Below, in pieces: positions 1 through 64,000 of a stretch of DNA of 64,000 nt. Source of the stretch: Komagataeibacter xylinus (GTDB lineage Bacteria; Pseudomonadota; Alphaproteobacteria; Acetobacterales; Acetobacteraceae); assembly GCF_031081985.1 (NCBI RefSeq), contig NZ_JARWSK010000003.1:372001-436000 (forward strand), in the 5' to 3' direction. The stretch's first letter is position 1. Every line of letters starts with the position of its first letter. Made by a program: the position numbers and the translations under genes. The notes below the pieces were generated by a model. That model made no database searches. It saw nothing but the letters and a program-made list of their open reading frames with translations, and was not told where the DNA came from.

Positions 1-678
<678 letters not shown>

Positions 679-1248
679 ATGAAGACTTCATCGCCCCGCA
701 TGACCCCTCGCCCGGCACTCCTGCTTGCGGCGACACTGTGCCTTGGCCTTGGCGCATGCGAGGACACGCGCGACCCCGGCCAGCGCGCCATTGGCGGCGG
801 GCTGCTTGGCGCAGGTGGCGGCGCGCTGATCGGGGGGCTCGCAGGCGGCGGCCAGGGTGCCGCCATTGGCGCGCTGGCCGGCGCGGCGGGTGGTGCGGCC
901 ATTGGCGCGGCCACCACGCCGCGCAACCGCCCCCGTGGCGAGGCCCCTTCCACCGTGTGCGCGGGCGGGCGGGTCCTGCCGCCGGGCTACGGACCGCAGA
1001 GCTGCCCCGAAGCGGCGGCCCAGCGCGCGGGCTACGCAAACCAGCGCGGCTACGCCACCCCCAGCTACCCCCAGCAGGGCGGCTATGGGCAAGGCGCGTA
1101 TGGCCAGGGCGGGTATGGTCAAGGTGGATATGGCCAGAGCGGATACAGCCAGGGCGGATATGACCAGAGCGGCTATTACGGCCAGCAGGGTGGCTACGGG
1201 CAGGAAGGCAGCTACCCGCCGGGCTACGAAGGCGAAAGCGGCTACTGA
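679..1248 (+). CDS. Glycine-zipper lipoprotein with Gly/Tyr/Gln-rich tail
   Basis: A predicted exported lipoprotein of 189 residues. The first 27 residues form a signal sequence ending in the lipobox LGAC. Residues about 35-80 are a glycine-zipper segment with repeated GGG, GGL and GAA spacing, like outer-membrane Gly-zipper proteins such as the SlyB/YMGG types. A middle region carries two cysteines. The last 60 or so residues are tandem GGYGQ-like units (for example QGGYGQGAYGQGGYGQ). The ATG at 679 is preferred over an in-frame ATG at 544 because it begins directly at the signal peptide. The function is unknown; the Gly zipper suggests membrane insertion or oligomerisation in the envelope. 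A terminator hairpin follows. Confidence 0.8.
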   Translation: MKTSSPRMTPRPALLLAATLCLGLGACEDTRDPGQRAIGGGLLGAGGGALIGGLAGGGQGAAIGALAGAAGGAAIGAATTPRNRPRGEAPSTVCAGGRVLPPGYGPQSCPEAAAQRAGYANQRGYATPSYPQQGGYGQGAYGQGGYGQGGYGQSGYSQGGYDQSGYYGQQGGYGQEGSYPPGYEGESGY

Positions 1249-1264
1249 GTCCTGACATGACAAC

Positions 1265-1292
1265 GCCCCGCCGTGACATGACACGGCGGGGC
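1265..1292. terminator. Strong GC hairpin between convergent genes
   Basis: A perfect 11-base inverted repeat (GCCCCGCCGTG and its complement) around a 6-base loop, just after the lipoprotein stop. No T tract follows directly, so it may stabilise a 3' end rather than terminate alone. It lies in the gap between convergent genes. Confidence 0.5.
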
Positions 1293-1310
1293 ATTGCGGC
1301 GGTATCTGCT

Positions 1311-1341
1311 GCCGCCTTTACTTGAATAAAGCGGCGTTTTT
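1311..1341 (+). terminator. Rho-independent terminator after the Gly-zipper gene
   Basis: The stem GCCGCCTTTA / TAAAGCGGC (one bulge) has a 6-base loop and is followed by G and five T on the plus strand. On the minus strand the same hairpin lies downstream of the leuA stop codon, so it may serve both convergent genes. Confidence 0.6.
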
Positions 1342-1359
1342 AGTGCAGTTTTTCTTGGC

Positions 1360-2934
1360 TCAGGCTTCGAGGGCAGCAGGCTCGGCGCGGTCGCGCTTGA
1401 CCAGCAGCTTGTTGAGCGCATGCACGTACGCCCGCACGGCAGAGACCAGCGTGTCGGCATCCGCACCCTGCCCATCGACCAGCTTGCCATCTTCTTCCAG
1501 CCGCACGGAGGTGCGGGCCTGCGCATCGCTGCCCTCGGTCACGGCTCCGACGGAATACAGTTGCAGCGTTGCGTCATGCGGCACGATGGCGCGGATGGCG
1601 TTGAAGGCGGCATCGACCGGCCCCTGCCCTTCCGCGTGGCCTTCACGGCGCTCACCATCGACTTCCAGCACCAGGTCGGCGGTGGCGGGGCGGCGCGAGC
1701 CTGCGGTGACATCGAGCGAGATGAAGCGGATGCGGGCATGGTCACGCACCTCGTCATCCACCAGCGCCACCAGATCCTCGTCGTAGATGACCTTCTTGCG
1801 GTCGGCCAGATCCTTGAAGCGCGAGAACGCCTCGTTGAACTGGTCTTCCTCCAGCTTGTCGTAGCCCATGGCCTTGAGCTTGTCGCGGAAGGCGGCGCGC
1901 CCCGAATGCTTGCCCAGCACCAGCGAGGAGCGGGTCCAGCCCACGCTTTCGGGCGTCATGATCTCGTAGGTGGCTGCGTTCTTCAGGATACCATCCTGAT
2001 GGATGCCGCTTTCATGCGCGAAGGCGTTGCGGCCCACGATGGCCTTGTTGGGCTGCACGTCAAAACCGGTGATGGTGGCCAGCATGCGCGAGGTGCGCAG
2101 CAGGCGCTCGGTATGGATGCCGGTGGTGAACGGCAGCACGTCATGGCGCGTGCGCAGCACCATGATGATTTCCTCCAGCGCCGCGTTGCCCGCGCGCTCG
2201 CCAATGCCGTTGATGGTGCATTCCACCTGCCGCGCGCCAGCCTTCAGCGCCGCGATGGTGTTGGCAACCCCCAGGCCGAGGTCATTGTGGTTGTGCGTGG
2301 AGAAGATGACGCCATCGGCCCCTGGCACGCGGGCGCGCAGGTCAGCGAAGATGCGGGCCATGTCCTCGGGCGTGGAATAGCCCACCGTGTCGGGAATGTT
2401 GATGGTGGTCGCCCCCGCGCGGATGGCGGTCTCGACACAGCGGCACAGGAAATCGGGCTCGGTGCGCGAGCCATCCTCGGCGGACCATTCCACGTCATCG
2501 GTGAACTGGCGGGCGGCGCGGTTGCCGGCCTCGATCACTTCGAGCACCGTCTCGGGCTCCATGCGCAGCTTGTACTTCATGTGCAGCGGCGAGGTGGAGA
2601 TGAAGTTGTGGATGCGCCCGCGCTTCGCGGGTTTGATCGCCTCGCCTGCGCTCGCGATGTCGTTCTTGCCACCGCTGCGGGCGAGCGCGCACACCACGGC
2701 GTTCTTCACCTTCTGGGCAATCTGGTAAACGCTGTCGAAATCACCCTTGGAGGCCACGGGAAAGCCCGCCTCCATCACGTCCACGCCCAGCTCTTCCAGC
2801 GCTTCGGCCATGCGCAGCTTCTCGGCGAGGTTCATGGAAAAGCCGGGCGACTGCTCGCCATCACGCAGCGTCGTGTCAAATATGATGACGCGGTTGGGGT
2901 CGATGCGGCCAAAGGAAGGATGGTCGATGCTCAT
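1360..2934 (-). CDS. leuA: 2-isopropylmalate synthase
   Basis: It condenses acetyl-CoA with 2-oxoisovalerate, the first committed step of leucine synthesis in the cytoplasm. The 524-residue length is normal. The N-terminal TIM-barrel domain opens with the HMGL-like signature FDTTLRDGEQSPG (residues 19-31) and carries the metal-binding HNHNDLGLG motif. GIGERAGN and HESGIHQDG are typical LeuA segments. The last 130 or so residues form the regulatory domain that normally binds leucine. The ATG at 2934 has a GAGG ribosome site nine bases upstream. A 36-codon leader ORF with clustered Leu codons lies upstream, so transcription is probably adjusted to leucine supply as well as by enzyme feedback. 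Confidence 0.97.
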   Translation of the reverse strand: MSIDHPSFGRIDPNRVIIFDTTLRDGEQSPGFSMNLAEKLRMAEALEELGVDVMEAGFPVASKGDFDSVYQIAQKVKNAVVCALARSGGKNDIASAGEAIKPAKRGRIHNFISTSPLHMKYKLRMEPETVLEVIEAGNRAARQFTDDVEWSAEDGSRTEPDFLCRCVETAIRAGATTINIPDTVGYSTPEDMARIFADLRARVPGADGVIFSTHNHNDLGLGVANTIAALKAGARQVECTINGIGERAGNAALEEIIMVLRTRHDVLPFTTGIHTERLLRTSRMLATITGFDVQPNKAIVGRNAFAHESGIHQDGILKNAATYEIMTPESVGWTRSSLVLGKHSGRAAFRDKLKAMGYDKLEEDQFNEAFSRFKDLADRKKVIYDEDLVALVDDEVRDHARIRFISLDVTAGSRRPATADLVLEVDGERREGHAEGQGPVDAAFNAIRAIVPHDATLQLYSVGAVTEGSDAQARTSVRLEEDGKLVDGQGADADTLVSAVRAYVHALNKLLVKRDRAEPAALEA

Positions 2935-3027
2935 GGTAATAACCTCGGACTTGGTCCTGACATGGGACGGGCGACGGCACGCGCATGCGGCCTGTCTGTT
3001 CGTGTTCGCGCGGCTGCATGGCCGCTC

Positions 3028-3145
3028 CGATCAATCCCCTGGGCGCGCCGGCACGCAGGCCGGCCCTGATCGCTCAGGGGCGGATAAGTCGAAGACGAAG
3101 GAGTCCTGTCGCGGCACATGCGCGCGCGGAAAGGCGCGCATGTGC
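3028..3145 (-). promoter_or_regulatory. leuA: Structured leader RNA of leuA (candidate attenuator)
   Basis: A perfect 12-base inverted repeat (3114-3125 with 3134-3145, 8-base loop) lies inside the leader ORF. After the Leu codons two alternative pairings are possible: CCCCT/AGGGG (3076-3080 with 3036-3040) and CGATCA/TGATCG (3067-3072 with 3028-3033). They interleave, so a simple nested fold can hold only one, as in an attenuator switch. No T tract is seen, so a classical terminator is not evident; Rho or translational control is possible. Confidence 0.4.
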
Positions 3146-3184
3146 GCCCGATCCGATCCCCACGATGTGCGCTGTCGTTACCAT
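3074..3184 (-). CDS. Putative leuA leader peptide (Leu-codon cluster)
   Basis: A 36-codon ORF lies between a predicted promoter and leuA. It ends GLLRLRLIRP, with four Leu codons (CTC, CTT, CTT, CTT) and an Ile codon within eight codons of the stop. CTT is unusual in a genome where CTG/CTC dominate. The ATG falls exactly seven bases after the predicted -10 hexamer, so the RNA may begin at the A of AUG. No Shine-Dalgarno sequence is present, as expected for a leaderless message. Leaderless attenuator peptides are known in rhizobia (trpL). Competing base pairs follow the stop codon. The peptide probably senses charged tRNA-Leu by ribosome stalling; this is inferred from codons and position. Confidence 0.6.
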   Translation of the reverse strand: MVTTAHIVGIGSGAHARLSARACAATGLLRLRLIRP

Positions 3185-3191
3185 GCCGGGC

Positions 3192-3219
3192 ACAATACAG
3201 CCCCGCAACGTGATTGCAA
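3192..3219 (-). promoter_or_regulatory. leuA: Predicted sigma-70 promoter for the leader and leuA
   Basis: On the minus strand TTGCAA (3219-3214) is followed by a 16-base spacer and TATTGT (3197-3192). Transcription would begin near 3184, about 250 bases before leuA and at the leader ATG. The match is by eye. Confidence 0.45.
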
Positions 3220-3234
3220 CCCGAAAAGCATGCC

Positions 3235-4158
3235 CTAGCCCGTGGCATGGGTGACCATGCTGTCAGTGGCGAAATAGCGGTCGATGGCCTGTACCATGGC
3301 GCCAGCCACCACCATGCGGTGCGCGGCCTGCCGCAGGGCGGCTTCATCCATGTGATTGGACATGAAGCCCATCTCGACCAGAACGGAAGGGATATCGGCC
3401 GATTTCAGCACCACGAAGGAGGCATGCCGCGAGGGATGCTGCAACAGGCCAATGCGCGGGCGGAAGGAAGTGACGATGCTGCTGGCCATGTGGGCGGCCC
3501 CGTGGCGGGTTTCCTCGGTCACGAGGCTTGCGAGGATTTCCTGCACCTCGGGCGAGTCCGCATGCACATGGGGGCCGCCATAGCGGTCGGCGCTGTTCTC
3601 GGTGCGGGCCAGCATGGCGGTCTGCCGGTCCGATGCCTTTGAGGACAGCGTATAGACACTCGCCCCGCGCACGGCGCGGTTGGTCAGGGCATCGGCATGC
3701 ATGGAAATGAACAGCGAGGCCTTGTGGCTGTGCGCGATATCCACCCTGCCCTCGAGCGGGATGAAGCGGTCATCGGCGCGCGTCATGGCCACGCGGTAGC
3801 GGCCGCTGGCCTCAAGCTGGCGCTGCAGTTCGCTGGCCGCCGCTTCCGCCACATGCTTTTCATACGTGCCGGAAATGCCGATGGCGCCGGGGTCCTTGCC
3901 GCCATGGCCGGGGTCGAGCATGACCAGTGGTTTGGGCGGCGCCGCCCGGCCCACGATGGCGGGCGCGTGCAGCGGGTGGGCGGCGTGATGGGCCGCGGCG
4001 GCCGCATGCACGTGGGCTGGCACATGGGGGGCAGCCGCCCCCGCGCTGCCGGGCAGCAGCATGCCCAGCCCCGCCACAACAGCGCGGCGCGGCAGCACGG
4101 GGCCAGACGTGCGTGCTGTCAGGGCCGCCTTGCCTGCATCAGGCCAGCCAGTGGTCAT
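3235..4158 (-). CDS. N-acetylmuramoyl-L-alanine amidase (Amidase_3 family)
   Basis: A zinc enzyme that cuts the bond between N-acetylmuramic acid and L-alanine in peptidoglycan, normally in the periplasm during cell separation. The 307 residues start with a twin-arginine-like export signal (PRRAVVAGLGMLL, residues 23-35). An Ala/His-rich linker follows, then the catalytic domain from about residue 77. Zinc ligands are visible as LDPGHGG (His85), the Glu of TYEKH (Glu100) and the His of SMHAD. LVEMGFMSN near the end is the conserved catalytic-Glu segment. There is no AMIN domain, so it is shorter than AmiC of E. coli. It reads away from the rne control region. Confidence 0.9.
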   Translation of the reverse strand: MTTGWPDAGKAALTARTSGPVLPRRAVVAGLGMLLPGSAGAAAPHVPAHVHAAAAAHHAAHPLHAPAIVGRAAPPKPLVMLDPGHGGKDPGAIGISGTYEKHVAEAAASELQRQLEASGRYRVAMTRADDRFIPLEGRVDIAHSHKASLFISMHADALTNRAVRGASVYTLSSKASDRQTAMLARTENSADRYGGPHVHADSPEVQEILASLVTEETRHGAAHMASSIVTSFRPRIGLLQHPSRHASFVVLKSADIPSVLVEMGFMSNHMDEAALRQAAHRMVVAGAMVQAIDRYFATDSMVTHATG

Positions 4159-4824
4159 GCATCGGGTTCCGGTGAAAACGGTTGCGGGTTCATGTGTCCT
4201 TTCCCCTTATCATCATCCACGCCCTTCGTCAGCGGGATAAACGCAAGCCCCTTGCAGGAAAGCCCGCATTGCGCCATGCTGCCCAGCCGTGATGGACCGC
4301 GCCCGGTCTGGCTGCCCCGCTGGCATGCCTGATAGGGCGAAATGCCAGCAGGCATGACTTAAAAACTCCATCCGGCATGCATCATGCATGCGCGACATGC
4401 GCTTACCGGTATGCTTACCGGCCACGTTACGGCGTGGGGGCACATGCCACGCACGACCTGAGGCAGCCGCGCCGGTGTTCCCCATCGACAGGAAACCGGA
4501 TGGCATACCAGTCGATACGGAAGGTTCCGCCCCGGCAATCAGGCCGGGCCGCGCCCTCCCCAGCCATGACAGAGGATGGATTGGACACCACGCGGACCTT
4601 TTCCGCATATGCGATGACACCATGCGCGAATACGGGCGGCACAGTCTTGCCGCATCCGGTCGCAGCGCATGGCCTGTCCGCCCGCGCAGGGCGCGGTGGT
4701 CTCCTGTCCGGTTTCGGTCACGGCTTTTTCAATCATGCTTTTGTCCGCTCCCCCGCCCTCCCTGCCGCCACGACTCGCGCGCAGCCCGGATGCCGGAGCG
4801 TGACACACCGGAGTGCGCCTATTT
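4159..4824. other. Long divergent region upstream of rne
   Basis: These 666 bases separate the amidase gene from rne. The only striking motif is a 9-base direct repeat GCTTACCGG at 4401-4409 and 4413-4421, spaced by 12 bases, which could bind a regulator. GC-rich inverted repeats near 4531-4560 could fold in a long rne 5' untranslated RNA. In E. coli RNase E controls its own message through its leader; the length here would allow that but does not show it. The ORFs crossing this stretch have no recognisable content. Confidence 0.4.
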
Positions 4825-7749
4825 ATGAGCAAACGCATGCTGATCGACACGACCCACGCGGAAGAAACCCGCGTGGTCGTGATGGATGGTAACCACCTTG
4901 AGGATTATGATGTCGAAGCCGCTTCCAAGAAGCAGCTCAAGGGCAACATCTACCTTGCCAAGGTTATCCGAGTAGAACCCAGCCTCCAGGCTGCGTTCGT
5001 GGATTATGGCGGCAACCGCCACGGCTTTCTCGCCTTCAGCGAAATCCACCCCGATTATTACCAGATCCCCGTAGCCGACCGCGAAAAGCTGCTCGCGCTG
5101 CAGGAGGAGGAACGCCGCGCGGAAGAAGAACGCCGCGCGCGTGATGACGAGGAAGACGACGCCCCCCGCGCCGAGGACGAAGCCGAAACCCCCGCGGGCG
5201 AGGAAGGCGACGAGCCCGAAACCGTGGGCGGCGAGAACGATACCGGTGACGAGGCCCAGGCCCAGCGCCGCATCGCCCGCTTCCTGCGCAACTACAAGAT
5301 TCAGGAAGTCATCCGCCGCCGCCAGATCCTGCTCGTGCAGGTGGTCAAGGAAGAGCGCGGCAACAAGGGTGCGGCGCTGACCACCTATGTCTCGCTGGCC
5401 GGCCGCTACTGCGTGCTCATGCCCAACTCGCTGCGCGGGGGCGGTGTTTCGCGCAAGATCACCTCGGTGGCCGACCGCCGCCGCCTGCGCGACATCATTA
5501 CCGAGCTGTCGATTCCGCGCGGCATGGCCATGATCGTGCGCACCGCAGGCGCCCAGCGCCCGCGCGCCGAGATCATGCGTGACTGCGAATACCTGCTGCG
5601 CCTGTGGGATGACATCCGCCAGCACACGCTGGAATCCGTCGCCCCCGCCCTGATCTATGAGGAAGCGAGCCTGATCAAGCGCGCCATCCGCGATATCTAC
5701 ACGCGCGAGGTGAGCGAGATCCTGATTGATGGCGAGCCGGGCTGGAAGTCCGCGCGTGAGTTCATGCGCATGCTCATGCCCCAGAACGCGCAGAAGGTGC
5801 GCCTGTGGCAGGACCACGAGCAGACCCTGTTCTCGCACTACAAGGTGGAAGGGCTGCTTGATTCCATGCTCTCGCCGTCCGTGCAGCTCAAGTCGGGTGG
5901 CTATCTGGTCATCAACCAGACCGAGGCGCTGGTTGCGATCGACGTGAACTCGGGCCGCGCCACGCGTGAGCGCAACATCGAGGAAACGGCGCTGCGCACC
6001 AACCTCGAAGCCGCCGAGGAAGTGGCCCGCCAGCTGCGCCTGCGCGACCTTGCCGGGCTGATCGTGATCGACTTCATCGACATGGAAAGCCGCAAGCATA
6101 ACGGCATGGTCGAGCGCAAGCTCAAGGATGCCCTGCGCACCGACCGCGCGCGCATCCAAGTGGGCCAGATCTCGCATTTCGGCCTGCTGGAAATGTCGCG
6201 CCAGCGCCTGCGCCCCTCCATTGCCGAATCCGCCTTCATGCCCTGCCCGCACTGCCAGGGCACCGGCATCGTGCGCGGGATCGAAAGCTCGTCGCTGCAC
6301 GTGCTGCGCGCGATCGAGGACGAGGGCATGCAGCGCAAGGCCGCGGAAATCACCGTGCAGGTGGCGCCCGAGGTTGCCTTCTACATCCTCAACAACAAGC
6401 GCGCCTGGCTTTCGGAAATAGAGACGCGGCACAAGATGCAGGTCGTGTTCGCGCCTGATGCCACGCTCCAGCCGCCCGAGTGCAAGATCGAGCGCGTGCG
6501 CCAGCAGACGGCCCGCTTCGAGGCGCCTGCCGCCATCGCGCATGCCCCGGCTGAAAACAGCACCGTGCGCGAGATCCAGATCCAGGCCGAGCCGCCGGTA
6601 GCGGACGCTGCCCCGGAAGCCCCGGCCAGCACGGAAGAGGACGAGGATATCGCCTCGGGCACCGACCACCGCCGTCGCCGCCGCCGTCGCCGTCGCCGTG
6701 GTTCCGCTGCCACCACGCCCGAGCAGACGACCGAGACGCCGCAGGCCTCCGCAGCCGAGGAACCGGCCCCCGTGCCGGCCCCCGCGCGCGAAGCCTATCG
6801 CGGCCCCACCCCGGCTGACCCGTATGGCGACCCGATCATCGACATTTTTGACGTGATCGAGCAGACCACGGCGCCTGCCGAGATCGTGGAAGAGGTTGTG
6901 GAAGCCGAGCCTGCGGTGATTGCGGTAGCAGAGGAAGAGGAAGCGCCCAAGCCGCGCCGCCGCCGCCGCACGCGCCGCCGCACCCCGGCGGAAACGGAAG
7001 CCACCCCCGAGGCCCCGCAGGCCGGAGCGGAAGCTGAAGTGAGCACGCCGGAGCCAGAAGCCACTGTTGTGGAAGTGGACGCTGTCCCTGCCGAGCCGGT
7101 CGTGGTGGAAGCCGTGGCGGAACCTGTGGAGGAAGCGCCCAAACCGCGCCGCCGCCGCACCAGCACGGCCAGCACCACGCGCAGCCGCCGCGCCAAGGCC
7201 CCTGCCAGCACGCCGGAAAAGACCCCGGCCGAGGCGGTAGCGCCCAGCGCTGCGGAAGAGCCGGCCCCTGCCGAGGAAGCCGCACCCGCCAAACCCGCGC
7301 GCAAGCGGGCAACCAGCCGGAGCACGGGCACGACGACGGCCACCACGCGCCGCCGCACCACCCGCAAGACAGCTGCCAAGGCGGATGAGGCGACCGAGGT
7401 CACTGCTGAAGCGCCCGTGAAAGCGGAAGCCCCGGCTGTGGAAGAGGCCCCCAAGCGCCGCCGTGCCCCGGCACGCCGCAAGAAGGCCGAACCTGCCGCC
7501 ACCGAGGCAGCCGAAGCCCCGGCCGAAGCGGCAGCCGAGACAGCGGAAGCCGCACCGGCCAAGCCTGCGGCGCGCAAGCGGGCCACCACCCGCAAGGCAG
7601 CCACCACCACGGCCACAGCCACCCGCACGCGCCGCCGCAAGAAGGCGGAAGACGCAGCGGAACCGGCTACGGACGAGGCGGCTGAACCTGCTGCATCGAC
7701 CGAAGCGGAAGCGGCACCCCGCCGCCGCACAGGCTGGTGGAAGCGCTGA
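4825..7749 (+). CDS. rne: Ribonuclease E
   Basis: The essential endonuclease that starts mRNA decay, matures rRNA and tRNA precursors, and scaffolds the degradosome at the membrane. The protein is 974 residues, starting MSKRMLIDTTHAEETRVVV as in other alphaproteobacteria; a GTG 12 bases upstream is less likely. GGAG lies 11 bases before the ATG. The S1 domain (about 35-190) is split by an acidic insertion of about 60 residues. The catalytic metal aspartates are in IDVNSG (Asp373) and IDFIDM (Asp416), and the zinc-link motif is CPHC (474-477). The C-terminal 360 residues are disordered, alternating Arg-rich blocks and Ala/Glu/Pro-rich blocks, and probably bind RNA and partners. A strong terminator follows. 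Confidence 0.96.
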   Translation: MSKRMLIDTTHAEETRVVVMDGNHLEDYDVEAASKKQLKGNIYLAKVIRVEPSLQAAFVDYGGNRHGFLAFSEIHPDYYQIPVADREKLLALQEEERRAEEERRARDDEEDDAPRAEDEAETPAGEEGDEPETVGGENDTGDEAQAQRRIARFLRNYKIQEVIRRRQILLVQVVKEERGNKGAALTTYVSLAGRYCVLMPNSLRGGGVSRKITSVADRRRLRDIITELSIPRGMAMIVRTAGAQRPRAEIMRDCEYLLRLWDDIRQHTLESVAPALIYEEASLIKRAIRDIYTREVSEILIDGEPGWKSAREFMRMLMPQNAQKVRLWQDHEQTLFSHYKVEGLLDSMLSPSVQLKSGGYLVINQTEALVAIDVNSGRATRERNIEETALRTNLEAAEEVARQLRLRDLAGLIVIDFIDMESRKHNGMVERKLKDALRTDRARIQVGQISHFGLLEMSRQRLRPSIAESAFMPCPHCQGTGIVRGIESSSLHVLRAIEDEGMQRKAAEITVQVAPEVAFYILNNKRAWLSEIETRHKMQVVFAPDATLQPPECKIERVRQQTARFEAPAAIAHAPAENSTVREIQIQAEPPVADAAPEAPASTEEDEDIASGTDHRRRRRRRRRRGSAATTPEQTTETPQASAAEEPAPVPAPAREAYRGPTPADPYGDPIIDIFDVIEQTTAPAEIVEEVVEAEPAVIAVAEEEEAPKPRRRRRTRRRTPAETEATPEAPQAGAEAEVSTPEPEATVVEVDAVPAEPVVVEAVAEPVEEAPKPRRRRTSTASTTRSRRAKAPASTPEKTPAEAVAPSAAEEPAPAEEAAPAKPARKRATSRSTGTTTATTRRRTTRKTAAKADEATEVTAEAPVKAEAPAVEEAPKRRRAPARRKKAEPAATEAAEAPAEAAAETAEAAPAKPAARKRATTRKAATTTATATRTRRRKKAEDAAEPATDEAAEPAASTEAEAAPRRRTGWWKR

Positions 7750-7774
7750 GTGCAGCGTAGCTGACTGACCAAGT

Positions 7775-7808
7775 AAAAAACCTGCCTTCGCAAGAAGGCA
7801 GGTTTTTT
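7775..7808 (+). terminator. rne: Rho-independent terminator of rne
   Basis: A perfect 15-base stem, AAAAAACCTGCCTTC with its complement, around a GCAA tetraloop and ending in six T. The A and T tracts at both sides would let it work in either direction. Confidence 0.9.
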
Positions 7809-7842
7809 ATTGCCCGAACAAATTCTGAAACCTGTTTTGATC

Positions 7843-7920
7843 AGAAGTTTTTGGTAAATCTTTTTTCAAAAAGCTTTAAAAGGCGCCGACTATTTGAAAA
7901 ATAGACACCTAAAAACTTTT
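7843..7920 (-). repeat. Double-hairpin palindromic repeat, copy 1 (degenerate)
   Basis: Reverse-orientation, worn copy of the intergenic repeat. The ends are AGAAGTTTTTGG and CCTAAAAACTTTT. The usual GCCGCC hairpin is replaced by a short CTATTT/AAATAG stem. It lies between the rne terminator and the DUF1963 gene. Confidence 0.7.
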
Positions 7921-7991
7921 ACTATTTCTCTATCAATGTACAATACCCATGTTCATGCAGAAACTGTACAAGTTAAAGGACTGGAACAACC

Positions 7992-8672
7992 ATGACCCCA
8001 GCCGCCCGCAAATGCCTTGACGATCTTCGCACCATGCTGCGCCCGGCATCAGTCGCAACCGCAGGCGGATTCCGCCCGCCATCCGACCCGGTCACGTCAT
8101 GGTTCTGCCGGGGCGTGGGCCAACCGGGTGAAAGCCTGCCACAATGGAACGGCAGGCCCATGATCCCGATCCTGCAGATCCGGATTGATGAACTGCCTTA
8201 CGTACCAGAACAACTGGCCCATCTGGCCCTTATTGTCGTGTTTTTCGACATGGAGGACCTGCCCTTCGACAAGCCTCATGGCGAGGGCTGGCTGATCCGT
8301 GAATATACGTCCACCGACAGCCTCGTGCCTCTGCCCCAGGCCGAGCAGGCCTTCAAACCCTTGCCCATACGCTGGACGCGTATTGAGGACGACGCTCCCG
8401 GCTGGGAAGATGCCTGGTCCCTGCCGATCAACATGGATGCCCTCGTTGCCGACGATGCAGGAAGCAATGCTTTCTCCGATAATTTCGAGTGCCATGACCA
8501 GACCAAGGTGGGCGGCTACCCGGCTGATATACAGGGGGTGGTTGGCCTTGAGGATTTCATGTTCCAGATCAATTCGGAAGACAGGGTGGACCTGATCTGG
8601 GGCACCGGCGGAATGGCCTATTTCTTCCGGCTACCTGATGGGACGTGGCGCTGGTCATGCCAGTTTGATTGA
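7992..8672 (+). CDS. DUF1963 (YwqG-like) protein
   Basis: A soluble protein of 226 residues with no signal peptide or membrane segment. It resembles the DUF1963/YwqG family, whose biochemical role is unknown. The recognisable family features are TKVGGYPADIQ in the second half and FQINSEDRVDLIWGTGG with a YFF strand near the end. An AAGGA ribosome site lies about 12 bases before the ATG at 7992. It stands alone: repeat copies flank it on both sides and the next gene is convergent, so it is probably monocistronic. Confidence 0.75.
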   Translation: MTPAARKCLDDLRTMLRPASVATAGGFRPPSDPVTSWFCRGVGQPGESLPQWNGRPMIPILQIRIDELPYVPEQLAHLALIVVFFDMEDLPFDKPHGEGWLIREYTSTDSLVPLPQAEQAFKPLPIRWTRIEDDAPGWEDAWSLPINMDALVADDAGSNAFSDNFECHDQTKVGGYPADIQGVVGLEDFMFQINSEDRVDLIWGTGGMAYFFRLPDGTWRWSCQFD

Positions 8673-8683
8673 CGGAAACGCGA

Positions 8684-8748
8684 CTGCCTTTTTTCAAAAA
8701 AAGCAGCGTCTTTCAAAGCTTTTTGAAAAAAGCTTCACCAAAAACTTC
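8684..8748 (+). repeat. Double-hairpin palindromic repeat, copy 2
   Basis: Forward copy lacking the left terminal arm. Both internal hairpins are present (CTGCC...GCAG and AAGCTTTTT/AAAAAAGCTT) and it ends CACCAAAAACTT. It fills the gap between two convergent stop codons (8672 and 8756). Confidence 0.8.
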
Positions 8749-8755
8749 CTTATGC

Positions 8756-10252
8756 TTAACCGCCTTCAGGCAAGGCGGGCGCGGTTTCCCAGCCGGGGCC
8801 GATAATGGCGGCACTCCGGCGGCCCAGCCCGTCATGGCGCAGCACGATCATGTTCTGCTCCTCAAGATAGGCAAGCTGCCGCCGGGCGCGGCCAAGCGAG
8901 TGGGTGCCATAGGTGCGCGCAATCACACTGTCGGACGGGCACGGCTCCCCATGCAGCGCAGCCCGCGCAATAAGCAGGAAGATGCCCTGTATGTCATCGG
9001 GCAGCACGGCGGCCATCTGCTCGGCCTGCCGCCAGTCCTCGCTTTCCACCGTCGTGGCATCCACGCCCGCGCGGGCGACGGCCAGCAGGCGGCGGAAGCG
9101 CGGCATGTCGAGCGCGTCACGGCCCATGCCCTCGATGCGGCAGCGCACCAGAAAATCCTGATACAGCACATGCACCGGGCGGAAGCCCGCATCCTCATCA
9201 CGCAATATGTCGGTCAGGATCTCGATAAAGCGCAGGCGGAGCGCTGCTGCATCCACAGGCGGGGCTTCGGGCGCAGCCGTTTCGGCCTCCAGCGTCGCGG
9301 TCTCGGCATGGGCTGCAAGCTGCGAGAGGATATCGGGCGGCGGACTGACATGGCGCGGCGGGCGCGCGGGCAGTTCGCGCTCGGGCACCGGGGTCAGGAT
9401 CAGTTCGCGTATTTCATCGCCTGCGGGCACCGGCTCGAAGGGCATCAGCGTAGGGCCAGCCGAGCGGCTTTCGGTCTCGACCGGGCCGATTTTCACCGCA
9501 AGCGGCCTGCGGCACACGGCGGGGCCGAGGGCTACGAAATAACCACGCTCAAGGTCGCGGAAGCTCTCGGCCTGCCGCCGCTCCATGCCCAGCAGGTCGG
9601 CGGCGCGCATCATGTCGATATCGAGGAAGGTGCGGCCCATGAGGAAGTTCGAGGCTTCCGCCGCGACATTCTTGGCAAGCTTGGCCAGGCGCTGGGTGGC
9701 GATCACGCCCGCCAGCCCGCGCTTGCGCCCACGGCACATGAGGTTGGTCATGGCACCGAGCGAGGCACGGCGTGCCTCATCCGACACCTCGCCCGCTGCG
9801 GCTGGCGCAAAGAGCTGGGCTTCATCCACCACCACCAGCACGGGGTACCAGTAATCGCGCGGCACCTCGAACATGCCGCCAAGGAAGGCGGCGGCGCGGC
9901 GCATCTGCACATCCGCATCCACGCCCTCAAGGTTCAGGATGACCGAGGCGCGGTGCATGCGCATGCGCTCGCCCGCCGCCTGCAGGGCGGCTTCGGTATG
10001 CTCGGCGGCATCAATGACCAGATGGCCGAAGCGCTCGGCCAGGCTGACAAAATCGCCCTCGGGGTCGATGATGGCCTGCTGCACCATGCGCGCCGACTGC
10101 TCAAGCAGGCGGCGCAGCAGGTGCGACTTGCCCGAGCCGGAATTGCCCTGCACCAGCAGGCGGGTGGACAGTAGTTCGGCCAGGTCCATCGTCACCGGGC
10201 CATCGCCCGCAACCGCTCCGCGCCGCTCGCCAATCGTGATTGCAACACTCAT
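8756..10252 (-). CDS. HerA-like ATP-binding protein (DUF87 type)
   Basis: A P-loop ATPase of the HerA/FtsK branch, 498 residues. Walker A is GNSGSGKS at about residues 37-44 and Walker B is VVVDEAQLFAP. MGRTFLDIDMMRAADLLG and FRDLERGYF match DUF87-type proteins. The last 120 residues look like a winged-helix domain. The start at 10252 gives MSVAITIGERRG and a 4-base ATGA overlap with the upstream gene's stop; a longer in-frame ATG would run deep into that gene. HerA proteins move DNA with the NurA nuclease, but no nurA is present, so the substrate is unknown. The ubiH-like - cysE - flavoprotein - this gene order suggests one transcript. Confidence 0.8.
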   Translation of the reverse strand: MSVAITIGERRGAVAGDGPVTMDLAELLSTRLLVQGNSGSGKSHLLRRLLEQSARMVQQAIIDPEGDFVSLAERFGHLVIDAAEHTEAALQAAGERMRMHRASVILNLEGVDADVQMRRAAAFLGGMFEVPRDYWYPVLVVVDEAQLFAPAAAGEVSDEARRASLGAMTNLMCRGRKRGLAGVIATQRLAKLAKNVAAEASNFLMGRTFLDIDMMRAADLLGMERRQAESFRDLERGYFVALGPAVCRRPLAVKIGPVETESRSAGPTLMPFEPVPAGDEIRELILTPVPERELPARPPRHVSPPPDILSQLAAHAETATLEAETAAPEAPPVDAAALRLRFIEILTDILRDEDAGFRPVHVLYQDFLVRCRIEGMGRDALDMPRFRRLLAVARAGVDATTVESEDWRQAEQMAAVLPDDIQGIFLLIARAALHGEPCPSDSVIARTYGTHSLGRARRQLAYLEEQNMIVLRHDGLGRRSAAIIGPGWETAPALPEGG

Positions 10253-11505
10253 GGCGCTGACGGATACCGCTCGCGCCGCGAGTCCTGCAACCACGCCCAT
10301 GCGCCCTCGCCCGCCATGCGGCCCGTGGCCATGCAGCCCTGCAGCAGGTAGCCGCCGGTGGGGGCCTCCCAGTCCAGCATTTCGCCTGCGGCAAACACGC
10401 CGGGCAGGGCACGGAGCATGAAATGCGCATCCAGCGCGGACCACGCAATGCCACCGGCCACCGATATGGCGCGGTCCAGCGCTTCAGGGGCGCATACCTC
10501 AACCGGCAAGGCCTTGACCCGTGCGGCAAGGGCCTGTGGCGCGCGCGGTGGCGGGCCATCGCCGCCTTCACGCATCAGCGCCACTGCAACGGGGGAAAGC
10601 TTCAGCGCCTTGCGCAGCGTGTTGGACAGGCTCTCACGCGCACGCACGCGGGCGAGGCGCGTCGTGATCTCGGCCACATCAAGGGCCGGACGCAGGTCAA
10701 TGAGCAGGCGGGCGCTGCCGGTCCGGGCAATCCGCTCGCGAATGGCGGCTGACAGCGCATAGACCGCGCCGCCTTCAATGCCCGTATCGGTCACCACCGC
10801 CTCGCCGCGCACGCTCGGACCATTTTCCAGCGCAAGGCCGATGCCCCGCAGCGGCGTGCCGGCAAACCGCGCGCGAAAGGCCGGGCTCCACCCGGTCACG
10901 AACCCGCAATTGGCGGGTGCAAACGGCGTGACATCAACACCGAGTCCGCCAAGGCGTTCGCGCCACGCACCGTCAGACCCCAGCCGCGCCCAGCTTGCGC
11001 CCCCCATGGCCAGCACCGTGGCATCGACCCGCCAGCACGCCGCCCCGCCGGGGCCGGACACGCGCAGGCGGCCTGCCTCATCCCACCCAAGCCAGCGATG
11101 GCGGGTGAGCAGGCGCACCCCGCGCGCGGCCAGCCGCGCAAGCCACGCGCGCAGCAGGGGGGACGCCTTCATGGCGCGGGGAAACACCCGCCCGCTGCTG
11201 CCGGTAAAACAGGGCTGCCCCAGCCCTTCGGCCCATTGCACCATATCGGCCGGACCAAAGGCCGACAGGGCCGCCTGCATCATGGGCGCGGCCGCGCCAT
11301 AGCGGGCGCCAAAGGCTGCCGCATCCTCGGAATGGGTCAGGTTCAGGCCGCCGCGCCCGGCCATGAGCAGCTTGCGGCCCATGGTAGGCATCTGCTCGAC
11401 CACGCTCACCGCACACCCCCGCGCGGACAGGATCTCGGCTGCGGCAAGGCCCGCAGGCCCTCCGCCAATAATGGCCACATGCGGCCTGAAAACGAATTCG
11501 GTCAT
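10249..11505 (-). CDS. TIGR03862-type flavoprotein (NAD(P)/FAD oxidoreductase)
   Basis: A 418-residue cytoplasmic flavoprotein of the HI0933/BaiN superfamily, most like TIGR03862. The FAD-binding Rossmann motif IIGGGPAGLAAAE starts at residue 11. The second FAD signature GVFAAGEMLDWEAPTGGYLLQ lies near the C-terminus, followed by a helix that closes on the flavin. The reaction is not known for this branch. It overlaps the downstream HerA-like gene by four bases and the upstream cysE stop by one base (TGATG), so translation is probably coupled. Confidence 0.85.
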   Translation of the reverse strand: MTEFVFRPHVAIIGGGPAGLAAAEILSARGCAVSVVEQMPTMGRKLLMAGRGGLNLTHSEDAAAFGARYGAAAPMMQAALSAFGPADMVQWAEGLGQPCFTGSSGRVFPRAMKASPLLRAWLARLAARGVRLLTRHRWLGWDEAGRLRVSGPGGAACWRVDATVLAMGGASWARLGSDGAWRERLGGLGVDVTPFAPANCGFVTGWSPAFRARFAGTPLRGIGLALENGPSVRGEAVVTDTGIEGGAVYALSAAIRERIARTGSARLLIDLRPALDVAEITTRLARVRARESLSNTLRKALKLSPVAVALMREGGDGPPPRAPQALAARVKALPVEVCAPEALDRAISVAGGIAWSALDAHFMLRALPGVFAAGEMLDWEAPTGGYLLQGCMATGRMAGEGAWAWLQDSRRERYPSAP

Positions 11506-12368
11506 CAGATGATGTAATCAATCGGCGGGAGCATCTGGTCCATGGTGAAAGCGGGCAGGCTGGAATGGCGCGTGCCGACAACGCGAGCCGGATTGCCCAC
11601 CACCGTGGTGTAGGGCGAGACGGATTCCAGCACGATGGACCCCGCCCCCACCTTGGCCCCCTCGCCAATCTCGATATTGCCCAGGATGGTGGCGCCTGCG
11701 CCAATCAGCACGCCACGGCGCACCTTGGGGTGGCGGTCACCCACGTTCTTGCCGGTGCCCCCAAGGGTCACGCCCTGCAGCAGCGACACGTCATCCTCCA
11801 GCACCGAGGTCTCACCAATGACGATGCCCGTGCCGTGGTCGAACAGCACCCGCCGCCCCAGCCGGGCGGCGGGGTGGATATCAACGCCAAACAGTTCCGA
11901 GCACCGGCTCTGCAGGTGCAGCGCCAGATAGCCACGCCCGTTATGCCACAGCCAGTGCGCCACGCGGTGGCTCTGCACGGCGTGGTAGCCCTTGAAGAAC
12001 AGGAAGGGCGTTACGTATTCCGCCGTGGCCGGGTCGCGCTCGCGGATGGCCACGAGGTCGGCGGCAGCCGCGTTGACGATGTCGGGGTCAGCCTCGAACA
12101 CCTCCGTCACCAGTTCGGCCAGCGCGTCATCGGCTACCGAGCGGTCACCGAGCTTGCGCCCGAGCAGGGCGGCAAGCGCGCCGCGAAAGGAGCCGTGATT
12201 GCGGATGCCCGTGGCCAGCAGCCCCTTGACCAGCGGATCATTGCAGCCACATGCGCCGCTTACGATCTCGCGCCACAGCATGGCGGGGTCGACCGGCCCC
12301 AGCGTGGGGGGCAGTACGGGGCTGGCGCGGTCCTTCAGCGAAAGGGCGGCAGGCGGGGTTTCAGGCAT
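11505..12368 (-). CDS. cysE: Serine O-acetyltransferase
   Basis: It transfers acetyl from acetyl-CoA to serine, giving O-acetylserine for cysteine synthesis. The 287 residues have the CysE layout: an all-helical N-terminal domain (about 20-150), then a left-handed beta-helix of hexapeptide repeats (DIHPAARLGRRVLFDHGTG, IGAGATILGNIEIGEGAKVGAGS). The catalytic His-Asp pair is expected in DIHPAA and FDHGTG. The C-terminal tail ends in DYII; CysE proteins use a terminal Ile to enter the cysteine synthase active site, and here it fits. It belongs to the leftward run starting with the ubiH-like gene, 56 bases upstream. Confidence 0.95.
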   Translation of the reverse strand: MPETPPAALSLKDRASPVLPPTLGPVDPAMLWREIVSGACGCNDPLVKGLLATGIRNHGSFRGALAALLGRKLGDRSVADDALAELVTEVFEADPDIVNAAAADLVAIRERDPATAEYVTPFLFFKGYHAVQSHRVAHWLWHNGRGYLALHLQSRCSELFGVDIHPAARLGRRVLFDHGTGIVIGETSVLEDDVSLLQGVTLGGTGKNVGDRHPKVRRGVLIGAGATILGNIEIGEGAKVGAGSIVLESVSPYTTVVGNPARVVGTRHSSLPAFTMDQMLPPIDYII

Positions 12369-12424
12369 GATCGGTCTGTTCTTCCGTCCGATGGGCGGTT
12401 GTCATATGTCTGGCAGGCGGGCGT

Positions 12425-13657
12425 TCACAGCCCCATGGCGTGCCGGGCAAAGCTGCGGCGCAGGGGTGTTATGCGGTTGACGGTGGCAAGCCCCACGTCA
12501 CGCGCCAGGCGCAGCACCGGGTTGTCATTGCCAAACAGGCGCTCGAGCGCATCGGTGGCCGCCAGCATGAGCATGTTGGCGGGCCTGCACCGCGCCTGGT
12601 AGCGGCGCAGCACGTCAGGCGCGCCCACATCGCCGCCCGCCGCATGCACCTGCGCCAGAATGTCGGCCATGGCGATCACGTCACGGAAGCCAAGGTTGAG
12701 CCCCTGCCCCGCAATGGGGTGGATGCCGTGGGCGGCATCACCCACCAGCGCCAGGCGCGTATCAATGTAACGCTGCGCGTACTGCGCGGACAGCGGATAG
12801 ACCCAGCGCCGCCCCACGGGGGTCACGGCGCCCAGCCACTCATCGCCCATGCGGCGGCGGATCTCGTGGGTAAAGGCATCATGCGGCAGGTCGGCAAGGC
12901 GGTGGGCCACCTTCTCGCTCTCGGTCCAGACCAGGGCGGAGAGGTTGGGGTGCTCGGCATTGCCCGCCATGGGCAACTGGGCAAAGGGGCCTGCGGGCAG
13001 GAAGTGCTCGAGCGCGCGGCCTTCATGCGGGAATTCGTGGGCGACCGCGCACACGATGCCACACTGGTTGTAGGGCATGCGGGTGACCGTGATGCGGGCC
13101 TGCTCGCGCAGCGGGCTGCGACGCCCTTCGGCTGCCACCACAAGGCGGGCATTGATGGTGCGGCCGCTGGTGGTATGGATCACGGCGCCATCAGCCGTGC
13201 GGGTCACGCGGCCTTCATCGGGGGCGAAAACATGCAGGCCCGGCGTAGCGTGAAGCGCGGCATTGAGCGCCACGCGCAGGGCGCGGGCCTCGATCATGGC
13301 GCCGAAGGGCTGGTCGGCATCGGCCCTGCCAAATTCAAGGAATAGGGGCGAAGGCGGCTGGCCGGGCCTGCCATCGGTCACGCGGATCTCGTTGATATCG
13401 CACGACTCCATGGGCAGGCGGCCCCATACGCCCGCCTCCTCGAGCAGGCGACGCGAGCCTGCGGCGATGGCATAGGCGCGGCCATCAAAGGCCGGGTGCT
13501 CCATGGGCGGCAGGGCCGCGCGGTCGATGATCGCGACCTGCAGGCCTGCGGTGGCCAGGCGGCAGGCCAGCGTGGCGCCAACCGGACCCGCCCCCACGAT
13601 GCAGACATCAACCCCAAGGGCTTCGGGCATGGCGGTGGCTGTCATGTTCGCGGTCAT
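12425..13657 (-). CDS. ubiH: UbiH/UbiF/VisC-family FAD hydroxylase
   Basis: A class A flavin monooxygenase of the ubiquinone-ring hydroxylase family, 410 residues. The FAD motif is IVGAGPVGATLACRL near residue 20. The second flavin motif GDAAHGIHPIAGQGLNLG lies near residue 300, as in UbiH/Coq6. The start at 13657 is chosen because AGGAAA lies five bases before the ATG and the longer ORF adds no family sequence. Which ring position it hydroxylates cannot be read from the sequence, so ubiH is only a family label. It heads the leftward run with cysE and diverges from the PII gene. Confidence 0.85.
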   Translation of the reverse strand: MTANMTATAMPEALGVDVCIVGAGPVGATLACRLATAGLQVAIIDRAALPPMEHPAFDGRAYAIAAGSRRLLEEAGVWGRLPMESCDINEIRVTDGRPGQPPSPLFLEFGRADADQPFGAMIEARALRVALNAALHATPGLHVFAPDEGRVTRTADGAVIHTTSGRTINARLVVAAEGRRSPLREQARITVTRMPYNQCGIVCAVAHEFPHEGRALEHFLPAGPFAQLPMAGNAEHPNLSALVWTESEKVAHRLADLPHDAFTHEIRRRMGDEWLGAVTPVGRRWVYPLSAQYAQRYIDTRLALVGDAAHGIHPIAGQGLNLGFRDVIAMADILAQVHAAGGDVGAPDVLRRYQARCRPANMLMLAATDALERLFGNDNPVLRLARDVGLATVNRITPLRRSFARHAMGL

Positions 13658-13759
13658 TTCGTTTCCTGTTCTGGGCCCCCCGGGCAACGGGGCAGGCCAC
13701 ACGGATTTACTCCCCACCGGGGGCAACGCACAAGCGCACATGCCAGATGCATGGCGTGA

Positions 13760-14200
<441 letters not shown>

Positions 14201-14244
14201 AGCCCTTCCCTTTTTCATACATCATTTCAGGACCGACCAGCCAC

Positions 14245-14727
14245 ATGGCCACATCATTCCGCATCTCCCTCGCCGCCGCCTCCGTCATGGCGCTCGCCCT
14301 TTCCGCCGGGGCCGCGCAGGCGCGTGACACGTCCAAGGCGTGCCACGCCAAATTCACGGCGGCCCGCACGGCAGGCACGCTGGGCACCCAGTCCTACAAG
14401 GAATTCAAGGCAGCCCAGTGCGATACCGGCGCCGCCACCACAGCCGCGGCGGCCCAGCCCGCCACACCGGCAGCCCCGGCTCCTGCCGCAGCGCCCGTAG
14501 CCGCGCCGGCAGCAGCCAAAGCCGCAGCGCCCGCAATCACCACCTCGGCCACCATGCCCACCGCTGTTGCTGACAAATACAGCAAGGAACCTGCGGGCAA
14601 GGGCCGCCTGCACACCTGTCTTGACCAGTACAACGCCAACAAGGCCGCCAACGCCAATGGCGGGCTGCGCTGGATCCAGAAGGGCGGCGGCTACTACAGC
14701 CAGTGCAACGCCAAGCTCAAGGGCTGA
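14245..14727 (+). CDS. Exported Ala/Pro-rich protein with two Cys-containing segments
   Basis: A small exported protein of 160 residues, unknown function. A clear signal peptide ends AGAAQA about residue 27. The mature protein has two short cysteine-pair segments: CHAKF...AAQC (about 33-60) and LHTCLDQYNAN...YYSQCNAKL (about 123-157). Between them is a linker made almost only of Ala, Pro and Thr. The paired segments may be disulphide-linked repeats of the same motif; there is a loose likeness to PsiF-type repeats but I would not assign that. It follows the PII gene by 44 bases and could share its transcript. Confidence 0.7.
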   Translation: MATSFRISLAAASVMALALSAGAAQARDTSKACHAKFTAARTAGTLGTQSYKEFKAAQCDTGAATTAAAAQPATPAAPAPAAAPVAAPAAAKAAAPAITTSATMPTAVADKYSKEPAGKGRLHTCLDQYNANKAANANGGLRWIQKGGGYYSQCNAKLKG

Positions 14728-14733
14728 GCCACC

Positions 14734-14758
14734 GCACGGGCCGCGCCCTGGCCCGTGC
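14734..14758. terminator. Hairpin between convergent genes
   Basis: A perfect 9-base stem (GCACGGGCC with its complement) around a 7-base loop, fitted exactly between two convergent stop codons. No T tract follows on either strand. Confidence 0.4.
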
Positions 14759-15705
14759 CTACCCGCCCTGCCCGCGCGCGGGGCGGACAAAGGCCTGGCT
14801 GGTGGCGTAGGATATCCACACCCTGTGGCTTGCGAACCAGTCCGAGCCAAGCAGCATTTCAAGGTGCTCGCGCAGGGGGGCTACGGTGAGCGTGACATTG
14901 CGCTCAAGCTCGTGGCCCACCTGCAGGCTGTCAAAACGGTGCCAGTGATAGATGTCCTTGTGGCCATCCACGCTGGCGGTCACCCCACCGGGGTCGCGCT
15001 CAAGCTGTGACTGGGCAACACCCGCGCGGTGCGCCACGTCGGGCGAGACAATGCGCGAGCGCGCGCCGCTATCGAGCAGCGCCGTGACCGGCCTGCCATC
15101 AAGCTTGACCTCAAGCAGGAAACGGTTGTCCTGCCGCCGCAGGGGCAGGCTTTCATACGGGCCATCCCACGCGGGCGGAGGGGCGCAGGCGAGCGAGCCG
15201 TGCTGGATGTTCCACAGGCTCAGCGTGCCGCCGGGCACATCCATGTCGAGATCGAAGCGCGAGAGGATATCGCCACCAAGCAGCCCCGCCACCGGCGGCT
15301 GGATCATCGGCTGGCCGGGCAGTTCGCCCACCGGCACGGAGCGCGCGCCAAAATCCACCCCGCCAACCCGCAGGTCGGGCACGATGGCATTGGGCGTGGC
15401 CTGCGCCACGCCGCCGGTGCCATGCACCACCGTTTCATGCTCGGGGTCGAGGCGCAGGCGCAGGTAGCCCACCATCTCGGGCGTGAGCAGCCCGCCATCG
15501 GAGCCGGTATCGACCAGTGCGCTCAGGCTGTGGCCTGCAATGCTGATGACGATGGAAAGGTAGCCCCCGTCATCACGCAGCGGCACCTGCGCCACGCGCT
15601 CGTGGTTGCACAGCCGCGCGGCGTCCGGGGCGGCGATTGCGGCATGGGCCACACCGAGGCCGCAGGCCAGCCCTAGGGCCAGCAGGGTGTTGCGGGCCGC
15701 CGCCA

Positions 15706-15706
<1 letters not shown>
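14759..15706 (-). CDS. Exported retropepsin-like aspartyl protease
   Basis: A predicted secreted or periplasmic aspartyl protease-like protein of 315 residues. The N-terminal 25 residues are a signal peptide ending in VAHA/AIAA. Two retropepsin-type lobes are visible within one chain: VDTGSDGG near residue 66 and LLDSGARSR near residue 212, each with the catalytic Asp followed by Ser/Thr-Gly. So the gene encodes an internal pseudo-dimer, unlike single-domain retropepsins that dimerise. The start is GTG at 15706, which overlaps the upstream stop as TAGTG. The substrate is unknown. It is the last gene of the xerC-pip run. Confidence 0.8.
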
Positions 15707-16674
<968 letters not shown>

Positions 16675-17667
16675 TCATCGGGCAGTATCGGGCGGGGTGT
16701 CGGTGGTGGCATGCGGATGGGCGCGTGTCCAGACATCCATCAGCCGCGCCTCATCGGCCAGGGTGTAGCGCTGGGTGGTGGACAGGCTGGCATGGCCGAG
16801 CAGGTCCTGGATCACGCGCAGGTCGGCGCCGCCTTCCATCAGGTGCGTTGCGAAGGAATGCCGCAGCGCATGCGGGGTTGCATGCTCGGGCAGGCCCGCC
16901 ATGTGCCGCCACGTGCGCATGGCGCGCTGGGCAATGCCCGCCTGCAGCCGCCCGCCGCGCACGCCCACAAACAGCGGTGCATCGGGCTGGGGCAGCGGGT
17001 GGGCATTGCGCCACCGCCTGAGCGCCTGCATGACCTGCGGCAGCACCGGCACCATGCGCTCCTTGCCGCCCTTGCCGCGAATGCGCAGCACGCCATCGCC
17101 CTGCACCGGGTTGCCAAGACTGGCCGCCTGATCAAAATCACGCACCTCCAGCCCCAGCGCCTCCGAGATGCGCAGCCCGCAGCCGTACAGCAGCATGAAC
17201 AGCGCCCCGTCACGCACCTGCGCCATGGGGGTGTGGGCGATGTCGGCAACACCTTCGGGCACCTCGAGCGCATCGGGCCTTGGCAGCGGGCGGGGCAGCG
17301 GGCGGCGGGTGCGCGGCGTGGCCAGCAGGGCCGGAGCCGGGTTGTCCACTCCGTGATAGCGGGCAAGGTAGCGATAGAACGAGCGCAGCGCGGAGACCCG
17401 CCTTGCCCGCGTGCGCGCCGCACGGTCCTGCGTGGTGGCGCGGCTGCCGGTCAGGGCGGCATTATGCTCATGGGCCAGCCAGGCCCGCAGGTCCGCCAGT
17501 GAAAGCCCCGCCAGCGCCCCCATATCGGGTTCCGCGCCCAGATGCCCCATGAGGAAGGACAGAAAGCGGTCCAGATCACCGCGATAGGCCGTAAGCGTGA
17601 GGGGGGAAGCCCGGCGTTCGGTTTCCATCCACTGCAGAAAGGCATCGCGTGCCCCGGTTGCCATCAT
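16675..17667 (-). CDS. xerC: Tyrosine recombinase XerC
   Basis: It acts with XerD at the dif site to resolve chromosome dimers. The 330 residues have an N-terminal SAM-like domain (about 10-110) and a C-terminal catalytic domain. The catalytic set is visible: Arg in GCGLRISEALGLE, Lys in RGKGGKER, HALRHSFATHL, and LLGHASLSTTQRYT with the nucleophilic Tyr. The xerC/priA back-to-back arrangement is common in alphaproteobacteria and supports a chromosomal Xer protein rather than a phage integrase. A second Met codon lies directly after the first, so the start is uncertain by one residue. Confidence 0.93.
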   Translation of the reverse strand: MMATGARDAFLQWMETERRASPLTLTAYRGDLDRFLSFLMGHLGAEPDMGALAGLSLADLRAWLAHEHNAALTGSRATTQDRAARTRARRVSALRSFYRYLARYHGVDNPAPALLATPRTRRPLPRPLPRPDALEVPEGVADIAHTPMAQVRDGALFMLLYGCGLRISEALGLEVRDFDQAASLGNPVQGDGVLRIRGKGGKERMVPVLPQVMQALRRWRNAHPLPQPDAPLFVGVRGGRLQAGIAQRAMRTWRHMAGLPEHATPHALRHSFATHLMEGGADLRVIQDLLGHASLSTTQRYTLADEARLMDVWTRAHPHATTDTPPDTAR

Positions 17668-17690
17668 GCCGCCTGCCCTTTGCCTGACTG

Positions 17691-17750
17691 AAAAAAGTTT
17701 CTGCTGAAGAACGCCGCCTTTTTGAAAAAAGGCGGCACCCGAAAACTTTT
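17691..17750 (-). repeat. Double-hairpin palindromic repeat, copy 3 (shortened)
   Basis: Reverse copy with the AAGCTT hairpin mostly lost. The GCCGCC hairpin (CGCCGCCTTTTT with AAAAAGGCGGC) and the terminal arm CCGAAAACTTTTAT are intact. This is the one copy between divergent genes (xerC and priA). Confidence 0.75.
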
Positions 17751-17860
17751 ATCACCTATTCTCAATGTCTTGTTTCAAAATAATGTCTTGTCGGGGCGAT
17801 GGATGCGCCATGCCTTACGGATGGACAAGACACAGCCGATGCCTGACGGTAGAAAAACAC

Positions 17861-20110
17861 ATGCCGCATCGCAACCCCACCCAGACGGACCTGTTGCCCC
17901 CCGCCCCTGACGGGCGCGTGCGGGTCATGCTTACCTTGCCCTTTGCCGGGCCACTGGACTACCTGCTGCCGCCGCGTCTGGCCGATGCCCGCCCCGGCGA
18001 TATTGTAAGCGTGCCGCTCGGCCGCCGCACCGAAACCGGTGTGATCTGGGATGCCGCCCCCAACCTGCCGCCTGAATTCATGCCACCACCCGCGCGTGAG
18101 GTCGCCACCAGCCGCCTCAAGCCCGTGGCCGCCCGCCTTGACCTGCCACCGCTGCCCGCGCAACTGCGCCAGTTCGTGGACTGGGTGGCCGCCTATACGC
18201 TCTCGCCGCCCGGCATGGTGCTGGCCATGGCGCTGCGGGCCAATGCGCTGGCCGCCCTGCCCAGGCCCAGCACGGGCTACAGCGCTGCCGCCACATTGCC
18301 TGCCGACCTCCGGCTGACCCCCGCCCGCCAGAAAGTGCTGGACATTGCAGGCGCAGGCCCGCCGCTCCCCGCCGCCGAACTCGCCCGCCGGGCGGGCGTG
18401 GGGGCGGCCGTGATTCGCGGCCTGGCGCAGGCGGGCGCCCTGCGCGCGGTTGAAATCACGCCCCCGCCGCCCTTCGCCACACCCGACCCTGCCCATTGCC
18501 CGCCCACGCTGGGCGGCAATCAGGCCGAGGTTGCGACCGAATTGCGGGCAAGGGTGGATGAGAACAGCTTTTCCATCACCCTGCTGGAAGGGGTGACCGG
18601 ATCAGGCAAGACCGAGATCTACATGGAGGCCATCGCCGCCTGCCTTGAGGCGGGAAAACAGGCGCTGGTGCTGCTGCCCGAAATCGCGCTCTCGGCCCAG
18701 TGGACCGGGCGCTTTGCCCGCCGCTTTGGCGCGGAACCCGCGCTGTGGCACTCCGACCTTGGGGCAAGGCTGCGGCGCGTGACATGGCGGGCGGTGGCCG
18801 ATGGCACGGCCCGCGTGGTGGTGGGCGCGCGCTCGGCGCTGTTCCTGCCGTTTGACCAGCTTGGGCTGATCATTGTCGATGAAGAACACGAGACCGCCTT
18901 CAAGCAGGAAGATGGCGTGACCTACCACGCGCGTGACATGGCGGTGGTGCGCGCGCGCATGAGCAAAGCCCCCATCGTGCTGGTCTCGGCCACCCCCAGC
19001 CTTGAAAGCCTGGCCAATGTGGGCGCGGGCCGCTACCGGCACCTCAAGCTCACGGCCCGCCACGGCAATGCCACCATGCCCTTGGTGGAAACGCTGGACA
19101 TGCGCGCCGACCCGCCCGAGCGCGGGCTGTTCCTTTCCCCCGTGCTGACCGGGGCGATCAACGACGCCGTGGGCCGGGGCGAGCAGGCCATGCTGTTCCT
19201 CAACCGCCGGGGCTATGCGCCGCTCACGCTATGCCGCACCTGCGGCCACCGCATGCAGTGCCCCAACTGCACCGCCTGGCTGGTCGAGCACCGTGCGCGC
19301 CATATCCTGACCTGCCACCATTGCGGGTATGACGAGCCCATTCCCCAGACCTGCCCCAAATGCGCCGATGCCGACAGCCTGACCCCCATCGGCCCCGGCG
19401 TGGAGCGCATAACGGAGGAGGCGCGCGCCACCTTCCCCGACGCACGGATTCTGGTCATGGCGAGTGATACGCTCAGCGGCCCCGCCGCCACCGCTGCCGC
19501 CGTCGAGCGCATTGCCCGGCGCGAGGTGGATCTTGTGATCGGCACCCAGATCGTGGCGAAGGGCTGGCACTTCCCGCACCTTACCCTTGTGGGCATTGTC
19601 GATGCCGATCTTGGCCTTGGCGGCGGCGACCTGCGGGCCTCGGAGCGCACGGTGCAGCTTCTGCACCAGGTGGCAGGGCGTGCGGGCCGTGCGGAGGCAC
19701 CGGGCCGGGTGCTGTTGCAGAGCTACGTGCCCGACCATCCGGTGATGCAGGCGCTGGTTTCGGGTAATTTCGGCAGCTTCATGGAGCAGGAGGCCGAGCA
19801 GCGCCGCCCCGGCTTCTGGCCGCCTTATGGCAGGCTCGCCGCCCTGATCGTAAGTGCTGAAACGCCTGATGCCGCCGAGCTGACCGCCCGCGCCCTTGGC
19901 CAGAACGCGCCACGGCTTGATGGCGTGCAGGTTCTTGGCCCGGCACCGGCACCGCTGGCCATTCTGCGCGGGCGGCACCGCCACCGGCTGCTGTTGCGCG
20001 CGCGGCGCAACATTGCGGTGCAGCCCATCATGCGCGAATGGCTCAGCCGCGTGAAACCCGAGCGCGGGGCGCGGATTGACGTGGATATTGACCCGGTCTC
20101 GTTCCTGTAG
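17861..20110 (+). CDS. priA: Primosomal protein N' (replication restart helicase)
   Basis: A 3'-5' helicase that recognises stalled forks and reloads DnaB through the primosome. The start MPHRNPTQTDLL at 17861 gives 749 residues; an in-frame ATG at 17765 adds 32 residues without family likeness. The N-terminal DNA-binding domain contains LPFAGPLDYLLP. Walker A is GVTGSGKTE (about 244) and the DEAH-type box is DEEH (340-343). Paired zinc-binding cysteines (CRTCGHRMQCPNC, CHHCGYD, CPKC) lie at about 458-500, followed by the helicase C lobe with QIVAKGWHFP. A repeat copy follows the stop. Confidence 0.95.
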   Translation: MPHRNPTQTDLLPPAPDGRVRVMLTLPFAGPLDYLLPPRLADARPGDIVSVPLGRRTETGVIWDAAPNLPPEFMPPPAREVATSRLKPVAARLDLPPLPAQLRQFVDWVAAYTLSPPGMVLAMALRANALAALPRPSTGYSAAATLPADLRLTPARQKVLDIAGAGPPLPAAELARRAGVGAAVIRGLAQAGALRAVEITPPPPFATPDPAHCPPTLGGNQAEVATELRARVDENSFSITLLEGVTGSGKTEIYMEAIAACLEAGKQALVLLPEIALSAQWTGRFARRFGAEPALWHSDLGARLRRVTWRAVADGTARVVVGARSALFLPFDQLGLIIVDEEHETAFKQEDGVTYHARDMAVVRARMSKAPIVLVSATPSLESLANVGAGRYRHLKLTARHGNATMPLVETLDMRADPPERGLFLSPVLTGAINDAVGRGEQAMLFLNRRGYAPLTLCRTCGHRMQCPNCTAWLVEHRARHILTCHHCGYDEPIPQTCPKCADADSLTPIGPGVERITEEARATFPDARILVMASDTLSGPAATAAAVERIARREVDLVIGTQIVAKGWHFPHLTLVGIVDADLGLGGGDLRASERTVQLLHQVAGRAGRAEAPGRVLLQSYVPDHPVMQALVSGNFGSFMEQEAEQRRPGFWPPYGRLAALIVSAETPDAAELTARALGQNAPRLDGVQVLGPAPAPLAILRGRHRHRLLLRARRNIAVQPIMREWLSRVKPERGARIDVDIDPVSFL

Positions 20111-20125
20111 AGAGGAAAAACAGAT

Positions 20126-20206
20126 AAAAGTTTTTGGGTGCAGCCTTTTTTCAAAAAGGCTGCATTTATCGAAGCTTTTTGAAAAAAGCTTCACCAAAAA
20201 CTTTTA
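20126..20206 (+). repeat. Double-hairpin palindromic repeat, copy 4
   Basis: Full-length forward copy. Terminal arms AAAAGTTTTTGGG and CACCAAAAACTTTT enclose a GCAGCC hairpin and an AAGCTT hairpin. It lies between convergent priA and the COG2509 gene and could end both transcripts. Confidence 0.9.
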
Positions 20207-20219
20207 CTTCTTTAGGGCT

Positions 20220-21905
20220 TTACTGCGCCTCGGTGGCATGGGTCATGCCCCGGTGCAGCGCCTGCTCCACATCCCGCCCCGCCAGCGACAGGGCCACGGC
20301 CTCGGCAATGCGGATGCCATCAATCCCCGCCGAGAGAATGCCCCCAGCATAACCCGCCCCCTCGCCTGCCGGGAACAGCCCGCGCAGGTTCATGCCCTGC
20401 CCGTCCACCCCGCGCGGAATACGCAGCGGGGATGATGTGCGGGTTTCCACCCCCGTCATCACCGCATCCCGCATGGAGAAGCCTGCCAGCTTGCTGTCAA
20501 AATGCGGCAGGGCCTCGCGCATGGCCGCCACCGCGAACTCGGGCAGGCAGGTTGCAAGGTCGGTCGGTGTCACGCCGGGGCGGTAGGACGGCACGACCGC
20601 GCCAAGGGTGGTGGAGGCCACGCCATCAAGGAAGTCGCCCACCGTCTGCGCGGGCGCGAAATAGGCCCCGCCCCCGGCCTCGAACGCACGCCGTTCCCAT
20701 TCACGCTGGAAGGCAATGCCCGCAAGCGGGCCGCCGGGATAGTCGCGCTCCGGCGTGACCCCCACCACCAGGCCTGCATTGGCGTTGCGCTCGGCGCGGG
20801 AATACTGGCTCATGCCATTGGTCACCACCTGCCCCACCTCCGATGTTGCGGCCACCACCGTGCCGCCGGGGCACATGCAGAAGGAATAGACCGCGCGGCC
20901 ATTGCTGGCGTGGTGCACCAGCTTGTAATCCGCAGCCCCCAGCAGCGGCACGGCCTCGGGCTGGCCATAGCGGGCGGTGTTGATGACCGATTGCGGGTGC
21001 TCGATGCGCACCCCGATGGAAAACGGCTTGGCCACCATGGCAACGCCTGCCGCATGCAGCGCGCCGAACGTGTCGCGCGCGCTGTGGCCAATGGCCAGCA
21101 CCACGTGGCTGGCCACAATCTCATCCCCATCCGCCAGGCGCAGCGCGCGGATGCGCCTGCTTCCCGCGCCGTCATCGCCGGTCACGAACTCGGTCACGTG
21201 CGCACCAAAGCGGTATTCGCCGCCCAGCGCCTCGATCTCGGCGCGGATATGCTCGACCATCGACACCAGCCGGAACGTGCCGATATGCGGGCGCGAGAGG
21301 TATTCGATCTCGGGCGGGGCGCCCGCGCGCACGAACTCGGCCAGCACCTTGCGGCCATAATGGCGCGGATCGCTGACCTGGCTGTACAGCTTGCCATCGG
21401 AGAAGGTGCCCGCACCCCCTTCGCCAAACTGCACGTTGCTCTCGGGGTTGAGGATGGATTTGCGCCACAGGGCAAAAGTGTCGACCGTGCGCTCGCGCAC
21501 CACCTTGCCGCGCTCGAGCACCAGCGGGCGCAGGCCCATCTGCGCCAGCACGAGGGCCGCCATCAGCCCGCACGGCCCCGCCCCGATCACCACCGGGCGC
21601 GCAAAACCGGGCCGCGCGGCAAGGGCCGGGCCATCATCCACCGCAAAACGGTAGGTGGTGTCAGGCGTGGGCATGATGTTGCGCGCGCCTGCATGGGCGG
21701 CGAGCACGGCGGCCTCGTCGCGCACGGCGCAGTCCACGGTATAGACCAGCATCATGCGGTGCCGGTGGCGGGCGTCATGGCCACGGCGGAAGATGGTGAT
21801 GGCTTCGATATCCGCCCGTGCCACGCCCAGCCGTTCGGCTACCGCCTGTTCCAGTGCGGCTTCGTCATGCGCGATGGGCAGGCGCAGTTCGGTCAGTCGG
21901 ATCAT
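20220..21905 (-). CDS. COG2509-type FAD-dependent dehydrogenase
   Basis: A 561-residue flavoprotein of the uncharacterised COG2509 family. An N-terminal domain of about 90 residues (MIRLTELRLPIAHDEAALEQ) precedes the FAD site PVVIGAGPCGLMAALVLAQMG. The long FGEGGAGTFSDGKLYS stretch is a strong family signature. FPAGEGAGYAGGILSAGIDG near the end is the second flavin-binding segment. The start at 21905 is preferred over an ATG at 21944 because GGAAAA lies nine bases upstream and the family begins there. The reaction is unknown. It diverges from the zinc exporter gene. Confidence 0.85.
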   Translation of the reverse strand: MIRLTELRLPIAHDEAALEQAVAERLGVARADIEAITIFRRGHDARHRHRMMLVYTVDCAVRDEAAVLAAHAGARNIMPTPDTTYRFAVDDGPALAARPGFARPVVIGAGPCGLMAALVLAQMGLRPLVLERGKVVRERTVDTFALWRKSILNPESNVQFGEGGAGTFSDGKLYSQVSDPRHYGRKVLAEFVRAGAPPEIEYLSRPHIGTFRLVSMVEHIRAEIEALGGEYRFGAHVTEFVTGDDGAGSRRIRALRLADGDEIVASHVVLAIGHSARDTFGALHAAGVAMVAKPFSIGVRIEHPQSVINTARYGQPEAVPLLGAADYKLVHHASNGRAVYSFCMCPGGTVVAATSEVGQVVTNGMSQYSRAERNANAGLVVGVTPERDYPGGPLAGIAFQREWERRAFEAGGGAYFAPAQTVGDFLDGVASTTLGAVVPSYRPGVTPTDLATCLPEFAVAAMREALPHFDSKLAGFSMRDAVMTGVETRTSSPLRIPRGVDGQGMNLRGLFPAGEGAGYAGGILSAGIDGIRIAEAVALSLAGRDVEQALHRGMTHATEAQ

Positions 21906-22041
21906 GGGCGGGTTTTCCGTGGCTGGTGGCAGTGCGGGAGCCATATCACGCCGGGGCCGCGCACAGGAATGTGCTAAATGCTGGCGACGCGCCGTAACCT
22001 TCTGCTAGGAAGGCGGCGATACCCTGCCCCTCCCGATCAAT

Positions 22042-23175
22042 ATGGATTCAGGCCCCATGGGCGAATGCCAACACAACCATGGCGCAGATGGCCATGACCA
22101 TGCCACCCCGCCAGCGCACGGTCCGGCCTGCAGCCACGACCACGCGCAGGATGCCCATGCACACCCTGAGGCGGACCATGACTGCGGCCATGACCATGAC
22201 GCCCATGCGGACCACGGGCATGAGGGGGGCTGCGGGCACGATCACGGGCATGGCGGCGGACTGTTCGGCCACCACCATGTGCACACGCCGGCCTCCTACG
22301 GACGGGCGTTTGCCATCGGCATTGCGCTCAACCTTGTCTATGTAGCGGGCGAGGCGGTGTGGGGCGTGCGCAGCCATGCGCTCTCGCTGCTGGCCGATGC
22401 GGGGCATAACCTGTCCGACGTGCTAGCCCTCGGGGCTGCATGGCTGGCCGAAATCCTCTCGCGCCGCTCGCCGAGCGCCAATTTCACCTACGGGCTGCGC
22501 CGGTCTTCCATCCTCGCTGCCCTTGGCAATGCCGTGGCCCTGCTGGTCGTGACTGGCGGCATCATGTGGGAGGCCGTGCTGCGGCTGATCCACCCGCACC
22601 CGGTGGCAGGCGTTGCGGTGATGGTGGTGGCCGGGATCGGCATCGTGGTGAACGGGCTGACCGCGCTGCTGTTTGCCAGTGGCGGCAAGAAGGACCTCAA
22701 CCTGCATGGTGCGTTCCTGCACATGGCATCCGACGCGGTGATGGCGCTGGCCGTGGTGGCGGGCGGCGGCCTGATTTTGCTGACCGGCTGGCTGCGCATC
22801 GACCCCGTCATCTGCCTTGTGGTGTCGCTTTCCATCATTCTTGCCACATGGTCGCTGCTGCGTGATTCGCTCGACATGGCGCTTGACCGCGTGCCGCGTG
22901 GCATCGACCCTGCCGCTGTCGCCGCCTTCCTGCGCACGCTGCCCGGCGTGTGCGACCTGCATGACCTGCATATATGGCCCATCAGCACCACCGAAACCGC
23001 GCTGACCGTTCACCTCGTGCGCGCGGCGGGCGAGCAGGGCCACGCCCCTGATGGCCTGCTGAACCGCGCGGCAGCCGAGCTGCAGGCCCGCTTTGGCATT
23101 GTTCATCCCACCTTGCAGATTGAAACCCTGACCGATGCCAATGAGTGCATTCTGGCCGAAGCCCACTCCGTCTGA
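22042..23175 (+). CDS. Cation diffusion facilitator, CzcD/ZitB type
   Basis: A membrane antiporter that exports Zn2+ or related divalent ions in exchange for protons. Of the 377 residues, the first 75 form a His/Asp/Cys-rich cytoplasmic tail with many HDH and HGH units, typical of metal buffering. Six membrane segments follow (about 85-290). The transport-site motifs are LLADAGHNLSD in segment 2 and LHMASDAV in segment 5. The C-terminal cytoplasmic domain contains HDLHIWPIS. An alternative ATG lies 15 bases downstream. It is followed closely by a second CDF gene. Confidence 0.92.
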   Translation: MDSGPMGECQHNHGADGHDHATPPAHGPACSHDHAQDAHAHPEADHDCGHDHDAHADHGHEGGCGHDHGHGGGLFGHHHVHTPASYGRAFAIGIALNLVYVAGEAVWGVRSHALSLLADAGHNLSDVLALGAAWLAEILSRRSPSANFTYGLRRSSILAALGNAVALLVVTGGIMWEAVLRLIHPHPVAGVAVMVVAGIGIVVNGLTALLFASGGKKDLNLHGAFLHMASDAVMALAVVAGGGLILLTGWLRIDPVICLVVSLSIILATWSLLRDSLDMALDRVPRGIDPAAVAAFLRTLPGVCDLHDLHIWPISTTETALTVHLVRAAGEQGHAPDGLLNRAAAELQARFGIVHPTLQIETLTDANECILAEAHSV

Positions 23176-23197
23176 TCGCAAGGACCGCCTGTTCAGC

Positions 23198-24100
23198 ATG
23201 TTTGCCCGTACCGACCCCAAGATCCGCGCGGCCTGGTGCAGCGTTGTCGTCAGCCTCATCGCCCTGGGCATGAAATATGCCGCCTGGCGGGTGACCGACA
23301 GCATTGCGCTGTATTCCGATGCCATCGAGACCATCATCAACGTGGTCTCCGCCGTGGCCGGGCTGTGGGCGCTGCGGGTGGCAAGCCTCCCGCCCGACCA
23401 CAACCACACCTATGGCCACTACAAGGCCGAATACCTCTCCGCCGTGGCGGAAGGGGTGCTGGTGGTCATTACCGCCATCACCATCGCGCATGAGGCATGG
23501 ATCGGCTTCCAGCACATGCATGCGCCACAGGATTCGTGGCGCGGCATTGCGCTCAATGGCGGCGCGGGCGTGCTCAACCTGGTGTGGGGGCTGTTCCTGC
23601 TGCGGTTGGGGCGGGCGCGCCATTCACCCGCACTGGTGGCCAGCGGGCACCATGTGCTGTCCGATGTCTGGACATCGGCAGTGCTGATCACGGGGTTCGT
23701 GCTGATTCCGCTCACCGGCTTTTTGTGGCTCGACCCGCTGCTTGCCGCCCTGATTGCGGTGAACGTGCTGCGCACGGGGTGGGAGATGATGCGCACCTCC
23801 ATCGCGGGGCTGATGGACGAGGCCCCCAATTCCGAGACGCTGGGCGAGATCCGCTCCATCATCTCGCACACCGCCACCGGCGCGATGGAGGCGCATGACA
23901 TCCGCGCGCGCATTGTGGGCGCCATGACGTTTATCGAGTTTCATCTTGTCGTGCCCGGCGCCATGAGCGTAGAGGAAGCCCACCACATATGCGACCGGGT
24001 TGAGGATGGCCTGCGCGCGGGGCTGGGCGATGCGCTGATCAACATCCATGTCGAGCCCGAGCGCAAGGCCAAGCATACCGGCGTGCTGGTGCTGCCGTGA
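23198..24100 (+). CDS. Cation diffusion facilitator, FieF type
   Basis: A second CDF antiporter of about 300 residues without a His-rich tail. The metal-site motifs are YSDAIETIINV in segment 2 and GHHVLSDVWTS in segment 5, and HNHTYGHYKAEYLS is typical of the FieF group. The cytoplasmic domain carries HDIRARIVG and FIEFHLVVPG. The start MFARTDPKIR at 23198 matches the N-terminal length of E. coli FieF and has AAGGA upstream; an in-frame ATG at 23141 would overlap the previous gene by 35 bases. The pairing with a ZitB-like gene suggests a shared role in metal efflux, possibly with different ions. Confidence 0.9.
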   Translation: MFARTDPKIRAAWCSVVVSLIALGMKYAAWRVTDSIALYSDAIETIINVVSAVAGLWALRVASLPPDHNHTYGHYKAEYLSAVAEGVLVVITAITIAHEAWIGFQHMHAPQDSWRGIALNGGAGVLNLVWGLFLLRLGRARHSPALVASGHHVLSDVWTSAVLITGFVLIPLTGFLWLDPLLAALIAVNVLRTGWEMMRTSIAGLMDEAPNSETLGEIRSIISHTATGAMEAHDIRARIVGAMTFIEFHLVVPGAMSVEEAHHICDRVEDGLRAGLGDALINIHVEPERKAKHTGVLVLP

Positions 24101-24232
24101 CCTGGCGGCAGGGGCGGATATTCTGCCAGTGACCGCCTGACCTGCGATAAATACCACCCCTGCCGGGCAACCGGATGGCCTAAACCCGGTTTTACCCGTT
24201 TCAGGGCAGTTGCTGAAAGTACGTTACCGGGC

Positions 24233-25598
24233 ATGCGAACCGACCTTACCGAGATACGCCGGAAACACATGCGTCATCTGCGCCGTTCCGCGCGGATTAC
24301 CACCGAGCAGTGGCGGCGCAAGCTCGCATGCTGGGCGGCGGCCGTGGTGGTAGGCGTGGTGGCGGTGGGCTTTGCCATGGCAGCCGATGCGGCAGCGAGC
24401 CTGCGCACGCACATCATCGCATTCAACCCATGGCTGATGCTGGTGCTGACGCCGGGCGGGCTTGCGCTTTCAACGTGGCTGACGCGCACATGGTTCCGCG
24501 GCGCGCAGGGCAGCGGCATACCGCAGACCATTGCCACGCTGCACCTTGAAAATTTTGCCATTGTTGACCGGCTGCTGTCGCTGCGGGTGGCGGCGGGCAA
24601 GATCGTGCTGACCTCGCTGGGGCTGGTGGCGGGGGCCTCCATCGGGCGCGAGGGGCCAAGCGTGCAGATCGGGGCCGCCATCATGCATGCGCGGGCGGTG
24701 GCTCAACCTGTCCACCATCAGCATGCGGCGCGGGCTGATCCTGGCGGGCGGGGCCTCGGGCGTGTCAGCCGCGTTCAACACGCCGCTGGCGGGCATCGTG
24801 TTCGCCATCGAGGAACTCAGCCACTCGTTTGAGCAGCGCACCAGCGGCACCATGCTCACCGGTGTGATCCTGTCGGGTGTGACGGCCATCGCCCTTGTGG
24901 GCAATTACAGTTACTTCGGCCACACGGATGTGGTGGTGCCCATTGGCATAAGCTGGATCGCGGTGCCGACCTGCGGCATTCTGGGGGGCATTGGCGGGGG
25001 CGTGTTCTCGGCCATTCTCATCCGGGCCACGCGCGGCCTGCCCGGCGGGCTGGGGCGCTTTGCCAAGGGGCGGCCGGTGGCGTTCGCCGCCGTATGCGGG
25101 CTTTTGCTGGCCATACTGGGCATTGCCTCGGGCGGGATCACCTATGGCACCGGCTATTATCAGGCGCATGAAATCATTGATGGGCGGACGCATTATCCCG
25201 CCTCGTTCTTCATCCTCAAATTCATCGCCACCATCATTTCCTACTGCTCGGGCATTCCGGGCGGGCTGTTTGCGCCCTCGCTTGCCATCGGGGCGGGGTT
25301 TGGCGGGTGGGTGGCGCAGTTCCTGCCGCACACCACGCCGGGCGCCGTGGTGCTGCTGGGCACGGTGGCGTATTTCTCCGCCGTGGTGCAGTCACCGCTG
25401 ACGGCCTCGGTCATTGTCATGGAAATGTGTGACAACCAGCAGGTCACGCTGGCGCTGCTGGCCACGTCATTTTTGGCCTATGGCGTGTCGCGCATGATCT
25501 GCTCGCAGCCGCTCTATGCGGCGCTGGCCGAGGCGTTTCTTGATGGCATGGCCTCTGCGCCCAAGCCCCCGCCTGTGGCAAAAACTGCCGTAAAATAA
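24233..25598 (+). pseudogene. ClC-family chloride channel/antiporter, frameshifted
   Basis: Two overlapping frames together make one ClC protein of about 450 residues. The first frame (24233 to about 24690) contains TWFRGAQGSGIPQ and the filter motif ASIGREGPSVQIGAAIMHA. The second (about 24687 to 25598) continues RWLNLSTISMRRGLILAGGASGVSAAFNTPLAG and runs to the normal end with GIPGGLFAPSLAIG. Frame must shift just after MHA; related proteins read about HAVGRW, so two bases seem to be missing. As given, the gene would yield a truncated 199-residue product. A sequencing or assembly error cannot be excluded. Confidence 0.85.
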
Positions 25599-25599
25599 C

Positions 25600-25679
25600 A
25601 AAAGTTTTTGGTGAAGCTTTTTTCAAAAAGCTTCGAAAGACGCCACCTTTTTGAAAAAAGGCAGCACCCAAAAACTTTT
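25600..25679 (-). repeat. Double-hairpin palindromic repeat, copy 5
   Basis: Full-length reverse copy: AAAAGTTTTTGGTG, AAGCTT hairpin, GCCACC hairpin, CACCCAAAAACTTTT. It lies between the convergent ClC and glycosyltransferase genes, and its right edge supplies part of the TAA stop of the glycosyltransferase. Confidence 0.9.
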
Positions 25680-26715
25680 ATCCGTTTTTTGTCTTTATCA
25701 CCCGGTCGTAAAAGGCCAGCCATTGGCTGGTTACAGCCTGTGGGGTAAAGCCTGCCTCGTAATCGCGCGTGCCACCTGCCGCGATATGCGCGGCAAGGGC
25801 GGGGTCGTCGATCACCGCGCGGATGGCGGCAGCAAGCGCCGGTGCATCATCAATCGGCACCAGCATACCGTTCTCGCCATTGCGGATATGGGCGCGTGGC
25901 CCGTCGGCCGCACAGGCCACCAGCGGCACGCCTGCTGACCAGGCATCGAGTATCACGGTGCCAAACGGTTCATAGCGCGAGGGCAGCACGCACAGATCCG
26001 CTGCCGCCAGCAAAGCGCCCCGGTCCGACCGCCAGCCCAGAAAATGCACCCGATCCGCCACACCCAGCCTTGCCGCCTGCGCGCCAAGGGCGGCACGCAG
26101 CTCGCCCTCGCCTGCCAGCCACACATGGCAGCGCGGCAGGGCGGGCAGCGCATCAAGCAGGGTTTCCAGCCCCTTGGCCGGGTGCAGGCGCGAGAGCACC
26201 AGCAGCACCGGGGCATCGGGCGGCGTATCGAGCGCCTGCCGCGATACCGGCGGCTGCGGTTTGACGGAGGGGAAGGTGGGAATATAGGCCACCCGCTCCG
26301 CTGGTGCGCCACGCGCCACCATCGAGGCTGCCATATCCGCCGTGCAGCCCACGAACCAGTCGCAATGCGCAAAGGCACGCAGATCCTTGTAATTGCCGAA
26401 CCAGCCGATGACCGGCACCCCGGTGCCCGCAGGCACGATCTCGGCAGCGCGCCGCAGCCAGCAATGAATGAGGTCGGGCCTGACGCGCCCGATCAGCCGC
26501 CGCATGGCGTAGCGGGCCGCAGGGCGGAGCGGCAGGCGCAGGGGGCCGGTATCCACCTGCATGCCCGCCGCCCGCATGGCGGGCACGCGGGGGGCCGCGG
26601 GGTGCATGACAATGCCCTGTTCAAGCCCGGCCTCATGCAGGCTGCACATGACATCGGTAGCATAAAGCTCCGCCCCGCCATTGCCTTTTGCGGCCATGAC
26701 ATGCAGCACCCGCAT
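25678..26715 (-). CDS. Glycosyltransferase family 4
   Basis: A GT-B fold transferase of 345 residues that should move a sugar from a nucleotide donor to a glycan or lipid. The N-terminal Rossmann half begins MRVLHVMAAKGNGGAELYA, the classical GT4 opening. The C-terminal half has LVLSRLHPAKGLETLLDA and the donor-binding PSRYEPFGTVILDAWSAGVP with the EX7E-like pair. The C-terminus IKTKNG ends at the edge of a palindromic repeat. No polysaccharide cluster surrounds it. A WD40 gene lies 23 bases upstream and may share the transcript. Confidence 0.9.
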   Translation of the reverse strand: MRVLHVMAAKGNGGAELYATDVMCSLHEAGLEQGIVMHPAAPRVPAMRAAGMQVDTGPLRLPLRPAARYAMRRLIGRVRPDLIHCWLRRAAEIVPAGTGVPVIGWFGNYKDLRAFAHCDWFVGCTADMAASMVARGAPAERVAYIPTFPSVKPQPPVSRQALDTPPDAPVLLVLSRLHPAKGLETLLDALPALPRCHVWLAGEGELRAALGAQAARLGVADRVHFLGWRSDRGALLAAADLCVLPSRYEPFGTVILDAWSAGVPLVACAADGPRAHIRNGENGMLVPIDDAPALAAAIRAVIDDPALAAHIAAGGTRDYEAGFTPQAVTSQWLAFYDRVIKTKNG

Positions 26716-26738
26716 GTGTTTTCCGCCCCCCTGCTGCT

Positions 26739-27800
26739 TTATTTGGCCGACAGGTCGATCACGGCGGCGCGGCCATCTTCCGTGCCAAAGGCCAGCGCGC
26801 AGCCATCGGGGCTGAAGGCCAGCGCGGTTACCGCCCCCTCGCCCGCCATGCTGACCGGCAGCAGGCGCTGGGCATTGGTATCGACCATCAGCACCGCGCC
26901 ATCTGCAAAGCCTGCGGCCACGATGTCATGCACGGGGTGGCAGGCAACACGGGTGCACATGATGCCGGGAATGCCGCCTGCCTCCGCCGGGGGCTTGCCC
27001 ATCGGGCCACCACCAAAGAACGGCCACATCACGATGGTGTCCGCCCCGCTGGTCACCAGCCACTTGCCATTGCGCGTAAAGGCCATGGACTGCACCTTGG
27101 TGGGGTAGCCGCTCATGCGCATGTTATGCCCATCCGCCAGCCGCCAGCCATGCAGCTCCGATTCCTGCATGGAGGTGACCAGCGCCTCGCCCGCAGGGTG
27201 GATGGCGATGCCGATATGGCTGCCCTTCCATTCAAGCTGGCGGGGGGTATCCACCTTGGCCTGCACGAACCACATCGACGCGCCATTATAGTGCGAGGCC
27301 GCGATGCGCTTGCCCTTGGCATCGAACACGATGCCGCTGACGGTGGAAGGATGCTCGAGCACCTTGAGCGTGTCACGGCCTGCCGCATCGCGCAGTTCGA
27401 CCTGCTTGCCTGCGGCAAAGGCGATCACGCCGCCCTTGTCATTTGCCCAGGTGGTGATGTGCTCGATCCAGCGGCGGCCTTTTGCCAGTTCGCTCACGCT
27501 GCCATCAGCCGCAATCCGGCGCAGGCTGTTGTCATCGCCGCCGGTCAGGAAGCCGGTGGGCGCGGCATCGGGGGCGATGGACAGCACCGCGCCATCATGC
27601 ACGGTCTGCACATCCCATGCATCCGAGCGGCCCCAGTCGGCGCGGGCGGCCACCATCACGTCGCCCTCGGCGGTGGCGAACGCGACCTGCTGGCTATCAC
27701 GCGCAATGGCGCAGCCGGTAATCTGCCCTTCAAGCTGGCGCTGGGCACCCCGGCGTTCGAGCAGCGAGGGGGGCATGGTGTCGTTCATGGTGCCGCTCAT
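26739..27800 (-). CDS. WD40-repeat protein (putative partner of the COG0523 GTPase)
   Basis: A 353-residue protein of WD40-like beta-propeller repeats without a signal peptide. Repeated blades can be followed as GDDNSLRRIAADGS, GIVFDAKGKRIAASHYNGASMW, SMAFTRNGKWLVTSGADTIVMW and ALAFSPDGCALAFGTEDGRA. Its ATG overlaps the stop of the upstream GTPase gene by four bases (ATGA), so the two are probably translated together. From that coupling I infer a protein-binding scaffold for the GTPase or its metal target. An in-frame ATG four codons later is an alternative start. Confidence 0.8.
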   Translation of the reverse strand: MSGTMNDTMPPSLLERRGAQRQLEGQITGCAIARDSQQVAFATAEGDVMVAARADWGRSDAWDVQTVHDGAVLSIAPDAAPTGFLTGGDDNSLRRIAADGSVSELAKGRRWIEHITTWANDKGGVIAFAAGKQVELRDAAGRDTLKVLEHPSTVSGIVFDAKGKRIAASHYNGASMWFVQAKVDTPRQLEWKGSHIGIAIHPAGEALVTSMQESELHGWRLADGHNMRMSGYPTKVQSMAFTRNGKWLVTSGADTIVMWPFFGGGPMGKPPAEAGGIPGIMCTRVACHPVHDIVAAGFADGAVLMVDTNAQRLLPVSMAGEGAVTALAFSPDGCALAFGTEDGRAAVIDLSAK

Positions 27801-28798
27801 TTCGCACGGCAGCTTTCAAAACCACGGCGCAGTTGCGGGCGGTTGAGGTTGCGGCCAATGAAGACAAGGCGCGACACATGCGGCTCATCCTTCTTCCATG
27901 GGCCGATAAAGCCGCCATCGGCCATCATGTGCACCGCCTGGAACGCGAAGCGCTGGTCCTCGCCCGCATAGTTCAGGATGCCCTTGGCGCGCAGGATGTC
28001 CGCCCCCTGCTCCTGCAGCACGGCGCCGATCCATGCCTGGAACTTGGCGGCGTCAAGCGGTTCCTCCACCTCAAACGACATGGACGTCACGTCCGCCTCG
28101 TGCGAGTGGCTGGTGTCCTCAAGGAAGTTGGGGGCATGCTCGAGCGCGCGCTGGAGGTCGAAGCCGCCCTGATCGAGCACATCGGACAATGGCACGTCGC
28201 CCCGCTTTGCGCGGTGGAGGCGGCAGACGGAATTGATCGAGCGGATGCGCTTTTCAATCGCCTCGAGGCCCGCTTCATCCACAAGATCGACCTTGTTGAG
28301 GATGATGACATCGGCAAAGGCGATCTGGTTCACCGCCTCGGGGCTTTCTTCCAGCGTCTGGAGCACGTTATAGGCATCGACCACGGTCACCACTGCATCA
28401 AGCCGGGTCTTGCCGCGCACGTCTTCATCGACAAAGAAGGTCTGGGCCACGGGGGCGGGGTCGGCAAGGCCGGTGGTCTCGACGATGATGCCGTCGAACC
28501 TGGCGCGGCGCTTCATGAGGTTGCCGAGGATGCGGATCAGGTCGCCGCGCACGGTGCAGCAGATGCAGCCGTTGTTCATCTCGAACACTTCCTCGTCGGC
28601 ATCGACCACGAGGTCGTTGTCCACGCCAAGCTCGCCAAACTCGTTGACCACAACCGCGTATTTGCGGCCATGCTCGGCGGTGAGGATATGGTTGAGCAGC
28701 GTGGTCTTGCCTGCGCCGAGGAAGCCCGTCAGCACCGTAACCGGCACGAGGGTGTTCGCAGCTTTGGTGTCAGGAGCGGCCTGAACGGTATCGGACAT
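27797..28798 (-). CDS. CobW/COG0523 GTP-binding metallochaperone
   Basis: A G3E-family GTPase of 333 residues. TVLTGFLGAGKTTLLNHIL (about 22-40) is Walker A, NGCICCTVRGDL holds the CxCC metal site, ETTGLADP is the switch region and LNKVDLVD is the NKxD guanine motif. The C-terminal CobW_C domain has FEVEEPLDAAKFQAW. A short SHSHE stretch might bind metal. These proteins deliver zinc or cobalt to client enzymes, often under zinc limitation. The start at 28798 has GGAGG just upstream. I saw no clear Zur operator in the 100 bases before it, and no cobalamin genes nearby. Confidence 0.92.
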   Translation of the reverse strand: MSDTVQAAPDTKAANTLVPVTVLTGFLGAGKTTLLNHILTAEHGRKYAVVVNEFGELGVDNDLVVDADEEVFEMNNGCICCTVRGDLIRILGNLMKRRARFDGIIVETTGLADPAPVAQTFFVDEDVRGKTRLDAVVTVVDAYNVLQTLEESPEAVNQIAFADVIILNKVDLVDEAGLEAIEKRIRSINSVCRLHRAKRGDVPLSDVLDQGGFDLQRALEHAPNFLEDTSHSHEADVTSMSFEVEEPLDAAKFQAWIGAVLQEQGADILRAKGILNYAGEDQRFAFQAVHMMADGGFIGPWKKDEPHVSRLVFIGRNLNRPQLRRGFESCRAK

Positions 28799-28898
28799 GG
28801 AACCTCCAGTGTTTGGGCATGAGCCTTGTGTGCCCAGATATAGGACGGCGCACGGCCCCGTCCCATACCCGCGCGGCATAAAAACGCAAAATGCGGCG

Positions 28899-30002
28899 TC
28901 AGGTGCGGCGGCGCAGGGCTTCGGCCCGCATGTGGGCGCGGCAGGCACGGGCATGCTCCACGCCAAAGCGCAGCGCCTGCGCGCGGCCCCGCGCGGCAAT
29001 ATCCGCCCGCAGGGCCGGATCATCGATCAGGCGGCCAATGGCGCGTGCGAGTTCTGCCGGGGGCTGGGGTGAACACAGCACGCCGCCATCGCCCACCACC
29101 TCCGGCAGGCCGCCGGTGGGGGCGGCCACGAGGGCGGCACCCGCCGCCATGGCCTCCAGCGCCGCAAGGCCAAAGGGTTCGGGCCAGCGGCTGGGCACCA
29201 CCACAATGGCCGCCCGCGCCATGGCGGCCAGCACATCCGCATGCGGGCGGTAACCCTCAAGCCCGATGCCTGCCGCCTGCGCGCGGGGCAGCAGTTCCGC
29301 CATGAAGGGCGTTACCGGCGCATCGGCGCGAAACCGGTCGGCCCCGATCATGTCAAAGCGCCAGCCGGGGTAAGCGGGGGCAAGCCGGGCACAGGCCGCA
29401 ACGAACAGGTCCGCCCCCTTGGTCTCGACCATGCGCCCGGCAAACAGCACCTGTTGCGCGCGATCCGTCATGGGCGGCACGCTGGCGGGAATGGCCACCC
29501 CGTTGGGCGAGACGCCAACCCGCTGCGCATCGGCAGCGGGCACGCCTTCAAGGAAGCGCTGGCGCACCCAGCCGGACACGCAGGCCACGTTCATCCACCG
29601 CAGCAGGTCCGCGCGGCGGGTGGGCGTCTCGGCCCCGCGCATGCCCTGCGGGTCGTTATGCAACACCAGCAGCACATGCTGGCCGGGGCGGCTGCGCGCA
29701 ATATGCAGCGCGGTATCAGGGCGGTTATGCACCTCGACCACTGCAGGGCCGATGTCATGCACGATGCGCAGCACGCCAGCGGCATAACGGTGGCTGCGGC
29801 TGCCCGGCGGCCACAGGCCGGGGCGCACGGGCCGGTATTCATGGTCGGGCAGCAGCGTGGGGCCTGCCACCGGCGCGCCGATGATGACATCATTCGGGCC
29901 GGCAAGGGCTGCGACCTGCAGGCCGATGGCGCCCACCGCCCCCGTGCTGAAACCTTCACGCGCGGGCAGCACCACCGCCACGCGCCACGGCAAGGCGTCC
30001 AC
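28899..30002 (-). CDS. Glycosyltransferase family 4
   Basis: A second GT4-type transferase, 367 residues. The start is a GTG at 30002 (VDALPWRVAVVLPAREGFSTGAVGA), six bases after the GST stop, with no good ribosome site, suggesting translational coupling. The middle contains VSPNGVAIPASV and VLFAGRMVETKGADLFVAA. The donor site is VVPSRWPEPFGLAALEAMAAGAALVA, with the EX7E motif, followed by GGLPEVVGDGG. Acceptor and product are unknown. It is the last gene of the leftward group that starts with the cysteine desulfurases. Confidence 0.88.
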   Translation of the reverse strand: MDALPWRVAVVLPAREGFSTGAVGAIGLQVAALAGPNDVIIGAPVAGPTLLPDHEYRPVRPGLWPPGSRSHRYAAGVLRIVHDIGPAVVEVHNRPDTALHIARSRPGQHVLLVLHNDPQGMRGAETPTRRADLLRWMNVACVSGWVRQRFLEGVPAADAQRVGVSPNGVAIPASVPPMTDRAQQVLFAGRMVETKGADLFVAACARLAPAYPGWRFDMIGADRFRADAPVTPFMAELLPRAQAAGIGLEGYRPHADVLAAMARAAIVVVPSRWPEPFGLAALEAMAAGAALVAAPTGGLPEVVGDGGVLCSPQPPAELARAIGRLIDDPALRADIAARGRAQALRFGVEHARACRAHMRAEALRRRT

Positions 30003-30007
30003 GGAGA

Positions 30008-30679
30008 TCAGCCGATGTCCTCAAAGCGCGCCTGCTGCCACTGCTTTGGTTCCTGGGCGGCAAGCTGGTACCATTCCTCCATGAGCGGATGCGCGCGCAC
30101 GGCGGTCATGTAGGCCCGTGATTCCGGCGAGGGGCTGACCCCATAGGACAGGAAGCGCGAGACGATGGGCGCGAACATGGCATCCGCCATGCCGAATTTT
30201 TCCCCGAACAGGAAATCGCCATCCTTGCCAAAATCAAGCCGCGCCTCGGTCCAGATCGCGTCGATCCGCGCGATGTCGGCATCAATATCCGCCGTGGTGC
30301 CTGCGGCCAGCGGGCGGTTCTCGCGCCCGGTATTCATGGGCATGGCGGCACGCACGGCACGAAAGCCCGCATGCATCTCGGCAGCGATGCTGCGGGCATA
30401 GGCACGCGCGCGGGCATCGGCAGGCCACAGGCCGGGGGCCTGCTCGGCGCAGTATTCACAGATCGCGAGGCTCTCCCACACGGCAGCCCCCTGATGCTCA
30501 AGGTAAGGCACCTTGCCATTGGGCGAGATGGTGCGGATGGCGGGTGTCTCGCCATTATCGGCCAGCGGGATCACCTGCTCGCGCACGTCAAGCCCCGCCA
30601 GACGCACCGCAAGCCAGCCGCGTAGCGACCATGATGAATATCGCCGCGTGCCAATGACCAGAATACTGTCGTTCATCAT
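30008..30679 (-). CDS. Glutathione S-transferase family protein
   Basis: A soluble GST of 223 residues. The thioredoxin-like half (1-80) has RRYSSWSLRGWLAVRLAGL with the likely catalytic Ser region, then SPNGKVPYLEHQG with the cis-Pro and AVWESLAICEYCAEQ with the glutathione-gamma-Glu Glu-Ser pair. The helical half contains LFGEKFGMADAMFAPIVSRF. It probably conjugates or reduces small electrophiles; the substrate is unknown. Its ATG overlaps the mnmA stop by four bases. Confidence 0.92.
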   Translation of the reverse strand: MMNDSILVIGTRRYSSWSLRGWLAVRLAGLDVREQVIPLADNGETPAIRTISPNGKVPYLEHQGAAVWESLAICEYCAEQAPGLWPADARARAYARSIAAEMHAGFRAVRAAMPMNTGRENRPLAAGTTADIDADIARIDAIWTEARLDFGKDGDFLFGEKFGMADAMFAPIVSRFLSYGVSPSPESRAYMTAVRAHPLMEEWYQLAAQEPKQWQQARFEDIG

Positions 30680-31773
30680 GCCGCCTTTCCTTCGCCTTCG
30701 GCCTCGACGCGGCGAATGAACCCGCCGCCGAGCACCCGGCTGCCATCATACATCACGCAGGCCTGCCCCGGCGCGGGCACGGCCCCCTCATCGAGCAGCA
30801 CGCGGGCCGCACCATCGGGCAGCGCCCATACGGTGGCGGCACGCGCGGCCTCGCGCGCGCGGATCTGCACCGCGCAGCGCAGACCATCAGGCCCCGGCTG
30901 CGGTACCAGCCAGTTCATGTTGCGCAGCACCAGCGTGCGAGCCACGGCCTGGGCGCGCGGGCCGATCACCACGCGGCGGCTGGCAGGCTCGATGCCCACA
31001 ACCATCTGCCGCTCGCCCGCCAGCATGGCCGCATTGCCCAGCCGCTTGCTCTGGCCCACGGTGTAGCGGCTCACGCCTTCATGCTGGCCGACAACATGGC
31101 CGGAGCGGTCCACGATCTCGCCCGCGCCGGTTATGTCGGGGCGCAGCTTTTCCACCAGGGCGGCATAGGAGCCATCGGTCACGAAGCACAGGTCCTGGCT
31201 GTCGGGCTTGGCGGCCACGGCAAGGCCAAAGCGCTCGGCCTCGGCACGGACGGCGGCCTTGTCGGGCATGTCGCCCAGCGGAAAGCGCAGGAACTCAAGC
31301 TGGTCGCGCGTGGTGGCGAACAGGAACCAGGACTGGTCGCGCCCTTCATCAACGGGGCGGTGCATCTCGACGCCGTCAGGGCCTTCCACCCGGCGCACGT
31401 AATGGCCGGTGGCCATGGCATCGACCCCAAGGTCACGCGCCATGCCCAGAAGATCGGTGAATTTCACGCCCTGATTGCACGCAACGCACGGCACCGGGGT
31501 CTCGCCCGCGGCATAGGCATTGGCGAAGGTGTCGATCACGCTGTCATGGAAGCGGCGCTCGGCGTCGATCACGTAATGGGGGATGCCGAGCCTGTCGGCC
31601 ACGCGGCGGGCGTCGTGGATGTCGCGCCCGGCGCAGCAGGCGCCCTTTTTCTTGCTCTCGCGGGAATCGTAGAGCTGGAGGGTCGCGCCAATGACCTCGT
31701 GCCCCTCGGCCACGAGGCGTGCTGCAACGACGGAACTGTCCACCCCGCCAGACATGGCCACAAGAATACGCAT
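30676..31773 (-). CDS. mnmA: tRNA 2-thiouridine(34) synthase MnmA
   Basis: It puts sulfur on U34 of tRNA-Lys, -Glu and -Gln, using ATP to adenylate the base and a persulfide cysteine as sulfur carrier. The 365-residue protein begins MRILVAMSGGVDSSV, the PP-loop pyrophosphatase motif. Catalytic Cys99 lies in PCVACNQ and the second Cys in SQDLCFV. The longer in-frame ATG at 31848 adds 25 unrelated residues, so 31773 is used. Its place just after two cysteine desulfurases and a ferredoxin gives a plausible sulfur supply line. Confidence 0.96.
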   Translation of the reverse strand: MRILVAMSGGVDSSVVAARLVAEGHEVIGATLQLYDSRESKKKGACCAGRDIHDARRVADRLGIPHYVIDAERRFHDSVIDTFANAYAAGETPVPCVACNQGVKFTDLLGMARDLGVDAMATGHYVRRVEGPDGVEMHRPVDEGRDQSWFLFATTRDQLEFLRFPLGDMPDKAAVRAEAERFGLAVAAKPDSQDLCFVTDGSYAALVEKLRPDITGAGEIVDRSGHVVGQHEGVSRYTVGQSKRLGNAAMLAGERQMVVGIEPASRRVVIGPRAQAVARTLVLRNMNWLVPQPGPDGLRCAVQIRAREAARAATVWALPDGAARVLLDEGAVPAPGQACVMYDGSRVLGGGFIRRVEAEGEGKAA

Positions 31774-31804
31774 GGGCTCGGTTCCACTTCCCTTGAAACA
31801 GGCA

Positions 31805-31834
31805 ATGCCCGGAGAACTATCAGCCTCCGGGCAT
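31805..31834 (-). terminator. Hairpin between ferredoxin and mnmA
   Basis: A perfect 10-base stem (ATGCCCGGAG with its complement) around a 10-base loop, followed on the minus strand by TGCCTGTTT. It could be a partial terminator or a processing point between the two genes. Confidence 0.4.
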
Positions 31835-31899
31835 CGCGCGTCAAACATCGTTTTGCCCGCCCACGCCCAAAAACACGCAGGGCGGAATGGGCCGTCCGG

Positions 31900-32214
31900 T
31901 CAGGACGTGCTGGGCAGGCGCACCACGAGGCCATCGAGTGCTTCGGTCATCACGATCTGGCAGCCCAGGCGCGAGGTCTTTTCCAGCCCGAAGGCGAGGT
32001 CGAGCATGTCTTCCTCGTCCTCGGTCGGCGGCGTCAGCTTGGGCGCCCATTCGGGGTCGACCACCACGTGGCAGGTGGCGCAGGCCAGCGAGCCTTCGCA
32101 TGCGCCTTCAAGGTCAACACCGTTCTTGTGCGCGATTTCCAGAACCGACAGGCCCAGCGGGGCCGCGACTTCGCGACGGGTGCCATCACGCTCGATGAAT
32201 ACTATATGCGCCAT
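31900..32214 (-). CDS. 2Fe-2S ferredoxin, adrenodoxin type
   Basis: A small electron carrier of 104 residues. The cluster ligands are clear: [10 protein letters not shown] gives Cys-x5-Cys-x2-Cys, and the fourth Cys is in [16 protein letters not shown] is the acidic docking helix typical of the Fdx used in iron-sulfur cluster assembly. The ATG at 32214 is chosen because GGA lies at a good distance; an ATG nine bases upstream has worse spacing. Its position after two cysteine desulfurases fits a role in donating electrons for sulfur reduction during cluster assembly. Confidence 0.93.
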
Positions 32215-32244
32215 CTTTTCCATCCTGCCTGTGCGTTGCGCCCG

Positions 32245-33426
32245 TTACGGTCGCGCAGCGCTGCCTTGCGCGCGGCAATGTGCCACTGCGCGGCACAGGA
32301 TCGCCGCCGCGCGATCCACTTCGGCGGGTGAGGTATAGCGTCCGACCGCCAGACGCAAGCCTTCCGCCGCCTCCGCCGCCTCAAGCCCCATTGCGCTGAG
32401 CACATAGGACGGCACCACCTCGGCCGAGGAACACGCCGACCCGGTGGAAAGGCACAGCTCGGGTGCCGCCGCCAGCAGGTCGAGCGCCCGCACCCCCTCG
32501 AAGCCTATGTTCAGGTTGGCCGCAAGCCTTGCCTGCATGCCGCCATGCACCCGCAGGCCGGGACAGCCTGCTGCAAGGGCGGCCAGCATGCGGTCACGCA
32601 GTGACGCGATGCGGGCGCGCTCGGCCGCCCCTTCAAGGCGGGCAATGCGGCACGCCGCGCCGAACCCGATGATCAGCGGCGCTGGCAACGTGCCCGAGCG
32701 CAGGCCGCGCTCCTGCCCGCCCCCCGAGAACAGCGGGGCAAGCCGAACGCGCGGCCTACGCCGCACGAACAGCGCGCCCACCCCCTTCGGCCCATACAGC
32801 TTGTGCGCCGAGACGGAGGCCAGATCGAGATCCCACGCCCTGACATCAACATCCACCTTGCCCGCGGCCTGCGCCAGGTCACTGTGCAGCAGGCTGCCGG
32901 CCCGGCGCACGATGGGGGCTAGGGCTGCAAGGTCGTGCAGCACGCCGGTCTCGTTATTGGCGGCCATGATGGAGGTGAGCAGGGTGGGTACCTCAAGGGC
33001 CTTGGCCAGCACGTCCGGGTCGAGCGTGCCATCGGGCCGCACGGGCAGGATCACCGGCTCGCAGCCTTCGGCCGCGAGGTCGCGCACCGATTCCAGCACG
33101 CATTTGTGCTCGGTCGCCACCGTGATGACCCGCCTGCGCGGATCACCGCGCGCGATCAGGTGGCGCACGGCCCCCTTGATGGCGAGGTTATTGGCTTCTG
33201 TCGCGCCCGAGGTGAACACGATCTCACGCGCATCAGCGCCGAGCAGGGCCGCGACCTCGCCGCGTGCCTGCTCCACCGCATCATGCGCCGCCCGGCCCGC
33301 CGCGTGGTCGAGGCTGTGGGGATTGGCGAAGCTGTGGGCAAACCACGGCATCATTTCGTCCACCACGCGCGGATCGCACGGCGTGGTGGCCTGATAGTCG
33401 AGATAGATCAGGGCAGGGTCGGTCAT
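32245..33426 (-). CDS. Cysteine desulfurase (second of a tandem pair)
   Basis: A PLP enzyme that takes sulfur from cysteine and carries it as a persulfide, 393 residues. YLDYQATTPCDPRV opens the protein. TEHKCVLES holds the PLP-stacking His. The PLP Lys is in SVSAHKLYGPKG, and STGSACSSAEV carries the catalytic Cys, as in IscS/NifS class I enzymes. The start at 33426 is used because the frame continues far upstream inside the previous gene without family sequence. A 25-codon ORF bridges the two desulfurase genes by 4-base overlaps on each side. No iscU or iscA is near. Confidence 0.93.
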   Translation of the reverse strand: MTDPALIYLDYQATTPCDPRVVDEMMPWFAHSFANPHSLDHAAGRAAHDAVEQARGEVAALLGADAREIVFTSGATEANNLAIKGAVRHLIARGDPRRRVITVATEHKCVLESVRDLAAEGCEPVILPVRPDGTLDPDVLAKALEVPTLLTSIMAANNETGVLHDLAALAPIVRRAGSLLHSDLAQAAGKVDVDVRAWDLDLASVSAHKLYGPKGVGALFVRRRPRVRLAPLFSGGGQERGLRSGTLPAPLIIGFGAACRIARLEGAAERARIASLRDRMLAALAAGCPGLRVHGGMQARLAANLNIGFEGVRALDLLAAAPELCLSTGSACSSAEVVPSYVLSAMGLEAAEAAEGLRLAVGRYTSPAEVDRAAAILCRAVAHCRAQGSAARP

Positions 33427-33500
33427 GGCCGCCGCCCGTGCCGGTGGGGCCGCATTTCCGCCCCGCCATGCGCCCGACAGTTCATGGCAGATCCGCTCAT
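33423..33500 (-). CDS. Possible 25-codon bridging ORF between cysteine desulfurases
   Basis: This mini-ORF starts with an ATG that overlaps the stop of the upstream desulfurase (ATGA) and stops in a TGA overlapping the ATG of the downstream desulfurase (ATGA). It codes MSGSAMNCRAHGGAEMRPHR and five more residues, without likeness to any family I know. It may only carry ribosomes across the gap for coupled translation, or it may be chance. Confidence 0.25.
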   Translation of the reverse strand: MSGSAMNCRAHGGAEMRPHRHGRRP

Positions 33501-34630
33501 GCAACCGCTCCGGCCTGTGCGGGCAGGCGAGCCGCCATGGCCGCGTAGGCATTGATGAAGCCCTGCACGTCCGCCTCATCCACCGACCATGGCAGCGAGA
33601 CGCGGATGGCGCAGCCTGCCCCCTCGCCCAGCCCCATGGCCTCGAGCACATGCGAGCGCGCAACCTTGCCCGATGAGCAGGCCGCGCCGGCGGAGACGCC
33701 ATAGCCCGCCATGTCGAGCGCAATGAGCTGGGTCTGCGCCCGCCGTCCGGGCAGCACAAGGCTAGTGGTATTGGCCAGGCGCATGACCCCTGCCCCGCAC
33801 ACACTGGCCCCTGCCGCCACGGCTGCCGCCTCGATGCGGTCGCGCCATGCGCCAAGCCGGTCGGCCTGCACCACCATGCCTGCAACCGCAACCCTTGCCG
33901 CCGCCGCCATGCCTGCAATGGCGGGCAGCGCTGGCGTGCCGCCGCGCCGCCCCTGCTCCTGCCCGCCACCGGCCAGAAGCGGCGGCAGGGCATGGAACCG
34001 CCCGCCCGCCAGCAAAAGCGCGCCCGCGCCTTTTGGGCCGCCAAATTTATGCCCCGATATGGCCACGCTATCCGCCCCGAGTCCCTCCAGCGTAAAGGCG
34101 ATGCGCCCTGCCGCCTGCACCGCATCCACATGCAAAAGCGCGCCATGGGCGTGGCACAGATCAGCGATTTCACGCACGGGATTGATCACCCCGGTCTCGT
34201 TATTGGCCAGCATGGCGCAGACAAGCGCGGGGGGCTCCCCGTTCGCCAGCATGCGCTCGAGGGCGGCAAGGTCCAGCACACCATCGGCCCGCACGGCAAT
34301 GGTGGCCGCCTGCGTTGCCGCGCGCACGGCATCATGCTCGCTTGCGCCCACGAGCACGCGCCTGCCACCCGCCTGCCCGGCAATGGCCAGCACGTTGGCC
34401 TCCGTACCGCCGGAAGTGAACACGCAGTTCTCCGCTGCCGCCCCGAACAGGGCCGCGATGTCCTCTCGCGCGGTCTCGAGCACGGCACGGGCCGCACGGC
34501 CCGCACGGTGCACGGAGGCCGGGTTGCCCGCCACCAATGCCGCCTGCGTCATGGCCTCAAGCGCCTGAGGCCGGATGGGCTCGGCGGCATTGGCGTCAAG
34601 ATATGTAAAACGCTCGCTCAGGGTGCTCAT
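33497..34630 (-). CDS. Cysteine desulfurase (first of a tandem pair)
   Basis: A class I cysteine desulfurase of 377 residues, clearly a diverged paralogue of its downstream neighbour. It starts YLDANAAEPIRPQALEAM, with GNPASVHRAGRAAR following. The PLP Lys is in AISGHKFGGPKG and the catalytic Cys is in AGAACSSGKV. LANNETGVINPV is the conserved aldimine-region signature. The start at 34630 drops 15 unrelated residues of a longer frame. It heads the sulfur-handling group (two desulfurases, ferredoxin, mnmA). The NifS-like C-terminal segment is shorter than in IscS, so the two copies may serve different acceptors. Confidence 0.92.
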   Translation of the reverse strand: MSTLSERFTYLDANAAEPIRPQALEAMTQAALVAGNPASVHRAGRAARAVLETAREDIAALFGAAAENCVFTSGGTEANVLAIAGQAGGRRVLVGASEHDAVRAATQAATIAVRADGVLDLAALERMLANGEPPALVCAMLANNETGVINPVREIADLCHAHGALLHVDAVQAAGRIAFTLEGLGADSVAISGHKFGGPKGAGALLLAGGRFHALPPLLAGGGQEQGRRGGTPALPAIAGMAAAARVAVAGMVVQADRLGAWRDRIEAAAVAAGASVCGAGVMRLANTTSLVLPGRRAQTQLIALDMAGYGVSAGAACSSGKVARSHVLEAMGLGEGAGCAIRVSLPWSVDEADVQGFINAYAAMAARLPAQAGAVA

Positions 34631-35213
34631 GCTGTCCAGCCATATGGGTTGTGCCAAGTCCTTTTGCGACGGCAATTACGATTTATGTGGCATTTTGGGA
34701 ATCCCCGCCGCTATAAGGCAGCGCAACATAATATTTATTGCAACGTGTTATGGGTGCGGGGCACCCCTTTATCCCATACCGCTGCCTCAATGTCGCCCGC
34801 CCAACATCGGGGCCATGGCAAGGAGAGCGAACCGACACGAGACCCCCGCGCAGGCCCCGAGGCGTATTGCCCACGGCATGAACCGTGGCCATATCCCGCC
34901 ATATCTGCCCCCCGCGCAGGGCACGCCTGCCGAAGATGCACTGTTACCCGGTAGGCATAATGCCCATTATTCAGGTGGGTTGGTATATTTGCGGTCTGGC
35001 GTGCCGGGCCGGGTCACTTCTGCCTTTCGTGCTGTAACCACCCGGATGAATACAGGCCGCCTGCCTGCATCTGGCGCGCGTAACAGCCCGAAGACAGCAC
35101 TTTTTTCTCTGCCTGCCGACCTGACGGGGCATCGCCGGTCGGGCAGGCTGTAACAGCAACCGTTCCCGTTGCAATGCCTGGAATGCACGGGAAGATGCAA
35201 ATGCGGGACACCT
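34631..35213. other. Divergent intergenic region upstream of the cysteine desulfurases
   Basis: A 583-base gap, lower in GC than the genes around it, with the promoters of two divergent units. An AT-rich patch near 34725-34755 could hold a promoter. A near-perfect hairpin (CCTGCCGACC with GGTCGGGCAGG, one bulge) lies at about 35113-35150, just before the hydrolase gene, and could fold in its 5' RNA. No RNA gene or convincing small ORF is recognised. Confidence 0.35.
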
Positions 35214-35879
35214 ATGCCTGAGGTCATGTTTGCCGGCCCTGATGGCCGCCTGGAAGGTCGATACCACCACTCAAGCGCGCCCAACGCGCCGCTTGCCCTG
35301 GTGCTCCATCCTCACCCGCTGCATGGCGGTACCATGAACAACCGCATCACCTACGCCATGTACCGCGCGTTCGAGAAAATGGGCTTCTCGGTCATGCGCT
35401 ACAATTCGCGCGGGGTCGGGCGCTCGCAGGGGCGCTATGATGGTGGCATTGGCGAGATTTCGGATGCCGCCGCCGCCCTTGACTGGATGCAGATGGTCAA
35501 CCCCAACGCCAGCGGACTGTGGATCGCGGGGTATTCCTTCGGGGCCTTCGTGGGCATGCAGCTGCTCATGCGCCGTCCCGAGATTACCGGCTGGATCAGC
35601 GTCGCCCCGCCTGCCAACTACTATGATTTCGGCTTCCTCGCCCCGTGTCCATGCGGCGGGCTGATGATTGCGGGCGAGAACGATGAACTCGTGCCCGAGC
35701 CCGCCGTGCGCAAGCTGGTGGACAAGCTGAACACCCAGAAGGGCGTGAGCGTTGATTACCGCATCTTCAAGGGGGCCGACCATGTGTTTGCCAACCAGGC
35801 CGAGCAGGTGGCCGAAGCGCTTGAAGACCATGTGAGCACGGTCATGAACCGCAAGATGCTCGCCCTCGCGGCGGACTGA
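35214..35879 (+). CDS. Alpha/beta hydrolase (COG2945 type)
   Basis: A cytoplasmic alpha/beta hydrolase-fold protein of 221 residues. [15 protein letters not shown] (oxyanion region) and [12 protein letters not shown] are typical of COG2945 proteins. The nucleophile elbow reads [11 protein letters not shown] with Ser in GYSFG. The Asp is expected in AGENDELVP and the His in GADHVF. PCPCGG is an unusual Cys-rich insertion before the Asp strand. The start [19 protein letters not shown] at 35214 drops 15 unlikely residues of a longer frame. The substrate is unknown. Confidence 0.88.
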
Positions 35880-35991
35880 TTGCGCCATCTGCCGGTTCCG
35901 GGCGGTTTCATCAACGCCTGCGAACATGCTAGAGGCTTGTCCGCGCCGGGGTTGCCCGGCCAGCGACGGACCTTACAGCGCGGAACAGATC

Positions 35992-37239
35992 ATGCCCAAG
36001 AGTGAATTCCTCCGGGAAGCCGAAGCACGCGGCTTCATATTCCAGTGCACCGACATGGAGGCCCTCGACGCCGCCATGCAGGCCGGACCGGTGGGGGGCT
36101 ATATCGGGTTTGATCCCACGGCGGACAGTCTGCACGTGGGCAGCCTGATCCAGATCATGATGCTGCGCCTGATGCACCGACACGGCCACCGCCCGGTGGC
36201 CCTGGTGGGCGGTGGCACCGCGAAAATCGGCGACCCCTCCTTCCGCGAGGAAGCCCGCCAGCTCATGACGGCGGAAACCATCGCCACGAACCTGCGCGGG
36301 GTGGAAGCGTGCCTGCGGCAGTTCCTGCCGCTGGGCACCGGCCCCGCCGAACCACTCCTGACCAATAATGCCGACTGGCTGGACAAGCTCTCCTACATCG
36401 ACCTTCTGCGCGATGTGGGCATTCATTTTTCCATCAACCGCATGCTCTCGTTCGACTCGGTGCGCTCGCGGCTGGAGCGTGAGCAGGGGCTGACCTTCCT
36501 GGAGTTCAATTACTCCATTCTCCAGTCCTATGACTTCCGCGAACTCAACCTCCGTCATGGCGTGACGCTCCAGATGGGGGGATCGGACCAGTGGGGCAAC
36601 ATCGTGTCGGGCATCGACCTGGTGCGCCGCATGAACGGGGCGCAGGTTTTCGGCCTGACAACGCCGCTGCTCACCACGAGTTCCGGCGCCAAGATGGGCA
36701 AGACGGCGCAGGGCGCGGTGTGGCTCTCGGCAAAGCGGCTGCCGGTGTTCGATTACTGGCAGTTCTGGCGCAATGTGGAGGATGCGGATGTGGGCCGCTT
36801 CCTCAAGCTGTTTACCGAACTGCCCATTGAGGAATGCGACCGCCTGGCAGCCCTTGAGGGGGCCGGGATCAATGAAGCGAAAAAGGTGCTGGCCACCGAG
36901 GCCACGGCGCTGTGCCACGGCCGCGCCGCCGCGGAGGAAGCTGCCGAGGCCGCCCGCCGCACCTTTGAGGAAGGCGCCGTGACGGCTGCCGCCCTGCCCA
37001 CCACCACCGTGCCCGCCGCATTGCTGGCCGAAGGCGTACCGGCCTTCCGCCTGTTTGTTGAAGCCGGTTTTGCCGCCAGCAATGGCGAAGCCCGCCGCCT
37101 GATCCGTGGCGGGGGGGCGCGCGTGAATGACGTTGTGGTGAAGGACGAGGCGCAGGTCATGACCGATGCCGACCTGATTGATGGCGCGATCAAGCTCTCA
37201 TCGGGGCGCAAGCGCCATATTCTGGTGCAGCCGGCCTGA
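35992..37239 (+). CDS. tyrS: Tyrosyl-tRNA synthetase
   Basis: It charges tRNA-Tyr with tyrosine. The 415 residues start [20 protein letters not shown]. The class I HIGH motif appears as DSLHVGS (about 45) and KMSKS appears as KMGKT (about 234), the TyrRS-type variant. [12 protein letters not shown] is the tyrosine-binding signature. The C-terminal S4 RNA-binding domain is seen as [33 protein letters not shown] eight bases upstream supports the start. DUF4186 follows three bases after the stop. Confidence 0.96.
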
Positions 37240-37242
37240 GCC

Positions 37243-37713
37243 ATGGCGCGCAGGCCCGCACGCAAGGCAGCCCCGGCGCAGCAGGCTGACCTGTTTGCGC
37301 CCGACGCACCGCCGCCTGCTCCTGCGCCACTGGCCGACCTGTCCGCCCTGCCGCCTGTCGCGCCAGAGTTATGGGCGCGGCTGGCCTACTCCCAATTCCG
37401 CGCCCGCTTTCACCTTGGGGCCAAGGAGCGGGATTATCTGGCCAGCCGGGGCCTGCCTGAAGTCATGCGCCACGCAGCCGACTTCATCGCCACCCGCCTT
37501 GCCCCCGCCCAGCCCGCGCGTGATGGCAGGCAGACTCCATGGCGCGGGCACCCGGTGTTCATTGCCCAGCATGCCACCGGCACCTGCTGCCGGGGCTGCG
37601 TTGCCAAATGGCATGCCATGCCCGAAGGCGTACAGCTTGATGCTGCACAGCAGGCCTACCTGCTGGCCGTGATACAGGAATGGATCCGGCGCGATGGCAG
37701 CCAGAACTCATAA
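37243..37713 (+). CDS. DUF4186 protein
   Basis: A small soluble protein of 156 residues. A disordered Ala/Pro-rich head (1-40) precedes the DUF4186 core, with FRARFHLGAKERDYLASRG, LPEVMRHAADFI, GRQTPWRGHPVFIAQHATG and TCCRGCVAKWH. The CCxGC and neighbouring His residues look like a metal site, which is inferred. The function of the family is unknown. It begins three bases after tyrS and is probably translated from the same message. A repeat copy follows. Confidence 0.85.
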   Translation: MARRPARKAAPAQQADLFAPDAPPPAPAPLADLSALPPVAPELWARLAYSQFRARFHLGAKERDYLASRGLPEVMRHAADFIATRLAPAQPARDGRQTPWRGHPVFIAQHATGTCCRGCVAKWHAMPEGVQLDAAQQAYLLAVIQEWIRRDGSQNS

Positions 37714-37829
37714 GGAAGTTTTTGGTGAAGCTTTTTTCAAAAAAAGCGGCCCCCAGAAACTCTTATTGTCTTTTTATCAATAAGTTGTTTTCAAACAGTT
37801 CCTAAATCTTTTTCCAAAAAAACGCGGCT
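37714..37829 (-). repeat. Palindromic repeat, copy 6 (rearranged) with second module
   Basis: Reverse copy: GGAAGTTTTTGGTG and the AAGCTT hairpin arm, then a shortened junction to GCGGCCCCCAGAAACTCTTA. Next to it is the extra module seen also at copy 9 (on the minus strand GGAACTGTTTGAAAACAA...TTGATAAAAA). It separates convergent DUF4186 and Rieske genes. Confidence 0.7.
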
Positions 37830-37830
37830 T

Positions 37831-38178
37831 TTATCCATCAACCCGCGCCCAAACTTCACCTTCGCTGATCCAGCTTTCATAGGATTGCGGCATCGGCCCC
37901 GCCGCCTCCATGCGGCCACTAGGGGCCTGCGCGCGGCCATCCGCGCCAAAGGTCCACATATGCAACGGGCAGACAATGCGGCCATACAGCACGTATCCGT
38001 CAGACAGGCGGGCATTGCCATGCGGGCAGCGGTCATCAATCACGGCAGGCTGGTCGCACTCCACCATCCACACCACCACGGCGCGACCATCCCACACCAC
38101 GCGCTGCGGGGCCGCGCGTGCTGCCAATACGGTGCATAACGCGCGGGAACCCGGTGGGGCCTGTTTCATTGAGTGCAT
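37831..38178 (-). CDS. Rieske 2Fe-2S domain protein
   Basis: A soluble protein of 115 residues that is almost entirely one Rieske domain. The cluster ligands are seen as CPHGNARLSDG and IVCPLHMWTF, giving Cys-x-His and Cys-x2-His. No oxygenase alpha-subunit domain follows, so it is probably a ferredoxin-like electron carrier, similar to NirD-like or dioxygenase ferredoxins. GGAG lies seven bases before the ATG at 38178; a longer frame upstream has no support. No partner oxygenase is nearby. Confidence 0.88.
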   Translation of the reverse strand: MHSMKQAPPGSRALCTVLAARAAPQRVVWDGRAVVVWMVECDQPAVIDDRCPHGNARLSDGYVLYGRIVCPLHMWTFGADGRAQAPSGRMEAAGPMPQSYESWISEGEVWARVDG

Positions 38179-38298
38179 GCTCACGCTCCGCTGGTTTGCG
38201 GTTATCATTTTACGCACCGGGCGTGTGTCGTCTATCCTGCGGGGCAGTTTCCGCAGGCCTGCGGCACGCCGCCTGCCTTTTACAGGATATGATTACGC

Positions 38299-39546
38299 AT
38301 GGCTCTTTCCCCCCGGCATGAACATCTTCTGGACCGCCTGGCCGAAGTCGCCGTTCGCGTGGGCGTGAATATCGCGCACGGGCAGCAGCTTCTCATCACG
38401 GCCCCGCTCGACGCCGTGCCGCTGGTGCGCCGCATTGCCGAGCACGCCTACCGGGCAGGCGCATCCCTGGTCACGCCGTTCTATTCCGATGACGTGACCA
38501 CGCTGGCGCGCTTCCACCATGCGGCGGATGACACGCTCGACACCGCCGCCGACTGGCTGCATGAGGGCATGGCCAGCGCCTACCGCAAGGGGGCGGCGCG
38601 CATGGCCATTACCGGTGGCAACCCGGTGCTGCTGGCCAATGAGGATGCCGAGCGCGTCTCGCGCATAGGCCGCGCGGCCTCGAAGGCGGGGCGGCCTGCC
38701 ATGGAACTGATCACGCGCTTCGCCATCAACTGGAACATCGTGGCCTTCGCCACACCGGCCTGGGCGGCACAGGTCTTTCCCGGCGTGCCGGAGGAAGAAG
38801 CCGTCAGCCGCCTGTGGGATGCCATCTTCCAGGCCTCGCGCGTGATGGTGGATGACCCGGTGGCGGAATGGAAAGCCCATAACGCCCACCTGCACAAGCG
38901 GGCCACATGGCTGAACGAAAAGCGCTTCGCCGCCCTGCACTTTACCGGCCCCGATACCGACCTGACCGTGGGCCTCGCCGATGGCCATGCCTGGGCAGGC
39001 GGCGCGGAACCGGCAGGCAACGGCATCGTGTGCAACCCCAACATCCCCACCGAGGAAGTGTTCACCACGCCGCATGCCCGCAAGGTCAGCGGCACGGTGC
39101 GGGCCACCAAGCCGCTGTTCCACCAGGGCACGCTGATCGACGATATTGCCGTGCGCTTTGAAGAGGGGCGCATTGTCGAGGCCCATGCCAGCAGCGGGCT
39201 TGACGTGCTCAACCGCATTCTCGACACCGATGAGGGCGCGCGCCGCCTTGGTGAAGTGGCCCTCGTGCCCGCCTCCTCGCCCATCTCGGCAAGCGGCATC
39301 CTGTTCCGCAACACCCTGTTTGACGAGAATGCAGCCAGCCACATTGCCCTTGGCCAGTCCTACGCCAAGTGCATGCTTGATACCGACAGCCTGACCGAGG
39401 CCCATCTGGCCGAACAGGGCGCCAATACCAGCTTCATCCATATTGACTGGATGATCGGGTCCAGCAAGATCGATGTCGACGCCATCAACCACGATGGCAC
39501 ACGCGAACCCCTGATGAGACAGGGCGAATGGAGCAACCAGCCATGA
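38299..39546 (+). CDS. M29 family aminopeptidase
   Basis: A metal-dependent aminopeptidase of the thermophilic M29 family, 415 residues and normal length. The signatures are NIPTEEVFTTPHARKVSGTV (metal-ligand Glu region), EEGRIVEAHASSG, and near the end HIALGQSYAKC with HIDWMIGS, which hold the His/Asp ligands. It releases N-terminal residues from peptides in the cytoplasm using Co or Zn. Its TGA overlaps the ATG of the next gene by four bases. Confidence 0.94.
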   Translation: MALSPRHEHLLDRLAEVAVRVGVNIAHGQQLLITAPLDAVPLVRRIAEHAYRAGASLVTPFYSDDVTTLARFHHAADDTLDTAADWLHEGMASAYRKGAARMAITGGNPVLLANEDAERVSRIGRAASKAGRPAMELITRFAINWNIVAFATPAWAAQVFPGVPEEEAVSRLWDAIFQASRVMVDDPVAEWKAHNAHLHKRATWLNEKRFAALHFTGPDTDLTVGLADGHAWAGGAEPAGNGIVCNPNIPTEEVFTTPHARKVSGTVRATKPLFHQGTLIDDIAVRFEEGRIVEAHASSGLDVLNRILDTDEGARRLGEVALVPASSPISASGILFRNTLFDENAASHIALGQSYAKCMLDTDSLTEAHLAEQGANTSFIHIDWMIGSSKIDVDAINHDGTREPLMRQGEWSNQP

Positions 39547-40100
39547 CCGCTTCCTTCCTGCGCCGCACCCTTGCCGCCTCCGCCTGCACGCTTGCGCTGG
39601 CCACCGGCCTGATGGCCATGCGCCCGGCCGCAGCCCAGCAGCCGATGCAGCAGAACGCCACCGGGCAGGCCCAGCCGACGCCTGCCCAGCAGGCCGCCAT
39701 TGCCCGTGACATGAAGACGGTGGCCGAATACAGGCTGCCCAAGGACTTCTTCAGCCGCATGATGCCGGTGATCGAGCAGATCCGCCAGTCGCGCATCTCC
39801 CCGCCCGAGACACCCAACATGTCGCTTGAGGAGACGATCAAGCGCACCGAGGCCATGCCCGCGCTCCAGCCCATTCTGGAGCATTATCACATGACCGCGC
39901 GTGAGTTCGTGATGGGCATCACCACCTTTGGCCTGACCAGCGCCGTGATGCAGCACCCGGCCCAGGACAGCCGGAACATGCCACAGCTCAACCCCGATAA
40001 CGTCAAGCTGCTCCAGTCGCATCAGGCCCAGACGCAGGCGCTGATCCAGGCGATGGGCGGCAGCGAGGGTGAAGGCCAGCAACCCGGCACGCCCCAATAA
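39543..40100 (+). CDS. Exported protein of unknown function
   Basis: A 185-residue protein with an N-terminal signal peptide (MTASFLRRTLAASACTLALA) cut near AAAQQ. A Gln/Pro-rich stretch follows. The rest is mostly helical, with EYRLPKDFFSRMMPVIEQI and LEHYHMTAREFVMGITTFG as the most ordered parts, and a Gln-rich end. I do not recognise the family. The start at 39543 is fixed by the ATGA overlap with the aminopeptidase gene, so it is probably coupled to it. Confidence 0.75.
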   Translation: MTASFLRRTLAASACTLALATGLMAMRPAAAQQPMQQNATGQAQPTPAQQAAIARDMKTVAEYRLPKDFFSRMMPVIEQIRQSRISPPETPNMSLEETIKRTEAMPALQPILEHYHMTAREFVMGITTFGLTSAVMQHPAQDSRNMPQLNPDNVKLLQSHQAQTQALIQAMGGSEGEGQQPGTPQ

Positions 40101-40117
40101 AATACTGAAAAAAGAAT

Positions 40118-40196
40118 AAAAGTTTTTGGGTGTCGCCTTTTTTTAAAAGGCGGCATTCTTTTGAAGCTTTTTGAAAACAGCTTCACCAAAAACTTT
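40118..40196 (+). repeat. Double-hairpin palindromic repeat, copy 7
   Basis: Full-length forward copy: AAAAGTTTTTGGGTG, a GTCGCC/GGCGGC hairpin, an AAGCTT hairpin with one arm changed (AACAGCTT), and CACCAAAAACTTT. It lies between convergent genes. Confidence 0.9.
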
Positions 40197-40199
40197 GAC

Positions 40200-41321
40200 T
40201 CAGGGCCATCTGCCCGTAAGCAGTGCCGTAACCCGGGCCATGACAGCCGCCTGCGTGTACCGCGCAAGGGCGCGGGTCCGCCCGGCTGCGCCCATGCGTT
40301 CGCGCAGGGCCGCATCCTGCACCAGCCGCCCAAGGGCGGTGGCCAGCGCGGCGGCATTACCGGGGGCGACCAGCAGCCCGGTCTCCCCCGCCACGACCTG
40401 CTCACGCGGGCCGCGAATGGTTGTGCTGACAACCGGCAGGCCACACAGCATGGCCTCGATCACGCTCATCGGCAGCCCCTCGAAATGGCTGGGCAGGGTA
40501 AAGATATCCGCCGCCGCCATCAGGGCCGCCACGTCCTCGCGGTAGCCCACAAACACCAGCCGCGCGCCCAGCCTTGCACGGGCCGCGGCAAAACAGGCCG
40601 CAAGGTCCGCGCCCCGGTCGCTCGGCAGGCGTTCCCCCACAATCCACAACACCGCGTTATCAGGCATGCGCTCCATCGCCGCCAGCAGTTCGGGGTAGCC
40701 CTTGGCGCGCACCAGCCTTGATACGGCCAGGATAACCACCTGCCCCTCCCCCACGCCCAGCGCCGCGCGCAGCCGGGCGCGGGCCTGCAGGTCGGGGTGG
40801 AAGGTGGCCGGGTCACGCCCGTTGCCAATGGCGGTGGCATGGCGGTGAATGCCCAGCCTGCGGGCATCGCGCGCTTCTTCCTCCGATACGGTGAGGTAGA
40901 TGTCGGTCACGCGCCCGGCCAGCCATTCCAGCACCAGCGCCGCAACGCGCCGCACCCTTGAGCCGGGCTGGTTGAACAGAAAGCCGTGGCAGGTATAGGC
41001 AATGCGCGGCACGCCACACCACCAGGCGGCAAACCGCGCCAGCAGGCCGCTTATGGGCATGTGGGCATGCACCATGTCAGGCTGTTCCGCCCGGATGACA
41101 CGCACCAGCGCCCGCCATGCCCGCCACTGCGCCACAGGCGAGAGCGTGCGCGACATGGGCACGCACACCACGCGCAGCCCATCGGCGCGAACCGGCGCGA
41201 GCAACGGGCCATCAGCGCACACGCCCGCTACATCATGCCCTTCGGCCCGCAGCGCCTGCATGAGGGGGAAGAGAAACTGCCGCATCGAGAAATCAACATT
41301 CGTGATTTCCAGAATCTTCAT
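40200..41321 (-). CDS. Glycosyltransferase family 4
   Basis: A GT4 transferase of 373 residues. MKILEITNVDFSMRQFLFPLM opens the acceptor domain, and HAHMPISGLLAR is the conserved HxHxP-type stretch. The donor domain has VILAVSRLVRAKGYPELLAAM, then LPSHFEGLPMSVIEAMLCGLPVVST with the EX7E motif. It is probably involved in an exopolysaccharide or lipopolysaccharide sugar chain. Its ATG overlaps the stop of the heparinase-like gene by four bases, so the two act from one message. Confidence 0.9.
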   Translation of the reverse strand: MKILEITNVDFSMRQFLFPLMQALRAEGHDVAGVCADGPLLAPVRADGLRVVCVPMSRTLSPVAQWRAWRALVRVIRAEQPDMVHAHMPISGLLARFAAWWCGVPRIAYTCHGFLFNQPGSRVRRVAALVLEWLAGRVTDIYLTVSEEEARDARRLGIHRHATAIGNGRDPATFHPDLQARARLRAALGVGEGQVVILAVSRLVRAKGYPELLAAMERMPDNAVLWIVGERLPSDRGADLAACFAAARARLGARLVFVGYREDVAALMAAADIFTLPSHFEGLPMSVIEAMLCGLPVVSTTIRGPREQVVAGETGLLVAPGNAAALATALGRLVQDAALRERMGAAGRTRALARYTQAAVMARVTALLTGRWP

Positions 41322-43021
41322 GTCAGCAGGAGCAGTTTCTCACGCTTCAGCCCCCAGCGCACCACCTGCCGCATCTTGCCGGGCGGCACATCGCCAAGCG
41401 GCGTGCTGCCCTGTGGCGGCGGGGCCGCGGGTTCCACGCCAGCCTCCTGCCCGCCTTCCGCCATCCTTGCCGCCGGTTCTACCTGCACCACAAGCTGAAG
41501 CGTGCGACACGGCACCTGCCCGCCGGAATAGACACTCTCCTCAATCGAGACCACGCCGCCTTCCGCACGGAAGCGCCAGTGCTGCTCGCCAGCGGAAAGC
41601 AGGATGGAACCATCAAGCGCATCGACTGCCGTAACCGACGGATGCAGGTGCAGCCGCAGCGCGAAGGCCAGTTCGCGCTCGCCCTCCAGCGTTTCCTCGC
41701 CGCGCAGGATCTCGCCATCGGCCGAAAGGTAAAGCCTACGGTAATACGTCGCCCCGGCAGAGGCATGGTAGCCATCATGCGACAGGTTGAGCCAGTGCGC
41801 CCCTTCGGCCACCGCGTGCTCCACCCCTACATGGGTGGGGCGACGGCGGACGGTGCCATCCTCGCCAAATTCGGCGGATGACATGCCCTCCACCGTCACG
41901 ACCGCGTGCGCCGCCGTCTGCCGCAGGGCGTCCTTCCATGCGGGCAGCACGCCGCCGCCGCAATTGACGATCAGGCGCTGGCGCGCGCACGAGAACTCGA
42001 ACGACAGCGTGCCCGCATGCGCATTGTGGTCAAACGGGGCCGGGGCGGGAATGCCCGCATCGACCAGAAGCAGCGAGCGCACGGCCTGCATGCGCACGAA
42101 CCCGCCATCGGGCATGACACTGGCCACGACCCGCGTGCGCGTGGCCTGCGACAGCACCATGTCGATCAGGGCGGCACTGCGCTCATGGCTGCCATTGAAC
42201 AGCGCCAGCCCACCATCGCCATGGCGCATGGCGCGCAGCACCGGGCTCATCTTGTCCAGCGCCAGGGCCACCGAATGCGGCAGCGCGTGCTGCACCGCCT
42301 GCATCATGGCCCGCATCTCGGCCAGTTCGCGCAGGGCGCGCAACTGCACCTCCGGGCTGCGCTCGATGTGCCAGCCATCGGGCAGGATCTGGCTTTCCAC
42401 CACGTTGTCGATATAGCGGCGGTAGCGGGTCAGGAAACCGGTATATTCCGGCATGGCCACGGCCACGGCCAGCAGCCCCTTGAGTGCCGTCAGTCCCTGC
42501 CAGCCCGGCTGCTCGGGCGGCATGAGGGCTGCGATCATACGCCCTTCCACCAGGATGCGGGCCATGAGGCGCTGACGGAATGCATCACTGGCGGAGGCTG
42601 CAAAGAAATCATAATGCCCCAGCCACGCCGCGACCCGCGCGCCGATCACCCCGCATTCAAGCGCCATCGGGCTTTGGGAGGGATGGTGCAGCCAGTCATC
42701 CACCAGCGCGCGCGCCTTGAGCCGCGCGGCATCGGTGCCCACGGCGCGCAGGTCGCGCAGCCAGCGGAAGCTGAGCAGCCCTTCACGGAAGGCAGGCTCG
42801 AATGCCGGGTCATCCCACTGCCCCGGCCCGACGGGGTGGGTATAACCCGCCCATGTCAGGCTGCCACGCGCAAGCCTGGCGCCAGCGGTGGTATTGCCCG
42901 GCCACAGGTCACGCACGTTGTGAACGGGGGCGGCAGGCAGGTACCTGCCATCACCAAAAAGCGGAAGGCGTGCAAGGGAGACGCGCATGACGCGCGCGAA
43001 GCGGGTCAGTGCCATGGGCAC
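41318..43021 (-). CDS. Heparinase II/III family protein
   Basis: A 567-residue protein of the heparinase II/III-like lyase family, which in other bacteria cuts acidic polysaccharides by beta-elimination. The N-terminal helical toroid (about 60-300) includes QILPDGWHIERSPEVQL, the region that carries the catalytic His/Tyr in lyases. The C-terminal beta-sheet domain (about 320-520) has SFEFSCARQRLIVNCGG and SHDGYHASAGATYYRRLYLS. No signal peptide is clear. In alphaproteobacteria this gene often sits beside rsmB and purH with an unknown physiological role; here it follows rpe. Confidence 0.88.
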   Translation of the reverse strand: MPMALTRFARVMRVSLARLPLFGDGRYLPAAPVHNVRDLWPGNTTAGARLARGSLTWAGYTHPVGPGQWDDPAFEPAFREGLLSFRWLRDLRAVGTDAARLKARALVDDWLHHPSQSPMALECGVIGARVAAWLGHYDFFAASASDAFRQRLMARILVEGRMIAALMPPEQPGWQGLTALKGLLAVAVAMPEYTGFLTRYRRYIDNVVESQILPDGWHIERSPEVQLRALRELAEMRAMMQAVQHALPHSVALALDKMSPVLRAMRHGDGGLALFNGSHERSAALIDMVLSQATRTRVVASVMPDGGFVRMQAVRSLLLVDAGIPAPAPFDHNAHAGTLSFEFSCARQRLIVNCGGGVLPAWKDALRQTAAHAVVTVEGMSSAEFGEDGTVRRRPTHVGVEHAVAEGAHWLNLSHDGYHASAGATYYRRLYLSADGEILRGEETLEGERELAFALRLHLHPSVTAVDALDGSILLSAGEQHWRFRAEGGVVSIEESVYSGGQVPCRTLQLVVQVEPAARMAEGGQEAGVEPAAPPPQGSTPLGDVPPGKMRQVVRWGLKREKLLLLT

Positions 43022-43052
43022 TCACCACCACGATGGATCGGCAAGCCCCGCC

Positions 43053-43730
43053 TCACGCCGGGCTATGCGCCCCGCTGCGCAGGGCCGCTATGGCGGCACC
43101 ATAATCGGGCTGCCCATAGACGGATGTGCCCGCAACCAGCACGTCAGCGCCCGCGGCAACGGCCAGCGGCGCGGTTTCAGCGGTGATGCCGCCATCCACG
43201 CCAATGCGGATGTCGCGCCCGGTGGCATCGGCCATGCGGCGCAGGGTTTCGATCTTGCGAAGCTGGCTGGTCAGGAATTTCTGGCCGCCAAAGCCGGGGT
43301 TGACGGTCATGACAAGGATCATGTCCACCAGGTCGAGCACCTCGCCCACCGCCTCGGGCGGGGTGGCGGGGCAGATGGCAACACCCGGCTTGACGCCGTG
43401 GTCACGCACATGCTGCAGCGAGCGGTGCGTGTGCGGCCCGGCCTCGACATGCAGGTGGATATGGTCGGCCCCCGCCCTGGCGAATGCCTCGATATAGGGA
43501 TCGACCGGCGCGATCATGAGATGCACGTCAAACGGGAGTTCTGATTTGGGGCGCAGGGCCTTGATCAGTTGCGGCCCCATGGAGAGGTTGGGCACGAAAT
43601 GCCCGTCCATCACATCAAGATGCAGCCAGTCGGCGCCAGCGGTTTCAACCGCGGCGACTTCCTCCGCCGCGCGTGAGAAATCCGCAGCCAGCAGGCTCGG
43701 CGCGATAAGGGGGGTGTTCAGAGCAGCCAT
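43053..43730 (-). CDS. rpe: Ribulose-phosphate 3-epimerase
   Basis: It interconverts ribulose 5-phosphate and xylulose 5-phosphate in the pentose phosphate pathway, the main sugar route in acetic acid bacteria. The 225-residue TIM barrel has all family marks: APSLLAADFSR (catalytic Ser/Asp region), LHLDVMDGHFVPNLSMG (metal Asp/His), FDVHLMI, MTVNPGFGGQKF, and IGVDGGI with the second catalytic Asp. It sits between rsmB and the heparinase-like gene in a leftward run. Confidence 0.96.
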   Translation of the reverse strand: MAALNTPLIAPSLLAADFSRAAEEVAAVETAGADWLHLDVMDGHFVPNLSMGPQLIKALRPKSELPFDVHLMIAPVDPYIEAFARAGADHIHLHVEAGPHTHRSLQHVRDHGVKPGVAICPATPPEAVGEVLDLVDMILVMTVNPGFGGQKFLTSQLRKIETLRRMADATGRDIRIGVDGGITAETAPLAVAAGADVLVAGTSVYGQPDYGAAIAALRSGAHSPA

Positions 43731-43827
43731 CCCTGTTTTTTAACAGAAATCCCTGCCCGACGCCAACCTTTCATCACACCGCCCCCCGGTAATGTGTCCG
43801 CCTGCCACACGGGGGCGGCAGTCCCGC

Positions 43828-45174
43828 TCAGCCCCGGCGGAAGCGCGCGGCAAAGAAGCCATCCATGCCGCCCCGGTCAGCCAGCATGCCCGGATGGGTG
43901 CGCAGCCAGCCCTCGGGCGTGCGGGCCTGGGGCAGGAAGGCCAGTTCCTCGGGCGTGAACGGATCGGGGACCAGGCCCATGGCCATAGCCGCGCGGGCAC
44001 GCTGCTCGCCTTCCTCGGGCTGGAGGGAGCACACGGCATAGACCAGCCGCCCGCCGGGGCGCAGCATGTCGCGGGCTGCGGCGAGCAGGCGGTCCTGCCC
44101 CTCGGTCATGGTGGTGATGTCACGCGGGCGCTTGATCCACATGGCATCGGGGTGGCGGCGGATGGTACCGGTGGCCGAGCATGGTGCATCGAGCAGGATG
44201 GCATCGAGCGGGGCCTCGGGCTTCCATGCGGCGGCATCGGCGTGGATCACCTTCACGCTCTCCAGCCCAAGCCGGGCGAGGTTGGCGCGCAGGCGCTCAA
44301 GCCGCCTACCCTCGCGCTCGATGGCAAACACCTCCGCCCCCGCGCAGGCCAGTTGCGCGGTCTTGCCACCGGGGGCCGCGCACAGGTCCGCCACGCGCTC
44401 GCCCTTTGTCACGTTGAGCAGGCGGGCGGGCAGCGTTGCCGCCATGTCCTGCACCCAGAACGTGCCCTCGGCAAAGCCGGGCAGTTCGGCCACCTTCACG
44501 CTACCAGCCGCAAAGCGCACGCTGCCATTGGGCATGACCTCGCCACCGGGCGGGGCGTCGCAGCCGGGCTTGATGGTCAGGTCGAGCGGCGGCTCGTGGC
44601 CCAGCGCGCTGGCAATGGGGCGGGCCAGCCTGCCCCAGGACTGCCACAGCCACGCCGGCACATCGAGCCGGGGCTGGTCCAGCCCTTCCAGTGCTTCAGT
44701 CCCGCCGCCTGCCACCCGGCGCAGCACGGCATTGACCAGCCCCGCAAACGGCACCAGCCCCCGCCTGCGCGCCAGCGCCACCGAGGTGGCCACGGCGGCA
44801 TGGGCTGGCGTGTCAAGAAACAGCAGTTGCGCCACGCCAATAAGCAGCACCACGCGCACCGGCTCGGGCGGCTCGCGCTTGAGGAAGGGGGCAAGCACCT
44901 CGTTTGCCGTGCCCATGTGGCGCAGCACGGTGGCGGCCAGCCGGTGGGCGGCGGCGCGGTCACGCGGTTCGGCGGTGCGTGCGGCGGCGGAATGCTCGAG
45001 CGAGGTATCGAGCATGCGGCGGTGCACGATCACCCCTTCAACGATATCGAAGGCAATGTCGCGCGTGGGGTCAGGGGCAACCCTGCCGCCACGCCGGTCG
45101 GGGCGGCCCGCGCGATTGCGGCGGGCATCAGGGCGGCCATCGGGGCGGGACGACGGGGACGGGGGAGACTTCAT
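43828..45174 (-). CDS. rsmB: 16S rRNA m5C967 methyltransferase RsmB
   Basis: It methylates C967 of 16S rRNA with S-adenosylmethionine. The protein has 448 residues. A 35-residue basic head, Arg/Pro-rich, comes before the NusB-like helical domain (about 40-170). In the Rossmann methyltransferase domain DLCAAPGGKTAQLA binds SAM. The two active cysteines are in LLDAPCSATGTIRRHPD and YAVCSLQPEEGE. The last residues contain the family end FFAARFRR. It diverges from yggS and leads the rpe-heparinase run. Confidence 0.95.
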   Translation of the reverse strand: MKSPPSPSSRPDGRPDARRNRAGRPDRRGGRVAPDPTRDIAFDIVEGVIVHRRMLDTSLEHSAAARTAEPRDRAAAHRLAATVLRHMGTANEVLAPFLKREPPEPVRVVLLIGVAQLLFLDTPAHAAVATSVALARRRGLVPFAGLVNAVLRRVAGGGTEALEGLDQPRLDVPAWLWQSWGRLARPIASALGHEPPLDLTIKPGCDAPPGGEVMPNGSVRFAAGSVKVAELPGFAEGTFWVQDMAATLPARLLNVTKGERVADLCAAPGGKTAQLACAGAEVFAIEREGRRLERLRANLARLGLESVKVIHADAAAWKPEAPLDAILLDAPCSATGTIRRHPDAMWIKRPRDITTMTEGQDRLLAAARDMLRPGGRLVYAVCSLQPEEGEQRARAAMAMGLVPDPFTPEELAFLPQARTPEGWLRTHPGMLADRGGMDGFFAARFRRG

Positions 45175-45261
45175 GTAATCCTGACCTGCAAATGCGGCAC
45201 TTCACAACGCGACGGCGCCTGGGGGCTTGACCGGGCCGCTATTCATGCCAAGCCTAGGGCC

Positions 45262-45945
45262 ATGTCAACATCCGCATCCATAGCACAGGCCCTGAACGGT
45301 ATCCGCACCCGCATTGCAACGAGTGCGCGCGAAGCAGGGCGCGACCCCTCCAGCGTAGGGCTGGTGGCCGTGTCGAAATTCCATCCGCAGTCCAGCGTCC
45401 TTGCAGCGCTCGAGGCAGGCCAGCGCCTGTTTGGCGAGAACCGCGTGCAGGAGGCGGCGGCCAAATTCCCTGAACTGCGCGAGCGCTTCCCCGACCTCAG
45501 GCTGCACATCATTGGCGGGTTGCAGACCAACAAGGCGCTGGAAGCGGTTAAAATCGCGGACATGATCGAAAGCCTCGACCGCCCTGCCCTGTCGGACGCA
45601 CTGGCGCGGGCGGCGGACAGGGCAGGCCGCCTGCCCGGGCTGCTAGTGCAGGTGAACACCGGCGATGAAAGCCAGAAATCGGGCGTGAGGCTGGAAGAGG
45701 CCGATGCCTTCATCACCGACAGCATGACCCGCTTTGGTGCCAACGTGCGCGGGCTGATGTGCATCCCCCCGCATGATGCCGACCCCACGCCGCATTTCCG
45801 CCTGCTGGCAGGCATGGCGGCACGCCACGGGCTGCCGGTGGTGTCGATGGGCATGTCGGCTGATTTCGAGGCGGCAATTGCCTGCGGAGCCACGCTGGTG
45901 CGGGTGGGCAGCGCCATTTTCGGGGCCCGTCCCGCCCACGCCTGA
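45262..45945 (+). CDS. yggS: YggS/PLPBP family PLP-binding protein
   Basis: A PLP-homeostasis protein of 227 residues with an alanine-racemase-like TIM barrel but no racemase C-terminal domain. The PLP Lys39 lies in LVAVSKFHP. GENRVQEAAAKFPEL, HIIGGLQTNK and LVQVNTGDESQKSG are family signatures, and SMGMSADFEAAIACGATLVRVGSAIFG closes the phosphate site. The HIIGGLQTNK motif normally reads HFIGxLQxNK. The very long frame running upstream covers the antisense of rsmB; the true start at 45262 gives the standard length. Confidence 0.94.
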   Translation: MSTSASIAQALNGIRTRIATSAREAGRDPSSVGLVAVSKFHPQSSVLAALEAGQRLFGENRVQEAAAKFPELRERFPDLRLHIIGGLQTNKALEAVKIADMIESLDRPALSDALARAADRAGRLPGLLVQVNTGDESQKSGVRLEEADAFITDSMTRFGANVRGLMCIPPHDADPTPHFRLLAGMAARHGLPVVSMGMSADFEAAIACGATLVRVGSAIFGARPAHA

Positions 45946-46071
45946 ACGTGGCGGAATGGCACCCGAGCACACAGGGGCCTTGCTGCACATGGGGCGAGGC
46001 GGTAATGCGGAACTATCCGGTTGCGATGTGATGCCGGTTTTCAGTCTTCATTGCCGCGGAGCCGTCACGAC

Positions 46072-48072
46072 ATGACGCAACCCACGGGGCCTGTTGCCCC
46101 CGGATCCTCAACGACGCCGGATGGCGGCGCGCACCCCGCGCCTGCCGCACAGCAGGCCAATGCCGCGCCCAAGATTACCGAATACGGCGCCGACCAGCAC
46201 GAGCATGCCGCAAACCCGGTCGGCTTTGCCGCCCTGCTCAGCGTGCTCGGCGTGGTGTTTGGCGATATCGGCACAAGCCCGATCTACGCCCTGCGCTCGA
46301 CCATCATGGTCGTATCGCAGCACCACAGGATCGAGCCGTGGGAAATACTGGGTGTTCTCAGCCTCATCATCTGGTCGCTGCTGCTGATCGTGACGGTGAA
46401 ATACGTCATCCTGATCATGCGCGCCGACCATAATGGCGAGGGCGGGATCATTTCGCTCATGTCGCTGGCCCAGCGCGTGGCGCCGAGCAACCGCATGCGC
46501 ATCGCGCTCGGCATGGTGGGAATCGGCGGCGCGTGCCTGTTCTTTGGCGATGGCATGATCACGCCCGCCATTTCCGTGCTCTCGGCGGTGGAAGGGCTTG
46601 AGGTCAGTTTCCCCGCCGCCCATGACCTTGTCATTCCCATCGCACTCATGGTGCTGGTGGGGCTGTTCTCGGTGCAGTGCTACGGCACGGGCAAGGTGGG
46701 CACCATATTCGGCCCCATCATGCTGGTGTGGTTCAGCCTGCTGGGCATCCTTGGCGGGCTTGAAATCCTGCACCACCCCAAGGTGCTGCTGGCCATATCG
46801 CCCACCTATGCGGTGCAGTTCATCATCTATCACGGGTGGCTGTCGTTCATTGCCCTTGGCTCGGTGGTGCTGTCGGTTACGGGTGCTGAGGCGCTTTATG
46901 CCGATATGGGGCATTTTGGCCGCCAGCCCATCCGCTATGCATGGCTGTTCTGCGTGCTGCCGTGCCTGGCGCTGAACTACCTGGGCCAGGGCGCGCTCAT
47001 CATCTCCGAGCCCAAGGCGCTGGAGAACCCCTTCTTCCTGCTCGGCCCGCACTGGATGCAGGTGCCGATGATCATCCTGTCCACCATGGCCACGGTCATT
47101 GCCAGCCAGGCGGGCATTTCGGGTGGGTTCTCGCTGTGCCGCCAGATCATCCAGCTCGGCTACCTGCCCCGCCTGCGCGTGACCCACACCAATGCGGAGG
47201 AAGAGGGCCAGATCTACCTGCCCGAATTCAACCGCTTCCTCATGGTGGGCGCGCTGCTGCTGGTGCTGGCCTTCCGCAGTTCCGATGCGCTGGCCTCGGC
47301 CTACGGCATTGCGGTGACCGGCACGTTCATGTGCACCTGCGTGCTGGCGATGGTGGTGTTCCGCAGGCTGTATCACTGGTCGCGCCCTGCGGCGATTGCC
47401 ACGTTTGGCGGCTTCTTCCTGCTTGATACGACGTTCTTTGCGTCGAACGCGCTCAAGATCCCGCAGGGCGGCTGGGTGCCGGTGCTGCTGGGCGTGGTGC
47501 TGACCCTGATGATGACGACGTGGAAAAAAGGCCGCCAGCTCATCATGAACCGGCAGAAGCAGGACAGCATGCCGATGAACTCGTTCCTGGCCCGCCTGCC
47601 GCAGTCGCGCATCATCCGCGTGCCGGGCACGGCAGTGTACATGACCGGCAACCCCGATTTCGTGCCTGCCTGCCTGCTGCACAACCTCAAGCACAACAAG
47701 GTGCTGCATGACCACGTGCTGTTCGTAACCGTGCAGACGCTGGACCAGCCCGAGGCCGATCACGGCCACCGCGTGGCGTTGCAGGAGCTTGCGCCCGACA
47801 TCTACCGCATCATCCTGCGCTATGGCTTCATGGAAATGCCCAACCTGCCCCGCGCGCTGGAAGACCTGAAGGCCAGCGGGCTGGACTTCGATGCGCTACA
47901 GGCCTCCTACTTCACCAGCCGCGAACTGCTGGTGCGCTCGTCGGTGCCCAAGCTTTCACGCTGGCGCATGTCGCTGTTCCTGTTCATGGCGCGCAATGCA
48001 ACGCCGGCCACCGAGTTCTTCCGCATTCCGCCTGACCGCGTGGTGGAACTGGGCGTGCGGCTGGCGATCTGA
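46072..48072 (+). CDS. kup: Potassium transporter Kup
   Basis: A proton-coupled K+ uptake protein of the KUP/HAK family in the inner membrane, 666 residues. The N-terminal 55 residues are a disordered, Pro/Ala-rich extension. Twelve membrane segments follow, starting with [21 protein letters not shown], the hallmark of the family. [38 protein letters not shown] and [15 protein letters not shown] are further signatures. A soluble C-terminal domain begins about residue 470. GGAG ten bases before the ATG at 46072 supports this start over an ATG at 46021. A repeat copy follows. Confidence 0.96.
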
Positions 48073-48088
48073 CGGTCCTGAACAGAAT

Positions 48089-48168
48089 AAAAGTTTTTGG
48101 GTGCCGCCTTTTTTCAAAAAGGCGGCATTCTTTTTGAAGCTTTTTGAAAAAAGCTTCACCAAAAACTT
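48089..48168 (+). repeat. Double-hairpin palindromic repeat, copy 8 (best consensus copy)
   Basis: Forward copy with every part intact: AAAAGTTTTTGGGTG, the GCCGCCTTTTTT/AAAAAGGCGGC hairpin, the GAAGCTTTTT/AAAAAAGCTTC hairpin and CACCAAAAACTT. It lies between co-directional kup and hemW; the hemW ribosome site begins 13 bases after it. Confidence 0.92.
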
Positions 48169-48191
48169 CTGATGGTTTGCAAGGAGTTGCC

Positions 48192-49397
48192 TTGGAAGGA
48201 TTTTTACACAAACCCGCATCCGACATAAGCGAGCCGCTGGCGCTGTACGTGCACTGGCCGTTCTGCCTGTCCAAATGCCCGTATTGCGACTTCAACAGCC
48301 ATGTGCGCGATGAAATTCCCCGCGCCCGCTTTGGCGCAGCACTCAGGCGCGAACTCGCCCACGAAGCAGCCCTGATGGGTGAGGCGCCCGCCGAGCGCCC
48401 GACCATCAGTTCCATCTTTTTTGGCGGCGGCACGCCATCGCTCATGGCGCCCGAGACGGTGGCAGGGCTGATTGCGGATGCCCGCGCTGCCTTCGGCTTT
48501 ACCGACAGTGTGGAAATCACGCTCGAGGCCAACCCGACGAGCGTGGAGACCGGGCTGCTGCGTGCCTTCCGCGAGGCCGGGGTCAACCGCATTTCAATGG
48601 GTATCCAGAGCCTTGATCCCGAGGCCCTGCGCTTTCTGGGCCGCGAGCATGACGCGCCGCAGGCCATTACAGCCCTCGAGACCGCGCGAAACCTGTTTGA
48701 CCGCATCTCGTTCGACCTGATCTATGCCCGGCCGGGCCAGACCGAGGCCGCATGGCGGGCCGAGCTTGAAGCCGCCCTTGCGCTGGTGTCCGATCACCTG
48801 TCGCTCTACCAGCTCACCATCGAGCCGGGCACGAAATTCGAGGGGCTGTACCGCCAGGGCCGCTTCCGCCTGCCTGAAGGCGATGACGCGGCACGGCTGT
48901 ATGAACTCACCGCCGAGGTGGCGGCACGGCACGGCCTGCAGGGCTACGAAATCTCGAACTATGCCCGCCCCGGTGCCGAGAGCCGCCATAACCTGACCTA
49001 CTGGCGCTATGGCGACTATCTGGGAATCGGCCCCGGCGCGCATGGGCGGCTGACCCGCAACGGCGTAACCTGCGCCACCCGCCGCCACCGCGCGCCCGAG
49101 CCGTGGGCCGAGCGCGTGGAGCGCACGGGCACCGGCGCCCATCCTGACGTGCGGCTTGATAACCGCGACCGCGCGCGTGAAATGCTGCTGATGGGCCTGC
49201 GCCTGCGCGAGGGCATCGACACCGCCCGCTTTGCCCGGCGCACCGGCATGGCGGTGGTTGACGCGCTTGATGCCGACATCCTGAACATGGCGACCGATGA
49301 GGGCTACGTGGTGCTCGACCCTGTAGGCCAGCGCCTGCGCGCCACCGATGCGGGCCGCCTGCGGCTGGAAAGCCTGCTGGCCGCGCTGGTGCTTTGA
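48192..49397 (+). CDS. hemW: Heme chaperone HemW (radical SAM)
   Basis: A HemN-like radical SAM protein that carries heme to target proteins rather than oxidising coproporphyrinogen. With a TTG start at 48192 it has 401 residues; AAGGAG lies five bases upstream, a near-ideal site. Frames starting earlier would begin inside the palindromic repeat. The 4Fe-4S ligands are Cys25, Cys29 and Cys32 in FCLSKCPYC, the HemW spacing. FFGGGTPSLM, MGIQSLDPEALRFLGR and EISNYARPG follow. The HemN-specific N-terminal extension is missing, which supports HemW. Confidence 0.93.
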   Translation: MEGFLHKPASDISEPLALYVHWPFCLSKCPYCDFNSHVRDEIPRARFGAALRRELAHEAALMGEAPAERPTISSIFFGGGTPSLMAPETVAGLIADARAAFGFTDSVEITLEANPTSVETGLLRAFREAGVNRISMGIQSLDPEALRFLGREHDAPQAITALETARNLFDRISFDLIYARPGQTEAAWRAELEAALALVSDHLSLYQLTIEPGTKFEGLYRQGRFRLPEGDDAARLYELTAEVAARHGLQGYEISNYARPGAESRHNLTYWRYGDYLGIGPGAHGRLTRNGVTCATRRHRAPEPWAERVERTGTGAHPDVRLDNRDRAREMLLMGLRLREGIDTARFARRTGMAVVDALDADILNMATDEGYVVLDPVGQRLRATDAGRLRLESLLAALVL

Positions 49398-49448
49398 GGC
49401 ATTAGGCCATACGATAGGGCCATGCATTCAGGGCAGGGAGATTGCCGC

Positions 49449-50564
49449 GTGTTGTCATCCATCCTTTCGCGGTCCACCCGCCTCGCCGCCACCGCCGCGG
49501 CCCTTGCCTTCATGGCCACGCCCGCCATGGCAGCGCCCGCCACGGGCGGCCCGGAACTGGTCATCGAGGATAACGACTTCCTCGGCCCCGGCGGGTCGGA
49601 CCAGCTTTCCACCATTCCGCTGCTGTTCAACCCCGATGTGCGCGTGCTGGGCTTTACGGTGGTCAGTGGCGACGGGTGGGAAAATGCGGAATCCGCCCAT
49701 CTGCGCCGCCTGCTTGAAATCATTGGCAAGACCGACGTGCCGGTGGCCGATGGCGCGGTCTACCCGCTGGTCAACACCCGTGCCGAAATGCGCCTGCATG
49801 AGCAGCAATATGGTGCCATTCCGTGGAAAGGTGCGTGGGGCGGCCTTGGCTCCATCGATACCGCGCCCGACATGCAGCCCGCCATCGGCACCATGAAGGA
49901 AGGCGCACCCCATACGCCGCCTGCAAAACAGGGCGCCGTGCAGTTCCTGATCGAGCAGGTGCATGCCCACCCGCATGAAGTCACGATCGTGGCCGCAGGC
50001 CCGCTGACCAACATCGCCCTTGCCATCCGCGAAGACCCGAGTTTTGCCGAGACGGCGAAACAGCTCATCTTCATGGGCGGCATGCTTGATACCAGCATGA
50101 TGTCGATTACCGGCAACGCGGATTTCGCCTCCGATTTCAACATGATCTTCGACCCCGAGGCCGCCCACATCACCCTGACCGCGCCGTGGAAGAAGATCAC
50201 GGTGGTGGGCAGCGTGTCGAACGACCTCATGCTCTCACGCGAGTATCTGGCCCAGATCACCAGTAAAAAAACACCGCTCACCGCCTATATCGGCAGCTAT
50301 TACGATCCGCTGCCCATGTGGGATGAAATGACCACCGCCATTGCCGCCGACCCCACGCTGGTCACCGAAGCAGTCGATGCCCGCATGGATATCGACACCT
50401 CGCGCGGCCCGCATTATGGCCATGCCTTTGTGGTGCCCGAGGCACTCGCCCCCAAGGGCAGCCCCATGCGGGTGATGCATATCGTGCGCAGCATTGATGA
50501 AAAGCGCTTCCGCGAGACTTTCGCGCACGAGGCGCAGTCCGATCCTGCGGCCCCTGCGCGGTAA
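49449..50564 (+). CDS. Exported nucleoside hydrolase family protein
   Basis: An inosine/uridine-preferring nucleoside hydrolase family protein, 371 residues, with a signal peptide (LAATAAALAFMATPAMA), so it acts outside the cytoplasm. The start is a GTG with GGGAG eight bases upstream; an ATG at 49422 would put nine polar residues before the signal. The first strand reads LVIEDNDFLGPGGSDQLS, not the standard DTDPGxDD calcium motif. TIVAAGPLTNIALAIREDP, FMGG and NADFASDFNMIFDPEAA are typical of the family, and GPHYGHAF lies near the C-terminus. It may release ribose from exogenous nucleosides; activity is uncertain because of the changed motif. Confidence 0.85.
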   Translation: MLSSILSRSTRLAATAAALAFMATPAMAAPATGGPELVIEDNDFLGPGGSDQLSTIPLLFNPDVRVLGFTVVSGDGWENAESAHLRRLLEIIGKTDVPVADGAVYPLVNTRAEMRLHEQQYGAIPWKGAWGGLGSIDTAPDMQPAIGTMKEGAPHTPPAKQGAVQFLIEQVHAHPHEVTIVAAGPLTNIALAIREDPSFAETAKQLIFMGGMLDTSMMSITGNADFASDFNMIFDPEAAHITLTAPWKKITVVGSVSNDLMLSREYLAQITSKKTPLTAYIGSYYDPLPMWDEMTTAIAADPTLVTEAVDARMDIDTSRGPHYGHAFVVPEALAPKGSPMRVMHIVRSIDEKRFRETFAHEAQSDPAAPAR

Positions 50565-50573
50565 GGGGCGGGC

Positions 50574-51017
50574 ATGCTGCATATGGTCAAGCTGGCGGTT
50601 GGCGTGCATTCCCTTGAGGAACTCGCCGCCCGCCAGTCGCTACAGATCCCGCCAGCGGATGACCTTGATGGCACCAGCGCCTCGGGGCAGCCATGGTTCC
50701 GCACGCGTATGTATCCACGCCGGGCGGCGGAAATACTTGATGGCGGGTCGATCTACCGCGTGATTGCCGGGCGCATCCTGTGCCGCCAACGCATTACCGC
50801 CATCGAACCCGACACGCGCGATGATGGCGTGGCCTGCGCGCGGGTGGTCATGGCGCCCGAGATCATTCCCGTCAGCCCGCGTGCCATGCGCGCCTTTCAG
50901 GGCTGGCGCTACCTCAAGCCCGCAGACGCGCCACCCGACCTTCTGGCAAACAGCCATGCGGGCGACATCCTGCCCGAAGCCCTACGCAACGAACTGGCGG
51001 AACTGTGCCTGATCTGA
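50574..51017 (+). CDS. DUF1489 protein
   Basis: A small cytoplasmic protein of 147 residues, the standard DUF1489 length. Family segments are MVKLAVGVHSLEELAARQ, TRMYPRRAAEILDGGSIYRVI, ILCRQRITAIEP, and PRAMRAFQGWRYLKPADAPPDL. The family is widespread in alphaproteobacteria and has no assigned function. It begins ten bases after the nucleoside hydrolase and its end lies 33 bases before the lytic transglycosylase start, so it may belong to one message. Confidence 0.88.
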   Translation: MLHMVKLAVGVHSLEELAARQSLQIPPADDLDGTSASGQPWFRTRMYPRRAAEILDGGSIYRVIAGRILCRQRITAIEPDTRDDGVACARVVMAPEIIPVSPRAMRAFQGWRYLKPADAPPDLLANSHAGDILPEALRNELAELCLI

Positions 51018-51049
51018 ACATGCTCCCTGCACCTCCCTCCCTGCGGGAC

Positions 51050-52111
51050 ATGACGCGCCTGTTTGTGCTCGCCATTGCAGGCCTCGGGCTTGCCGCCTGC
51101 GCCACGTCACCGGGTGGCGGCGGCAGCCACACCCGTGCCAGCTACAACAGTTACTACAAGGGCAAGGCCGCCTATCGCCCGCCAGGTCCTGCGACCGACC
51201 CGTGGCAACCCTATATTGCCGATGCCTCCAGCCGTTTTGCCGTGCCGCAGGAATGGATTCGCGCCGTGATCCAGAAGGAATCGGGCGGGCATGAATATAT
51301 CGATGGTCACCTCACGCGCTCGGCCAGCGGGGCGATCGGGCTGATGCAGCTCATGCCCCCCACCTATGCCGAGATGGAGCGGCGCAACCACCTCGGCTCC
51401 GACCCGTATGACCCGCACAACAACATCCTCGCGGGCACGGCCTATATCCGCATCCTGTACGGGCTGTATGGCGCGCCCGGCTTCCTTGCCGCCTATAACG
51501 CAGGCACGGAACGGCTGAACGATTACCTTGAAAAAGGCCGCCCGCTGCCCAGCCAGACGGTTCGCTACCTACGCATCATCACCCCCAATCTTGGCAATGA
51601 AGTGGCACTGAGCGGACCGCTGGCGGTTTATGGGTCTTCCAGCCAGCGGGTAACGTCCACGCCCGCGCCGCTGGGCAATGGCGGCACGCTCCAGCCCGAC
51701 CACACCTATGTGCAGTACGCGACCCTTAACCCGCCCGCTCCCGTGCAGCACCGCACTGCCTGCGTGCATGACGCCAACCTCGCCTATGACCCCACAAGTG
51801 CCGCCTGCCACACCGATGCCCGCACGGCTGCTGCCGCGGCACCCAGTGCTGGTGCCGGATATGGGGCATGGATGGTGCAGGTTGGCGCGTTTTCAGCGGA
51901 GGGGCAGGCCCGCTTTGCCAACTCCATGGCGCGGCAGGGTGATTTTGCGGCCCTGCAGGGCGCGCGCAGCCTGGTCATTCCGGTCAGGCGGCCTGCGGGC
52001 GTGATCTATCGCGCCCGCCTCGCCGGGCTTTCGCAATCCGCCGCGACACGGGCCTGCGCCACGCTGAAGGACCAGGGCCTGCCCTGCACCGTCATCCGGC
52101 CCGGAGAGTAA
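51050..52111 (+). CDS. Lytic transglycosylase lipoprotein with SPOR domain
   Basis: A peptidoglycan-cleaving lipoprotein of 353 residues. The lipobox LAAC (Cys17) follows a short signal. The SLT domain covers about 50-185: catalytic Glu in IRAVIQKESGG, then GLMQLMPPTYAEM, PHNNILAGTAYIRIL and LAAYNAGTERL. A Pro/Thr/Ala-rich linker leads to a C-terminal SPOR-like domain (about 275-350, WMVQVGAFSAEGQARFANSMA). SPOR domains bind denuded glycan at the division septum, so a role in septal wall remodelling is likely. The ATG at 51050 is chosen for the signal; upstream in-frame ATGs overlap the DUF1489 gene. Confidence 0.9.
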   Translation: MTRLFVLAIAGLGLAACATSPGGGGSHTRASYNSYYKGKAAYRPPGPATDPWQPYIADASSRFAVPQEWIRAVIQKESGGHEYIDGHLTRSASGAIGLMQLMPPTYAEMERRNHLGSDPYDPHNNILAGTAYIRILYGLYGAPGFLAAYNAGTERLNDYLEKGRPLPSQTVRYLRIITPNLGNEVALSGPLAVYGSSSQRVTSTPAPLGNGGTLQPDHTYVQYATLNPPAPVQHRTACVHDANLAYDPTSAACHTDARTAAAAAPSAGAGYGAWMVQVGAFSAEGQARFANSMARQGDFAALQGARSLVIPVRRPAGVIYRARLAGLSQSAATRACATLKDQGLPCTVIRPGE

Positions 52112-52237
52112 GAGACTGTTTGAAAACAGTTCATTGATAAAAAACCACACAAGTTCCCGGACGCCGCCTTTTTTCAAAAAGGTGGCGTTCTTCAAAGCTT
52201 TTTGAAAAAAGCTTCACCAAAAACGTCCAACAGTCTC
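52112..52237 (+). repeat. Palindromic repeat, copy 9, flanked by 9-base inverted repeats
   Basis: A forward copy (GCCGCC and AAGCTT hairpins, CACCAAAAAC) embedded in a 126-base unit with perfect terminal inverted repeats GAGACTGTT and AACAGTCTC. The left part also has an ACTGTTTGAAAACAGT hairpin and TTGATAAAAA, the second module found at copy 6. It separates convergent genes. Confidence 0.85.
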
Positions 52238-52262
52238 ACAAGAAACCTTTATCCGTTACCGC

Positions 52263-54299
52263 TCATTCAGCGATCACGACCGGGGCGGGCTGGTTTTCCA
52301 GCGTGGCGGGCACGTGCAGCGCGGGCAGGTGCAGTGTTGCATGCCGCACCAGCATGACCGATGAAAACCCGAGCGAGAGCGTATAATCGCCTGCCGCCAC
52401 GGCCCAGTTGCCAGCCGCATTGTTCCACTGCCCCACCAGCCGCAGGCTGACGGGCACGCTCAGCCGCACCGGGTGCCCCGGCGCCACCATGACGCTGCGC
52501 CACGCGGCCAGCCTGCGCGGATTGCCCGACAGGTCGGGCGGGGTTTCGACATAAAGCTGGGGTACGGCCCGCACCACCGCCGTGCCGGGATTGGAGAGCG
52601 TGAAGCTGGCATTGAGGTGATTGCCCTCACGCGCCACGCGCAGTTCGCTCGGCACCAGCCGCCCGCGGGCCGACAGCCCGTAGCCAAACGGAAATAACGG
52701 CACGACATGCGCGCGCTCGAACGCGCGGTAATTCGCATCGACCATGCCCGGCGGGTAAAGCCCGCCCGTCAATGTCACCGGCAGATGACCCGAGAAATCC
52801 TGCTGCCCCGACAAAAGCGCCGACAGGGGCTGCGCATATTCATCACGCCATGCCCAGCCCTGCACCACGCTATCGACCGCATCAAGCCAGGGCATCTGCC
52901 GGTCGGGGTCATCGGCGGTCAGCACCACGGCCACGTGGCCGCCAAGCTCGGCCAGGGTGGTAATCATCTGGTTGTCGTCATTGCTGGCGCTGAGCACCAG
53001 CGTACGGGCCGCCTGCGCGCAGGCGGGCGGCAGGGTGCCCGTCGCCCCCGCGCCATCAGGCGCGGTGAGCACCGTCACGTTCAGCCCGGCATGGCGCAGC
53101 CCTTCGGCCAGCAGGTCGGCAGGCCCCCGCATGGCCGGGTGCACCAGCACCAGCACCGGGCCAAGGGCAGGATCAAGGGGCAGGACGCGATTCTCGTTTT
53201 GCAGCAGCACCGCACCCTCGGCCTCCACGTCCCCCACCAGCGTATCAACGGGCGGGGGCTGCACGCCGGTGCGGGCGGCAGCGAAAGGCGGCGGGTGGTC
53301 AAGGCTGCCCGCCATGTAGAACGAGGCCAGGATATGCGTGACCATGGCCTGCACCTGCGCGGGCTTTATGTGCCCATCGCGCACGGCCTCGCGCAGCATC
53401 TCGCCCAGCACGTCGGGCCTGCCGGGGCTGACCTGCTCCATGTCCACCCCGGTCGCGACGGCATCGATCGCGGGCGCGCCATCCGTGCCATGCGCACCAC
53501 CTGCGGGCATGGCCCCGCCCGGCACGGCCATGATCATGCCGGAAAAATGCCACGCCTCGCGCACCATGGCCTCAAGCCCCGTAACCGCAGCACAGGGGGC
53601 CATGCCGCCGCACAGCATCGCGCCGCCATGCGCCACCTCCAGCGCCATGGCCACGCCCAGCAGGCTGTGGGCCGCAAGATCGGAAGCCTTGACCGGCGCG
53701 CCGCGCTCGGGGGCCGCGCCATCGGCGCGCACCTGCTCCTCACGCACGACCGAGCCAAAAACCGGCAGCACATGGCCCGATAGCAGCCCCGCGCCGATCA
53801 TGCCCGCCATGCTGCCCGCCAGCACCTGGTCCTCCCCGCCCTGCAACCGGCCCGAGGGCAGCGTGTCCACGCCCCCCACGCGCAGCACCGCGCGGCCATG
53901 CAGCCATTCCGCCCGGGCGCGGGCCACGCCTGCGCGGCGGGCCAGATCGGGGTCCCATGTCGCGGCCAGCGCCAGCCATGGCAGCATGGGCCGGGGCGGG
54001 CCATCGCCGGGTTGCACGGGGGTGGCGAAGGTGGGCATGCGCAGCACCGGCAGCCCCAGCCGGGGCACGCCCGGCCAGGCCAGCAGGCCGGGGGCGCCCT
54101 CGCCCCCGTCGGTTGCCGGAGCGGGGCGGGCCTGGAGCACGGCCTGCTGCTCGGCAGGTTGCAGGCGGGCGGCCATCTCCGCCGCCCGCGTGCCAGCCGG
54201 GCTTGCGGCGAGCGCAACCGCCGCATGCGCCGGAGCGGCAAAGGACAGACCCGCCATGAGCAGGAAGGCAACAGACCCTGTAAGCGCGTGTTTCATCAT
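52263..54299 (-). CDS. GH3-family-like exported protein, probably catalytically dead
   Basis: A 678-residue exported protein with the architecture of family 3 beta-glucosidases. A signal peptide (MKHALTGSVAFLLMAGLSF, cut near PAHA) leads to a TIM-barrel-like domain (about 35-330), an alpha/beta sandwich (about 340-520, ENRVLPLDP, PFGYGL) and a fibronectin-III-like end. The GH3 nucleophile segment, normally VVSDW/VVSDH, reads MIMAVPGG here, followed by the conserved HGTDGAPAIDAVATGVDME. The KHF substrate motif is also replaced (LPVFGSV). So a role in binding rather than hydrolysis is inferred. The Met pair at 54299/54296 gives the start. Confidence 0.8.
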   Translation of the reverse strand: MMKHALTGSVAFLLMAGLSFAAPAHAAVALAASPAGTRAAEMAARLQPAEQQAVLQARPAPATDGGEGAPGLLAWPGVPRLGLPVLRMPTFATPVQPGDGPPRPMLPWLALAATWDPDLARRAGVARARAEWLHGRAVLRVGGVDTLPSGRLQGGEDQVLAGSMAGMIGAGLLSGHVLPVFGSVVREEQVRADGAAPERGAPVKASDLAAHSLLGVAMALEVAHGGAMLCGGMAPCAAVTGLEAMVREAWHFSGMIMAVPGGAMPAGGAHGTDGAPAIDAVATGVDMEQVSPGRPDVLGEMLREAVRDGHIKPAQVQAMVTHILASFYMAGSLDHPPPFAAARTGVQPPPVDTLVGDVEAEGAVLLQNENRVLPLDPALGPVLVLVHPAMRGPADLLAEGLRHAGLNVTVLTAPDGAGATGTLPPACAQAARTLVLSASNDDNQMITTLAELGGHVAVVLTADDPDRQMPWLDAVDSVVQGWAWRDEYAQPLSALLSGQQDFSGHLPVTLTGGLYPPGMVDANYRAFERAHVVPLFPFGYGLSARGRLVPSELRVAREGNHLNASFTLSNPGTAVVRAVPQLYVETPPDLSGNPRRLAAWRSVMVAPGHPVRLSVPVSLRLVGQWNNAAGNWAVAAGDYTLSLGFSSVMLVRHATLHLPALHVPATLENQPAPVVIAE

Positions 54300-54523
54300 G
54301 TTCCGCAGCAGTTGGCGTGTATGCCCATTTTTGCGCTTCAATGGCCCGATTGTCACGCAGGGCACGGTAAAGTGCCCATGCGACTTGGCGTGGCAGGCGC
54401 GGCAGGATATGAAGAAGAATAACGCGACAGGCCGCAACGCCCCTGCCCGGCATGCCCGCCGGTGTCCGGGCGCGTGGCCGGATCACCACATGCGGGGCCA
54501 TCCCCGGCGTCCACAGAGGCATC

Positions 54524-55057
54524 ATGACCCTTCGCCCGTTCCATCCTGCTCCCTCTGCCGCCCCCTCGGGCCGTGCCCTGCTGCCACGCGCCGCATTCCC
54601 CGCCCTGCTTGCCGCCAGCCTGCTGGCCGCCTGCGGCAGCGCGCCGCAGCACGACAAAAGCGGGCTGGCCGTGCCCCAGAACCGCCTGCTCAAGGAAGAT
54701 CGTGGCGCCAATGGCGGCTCCACGCCGCTGGAAAGCAACGGGGTCAACGCCTTTTTGTGGCGTGGCGCGCTTGATACGCTGTCCTTCATGCCGTTTGTCT
54801 CGGCCGATGCCGTAGCGGGCGTGATCCTGACGGACTGGTACACGCCGCCCGCCACCAAGGATGAACGCTTCAAGATCACCTGCTTCATCCTCTCGCGCAG
54901 CCTGCGCTCGGATGCGGTGCGCGTGTCGGTGTTCCGCCAGGCCTATGAGGAAGGGCAGTGGGTCGATACCCCCGTTGCCGCCAATACCGTGTCCGACATC
55001 ACGGCCCGCATCCTGACCCGCGCGCGCCAGCTCCGCACCGATAGCGGCCAGCACTAG
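54524..55057 (+). CDS. DUF3576 lipoprotein
   Basis: A small lipoprotein of 177 residues; LLAAC with Cys37 is the lipobox. The DUF3576 core is clear: [61 protein letters not shown] five bases before the ATG at 54524 fixes the start; a longer frame upstream lacks the signal. In alphaproteobacteria this gene regularly precedes leuS, lptE and holA, as it does here. Its link to lptE suggests an outer-membrane role, but the function is unproved. Confidence 0.88.
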
Positions 55058-55155
55058 GCCCCACGCCCCGCATCAGTCCCGGCCGGGTCGCGCGCTGCCC
55101 GGCCCTTTCCGGCGGGCGCATGCCGCCTGCCCTCCGCATACCGAACCAGAAGAAG

Positions 55156-57789
55156 ATGACCGAAACCAGCACCCCTGCCGAAAACGCCACCCCCGCCTAT
55201 GATTTCCACACGGCCGAGCCGCAGTGGCAGGAACGCTGGGCGGCCTCGGGCATCTTCGACGTGCCGGACGTGCCCCCCGCCGACCGGCCCAAATACTATG
55301 TGCTGGAGATGTTCCCCTACCCGTCGGGGCAGTTGCACATGGGTCATGTGCGCAACTACACGCTCGGCGACGTGGTGGCGCGCTACAAGCGCGCGCGCGG
55401 CTTCAGCGTGCTGCACCCGATGGGGTGGGACGCCTTCGGCCTGCCCGCCGAGAACGCGGCACGCGAGCGCGGCGTGCATCCGGGCCAGTGGACGATGGAC
55501 AACATCGCCGCCATGCGCGCCACCCTCAAGCGCCTTGGCTTTTCCTTCAACTGGGACCGCGAGATCGCGACCTGCCTGCCCGAATATTATGGCAAGCAGC
55601 AGAAGCTGTTCCTTGACATGCTCAGGGGCGGGCTGGTCGAGCGGCGCGAAAGCTGGGTCAACTGGGACCCCGTGGACAACACCGTACTGGCGAACGAGCA
55701 GGTGGTGGACGGGCGTGGCTGGCGTTCGGGCGCGCTGATCGAGCAGAAGAAGCTGTCGCAGTGGTTCCTGAAAATCACGAAATTCGCCCCGCAACTGCTT
55801 GATGGCCTGTCCACCCTGCCACGCTGGCCCGAGCGCGTGCGCACCATGCAGGAACGCTGGATCGGCCGCTCGGAAGGGGCCAAGGTCCGCTTCGGCCTGC
55901 ACGAGCCGCCCACGGGCTTCGATACAGACCTTGATTCGGTCGAGGTCTTCACCACCCGCCCCGACACGCTGTTTGGCATGTCCTTCCTGGCCATTGCCGC
56001 CGACCACCCGCTGGCAGCCAAGGTGGCCGTGGGCAATGCGAAGGCGCAGGAATTCATTGCCGAATGCCAGCGCCTTGGCACATCGGAAGAGGCCATCGAA
56101 ACCGCCGAGAAGCGCGGCTTCGACACCGGGCTGCGCGTCAGCCACCCGTTCATGCCCGACAAGTCCTTCCCGGTCTGGATCGCGAATTTCGTACTGATGG
56201 ATTACGGCACGGGTGCGGTGTTCGGCTGCCCCTGTGGCGACCAGCGCGACCTTGACTTCGCGCGCAAATACAACCTGCCCGTCACCCCGGTCATCCTGCC
56301 GCCAGGTGCCGAGGCCGGCACGTTCACCATGACCGACAAGGCCTGTGATGGCCACGGCACGCTGTTCAACTCCGGCTTCCTTGACGGGCTGGACACGGAT
56401 GCGGCCAAAAAGGAGGCCATCACCCGGCTCGAGGGCATGGGCGTGGGCCAGGGCGTGGTCAACTGGCGGCTGCGCGACTGGGGCATTTCGCGCCAGCGCT
56501 ACTGGGGCTGCCCGATTCCCGTCATCCACTGCACCGATTGCGGCGCGCAGCCCGTGCCTGATGACCAGCTACCCGTAAAGCTGCCCGAGGATGTGACCTT
56601 CGACCGCCCCGGCAACCCGCTGGAACATCACCCCACCTGGAAGCACGTGGCCTGCCCCAACTGCGGCAAGCCCGCCCTGCGCGAGACCGATACCTGCGAC
56701 ACGTTTGTGGACAGCTCATGGTATTTCGCCCGCTTTACGGCACCGCACGCACCAACGCCCACCGTGCCCGCTGCCGCCGATGGCTGGTTGCCGGTGGACC
56801 AGTATATCGGCGGCATCGAGCATGCGATCCTGCACCTGCTCTATGCCCGCTTCTTTACCCGCTCCATGCACGAGACCGGGCACCTGCATGTGGATGAGCC
56901 GTTCAACGGGCTGTTCACGCAGGGCATGGTCAACCACGAGAGCTACCGCGACGCGGATGGCAACTGGCTCTACCCCGAGGAAGTCGAGCGCCGCGCGGAC
57001 AGCGCCGTGCGCCGCGACAACGGCGCGCCGGTCACGATTGGCCGCGTGGAGAAGATGTCCAAGTCCAAGCGCAATACGGTGGCACCCGTGGCCATCATCG
57101 AGCGGTTTGGCGCGGATACGGCGCGGTGGTTCGTGCTGTCGGACAGCCCGCCCGAGCGCGACATGGAATGGACGGAATCGGGTGTCGCGGCCTCCGCGCG
57201 CTTCCTGCAGCGCCTGTTCCGCCTTGCGCGCGCCGTGGCCGAACAGACCCCGGCAGATGCGCCCTGCCCCGCCACCCTTTCACGTGCGGCTGACGGGCTG
57301 CGCCGCGCCACACACCGCGCCATCGCCGCCGTGACCGAGGCGCTCGAAGGCTTCAGCGCCAACGTGGCCGTCGCCCGCCTGCATGAACTGACCTCCGCCC
57401 TGGCCGAGGCCGAGAAGGCGGCAGGCGATGAGGGCATGGCCTTTGCCCGCCGCGAGGCCGCCACCATGCTGGCCCTGCTCGCCGCCCCCATGGTGCCCCA
57501 CCAGGCGGAAGCGATGATGGCGCTGCTTGAACCCGGCGGCAGGCCTGTGGTTGAACGCGCCTGGCCCACCGCCATCGCGGACCTGCTCAAGGCCAGCGAG
57601 CTGACCATTGCGGTGCAGATCATGGGCAAGCTGCGCGGCACCATTGCCGTGGCCCCTGACACGCCCGCGGACAAGGTGATCGCCCTGGCTGAAGCCGAGC
57701 CGAACGTGGCCCGCCTGCTTGAGGGGGCGCGGATCGTCAAGCGCATCCATGTGCCCGGCCGCATCGTCAATTTCGTGGTTGCGAAATAG
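55156..57789 (+). CDS. leuS: Leucyl-tRNA synthetase
   Basis: It charges tRNA-Leu with leucine and edits mischarged products. The 877 residues start [25 protein letters not shown] appears as [13 protein letters not shown] (about 60), and KMSKS as EKMSKSKRN (about 633). The editing domain (about 225-420) has the [10 protein letters not shown] signature. A zinc-type Cys cluster [15 protein letters not shown] is present near 510. A longer frame upstream starts before any family residue. lptE follows after two bases, so leuS, lptE and holA form one operon. Confidence 0.96.
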
Positions 57790-57791
57790 AC

Positions 57792-58646
57792 ATGGCCATT
57801 CCCGTCCGTCGCACCGGCGTGCTGTGCGCCCTGCTCATGCTGGCAGGGTGCGGCTTTTCCCCGATGTACAAGACGACGGGAAGCCATATCGGCCCGGATG
57901 GCAGGCCCACCTCCGGCAATGTGCTGGCCGAGCTCAAGCAGGTCTATGTCGCGCGCATCAACGAGCGTTATGGCCAGTTGCTGCGCCAGGCCCTGCAACA
58001 GGACATGGGCGGCGCCGGGCCGGAAAACCCGACCCGTTACGTGCTGCGCATCCGCACCTACCTGATGAACGAGGCCGTGGACATCCACGCCGACAACACA
58101 TCGGGCCGCACCCGCACCACGGCCTTTGCCCACTGGACGCTGGAAACCATGGACAGCGACCCGGAGATGCTGGCCGGGGGCGATGCCTCGGTGGTGGATG
58201 GCGTGAACAACAATTACGAGCAGTATTTCGCCCAGACCCTGAACCTTGAAGGCGTGCGCGCCCGCGTGGCCAAGAACCTGGGCGATCAGGTCACGCAGCA
58301 GGTGGCAGCATGGTTCCGCACCCATGCCAAGCCCGCCATCAGCGGCTCGGTGCGGGGGCAGAACCAGCCGCGCTACACCGATCCCAACAGCATCATCAAC
58401 CCCAATAACCAGATGCCTGCCCAGCAACCCGGCGCCGACGGCATGCCCACCATGGCCACCGGCCGCACCGATGCCCAGCTCAACGCGGAAAACAATGGCG
58501 GCCTGATGACCCCCGATGAAAACGGCCCCATGGACAATACGCCCGACACCACGACACAGGCCCCTGCAAGCACCCGTCGGGGCACGTCCGCGCTCGAGAA
58601 CGATGACATGTCGGGCATCAGCATCGGGGGCAACGAGAACCGGTGA
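57792..58646 (+). CDS. lptE: LPS assembly lipoprotein LptE
   Basis: The lipoprotein plugs LptD in the outer membrane and helps insert lipopolysaccharide. The 284 residues begin with a lipoprotein signal ending LAGC (Cys20) followed by GFSPMYK, the typical LptE start. The core (about 25-180) is a two-layer sandwich, with VYVARINERYGQLLRQAL and TRYVLRIRTYLMNEAVDIHADN. The last 100 residues are a disordered Asn/Pro/Thr-rich tail, longer than usual for LptE. It sits between leuS and holA, the standard alphaproteobacterial order. Confidence 0.9.
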   Translation: MAIPVRRTGVLCALLMLAGCGFSPMYKTTGSHIGPDGRPTSGNVLAELKQVYVARINERYGQLLRQALQQDMGGAGPENPTRYVLRIRTYLMNEAVDIHADNTSGRTRTTAFAHWTLETMDSDPEMLAGGDASVVDGVNNNYEQYFAQTLNLEGVRARVAKNLGDQVTQQVAAWFRTHAKPAISGSVRGQNQPRYTDPNSIINPNNQMPAQQPGADGMPTMATGRTDAQLNAENNGGLMTPDENGPMDNTPDTTTQAPASTRRGTSALENDDMSGISIGGNENR

Positions 58647-59662
58647 AGATCGACGCCCGCTCCGTCAACGCGACCCTGAATGCGCCCGGCGCGCTGCGGG
58701 CCATCGTGCTGCATGGAGATGATGCCGGGCTGATCCGCGAACGGGCCACGATAGCCGCACGGGCCATCTGCCCCGACCTCAACGACCCGTTTCGCGTGGC
58801 CATTCTGGGCCGCGAGGATCATGACCGGCTGGAGGAGGAAAGCACCGCCCTGTCACTGACCGGCGGGCGGCGCGTGATCTGGCTGCGCGAAGTGGGTGAC
58901 AGCGTGCTGGCCGCCGTACAGCGCTGCCTGGCGCAGGAGTCGGACACGCTGGTCATCCTTGAGGCGCCTGGCCTGGCCTCACGCTCGAAACTGCGCGCCT
59001 TTGCCGAAAAGGACCGCCACTGTGGCGTCATCGGCTGCTACCCCGAGGAAGGCCGCGCGCTTGAAGGCGCAATCCGGCACATGCTGGCGGGGCATAAGGT
59101 GGACATTGACCCCGATGCGCTGGGCTGGATGGTTGAACGCGCGGGGCCTGATCGTGCCGCCACCCGCAGCGAGGTGGAAAAACTGGCCCTGTTTGCCGGT
59201 ACCGGCGGCAGGCTGGGGCTGGAGGATGTGCGCGCCTGCGTGGGTGATGCGGCGGGCGTGTCGCTGGAGGATGCGGCGTTTGCCGCCATGGCGGGCGAGC
59301 GCGAAACCGCCGATGCCGCCGCCGAACGCGCGCTGGTGACCGATGGCAGCAGCCCGGTGGCGCTGGCACGCGTGCTGCTGGGCCATATTCACCGCCTGCG
59401 CCGGGTGCGACTGGCCATGGATGGCGGGATGGGCCGGGCGGAGGCCATGCGGCAGTTACGCCCGCCGGTATTCTTCAAGCGCACGGACAGTTTCGGGCAG
59501 GCACTCAATGCCTGGTCGGCGGCCGCCCTGCTGCAGGCGGCACAGGATACGCAGGCGCTGGAACTGGCCTGCAAGCAGACCGGCAGCCCCGATATCGTGC
59601 TGGGGCTGCGGCATGTGGCCCGCCTGTGCGGCCTGGCGCAGAAGGCGCGCAGGCGGCGCTAG
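58643..59662 (+). CDS. holA: DNA polymerase III subunit delta
   Basis: The clamp-loader subunit that opens the beta ring, 339 residues. The start is a GTG whose last two bases form the stop of lptE (GTGA). The AAA+-like domains carry LHGDDAGLIRERA, then LEAPGLASRSKLRAFAEKD, and the C-terminal collar helix region has HIHRLRRVRLAMDGG and LELACKQTGSPDIVLGLRHV. The family lacks a working Walker motif, as here. tRNA-Arg lies 54 bases beyond its stop. Confidence 0.93.
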   Translation: MKIDARSVNATLNAPGALRAIVLHGDDAGLIRERATIAARAICPDLNDPFRVAILGREDHDRLEEESTALSLTGGRRVIWLREVGDSVLAAVQRCLAQESDTLVILEAPGLASRSKLRAFAEKDRHCGVIGCYPEEGRALEGAIRHMLAGHKVDIDPDALGWMVERAGPDRAATRSEVEKLALFAGTGGRLGLEDVRACVGDAAGVSLEDAAFAAMAGERETADAAAERALVTDGSSPVALARVLLGHIHRLRRVRLAMDGGMGRAEAMRQLRPPVFFKRTDSFGQALNAWSAAALLQAAQDTQALELACKQTGSPDIVLGLRHVARLCGLAQKARRRR

Positions 59663-59716
59663 CGGGAAAATTGCCCTTGCCCGCGCGCATGGCCTCGGTT
59701 AGAAAGCTGGCAGTAT

Positions 59717-60016
59717 GTCCGCGTAGCTCAGCCGGATAGAGCACAGGATTCCTGGTTTTCAAATTGGGCGCCATGACGGGAAACCCCATGGCGGATCTGC
59801 TCAAATTCGGGGAACGCTCTGGCGAAAGCCGTGCCAATCCCGAGCCAAGGCCGGTTTATATCGGCAAGGTGTAGAGACTGGATGGGCAGCACCTGTAGAC
59901 CGCATGCGGTCCATGGTGAAGGGACAGTCCAGACCACGAACGCCATGCTCATGGCGGCGGTGAAAGCCGAAGTGGTATGAATCCTGGGGCCGTGGGTTCG
60001 AATCCCGCCGCGGACA
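59717..60016 (+). tRNA. tRNA-Arg(CCU), split by a group I intron
   Basis: Two exons (59717-59753 and 59980-60016) give a 74-base tRNA. The acceptor GTCCGCG pairs with CGCGGAC, the D-arm is GCTC...GAGC, the anticodon stem is CAGGA/TCCTG, and the T-arm is GTGGG/CCCGC with loop TTCGAAT. The discriminator base is A, and CCA is not encoded. The joined anticodon loop is TTCCTAA, so the anticodon is CCT (CCU) and reads AGG. The insertion lies directly after anticodon base 36, the site of the known intron in Agrobacterium tRNA-Arg(CCU). The gene lies downstream of holA. Confidence 0.92.
59754..59979 (+). ncRNA. Group I intron (IC3-like) in tRNA-Arg
   Basis: A 226-base self-splicing-type intron with no ORF. 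The core follows the Azoarcus tRNA-Ile pattern: P2 stem (59769-59775/59787-59793); P4 strands AATTCGGGG and AATCCCGAG; an L5 GAAA tetraloop in GGCGAAAGCC; P6 GCCG/CGGC; the R segment GTAGAGACTGGATG; and the S segment GGGACAGTCCAGACC. P7 is GACTG/CAGTC (59876-59880 with 59925-59929). The exon ends in T and the intron in G. A guide GGG at 59766-59768 can pair with exon CCT with the usual U-G at the splice site. Splicing in vivo is not shown. Confidence 0.9.
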
Positions 60017-60022
60017 TACCCT

Positions 60023-60047
60023 TTCTTTCAGGCATGACCTGAAAGAA
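60023..60047 (+). terminator. Hairpin downstream of the tRNA
   Basis: A perfect 10-base stem TTCTTTCAGG/CCTGAAAGAA around a 5-base loop, seven bases after the tRNA. No T tract follows directly, so it may be a 3' processing or stability element rather than a classical terminator. Confidence 0.4.
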
Positions 60048-60167
60048 CAGGGAAAAGCTTTTTCAGCCGCCTTTCCCCAAACGCCGCCCCCGCAATTTCC
60101 ACCCTTTCAGACACCGGGCCGCGACAGTGCCGGGCTGATCCGCCTGACGGCACAAGCCCGGATGATA

Positions 60168-60662
60168 TTATCCGCCTGATGCACTACCTGCATCGGGGCA
60201 CTGATCGATAACGCTCTGGAAAGTCGATGCAGGCATATGCCCCGTGACCGCGCCATGGTAGCCAACAATCTTGAAATCGAACCCGGTTTTGGCGAACTGG
60301 AAGAATTCATCCTTTGACAGTTTGATGGCGCCGCGTTCATCGATCAGGCAGCCACCCGCACCCATACAGGCATGAGCGTCCGATCCCAGGTCGTTATAGG
60401 TGTATTGATGGCCGTCGCTCCACACGGTTTCAGGCGACAGGCGGTTATATGAGTTATATTCAATTCCCACCGCGTAGCCCTTGTCGCGCACATATGTGGC
60501 GATGGTATTTAATGTCTGGAGCAGTCCGGGATGATCGGTATGCTTGCCCGAAACACAGGCTGTGGTGCCAGTGTATTTGTCATGTACTATCTGCGGGTGG
60601 CTCTGACATCCGCCAAGAGCCAGCATGACCATACCAGACCCTAATATTGCAAGATTCTTCAT
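60168..60662 (-). CDS. Putative lipoprotein of unknown function
   Basis: A 164-residue protein with a lipoprotein signal (MKNLAILGSGMVMLALGGC, Cys19). The mature part has two cysteines (HACMGAGGCLIDERG) and another near the end (IDQC), perhaps disulphide-bonded. YVRDKGYAVGIEYNSYNRLSP looks like an alpha/beta region. I do not recognise the family. AGGAATT before the ATG at 60662 supports this start. Codon use is more AT-rich than in most of the window. It reads leftward from the AT-rich region and ends near the tRNA. Confidence 0.65.
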   Translation of the reverse strand: MKNLAILGSGMVMLALGGCQSHPQIVHDKYTGTTACVSGKHTDHPGLLQTLNTIATYVRDKGYAVGIEYNSYNRLSPETVWSDGHQYTYNDLGSDAHACMGAGGCLIDERGAIKLSKDEFFQFAKTGFDFKIVGYHGAVTGHMPASTFQSVIDQCPDAGSASGG

Positions 60663-60928
60663 GGTACAAAAAATTCCTAAACCAATAATATTGAGGCCAT
60701 AGCTATGGCAGTATTGAAATATGTCAACATGCGCCAATTCCGCATTTACGAATAACGCCCTTAATTTTTAATACTTACAATATATTTTAAAAATACAGAA
60801 TTATACATGAAATTTAAATTATTTTATTTAATATTAAGATGAAAATTATATAAAAACCTATCAATGCTATCAAGGTTTAAAATGAAGATAGATTTCTATC
60901 AAAACATTAAAAAACGTGAAAAACCACC

Positions 60929-60960
60929 ACTTTCTGCCAAAAAAGAATGCAGCAGAAAGT
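60929..60960 (+). terminator. Terminator-like hairpin in the AT-rich region
   Basis: A perfect 9-base inverted repeat ACTTTCTGC/GCAGAAAGT with a 14-base loop, followed by TTTATTATTTTTT on the plus strand. There is no upstream plus-strand gene other than the tRNA, so its client is unclear. Confidence 0.35.
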
Positions 60961-61209
60961 TTTATTATTTTTTATTGATGATTTATTTCAAACTTTATTT
61001 AAGCCTTACCCCGGCGCTGAAACGACACCTGCATGAACTGAAAAAAGCCTCTTTCCCCTCCATTCTGCCCGCCCCTTCATGCCAGGCGCGGAACATGAAT
61101 GGGCTGCACGGCAGGACATCGTCATGCTGCATGTTGCAATCCAGCACCGCTCCAACCGGCACAGATGGCGAGATCATCCTTTTGTTCAGGAAGGCCCCAT
61201 TGCCTGACG

Positions 61210-61240
61210 CGTTTTGAAAACAGCTTCACCGAAAACTTTC
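61210..61240 (+). repeat. Palindromic repeat, fragment (copy 10)
   Basis: Only the right end is left: GTTTTGAAAACAGCTTCACCGAAAACTTTC, with the same changed hairpin arm (AACAGCTT) as copy 7. It suggests an old full copy lost its left half. Confidence 0.6.
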
Positions 61241-61395
61241 TTGTGTTTTTGCTGCCACCCTTACGGGCAACAGGCTGATTTCTGTGTCTTTTGGTCGCCT
61301 GCCCCTTCCCTTTAGATTCCTGACGCGCGTGCGTGAAGTATGGGAACAGCATAAAAGTTCCCTTCACAATATTTATTTATTCACAACTATAGCGT

Positions 61396-61423
61396 GTAAA
61401 CTATAAACCGTACAGTTTACGGT
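61396..61423 (+). promoter_or_regulatory. Overlapping inverted repeats upstream of the flavoprotein gene
   Basis: GTAAACT (61396-61402) is complemented by AGTTTAC (61414-61420), and inside it ACCGTA (61407-61412) by TACGGT (61418-61423). It lies about 20 bases before a candidate promoter and has the form of a dimeric repressor or activator site. A third candidate, GGCCAGATC/GATCCGGCC (one mismatch), is at 61522-61541. Confidence 0.35.
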
Positions 61424-61440
61424 GGGTAACTGTGTTATTT

Positions 61441-61470
61441 TTGCCAGATCACGTATCTATTACATATATT
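61441..61470 (+). promoter_or_regulatory. Candidate promoter of the flavoprotein/ATP-grasp pair
   Basis: TTGCCA and TATATT separated by 18 bases, about 205 bases before the flavoprotein ATG. The spacing is one base longer than ideal. AT-rich sequence makes chance matches common here. Confidence 0.3.
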
Positions 61471-61680
61471 TATCTTTTTACGATTGTTGTCTTTCATAAG
61501 GTAAATGTATGGTTAACGTATGGCCAGATCGTGATCCGGCCTTCGTTCTGAACACGTAAACCCTTGTTCCCGTGCAAAGAGCACATCGGCATTTGTCGTG
61601 AATGCCCAATACAGATTCACGTCTCCACACTTTTACTGATCATTGTTCGCACTTCGAACCTACAGGCTGGTGGATTACTG

Positions 61681-62916
61681 ATGAATACCGACATCGCCAT
61701 TATAGGGGCTGGTCCCTATGGTCTTTCCCTTGCGGCGCATCTGCGCGAGAGGGGGGTGAATTTCCGTATTTTCGGGCGGCCCATGGCGTTCTGGCGCGAC
61801 CATGTGCCCGCTGCCCTGCGGCTCAAGGCGGAAGGCTTCGCGCTTGACCTGTTCGACCCCGCGCGGCAGTCCACGCTGGCGCAGTTCTGCCGTGCGCGGG
61901 GCTACCCTTACGCGCCAACGGGCGTGCCCATTCCCGCCGAAGTCTTTCGGGAATATGGCGAGACATTCCAGAAAACCCACGTGCCCCAGCTCCGGCCCTT
62001 TCTGGTCACGCACCTTGCGCGCGCGGGCGAGGGCTTCGCGCTGCGGCTGGAAAATGGCGAGAGCGTCACGGCGCGCAACGTGGTGCTGGCGGTGGGCATC
62101 GAGCATTTTGCCTACCTGCCCCCCGTGGTGCGCGACCTGCCGCGCGCGCGGATCAGCCATACATTCGACGAGACGGCGTTCACCCGCTTTGCGGGCAAGC
62201 GCGTGGCTGTGATCGGGGCAGGGTCATCGGCGGTGGATACGGCGTGCTTTTTGCATGATGCAGGGGCGGAAACCTTCATCTGCACCCGGCGGCCCAAGAT
62301 CTGGATCAATAACCCGCCGCAGAAGCTCAGCCCGCTCAGGCGGCTGGTCACGCGCATCAAGAAACCCCTCTCCGGCCTTGGCACGGGCTGGCGCTCGCGC
62401 ATGGCGTGCGACCTGCCTGACGTGTTTCACATGCTGCCCGTGCGCCTGCGGCTGCGCATCACGCGCGGGCATCTCGGGCCTGCGGCGACCTGGGTGACCG
62501 GGCAGGTCGTGCGCGAGAAGGTGCCGATCTGGCTCAATGTGGAACTCACCGCCGCCGCCATGCACGAGGGCGCCATTCACCTGACCTTCCGCGATAAACA
62601 GACCGGGCTGACCCGCACAACGGAAGTGGACCACGTCTTTCTGGGCACCGGCGTGCAGGTTGCCGTTGACAGGCTGCCTTTTGTTGATCCGTCACTGGCG
62701 CGCGCCGTGCGCACGGAGGAAAGCATGCCCGCACTGTCGCACCACTTCGAATCCAGCGTGCCGGGGCTGTATTTCATCGGCCCGATGGCGGCTGGCAGCT
62801 TTGGCCCGCTGCTGCGCTTTGCGTGGGGCGCGCGCTTTGCCGCCCGCAGGCTGACGGCGCGGTTCAGGCGGCAACGCGCCTTTGCCCCCATCACGCAGCC
62901 AGCTTTCGCGCCGTAA
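61681..62916 (+). CDS. FAD/NAD(P)-dependent oxidoreductase (FMO/N-hydroxylase-like)
   Basis: A cytoplasmic flavoprotein of 411 residues. The FAD motif is DIAIIGAGPYGLSLAAHL at the N-terminus and a second Rossmann motif, VAVIGAGSSAVDTACFLHD (about 173), should bind NAD(P)H. FLGTGVQV and GLYFIGPMAAGSFGP complete the flavin fold. The layout is that of small flavin monooxygenases and lysine/ornithine N-hydroxylase relatives. GGTGG upstream supports the ATG at 61681; a longer frame begins in the non-coding leader. An ATP-grasp gene follows 53 bases later, suggesting a joint pathway, possibly for a modified amino acid or peptide. Confidence 0.85.
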   Translation: MNTDIAIIGAGPYGLSLAAHLRERGVNFRIFGRPMAFWRDHVPAALRLKAEGFALDLFDPARQSTLAQFCRARGYPYAPTGVPIPAEVFREYGETFQKTHVPQLRPFLVTHLARAGEGFALRLENGESVTARNVVLAVGIEHFAYLPPVVRDLPRARISHTFDETAFTRFAGKRVAVIGAGSSAVDTACFLHDAGAETFICTRRPKIWINNPPQKLSPLRRLVTRIKKPLSGLGTGWRSRMACDLPDVFHMLPVRLRLRITRGHLGPAATWVTGQVVREKVPIWLNVELTAAAMHEGAIHLTFRDKQTGLTRTTEVDHVFLGTGVQVAVDRLPFVDPSLARAVRTEESMPALSHHFESSVPGLYFIGPMAAGSFGPLLRFAWGARFAARRLTARFRRQRAFAPITQPAFAP

Positions 62917-62969
62917 TACTTCCCCTGCCGGTCATGGCCACCATGACCTGAACTGGAAAGTCCCGACCC

Positions 62970-64000
62970 ATGAAAAACGATTTTACAGTTCTGATCGTCT
63001 CCTCCGTCTGGTGGTCCGCCATTACGCGCGCGGCGCTGGAATTCATCGAAAGCGGGGTAAGCGTGCATGCCATCTGCCCGCAGGGGCATTCGCTGCATTG
63101 CCTCGATGGCATCAAAAGCTTCAGCCGCTACCCCTATTTTGCCGCCCCCGGCGTTCTGGCCGAGGCCGTGGCCCACATCAGGCCCGACCTGATCGTGCCA
63201 GCCGATGACCGGGTGGTGCTGGCCCTGCACCAGGCTTATGCCGAGGCCGATCCCGCCACCGAGGCAGGCCGCCTGTGCCGTGCCACCATTGTGCGTTCGC
63301 TCGGGCAGCCTGAATTCTTCAGCTATGCCGAAACCCGGCTCAAGCTGATCGAGGCATTCCGGGCCAGGGGCGTGCCCACTCCTGCCGCAGCCGCCCTCGA
63401 CACGGCGCAGGACCTGCGGGCATGGTGCGCGCGCACGCCCGGCCCGTGGGTGCTCAAGCGCGACCGGAGCTGGGGCGGGTCGGGCGTGGTCATTGCCGAT
63501 ACCCCGCCCGAGGCGATGGCCGCCTTCCGCCGCCTGTCGCAGCCCGCGCGCATGGCCTGCGCGCTGCGCGTGCTGCTGGCCGATCGCGACATCTATTCCT
63601 TCATGGAGGCATCAAGCCGCCGCCCCATGCCGGTCATGGCGCAGGCGCATGTGACCGGCATGCCCGCCAATATCATGGTGGCATGCTGGCGCGGCGAGGT
63701 GATTGCAACACTGGGGGCCAACGTGGTGGCCTATCAGGGGCGCACGGGGGCGGCCACGGTCATCGAGATCACCGAGGCGGCGGATATGGAGCACGCGGCA
63801 CGGGTGGCATGCGGCAGCCTGCAGCTATCGGGTTTTTTTGGGCTGGATTTTGTGCGTTGCGCCAAAACCGGCACCTATCACTTCATAGAAATGAACCCGC
63901 GCCTGACCCAGATCGGCCATCTGTGCCATAATGGCACAACGCTGATCCGCAGCCTGCTGCGCCATGTGCGCGGCACGCAGGCGGCCAGCACCTCACCCGA
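62970..64000 (+). CDS. ATP-grasp domain protein (partial, runs off the window)
   Basis: An open frame of at least 343 codons with no stop before the window ends. It starts MKNDFTVLIVSSVWWSAITRA. The N-terminal preATP-grasp part has VSVHAICPQGHSLHC and ADDRVVLALHQAYAE. The ATP-grasp core shows WVLKRDRSWGGSGVVIAD, the phosphate-binding loop, and later FFGLDFVRCAKTGTYHFIEMNPRL, with the Glu and Asn of the metal site. Such enzymes join a carboxylate to an amine or thiol, using ATP. Its substrate is unknown. The neighbouring flavoprotein suggests a small-molecule or peptide modification cluster that continues to the right. Confidence 0.88.
   Translation, partial: MKNDFTVLIVSSVWWSAITRAALEFIESGVSVHAICPQGHSLHCLDGIKSFSRYPYFAAPGVLAEAVAHIRPDLIVPADDRVVLALHQAYAEADPATEAGRLCRATIVRSLGQPEFFSYAETRLKLIEAFRARGVPTPAAAALDTAQDLRAWCARTPGPWVLKRDRSWGGSGVVIADTPPEAMAAFRRLSQPARMACALRVLLADRDIYSFMEASSRRPMPVMAQAHVTGMPANIMVACWRGEVIATLGANVVAYQGRTGAATVIEITEAADMEHAARVACGSLQLSGFFGLDFVRCAKTGTYHFIEMNPRLTQIGHLCHNGTTLIRSLLRHVRGTQAASTSP

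Follow-up and report, generated by a model that had tools for sequence, protein, structure and literature searches.

Group I introns are found in the tRNA-Leu(UAA) genes of cyanobacteria and plastids, and Reinhold-Hurek and Shub reportedly described, in 1992, introns in the tRNA-Arg(CCU) of Agrobacterium tumefaciens and the tRNA-Ile of Azoarcus. In Bartonella bacilliformis the tRNA-Arg(CCU) group I intron BbgpI is reported to splice both in vivo and in vitro (PMC7717549). Closer to the organism considered here, one tRNA(Arg) interrupted by a group I intron homologue is recorded for five acetic acid bacteria, Asaia bogorensis, Acetobacter pasteurianus, Gluconobacter oxydans, Komagataeibacter medellinensis and Gluconacetobacter diazotrophicus (PMC4596401, Table 1 footnote c). 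These belong to the same family as our source organism, Komagataeibacter xylinus, and K. medellinensis to the same genus; the footnote itself gives neither anticodon nor position, and no difference from the intron considered here was found. In light of that footnote, the intron described below is a correct finding but one already known in kind and in genus.

We analysed a window of 64,000 nucleotides, the whole stretch of DNA under study; positions count from its first base and lie on the plus strand unless stated. With introns allowed, ARAGORN returned a full tRNA-Arg(cct) cloverleaf with an insert between U36 and A37 (ttcct-intron-aatcc). The 5' exon (59717..59753) covers tRNA positions 1-36 and ends with the anticodon CCU, and the 3' exon (59980..60016) covers positions 37-73 and has no encoded CCA. 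Between them lies the group I intron (59754..59979), 226 nt long with a terminal G and recognised by RF00028, ARAGORN and covariation. An earlier note on this DNA had given the same coordinates, exon borders and insert length, which are exact to the base, and the exons joined after anticodon base 36 do form the complete cloverleaf that it described. The core segments that it listed can all be found in the intron, namely P (AAATTCGGGGAAC), Q (CCAATCCCGAGCC), R (GTGTAGAGACTG) and S (GAAGGGACAGTCC), together with the P7 pair GACTG/CAGTC, the terminal U of exon 1 and the terminal G of the intron. At 226 nt the intron is too short to encode a homing endonuclease, which the note had said it lacks. 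Among ORFs of 90 aa or more, only one overlaps the intron (59505-59837, minus strand); it crosses exon 1 and reaches into holA.

The 3' end of the tRNA (window 60016-60019) reads ACATAC and lacks an encoded CCA. Its absence is shared by 6 of 19 genus genomes, the source included, and ACACCA is present in 13 of the 19; within the source genome, CCA stands at or near the 3' end of 44 of 46 other typed tRNAs. Directly 3' of the tRNA is a long hairpin (window 60019-60052) without the T run that the terminator scan demands, and promoter and terminator scans around the split gene found none.

The intron was compared with the Rfam group I covariance model, a check that the earlier note had proposed and whose failure it would have counted against its reading. 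A permissive scan of 521 nt gave a significant RF00028 match of 44.9 bits (E 2.7e-10, 59748-59957, model positions 1-253; E 4.3e-10 at whole-genome scale), though this is 5.1 bits under the curated gathering score of 50. A gathering-level Rfam scan of the whole window accordingly returned no match, and default ARAGORN called no tRNA gene in it, so that default scans miss the split gene altogether. Related introns behave alike: RF00028 matches occur in 84 of 299 genomes of the family Acetobacteraceae, with a match above the cut-off in 17 of those 84 and none over it in 67, which makes the Rfam miss a matter of threshold. The figure of 84 is a lower bound for carriers, given five unreported ones (G012 and the genomes behind L161, L162, L188 and L189). 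Invisible to the default tRNA finder and to the Rfam cut-off, such tRNAs are easily counted as missing. The split tRNA gene of B. bacilliformis likewise had not been annotated (PMC7717549).

To describe the fold, we drew structure P1 to P9b by hand for the source intron and counted its pairs on 40 homologues. These were 40 of 44 non-redundant family Arg(CCU) introns, each aligned with six exon bases on either side; four of 236-314 nt (L035, L039, L055 and L118) were left out before the count. Pairing was seen in 96.6% of 2501 cells, against 83.0% in 500 shuffles, and dropped to 31-42% when partners were slid by 1-3 columns. Double changes were present at 38 of 63 pairs and the covariation score was 0.443, compared with 0.175 in shuffles; none of the 500 shuffles scored as high on any of five measures.

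P1 (59751..59768) joins exon CCU (59751-59753) to GGG (59766-59768), the pair at the 5' splice site being the U59753-G59766 wobble. Its C-G, C-G and U-G pairs are kept in 40/40 sequences, as is the terminal G of the intron. P2, supported by covariation and closed by the GAAA loop L2 (59769..59793), has double changes at 5 of 7 outer pairs and is 98.2% paired, and its 40 loops comprise 37 GAAA and 3 CAAA. In P3 (59797..59889; 59797-59802 with 59884-59889) pairing is 100% and double changes affect 3 of 6 pairs. The region of P4, P5, P5a, P6 and P6a spans 59807..59869; P4 (59807-59811 with 59839-59843) and the two P6 pairs are invariant, while P5, P5a and P6a are 100%, 88.3% and 94.9% paired, with double changes in each. 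The P8 hairpin (59890..59918), also identified by covariation, has an outer helix that is 100% paired with double changes at 3 of 4 pairs; its distal part (83.7% paired) and P5a are the weakest helices. Covariation likewise extends to P9 with P9a and P9b (59933..59976), where 12 of 15 pairs show double changes and the P9b loop is GNRA in every sequence (GAAA 38/40, GCAA 2/40).

P7, the guanosine-binding helix (59876..59929; 59876-59880 with 59925-59929), is invariant in 40/40 Arg(CCU) introns. Since P1, P4, P6 and P7 never vary among the 40, they are silent on covariation by themselves. The last P7 pair does vary between tRNA hosts: it is G-C in Arg(CCU) introns and, in the parsed introns of other tRNAs, 21 A-U and 9 G-C. 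This pair is compensated between hosts: of 201 introns, the 184 that could be parsed show no mispair there (17 did not parse). The minimum-energy single-strand fold, which proved uninformative, lies only 2.1 sd below shuffles, with 4 of 100 as low, and differs from the group I fold. RNAalifold, which cannot draw a pseudoknot, recovered most helices, but in place of P1 and P7 it favoured a near-invariant helix between the guide region and the 3' strand of P7.

Together these data indicate that the predicted P3/P7 pseudoknotted core, with P4-P6 and P8, is present. The intron has a short P5 without P5abc, no P7.1/P7.2 and GNRA loops in L2 and L9. A small tRNA-type core of this build is usual in the subgroup IC3, or Azoarcus-type, architecture, and by resemblance the intron would belong to this subgroup. 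Archaeal and eukaryotic tRNA introns also use the site next to the anticodon, and in position the insert could pass for a non-ribozyme intron of the bulge-helix-bulge type, removed by a protein endonuclease. The group I core, P7 and covariation all speak against such an intron, and that endonuclease is not known from bacteria; the probability of this explanation is practically negligible.

In established group I chemistry the guide holds the exon in P1, a guanosine in P7 attacks, and the exon then attacks after the terminal G. Sequence, fold, conservation and kinship were computed here, and it is from this chemistry that we infer the splicing reaction itself. The sequence elements that this calls for are in place. 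P1 would arise by pairing of exon CCU with the internal guide AAUUGGG, which puts a U-G pair at the 5' splice site. A free guanosine held in P7 would attack after U36, and exon U36 would then attack after the terminal intron G. P10 can form between AAU in the 3' exon and the guide's AUU. The joined exons would give an intact cloverleaf reading AGG codons.

The source genome (16 contigs, completeness 100) has 47 RF00005 matches, all of which were fetched and 46 of which were typed by ARAGORN; no second CCU-anticodon gene is among the typed 46. The remaining match, L107 (G000:C9:312732-312842), is tRNA-like at 39.3 bits with no ARAGORN type, and no CCU was seen when its anticodon region was read by eye. 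Another intact tRNA-Arg(CCU) gene, which the earlier note had named, in company with an unspliced precursor only, as evidence that would count against its reading, was thus not found among the 47 matches, although with the genome in 16 contigs a second CCU gene may sit in a gap. ARAGORN does identify one tRNA-Arg(UCU) gene, which could read AGG by wobble, so that the CCU tRNA need not be essential. Given this possible dispensability, the intron might be an inert relic that no longer splices, leaving the split gene a pseudogene and AGG to the wobble of tRNA-Arg(UCU). A relic would drift in both exons and helices, however, and the 74 exon bases are identical in 19/19 genus genomes, while the helices are kept by compensatory changes. 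We regard a relic as highly improbable.

The whole 300-nt gene is present in all 19 genus genomes searched, at 91-100% identity, and in each of them it adjoins a holA homologue. In the window this upstream neighbour is a holA-like ORF (58643..59662), probably encoding the DNA polymerase III delta subunit. To place the intron among its relatives, we built a tree from 76 listed introns, the source intron and 13 introns of other tRNAs, with bootstrap values that are not fully settled. The 77 Arg(CCU) introns, 19 from Bartonella included, form one clade against the 13 others (100/99). The source intron groups with Komagataeibacter (100/93), and its next relatives are Swaminathania (98/71) and then Gluconacetobacter (95/87, 97/80), taxonomic neighbours in the family. 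The 19 Bartonella introns likewise form a clade (98/94). Deeper branches mix orders, requiring 11 changes for four orders across many weak forks; this mixing may reflect either transfer or weak signal. In a second tree the 75 family Arg(CCU) introns stay together (95/95) after four long non-Arg(CCU) rows (L193, L031, L201 and L046) were dropped; with these kept, a single Leu(UAA) row, L193, on a branch of 5.07, was placed within the Arg(CCU) group. For the second tree no intron was obtained from L343 and L344, and the duplicate L339 was removed. These groupings argue that the intron is related by common descent to the known alphaproteobacterial tRNA-Arg(CCU) introns.

The 84 family genomes hold 87 RF00028 matches, 62 of them in tRNA-Arg(CCU), 24 in other tRNAs and 1 left unassigned; 5 of the 87 were read via loci of the genus-wide search for the 300-nt gene. 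The other hosts are Leu(UAA) (11), Arg(UCU) (4), Thr(GGU) (3), Leu(CAA) (3), Asn(GUU) (1), Lys(UUU) (1) and one unsure Leu(UAG) (L146). Several non-Arg(CCU) borders were set by hand, rather than by ARAGORN, and checked by re-joining the exons. For Arg(CCU), all 76 family rows cut at the 36/37 border re-join to an Arg(cct) cloverleaf. Of 30 loci that were read in other genera, 20 have an unsplit tRNA-Arg(CCU), the empty site, and 10 a split gene; these 30 were the tool's choice from a pattern search and not a random draw. The unsplit-gene pattern itself was found in 180 of 299 family genomes, which is no count of intronless genes since introns beginning with AA also match it.

Beyond the family, RF00028 matches occur in 31 of 385 genomes of a class sample. 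Of 26 class loci outside the family 23 were resolved, as Leu(UAA) (15), Lys (5), Thr (2) and Leu(CAA) (1), with no Arg(CCU); four class matches without a locus were left out of this host reading, and the host counts leave out L051, L190, L192 and L213. Searching named genomes for the Arg(CCU) exon plus guide pattern gave at least 118 stretches. Among the 80 listed, the 3' exon is in place in 76, and L220, L233, L255 and L278 did not parse; the 76 come from Hyphomicrobiales, Rhodobacterales, Rhodospirillales and Acetobacterales, with 4 lacking a rank.

Related introns were also noted in 13 loci of the family Acetobacteraceae (L031, L046, L115, L116, L121, L126, L130, L131, L146, L150, L151, L152 and L159), with tRNA-Asn(GUU), Leu(CAA), Lys(UUU), Thr(GGU) and Arg(UCU) as hosts. 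In Leu(CAA) there are two insertion sites as placed by hand, and exon 1 of L121 and L151 has a terminal C in place of U.

This distribution bears on how the intron reached K. xylinus. A recent horizontal arrival in the species or genus would suit its patchiness in the family (at least 84 of 299 genomes with RF00028, 20 of the 30 loci read unsplit) and the 11 changes that the intron tree needs for four orders, and Paquin (1999) is said to have claimed horizontal transmission. Against it, the intron lies beside holA in 19/19 genus genomes and groups first with its genus and then with family relatives, bearing in mind the partly settled bootstrap. For the genus, an arrival of this kind appears largely refuted by these data, and we judge it very unlikely. 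With the window gene as query, a search for a phage source found 4 phage records and a plasmid search 1272 records, none of either with 80% of the query; at that sensitivity these plasmids carry no copy of the Arg(CCU) gene.

Vertical inheritance within the genus is, on the basis of the sequences compared, well supported. The earlier note had offered either vertical inheritance or movement by another route. The first stands inside the genus, on the 19/19 genomes, the holA context and the tree, and deeper down the orders intermix; the survey of related genomes that it had suggested finds the intron throughout the genus and patchily beyond it. Its identification of a group I intron of the alphaproteobacterial tRNA-Arg(CCU) type in an acetic acid bacterium is borne out by RF00028, fold and clade. 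The note's further inference from the intact exons, that the intron is still active, may hold; activity itself is on record for the Bartonella member (PMC7717549). We put at about 96% the probability that this is a small self-splicing group I intron in the only CCU gene found, inherited with that gene inside the genus.

A related split gene is carried by the plasmid pCTX-M3 (NC_004464.2), where a tRNA-Leu(UAA) with both exons present (L335:3925-4223) is interrupted by a related group I intron (RF00028, 36.8 bits). In the ARAGORN output it appears as Stop(tta), and its identity as Leu(UAA) depends on a border, U34/A35, read by hand. It sits between small ORFs and an AAA ATPase plus aac(3)-IId, and other copies of this resistance-plasmid gene were found at L336:3968-4264 and L349:5001-5299. 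Matches to at least 80% of it occur in 1257 of the 72,556 plasmid records; among 5,426 complete E. coli genomes 624 have one, and of the 670 places concerned 589 are plasmid-borne and 81 chromosomal. No annotation covers the split gene at any of the ten E. coli matches that were listed, nor in the region of the RefSeq record that was read. The plasmid intron groups with alphaproteobacterial Leu(UAA) introns (93/96), and in the class sample the most similar gene reaches 86% identity. The AAA ATPase beside it is presumably what is called tmrB in print, and a narrow literature search found no paper naming both tmrB and a group I intron. Two further mobile elements carry split tRNA genes. On the Bradyrhizobium plasmid NZ_CP094522.1, typed as conjugative, a group I intron lies in a tRNA-Leu(UAA) (L337:2945-3234) near trb transfer genes. 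In Gordonia phage Daredevil (NC_048021.1) a tRNA-Lys(UUU) (L338:1838-2149), in an unannotated gap after the integrase gene, is split by a group I intron-like insert for which there was no RF00028 match at E 0.01.

A broader but doubtful reading is that of a radiating ribozyme family which might owe its spread between lineages mainly to plasmids and phages that carry whole split tRNA genes, and not to homing or reverse splicing. In this reading one of these genes would have become common in Klebsiella and E. coli, where most copies are plasmid-borne. Its hosts would, equally tentatively, include at least the Arg(CCU), Leu(UAA), Leu(CAA), Arg(UCU), Thr(GGU), Asn(GUU) and Lys tRNAs of alphaproteobacteria. 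With one ribozyme type, several hosts, and presence or absence in sister genera, the intron and its relatives form a natural series for asking how introns that lack an endonuclease persist and move.

Compared with the known systems, the source intron shares its ribozyme core and short build with the tRNA-Leu(UAA) introns, which differ in being inserted after U34 and in falling outside the Arg(CCU) clade in both trees once the long rows are set aside. The Agrobacterium and Azoarcus introns resemble it in being small, lying in a tRNA anticodon loop and having no ORF, the Azoarcus intron sitting in another tRNA, tRNA-Ile. For BbgpI splicing is reported from experiment (PMC7717549), whereas the source intron is known here from its sequence. 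The tree, which does not include B. bacilliformis, puts the introns of other Bartonella species into one clade with the source intron, and BbgpI shares with the latter both the host gene and the CCT border.
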